Below are positions 1 through 6,168 of a stretch of DNA of 6,168 nt, piece by piece. The first letter of the stretch is position 1, and every line of letters begins with the position of its first letter. The notes below the pieces were generated by a model. The model was not told the origin of the DNA. It worked only from the letters and a program-made list of their open reading frames with translations, and ran no database searches. Made by a program: the position numbers and the translations under genes. Origin of the DNA: a bacterium (GTDB lineage Bacteria; Blakebacterota; Blakebacteria; Blakebacterales; Blakebacteraceae); NCBI GenBank assembly GCA_025774205.1, contig JALGWK010000129.1, positions 1 to 6,168 of the forward strand. Reading direction: 5' to 3'.

Positions 1-928
1 CGGGCTTCAGGGTGTCGAGCGACATCGGAAAGAGGATGTTCTCCTCCTTGTAGATCATGTCCACGATCGTCTGGACCAGCGTGCGGCCCGAACTCATCAG
101 CCCGTACGCGTCACCGCCATCGAGCGCGGCGCGGGTCTCCTTCAGCAGCGCGCGCACATCATCATGGATCGCCCACATTACCTGGGAGGGACCGGCGACA
201 CCGTGCTTCTCGAGGAAGGGGAAGAGCTGGTTCTCCTTCCGCAGATAATGGATGTCGATCTGTGACAGGACCTCGAGGATACCGGAAATCGCGTCCCTGG
301 CGCTTTCCAGGACCTCCTGCGAAGGGGGCTCTCCCAGCCGGTCGAGCTGTTCACCCAACCCTGTCGCGATCTCCCGGAAGGCCTCGTTCTCGGCCTGGAA
401 AGTGTGGATCGGGTGTCCCGGCGGCGCCTCTACCTGCTCCTGTTTCTCGAGTGAGTCCATGAAGACCTGCACATGCACGTCGCAGAGGTTCTTCACGTCG
501 TCAGTAGGCAGGCCCTCGGCGATCAGCTGCTGCTCCATCCGCGCGATCTCGGTCGGACTGACATCCTGGAGCAGATCGGCGAATCGTGATTTCAGGTCTT
601 CCGGCGGGGCTCCATCGTGCAGTTCCCTGATGATCCCCTTGAGATTATCGATCCGTTCCGGGTCGAGCAGCGGACCCGCCTCCCCTTCGACCAAAACTTC
701 TTCACCCGTCTGTTCAGTGATCTCACGGGCGACATCGGCCAGCAGTTTTTCAAGGGGAACCCCGGCCATGGAGGCGGCCATCTGCATGGTCGCGAACCGT
801 CCCATCGTCTTCTGCAGGATCGGGTTCTTCAGTTTCTCGAACTCCGGCGCGTATTCGGCCAGAAATTCGAGTATGAATCCGTGGTTTTTGACGAGGTCGA
901 GGACCTTCGTACCCGGCGTGAGTTCCAT
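1..928 (-). CDS. DUF438 / hemerythrin HHE domain protein, C-terminus outside the window
   Basis: The minus-strand reading frame is open from the ATG at 928 to the window edge, giving 309 residues with no stop. Residues 1-65 look like a DUF1858 domain (MELTPGTKVLDLV, then a helical stretch to KLLADV). Residues about 93-160 look like DUF438. Residues about 171-305 are a hemerythrin-type four-helix domain with GHPIH (171-175), H227 in IDIHYLRKENQLFPFLEKHG, the PSQVMWAIHDDVR stretch (H255) and the YKEENILFP motif (293-301). These are the expected ligand segments for a non-haem di-iron site. Family members of this architecture usually continue into a PAS domain, which would lie beyond position 1. 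The start is well fixed: an in-frame TGA lies just upstream at 950-952, and AAAGGGTGG (932-940) precedes the ATG. The likely role is a cytoplasmic sensor or binder of oxygen, nitric oxide or redox state; the ligand is not known from sequence. It is transcribed divergently from the dehydrogenase gene. Confidence 0.88.
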   Translation of the reverse strand, partial: MELTPGTKVLDLVKNHGFILEFLAEYAPEFEKLKNPILQKTMGRFATMQMAASMAGVPLEKLLADVAREITEQTGEEVLVEGEAGPLLDPERIDNLKGIIRELHDGAPPEDLKSRFADLLQDVSPTEIARMEQQLIAEGLPTDDVKNLCDVHVQVFMDSLEKQEQVEAPPGHPIHTFQAENEAFREIATGLGEQLDRLGEPPSQEVLESARDAISGILEVLSQIDIHYLRKENQLFPFLEKHGVAGPSQVMWAIHDDVRALLKETRAALDGGDAYGLMSSGRTLVQTIVDMIYKEENILFPMSLDTLKP

Positions 929-962
929 GTTCCACCCTTTCCGATCTGGTCATATGTCATCT

Positions 963-976
963 GTACTCCAAAGTAC
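963..976. promoter_or_regulatory. Small palindrome, possible operator
   Basis: GTACT-CCAA-AGTAC is a perfect 5-bp inverted repeat with a 4-nt centre. It lies 34 nt upstream of the start codon of the DUF438/hemerythrin gene, where a repressor could block transcription. Five-bp arms are short enough to occur by chance, so the operator role is only a suggestion. Confidence 0.2.
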
Positions 977-1010
977 GTGTTCGCCGCATCGGAGGCTACA
1001 CTGAGCGGGA

Positions 1011-1041
1011 GTTCCTCTTCTATTTCAGCGGTTCCTCTTCT
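1011..1041. repeat. Tandem 11-bp direct repeat, 20-bp period
   Basis: GTTCCTCTTCT occurs at 1011-1021 and again, identical, at 1031-1041. The period of exactly 20 bp is about two helical turns, so the copies face the same side of the DNA. The second copy runs into the proposed -35 element of the dehydrogenase operon. That is where an activator or repressor dimer pair would bind, and the site could serve both divergent genes. The binding role is inferred. Confidence 0.4.
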
Positions 1042-1069
1042 TTATACCGGCGGGACGATCTGTTAGATT
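1041..1069 (+). promoter_or_regulatory. Candidate sigma-70-type promoter of the dehydrogenase-MauE operon
   Basis: The -35 candidate is TTTATA (1041-1046, 4 of 6 consensus bases). After a 17-nt spacer comes TAGATT (1064-1069, 4 of 6), preceded by TGT, which makes an extended -10. Transcription would begin near 1076 and give a leader of about 55 nt. The spacing and extended -10 support the call, but neither hexamer is strong. Confidence 0.4.
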
Positions 1070-1117
1070 GGTGCCTTGCAGGAGGATCGGATTCCAGGGT
1101 TCCAGCTCAGGGCACAC

Positions 1118-1124
1118 AAGGAGG
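1118..1124 (+). promoter_or_regulatory. Strong ribosome binding site of the dehydrogenase gene
   Basis: AAGGAGG lies 7 nt before the ATG at 1132. It is a near-perfect Shine-Dalgarno match and fixes the start codon. Confidence 0.85.
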
Positions 1125-1131
1125 AACATCG

Positions 1132-2136
1132 ATGGCTGACATCATTCGCGCGATACAGTACGGCTGCGGACCGATCGGAGTCGCGGTCGGCTCACTTGCT
1201 GCCCGTCGCGGTGACATCGAACTCGTCGGGGCTCTCGATGTCGACCCGGAGAAGGTCGGCCGGGACCTGGGCGCCCTCCGCGAGGACGGTGAGGATCTGG
1301 GCGTCATCGTGAGTGACGACGCCGTAGCCCTCTTCGCCGCCACGAGTCCCGACATCGTCTTCCACACCACCGGCTCCTCCTTCCCCGGCATCTTCGGGCA
1401 GCTGGAGGGAATTATCGGCGCGGGTGTGAACATCGTCTCGACCTGCGAGGAGCTCTCCTTCCCCTGGCTCACCGAACCCGATCTCACCGGGAAACTCGAC
1501 TCGATCGCCCGTGAAGGGGGTGTCACGGTCCTCGGGACAGGGATCAATCCGGGGTTCCTCATGGACCTCTGGCCGCTGGCGATGACCGCGCCGTGTCAGG
1601 ATATCCGGCACGTCAGGGGTGTCCGCATCCAGGACGCCTCTCCGCGCCGTCTCCCCTTCCAGGTGAAGATCGGAGCTTCGAGGACTCCTGATGAGTTCCA
1701 GCAACTGGTCGACGAGGGCACCCTGCGTCACGTCGGCCTCCCCGAGTCGGTCGCCATGATCGCGGGCGCCCTCGGCTGGGAACTCGATGACATCCAGGAG
1801 TCGATCGAGCCGGTCATGGCCGAGGAGCCGGTATCGAGTCCACTCATGTCCGTGGAGGCGGGCCAGGCGGCCGGCGTGAAGCAGATCGGACGGGGCTTGA
1901 TCGAGGGCCGCGAAGTCATCAACCTGGAGTTCCAGGCATACATCGGCGCCCCTGATCCTTACGACGCCGTCTACGTCACCGGCACTCCCAACATGGAAGT
2001 CATACTCAAGGGCGGCATGCATGGTGATATCGGTACCGCCGCGGTGACGGTGAACGCCGCCCGGCGGGTCGTGGAAGCGCCCCCCGGATTCGTGACGATG
2101 AAGGACCTGCCCCCCGTGGTCTGCCCGGCAGACTGA
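1132..2136 (+). CDS. NAD(P)-dependent dehydrogenase, DapB-fold, 2,4-diaminopentanoate dehydrogenase-like
   Basis: This 334-residue protein has an N-terminal Rossmann domain with the dinucleotide-binding loop YGCGPIG (10-16) and ALDVDPEKVG (34-43) ending the second strand, where the acidic residues would contact the cofactor ribose. STCEELSFPW (103-112) and GTGINPGF (135-142) are characteristic of the dihydrodipicolinate-reductase-like family that includes 2,4-diaminopentanoate dehydrogenase. The C-terminal region with GGMHGDIGTAAVTVNAARRV (294-313) and APPGFVTMKDLPP matches the C-terminal domain of the same family. The length is typical for diaminopentanoate dehydrogenases and longer than true DapB. 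The characterised family member oxidises 2,4-diaminopentanoate in ornithine fermentation, but none of the partner genes (ornithine aminomutase, thiolase) is visible here. The substrate may therefore be another amino or keto acid. It is cytoplasmic, and first in an operon with the MauE-like gene 13 nt downstream. Confidence 0.85.
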   Translation: MADIIRAIQYGCGPIGVAVGSLAARRGDIELVGALDVDPEKVGRDLGALREDGEDLGVIVSDDAVALFAATSPDIVFHTTGSSFPGIFGQLEGIIGAGVNIVSTCEELSFPWLTEPDLTGKLDSIAREGGVTVLGTGINPGFLMDLWPLAMTAPCQDIRHVRGVRIQDASPRRLPFQVKIGASRTPDEFQQLVDEGTLRHVGLPESVAMIAGALGWELDDIQESIEPVMAEEPVSSPLMSVEAGQAAGVKQIGRGLIEGREVINLEFQAYIGAPDPYDAVYVTGTPNMEVILKGGMHGDIGTAAVTVNAARRVVEAPPGFVTMKDLPPVVCPAD

Positions 2137-2137
2137 C

Positions 2138-2144
2138 AGGGAGG
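2138..2144 (+). promoter_or_regulatory. Ribosome binding site of the MauE-like gene
   Basis: AGGGAGG starts 2 nt after the stop of the dehydrogenase gene and ends 5 nt before the ATG at 2150. It supports this start and translation from the same mRNA. The same GGGAGGACG string precedes the thioredoxin-like gene on the other strand. Confidence 0.75.
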
Positions 2145-2149
2145 ACGAT

Positions 2150-2623
2150 ATGGAAAACGGAGGCACTCAGCTCCCGGAGAGGGCGGCCCGGGTGGTCGCT
2201 CTTCTCCTCGGGCTCCTCTTCTTCGCGGGTGTGGTCGCCAAGGTCTCCGACTGGGAGGCAACCCGCGAGGCAATGACTGTCTACACCATCATCAGCTGGC
2301 TCCCCCCCGCTCTGCCCGCCGCGGGCAGCCTCGCGGTGGAAGCGTTCATGTCGGTGACATTGATCCTCACCCCGACCTGGCGACGATTCGGTCTCCCCTC
2401 CGCCTCGGCCTTTCTGGCCGCTACCGGGGTGATGCTGGCGCTCGAGACACTCAGCGGCGGCGGCGGGGACTGCGGCTGTCTCCCCTTCCTGCCGCGTGAC
2501 ATCAGCTGGCTGGCGGCGGGGCAGAACGCGGCCGCAGCGATCTTCCTCTTCTCGCTCTGGCGCTATCTGGAGGATGGAGAGGTGGTGGAGACGACTTCGG
2601 TCTCCAGGAGCCTGTCGGAGTAA
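2150..2623 (+). CDS. MauE/DoxX-like four-helix redox-associated membrane protein
   Basis: The protein has 157 residues and four predicted membrane helices at about 13-31, 52-72, 83-101 and 118-138. KVSDWEAT (31-38) follows helix 1, a glutamate (E64) sits in helix 2, and a cysteine pair GDCGC (C108, C110) sits in the loop between helices 3 and 4. This order and the CGC motif match the methylamine-utilisation MauE family. Characterised MauE works with the thioredoxin-like MauD in maturing the disulfide-rich small subunit of methylamine dehydrogenase. MauE-like proteins elsewhere are generally taken as membrane partners of thioredoxin-fold proteins that move electrons or disulfides across the membrane. 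No methylamine dehydrogenase gene is visible here. It is second in an operon with a cytoplasmic dehydrogenase and convergent, 28 nt apart, with a membrane-anchored thioredoxin-like gene that is its obvious candidate partner. The charged tail after residue 139 is cytoplasmic or disordered. Confidence 0.8.
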   Translation: MENGGTQLPERAARVVALLLGLLFFAGVVAKVSDWEATREAMTVYTIISWLPPALPAAGSLAVEAFMSVTLILTPTWRRFGLPSASAFLAATGVMLALETLSGGGGDCGCLPFLPRDISWLAAGQNAAAAIFLFSLWRYLEDGEVVETTSVSRSLSE

Positions 2624-2651
2624 GCCACCGGCTGCGGTCCGCGCTGGCATC

Positions 2652-3182
2652 CTACCGCGGAGATGTCTCCCGGGGATAACTGATCGAAGCGATCGTGCCG
2701 CCCTGATTGAGACTGACCATCACCGGCACCCGCGTGATACTCAGCTCCCGGCCCGCTTCAGAGGGAACTCTGACGATCCCGATCCCCAGCTGGATGCCCC
2801 GTCGATAGGCGTCCATGAACACCGCCCGGGGCATGCCATCAGAGCTGAGGATCATCCAGAGAACTTCCTCCGGACGCTCGAACTCCTCCATCGAACCGGA
2901 CTCGAACGCCTCGACCATCGTCATCATATCACCCGCGCAGATATCGCAGGTGGGACTGACGATCATGATCATCCGGCGTCCCCGGGCCGCCTCAGCCAGG
3001 GAGAGGTCATCACCCGCAACTGTTAAACCGGCGATATCGGGGAGAGGGCGACCGGAACGCAGTCCGGGGTGGGCCGCGGTATTGATATAGGAGAAGACGC
3101 TGAAGATGACGAAAAGGGCGAAGCTCACGAGGGCAAACCTGCCCCAGAACCTCTTCTTTCCCTTTCCTGAACCGTCTGTCAT
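2652..3182 (-). CDS. Membrane-anchored thioredoxin-fold protein, TlpA/MauD-like, CDIC active site
   Basis: The protein has 176 residues. A short basic N-terminus (GKGKKRFWGR) leads into one hydrophobic segment at about 15-33, an uncleaved anchor or signal peptide. A thioredoxin-like domain follows: SGRPLPDI (43-50), strand MIMIVSPTCDIC with the CxxC pair C79/C82, and RVPVMVSLNQGG (151-162), where P153 is the expected cis-proline opposite the active site. The catalytic cysteines therefore face the periplasm or cell exterior. Proteins of this type reduce or exchange disulfides in exported substrates and need a membrane electron donor. The MauE-like protein encoded convergently next door is a plausible one. 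The ATG at 3182 is supported by GGGAGG (3187-3192) with a 4-nt spacer. The protein is transcribed divergently from the PCDC protein gene, with 147 nt between them. The assignment to the thioredoxin fold is firm; the TlpA versus MauD subgroup is not. Confidence 0.82.
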   Translation of the reverse strand: MTDGSGKGKKRFWGRFALVSFALFVIFSVFSYINTAAHPGLRSGRPLPDIAGLTVAGDDLSLAEAARGRRMIMIVSPTCDICAGDMMTMVEAFESGSMEEFERPEEVLWMILSSDGMPRAVFMDAYRRGIQLGIGIVRVPSEAGRELSITRVPVMVSLNQGGTIASISYPRETSPR

Positions 3183-3186
3183 GCGT

Positions 3187-3192
3187 CCTCCC
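3187..3192 (-). promoter_or_regulatory. Ribosome binding site of the thioredoxin-like gene
   Basis: GGGAGG on the minus strand lies 4 nt before the ATG at 3182 and decides this start. Confidence 0.7.
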
Positions 3193-3243
3193 GGGCCGTT
3201 TCAGGGCGATGGTGATCGTAGCGGATGAGACGATCCTCCACAA

Positions 3244-3268
3244 CCCGGAGAAGCCGGGCCGGCCGGCT
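3244..3268. repeat. Two overlapping, mutually exclusive GC hairpins in the divergent intergenic region
   Basis: CCCGG (3244-3248) can pair with CCGGG (3254-3258) around a 5-nt loop. AGCCGG (3252-3257) can instead pair with CCGGCT (3263-3268) around a 5-nt loop. The two stems share 3254-3257 and cannot form together. On the minus strand they would lie in the leader of the thioredoxin-like gene if its promoter is near 3290-3310. There is no T-run, so a simple intrinsic terminator is unlikely. Any regulatory role is inference. Confidence 0.3.
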
Positions 3269-3273
3269 CCCGC

Positions 3274-3302
3274 TTGAGGCTGTCGAACTCTCACTGTAGT
3301 AT
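3274..3302 (+). promoter_or_regulatory. Candidate promoter of the PCDC protein gene
   Basis: TTGAGG (3274-3279, 4 of 6 bases of the -35 consensus) is followed after 17 nt by TAGTAT (3297-3302, 4 of 6 of the -10 consensus). Transcription would start near 3309. The -10 overlaps the palindrome GTATA-AGCG-TATAC (3299-3312). On the opposite strand that palindrome contains TATACT, a good -10 for the divergent thioredoxin-like gene but without a recognisable -35. Confidence 0.4.
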
Positions 3303-3329
3303 AAGCGTATACAACAATGGGGTATCATT

Positions 3330-4409
3330 ATGGGTTGGGTAGCAACGGGATGGCAGGGAACCATGACAGATAAAAATTTGTTCGCCCGTCACGAGGTGAC
3401 CCGCAGTGACAGATCGGACCGACAGATGAGACGGACCCGGATCGGCCTGTTCCCGATCTCCATCGCGCTGGTCGCGATGACCTTCCTGGTCGGCTGGTCT
3501 GCCGATCCTTCCGACCAGCAGCAGCGGATCCGCTCCCGGTTCATATTTACCGGGAATACCCTCGGATACATCGATCCGTGCGACTGCACCGGTGGTCTCC
3601 TGGGCGGCCTCGACCGGCGGATGTATGCCATCGAGGAGCGTCGCGAAGAGGATCTGCCGGCCATCCTCTTCGACCTTGGCAATATCTTCGAAACCGCCGG
3701 TGGCAGACCGATGACAGAACTGGGTCGACGGCAGGCACGTTTCATCTCCGACGAGATGGAACAGATGGGTTACAGCTTCGTGGCCCTCGGATATCGCGAC
3801 CTGGCCTTTTCGGCGGAATTCCTGGCCGAGTACCTCCCCGACCTGGAACACCCCCCCCTGCTGACCAACCGCGCCGAGGGAGCCGAGCTCGGTTTTGAGA
3901 CCGTACCCAGAATCCGGCTGGAACTGGGCGGGCTCATCATCGATGTCTTCAGTGTGGTGGAACCCCAGATCCTTGGGAACGACGGGGAAAGCCTCGCGTC
4001 CCGGTGGGAGGAGATCCTCACCGAGGAGCTCGAACGCTCCTCCAACGGCGCTGATCCGGCCGACGTGCAGATGGTGATCGCGAACGTCCAGTGGGGGGTT
4101 TCCGAGGCGATGCCCGAGTGGTATCCGCAGATCGACATCATCATCAATGGGACCTGGATGCTGCCCCGCCAGGCCACCAGGATAGGGAATACGGTGGCAA
4201 TGACGGCGGCTGCCAAAGGGCAGATGCTGTCCACGCTCGATATCCAGGCCTATCCCAGGGAGAACCAGCGGGAGGGCCGCCCGACGATCATCGGGTTCCA
4301 GGGACTCCAGCTGGCGCTCGACCCTGCCAAACCCTCAGCGCCGGAAATCAAATCGAGGATGGTCGCTTTCCGGGATCAACTGATCAGGGACGGACTGATC
4401 CTCCCCTGA
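3330..4409 (+). CDS. Exported calcineurin/5'-nucleotidase-like protein with PCDC motif and degenerate active site
   Basis: The reading frame gives 359 residues. A basic stretch RRTR (34-37) and a hydrophobic segment (38-56) form a signal peptide or membrane anchor, and the rest is extracytoplasmic. The order of FTGNTLGYIDPCDC (73-86), LGGLDRR (91-97), ILFDLGNIFE (112-121), ALGYRDLAF (152-160), ANVQWG (251-256) and INGTWM (272-277) follows that of UshA-type metallophosphoesterases (DxHG, GGxxR, GD, GNHE, HxG, GHxH). The metal-binding Asp and His residues are replaced at nearly every position. C84 and C86 form a CxC pair. I therefore infer a non-catalytic or redox-repurposed relative rather than an active phosphatase; the fold call rests on motif order only. 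Start choice is open. ATG 3330 is the first in frame after a stop; ATG 3363 has AGGGA just upstream at short spacing; ATG 3426 would give a compact signal peptide. Residue numbers here count from 3330. It is divergent from the thioredoxin-like gene, which may act on its cysteines. Confidence 0.72.
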   Translation: MGWVATGWQGTMTDKNLFARHEVTRSDRSDRQMRRTRIGLFPISIALVAMTFLVGWSADPSDQQQRIRSRFIFTGNTLGYIDPCDCTGGLLGGLDRRMYAIEERREEDLPAILFDLGNIFETAGGRPMTELGRRQARFISDEMEQMGYSFVALGYRDLAFSAEFLAEYLPDLEHPPLLTNRAEGAELGFETVPRIRLELGGLIIDVFSVVEPQILGNDGESLASRWEEILTEELERSSNGADPADVQMVIANVQWGVSEAMPEWYPQIDIIINGTWMLPRQATRIGNTVAMTAAAKGQMLSTLDIQAYPRENQREGRPTIIGFQGLQLALDPAKPSAPEIKSRMVAFRDQLIRDGLILP

Positions 4410-4467
4410 GAACCACTGACAGTCGCCGGCTTCTCCCGGAACAGAAGGCCCTCTGAGCGGATCAGTC
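4393..4467. terminator. Possible bidirectional terminator between convergent genes
   Basis: The 52-nt gap between the convergent stops contains a hairpin, CTTCT (4430-4434) with AGAAG (4443-4447), which extends by two further G-C pairs across a one-base bulge. A perfect 9-bp inverted repeat, GACTGATCC (4393-4401) and GGATCAGTC (4459-4467), encloses it and overlaps both gene ends. No T-run follows on either strand, so this is not a classical intrinsic terminator. Confidence 0.3.
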
Positions 4468-5685
4468 GGGCTGCCAGCCCTTCAGGATCGTCAGGGCGTA
4501 GCTCGCCATGGCGCGTTCTTTTTCGAGCATCTCGGACGCTGAGACCGCGCCGCTGCGCCAGCCCTCCATCAGCGCTTCCGTGGCCACGAAGATCGAGTCC
4601 TCGGCCGCGAAGGTTACCCTCCACAGACCCCCTCCCAGACCGTCCCTGAGGGCCCGGGTATTGATTTGAGTTCGGGATCGTCCTTCACCGAAATAGATAC
4701 GGCGAAGCCGGTTCGCCTCGTCACAGAGCGGCGCCGTACGAGGACCGTTCGTCTCCGGCGGCATTTCTCCTACCGCCCAGAGGGGGATCGCCACCGACAG
4801 GGCCGGTTGACCCAACAGGGTCCACATGGTGGTCAGGTTCGCCGGTTCACCCGGCCGGACGCCGTGGAAGAGAGTGGCCGAAACGGTCGAGTTCCGACAG
4901 ATGCTCACCCCGGTCGGGAACCAGCCGTCGGGCGCGCCGGCCACGGAGCCATCGAACGGCAGGGGGACCGGCTGGCTGTCGCTGTCGGAGAAATCACGCA
5001 TCTGGGTGCGCAGGATGTCGATGTGGCTGAGGCCGCCATCGGCATGCAGTTCGGGGACGAGCGCCATCGTCCGGCGGTACCGTTCGATCCCGCCCTGCCC
5101 GCCGCCGTTCATGGCGAAGTTGGTGCGCAGCACGTACCCTTCCGGCGCCACCTGTGGATCGCCCGCCTCGTATTTCCAGTACTCGTTCCCGGCGGTTTCG
5201 AAGATGGCCGCCCGACCGGTGGAATCCATGACCGCGAAGTTGGCCTGGGTCGACCTGCCCGAGACATTTGTCTGTTTCAGGAGATCCTCGAATTCATCGA
5301 TCGTGGCGCAGGTGCCGAGGGCATGGCTCTGCATGGTGGCGTTGTTCAGATGCCCACCCCCACGGAGCAGATCTCCGGAGACCGAGTTGAGGATCGCGAA
5401 ACCGCACTCGTTCAGCCCCATCAGAGTGCTGGGTGAGCCTGCGTTTCCCACCGACAGGAACCGGTACTTCTCTCCTTCATTCCAGAAGACCTCATTGTTG
5501 ACTTCGGTCCAATCGCGGGATTTCCAGATCATCGGGCCGTCGGCAGTGGCCGATCCGATCGCCGCTCCTATCGTGCATTCCTCGAGGGCCGATTCATCGA
5601 TCGACCTGAAAAAAGAACCGGAACCGATCGCCAGACATACCGCGAGCGGCAGCAGCAGGAGCGTGAACTTCCGTTTCAGAGCCAT
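4462..5685 (-). CDS. Exported Ntn hydrolase, peptidase C45 / choloylglycine hydrolase-like
   Basis: From the ATG at 5685 the protein has 407 residues. MALKRKFTLLLL (1-12) begins a clear signal peptide ending near residue 24. The likely nucleophile is C37 in EECTIG, followed by ATADGPMIWKSRDW (46-59) with R57 and D58. This spacing and the ADG...WKSRD pattern match the start of C45/choloylglycine-type Ntn hydrolases, in which a cysteine exposed by removal of the preceding segment becomes the catalytic N-terminus. Further family signatures are GLNECGFAILN (90-100), ANFAVMDSTGRAAIFE (148-163), VLRTNF (185-190) and ERYRR (201-205). These enzymes cleave or transfer linear amide bonds (acyl-amino acids, peptides, bile-salt-like amides); the substrate cannot be told here. 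I chose 5685 over the in-frame ATG at 5715 because GGAGGG (5693-5698) sits 7 nt upstream and the signal peptide then starts cleanly. It follows the S9 peptidase gene by 68 nt in the same direction. Confidence 0.85.
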   Translation of the reverse strand: MALKRKFTLLLLPLAVCLAIGSGSFFRSIDESALEECTIGAAIGSATADGPMIWKSRDWTEVNNEVFWNEGEKYRFLSVGNAGSPSTLMGLNECGFAILNSVSGDLLRGGGHLNNATMQSHALGTCATIDEFEDLLKQTNVSGRSTQANFAVMDSTGRAAIFETAGNEYWKYEAGDPQVAPEGYVLRTNFAMNGGGQGGIERYRRTMALVPELHADGGLSHIDILRTQMRDFSDSDSQPVPLPFDGSVAGAPDGWFPTGVSICRNSTVSATLFHGVRPGEPANLTTMWTLLGQPALSVAIPLWAVGEMPPETNGPRTAPLCDEANRLRRIYFGEGRSRTQINTRALRDGLGGGLWRVTFAAEDSIFVATEALMEGWRSGAVSASEMLEKERAMASYALTILKGWQPD

Positions 5686-5692
5686 CGGTCTT

Positions 5693-5698
5693 CCCTCC
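5693..5698 (-). promoter_or_regulatory. Ribosome binding site of the Ntn hydrolase gene
   Basis: GGAGGG on the minus strand lies 7 nt before the ATG at 5685. It favours this start over the in-frame ATG at 5715, which is buried in a GGCCGA/TCGGCC palindrome. Confidence 0.65.
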
Positions 5699-5706
5699 AA
5701 TGGAGC

Positions 5707-5720
5707 GGCCGACATCGGCC
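5707..5720. repeat. GC-rich palindrome between the S9 and C45 genes
   Basis: GGCCGA-CA-TCGGCC is a 6-bp inverted repeat with a 2-nt centre (a 5-bp stem with a 4-nt loop if folded as RNA). It lies between two co-directional genes and could be a weak terminator, a processing hairpin or a binding site. No T-run follows. Confidence 0.3.
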
Positions 5721-5753
5721 TGCCTTCAGATACGTACCGGACATCCCTTCAGG

Positions 5754-6168
5754 TTACTTCAAACCACCCGCTCCCTCATCCTTCTCCTCATCGGCGAAAT
5801 GATCCCGGTACCAGCCGATGATCCGATCCCAGTAGTCGTGATATTCCGCGACGCTGTTCGGGGGGCTGTGAGCACCGTTGGCGTAGCGGACCCAGACTAC
5901 CTCCTTACCCAGTCGGCGCATGGTGTAGTACATCTCCATCGACTGCCGCGCCGGGACATTTGGATCGAGGTCTCCACTGATGAGCATCAGCGGCGTCTCG
6001 ATCCGGTCGGCGAACATGATAGCCGAGTGCTCTATGTACCGCTCCGGATACTCCCAGAGCGAACCGCCGATCCGATCCTGCCCCCACTCCGGCGCCTGGA
6101 TGTTCCGGATCCCCAGACGGGGGCTGTCACCGTAGAAACTCACCATGTTGACCTTGCCGGAGATGTTG
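5754..6168 (-). CDS. S9 prolyl-oligopeptidase family peptidase, C-terminal part only
   Basis: The minus-strand frame is open from the window edge to the TAA at 5754-5756, giving 137 residues of the C-terminus. An in-frame ATG at 6146 is internal: coding continues upstream of it as NISGKVN. IMFADRIETPLMLISGDLDPNVP is the typical strand and turn carrying the catalytic Asp of the alpha/beta-hydrolase fold (second D of GDLDPNVP). ARQSMEMYYTMRRLGKEVVWVRY follows, then GAHSPP with the catalytic His, and YWDRIIGWYRDHF closes the domain. This order is diagnostic of S9 peptidases of the acylaminoacyl-peptidase/dipeptidyl-peptidase type. The catalytic Ser, the beta-propeller and any signal peptide lie beyond the window, so cellular location is unknown. 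The acidic tail (ADEEKDEGAGGLK) is an ordinary linker-like end. Placement upstream of the Ntn hydrolase suggests a shared peptide- or amide-degrading role. Confidence 0.88.
   Translation of the reverse strand, partial: NISGKVNMVSFYGDSPRLGIRNIQAPEWGQDRIGGSLWEYPERYIEHSAIMFADRIETPLMLISGDLDPNVPARQSMEMYYTMRRLGKEVVWVRYANGAHSPPNSVAEYHDYWDRIIGWYRDHFADEEKDEGAGGLK

Follow-up and report, generated by a model that had tools for sequence, protein, structure and literature searches.

A candidate extracytoplasmic thiol redox module of MauE-like, TlpA-like and Cys-form UshA-like proteins in Blakebacterota

Background

Three neighbouring genes in a 6,168-nucleotide stretch of a Blakebacterota genome (the window) each encode a membrane-bound or exported protein with a close pair of cysteines, which raises the question of whether the three proteins act together in thiol chemistry outside the cytoplasm and, if so, in which role each of them acts. 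A sequence-only reading of the window had linked a MauE-like, a TlpA-like and an exported PCDC-motif protein in this way, with the last as client or redox carrier of the other two. The PCDC protein is related to a family that the GOS selenoproteome of 2008 recorded under COG0737, with the motif CxU (PMC2398784), and that a 2026 review lists as NF041198/CxU (PMC13188914); no statement on the function of this UshA-like CxU family was found in the literature. A literature search on MauE with selenocysteine or with MauD/disulfide also yielded no relevant paper.

Locus features and gene arrangement

The open reading frames of the three genes were confirmed, and the features of the locus are as follows.

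2150..2623, plus strand: MauE-family integral membrane protein, 157 aa, about four transmembrane (TM) segments, one CGC pair (PF07291, 48.8 bits, E 1e-12; alignment of relatives)
2471..2479, plus strand: CGC motif of the MauE protein, residues 108-110, in the TM3-TM4 loop, predicted to be extracytoplasmic by the positive-inside rule
2652..3182, minus strand: TlpA/ResA-like thioredoxin-fold protein, 176 aa, N-terminal membrane anchor, one CxxC (AlphaFold model and Foldseek)
2937..2948, minus strand: CDIC motif of the TlpA-like protein, residues 79-82, at the start of the active-site helix (alignment and model)
3183..3329, no strand: 147-bp head-to-head intergenic region between the TlpA-like and UshA-like genes, same layout in loci L021 and L023
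3330..4409, plus strand: Cys-form UshA-like (PCGU family) protein, membrane-anchored, 359 aa (NF041198, AlphaFold model, PDB matches, family alignment)
3579..3587, plus strand: PCDC motif with the CxC pair (CDC, residues 84-86), the second Cys at the family's selenocysteine position (alignments)

Each of the three proteins contains exactly two cysteines, and these make up the close pair pointed out by the sequence-only reading. For two cysteines placed at random, the chance of a spacing of two or three would be about 0.011, 0.025 and 0.023 for the three proteins, and jointly about 6e-6. A rough reading of hydropathy and of the positive-inside rule would place all three pairs outside the cytoplasm.

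The convergent and divergent arrangement that had been described was also found: the MauE and TlpA-like genes stand tail to tail, and the TlpA-like and PCDC genes head to head, 147 bp apart. The intergenic region common to the latter two could allow co-regulation. The location of the genes on alternating strands, rather than in a single operon, counts against one module.

Conservation within the phylum

The sample of the phylum comprised four genomes, i.e. that of the window (G000) and three others (G001, G002 and G003). The trio is syntenic in all three informative genomes (G000; G001, JALGVQ010000158; G002, JAGLTZ010000321), with the identical order UshA-like gene, TlpA-like gene on the opposite strand, and MauE gene; the contig of G003 ends 201 bp upstream of its TlpA-like gene, and the MauE-TlpA pair is present in 4/4 genomes, each time with gene ends that converge or overlap. 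All six cysteines are invariant across the relatives in the phylum, despite divergence of the proteins to 36-54% identity. Thus, within the phylum the neighbourhood is conserved and the CxC pair does not vary among close homologues, the two points on which the sequence-only reading had staked the link.

The genome of the window contains a single MauE match, a single PCxC protein and a single TlpA of this type, and the chance that the sole MauE would lie no more than 5 kb from the PCxC gene is estimated at about 0.3%. A transmembrane reductase of the DsbD/CcdA type is encoded in each of the four genomes. The flanks of the trio are partly conserved as well, with recurring genes for an aldo/keto reductase and a 2,4-diaminopentanoate-dehydrogenase-like protein, and some of the synteny may therefore reflect slow rearrangement. 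In the window, the divergent 2,4-diaminopentanoate dehydrogenase relative (1132-2136; 263 bits, cut-off 400) lies directly 5' of the MauE gene and is conserved beside the trio of G001, as is a DUF1858-DUF438-hemerythrin protein (2-928). Furthermore, G001 encodes a second PCDC paralogue of about 53% identity (L022:979-2133, contig C259), with no MauE or TlpA gene on its 5.4-kb contig; its neighbours are a gene with a CBS domain and one for a large repeat protein.

The PCDC protein

The PCDC protein matched NCBIfam NF041198 with 85.7 bits (E 2.5e-24) over model positions 4-273 of 519, the curated equivalog cut-off being 275, and by this profile it is a divergent, shortened relative that stands outside the equivalog. 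Family matches were found in many phyla in a survey of 386 genomes, which provided 78 loci of UshA-like relatives and 83 alignable sequences; no relative was found in viral contigs. In the family alignment, the PCDC motif coincides column for column with PCGU/PCGC, and GG(L)xRR comes next; of the 83 aligned relatives, 41 have a CxC pair and 31 a CxU pair in which TGA encodes the second member. All four PCDC-type copies of the phylum have Cys rather than Sec as the second member of the pair, and tRNA-Sec (anticodon tca) was found in three of the four genomes, including the host. The host also encodes several redoxin-family matches with one in-frame TGA each (G000 contigs C364, C355, C513 and C491), which are probable selenoproteins, since tRNA-Sec is present (L204).

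The protein has one N-terminal hydrophobic segment, and its AlphaFold model (pLDDT 85, pTM 0.81) was aligned by VIA with 5'-nucleotidases (Z 29.7, 277 residues, rmsd 2.7) and with SoxB structures (Z 28, 268 residues); a PDB sequence search with profiles of the TlpA-like and PCDC proteins gave no match. The C-terminal 5'-nucleotidase domain is missing, and none of the seven metal ligands of the phosphatase (DxH, GD, GNH, H, GHxH) is kept, with N L N Y R N T in place of D H D N H H H. The degenerate phosphoesterase-like fold that had been proposed from the letters was thus borne out as a metallophosphatase domain fold whose metal ligands are gone. Two aligned loci retain all seven ligands, and both are without a CxC/CxU pair; against the window protein with none of the seven, this indicates that the pair accompanies the loss of the metal site.

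The pair-bearing loop is the least certain part of the modelled domain (residues 87-90, pLDDT <50), and this low confidence would fit a mobile loop at a redox site better than a structural bond. It bears on the first half of the client-or-carrier idea, i.e. that MauE and TlpA merely mature a structural disulfide of the PCxC protein. The precedent for such a role is the MauE/MauD pair, which supports the maturation of the disulfide-rich methylamine dehydrogenase subunit; the PCxC protein has a single Cys pair, this pair sits at the selenocysteine site of the family, and the model shows little order in its loop, as would be expected for a redox site, and we consider a mere maturation client very improbable. 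The second half of the idea, a redox protein, was retained: with no other Cys and with the pair at the Sec site, the PCDC protein is more likely the redox-active member than the client.

The MauE and TlpA-like proteins

The MauE protein belongs to PF07291 by its score (gathering cut-off 27). Its CGC motif precedes the last TM segment and is invariant among its relatives, and nearly all of 30 canonical MauE seeds have CGC at the same place. MauE was found in 130 of the 386 genomes surveyed. A selenocysteine form of MauE, considered for G003, was rejected, since the in-frame TGA lies away from CGC and stands in place of the Gly codon of G27; this MauE relative (L162:734-1162, G003 contig C282, minus strand) carries either a nonsense mutation or a MAG/assembly error.

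The TlpA-like protein had no Pfam, NCBIfam or PDB sequence match, and the redoxin/AhpC-TSA sequence profiles did not recognise it (Pfam; PDB sequence search). Its AlphaFold model (m50d342f63257, four relatives as input; pLDDT 79, globular part about 90) retrieved TlpA/ResA/Etrx2/CcmG thioredoxin folds by Foldseek, including 4grf, 2yp6 and 3ia1 (E 3.6e-7 to 1e-5). C79 and C82 are located at the start of helix 80-95 in the model, and P153, at the cis-Pro position, is invariant in the relatives. As judged from the model, the protein is of the TlpA/ResA-type thioredoxin fold. The MauE and TlpA proteins of the phylum are both divergent, which counts against the module.

Linkage in other lineages

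The sequence-only reading had proposed a count of MauE-like and TlpA-like genes near homologues of the PCDC protein; the outcome was positive for the phylum and for one further phylum, and negative as a general rule. A MauE scan of the 78 loci returned the phylum itself, genome G137, and locus L032 at E 0.0013; MauE beside a UshA-like gene was found in one lineage, that of G137, among the 75 loci outside the phylum. Clustering of the 711 neighbour ORFs of the 78 loci produced generic families only, with no general conserved neighbourhood, and none of the thiol genes is a regular neighbour across the 75 outside loci.

The gene order in G137 is DUF1573, rhodanese, MauE (CGCF), UshA-like PCGU protein with a cytochrome c554 domain, and 4Fe-4S membrane protein. 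The order DUF1573-rhodanese-MauE-UshA(PCGU) was found in 6/6 MauE-positive genomes of the family of G137 and its sister family, which belong to another phylum; the seventh genome of these families (G390) had no match to the MauE of the operon. Loci L144, L242, L243, L244, L245 and L231 have this operon, mostly followed by the 4Fe-4S membrane protein. The operon resembles a self-standing periplasmic pathway of sulfur or redox chemistry.

The rhodanese within this operon is relevant to a sulfur-handling function, the main rival to a redox module, in which the PCxC protein would act like SoxB or as a SoxY-type carrier with sulfane sulfur or persulfide on the CxC pair, and TlpA and MauE would be regenerators like SoxW and SoxV. 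The structural alignment with SoxB fits this function as well. The metal ligands of SoxB are lost in the PCDC protein, the SoxB profile TIGR04486 was matched only at E 0.11, which does not identify a SoxB, and the window is without a rhodanese or other sulfur gene; sulfur handling by the trio is judged unlikely.

For TlpA, the scan of UshA-like loci with a redoxin profile found four loci outside the phylum, one of them fused and one overlapping; the profile was home-made and would miss a divergent TlpA such as that of the window. The fusion joins a TlpA/AhpC-TSA domain to a UshA-like CDC domain (G069 contig C92, L143:7907-9352), and 3' of it a DUF1573 protein (9349-10875) has a CxxC and a membrane part that appears CcdA-like by eye; the fusion was not found in the only congener examined, the genome of which is 76% complete. 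The overlap, in G004, is of a TlpA gene with a UshA-like gene that carries a cytochrome c554 domain.

Of the proposed functional link, the part that held is thus the MauE-adjacent operon (6 genomes) and the TlpA fused or adjoining (2 genomes), and the part that did not is a general neighbourhood. By gene context, the link of MauE/TlpA with UshA-like proteins is real but sporadic, and the thiol partners that serve the CxC/CxU protein seem to differ between lineages. The same data bear on the possibility that the three genes are coincidental neighbours, MauE and TlpA forming a separate unit for general membrane thiol supply beside an unrelated PCxC gene kept there by slow rearrangement in a small, close lineage. 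Such an origin would suit the alternating strands, the sample of only four genomes, the partly conserved aldo/keto reductase and dehydrogenase neighbours, and the lack of a family-wide neighbourhood; the MauE-UshA(PCGU) operon in another phylum and the fused and overlapping genes elsewhere argue against it, and we regard coincidence as improbable.

Proposed function of the trio

On balance, the trio probably constitutes a small extracytoplasmic thiol redox module, with TlpA as the electron-exchange partner of the PCxC pair and MauE at the membrane end; our confidence in this reading is slightly better than even. In this redox module, the PCDC protein would be a metallophosphatase domain of the 5'-nucleotidase/SoxB type with its ligands lost and a redox-active CxC in their place, the pair sitting on the loop that follows strand 1, at the entrance to what was once the active site; the PCxC protein would be the working redox protein or a terminal carrier. 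The membrane-anchored TlpA-like thioredoxin would be its direct partner, exchanging electrons with the CxC and most likely keeping the pair reduced, and MauE would form the membrane end of the chain via its own periplasmic CGC; a transporter of the DsbD/CcdA type could also feed the relay. We infer that the three proteins act in sequence, in the order MauE-TlpA-PCxC, and likewise the direction of electron flow: a reducing relay is favoured because a Sec-capable CxU site implies an active state with reduced selenolate or thiolate, and because TlpA-type proteins are usually reductants.

For the family as a whole, the gene neighbours suggest that UshA-like proteins are extracytoplasmic redox proteins. 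We tentatively extend this, with somewhat less than even confidence, to the view that the family consists of redox enzymes active outside the cytoplasm, with a Cys-Sec or Cys-Cys pair in place of the metal centre of the phosphatase fold, and is served by MauE and/or TlpA, the trio being its all-cysteine form. The MauE linkage in two phyla, together with the TlpA fusion and overlap in others, would provide named, testable redox partners for a selenoprotein family; the absence of the metal site where the CxC/CxU pair is present suggests conversion of a phosphatase fold into a redox protein, and the trio hints at MauE partners outside methylamine metabolism.

Comparison with known systems

The TlpA-like protein shares with TlpA, ResA, CcmG and Etrx2 the fold, the N-terminal anchor and the CxxC at the helix start, and it differs from them by a CDxC without WC and by its lack of a Pfam or PDB sequence match. 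As in the MauE/MauD system, a CGC-bearing membrane protein of the MauE family adjoins a membrane-anchored thioredoxin-fold CxxC protein; in contrast to that system, the genes are on alternating strands, the thioredoxin is TlpA-like with no identifiable MauD, the partner has a single CxC, and no methylamine genes were found within the window. By analogy, the trio may resemble SoxB with SoxW and SoxV (CcdA plus TlpA-type), where a thioredoxin-like protein, together with a membrane thiol carrier, serves a periplasmic protein of the 5'-nucleotidase fold; unlike the Sox pathway, the window protein is without a metal site, MauE would replace CcdA, and the window contains neither SoxYZ nor any other Sox gene. 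With the NF041198 (PCGU)/COG0737 CxU family, the window protein has in common the N-terminal metallophosphatase fold, PCxC/PCxU in register, GGLxRR, and export; it deviates from NF041198 in its score (85.7 versus 275 bits), the missing C-terminal half, the seven changed metal-ligand positions, its Cys at the Sec position despite the tRNA-Sec of the host, and its pairing with MauE and TlpA.
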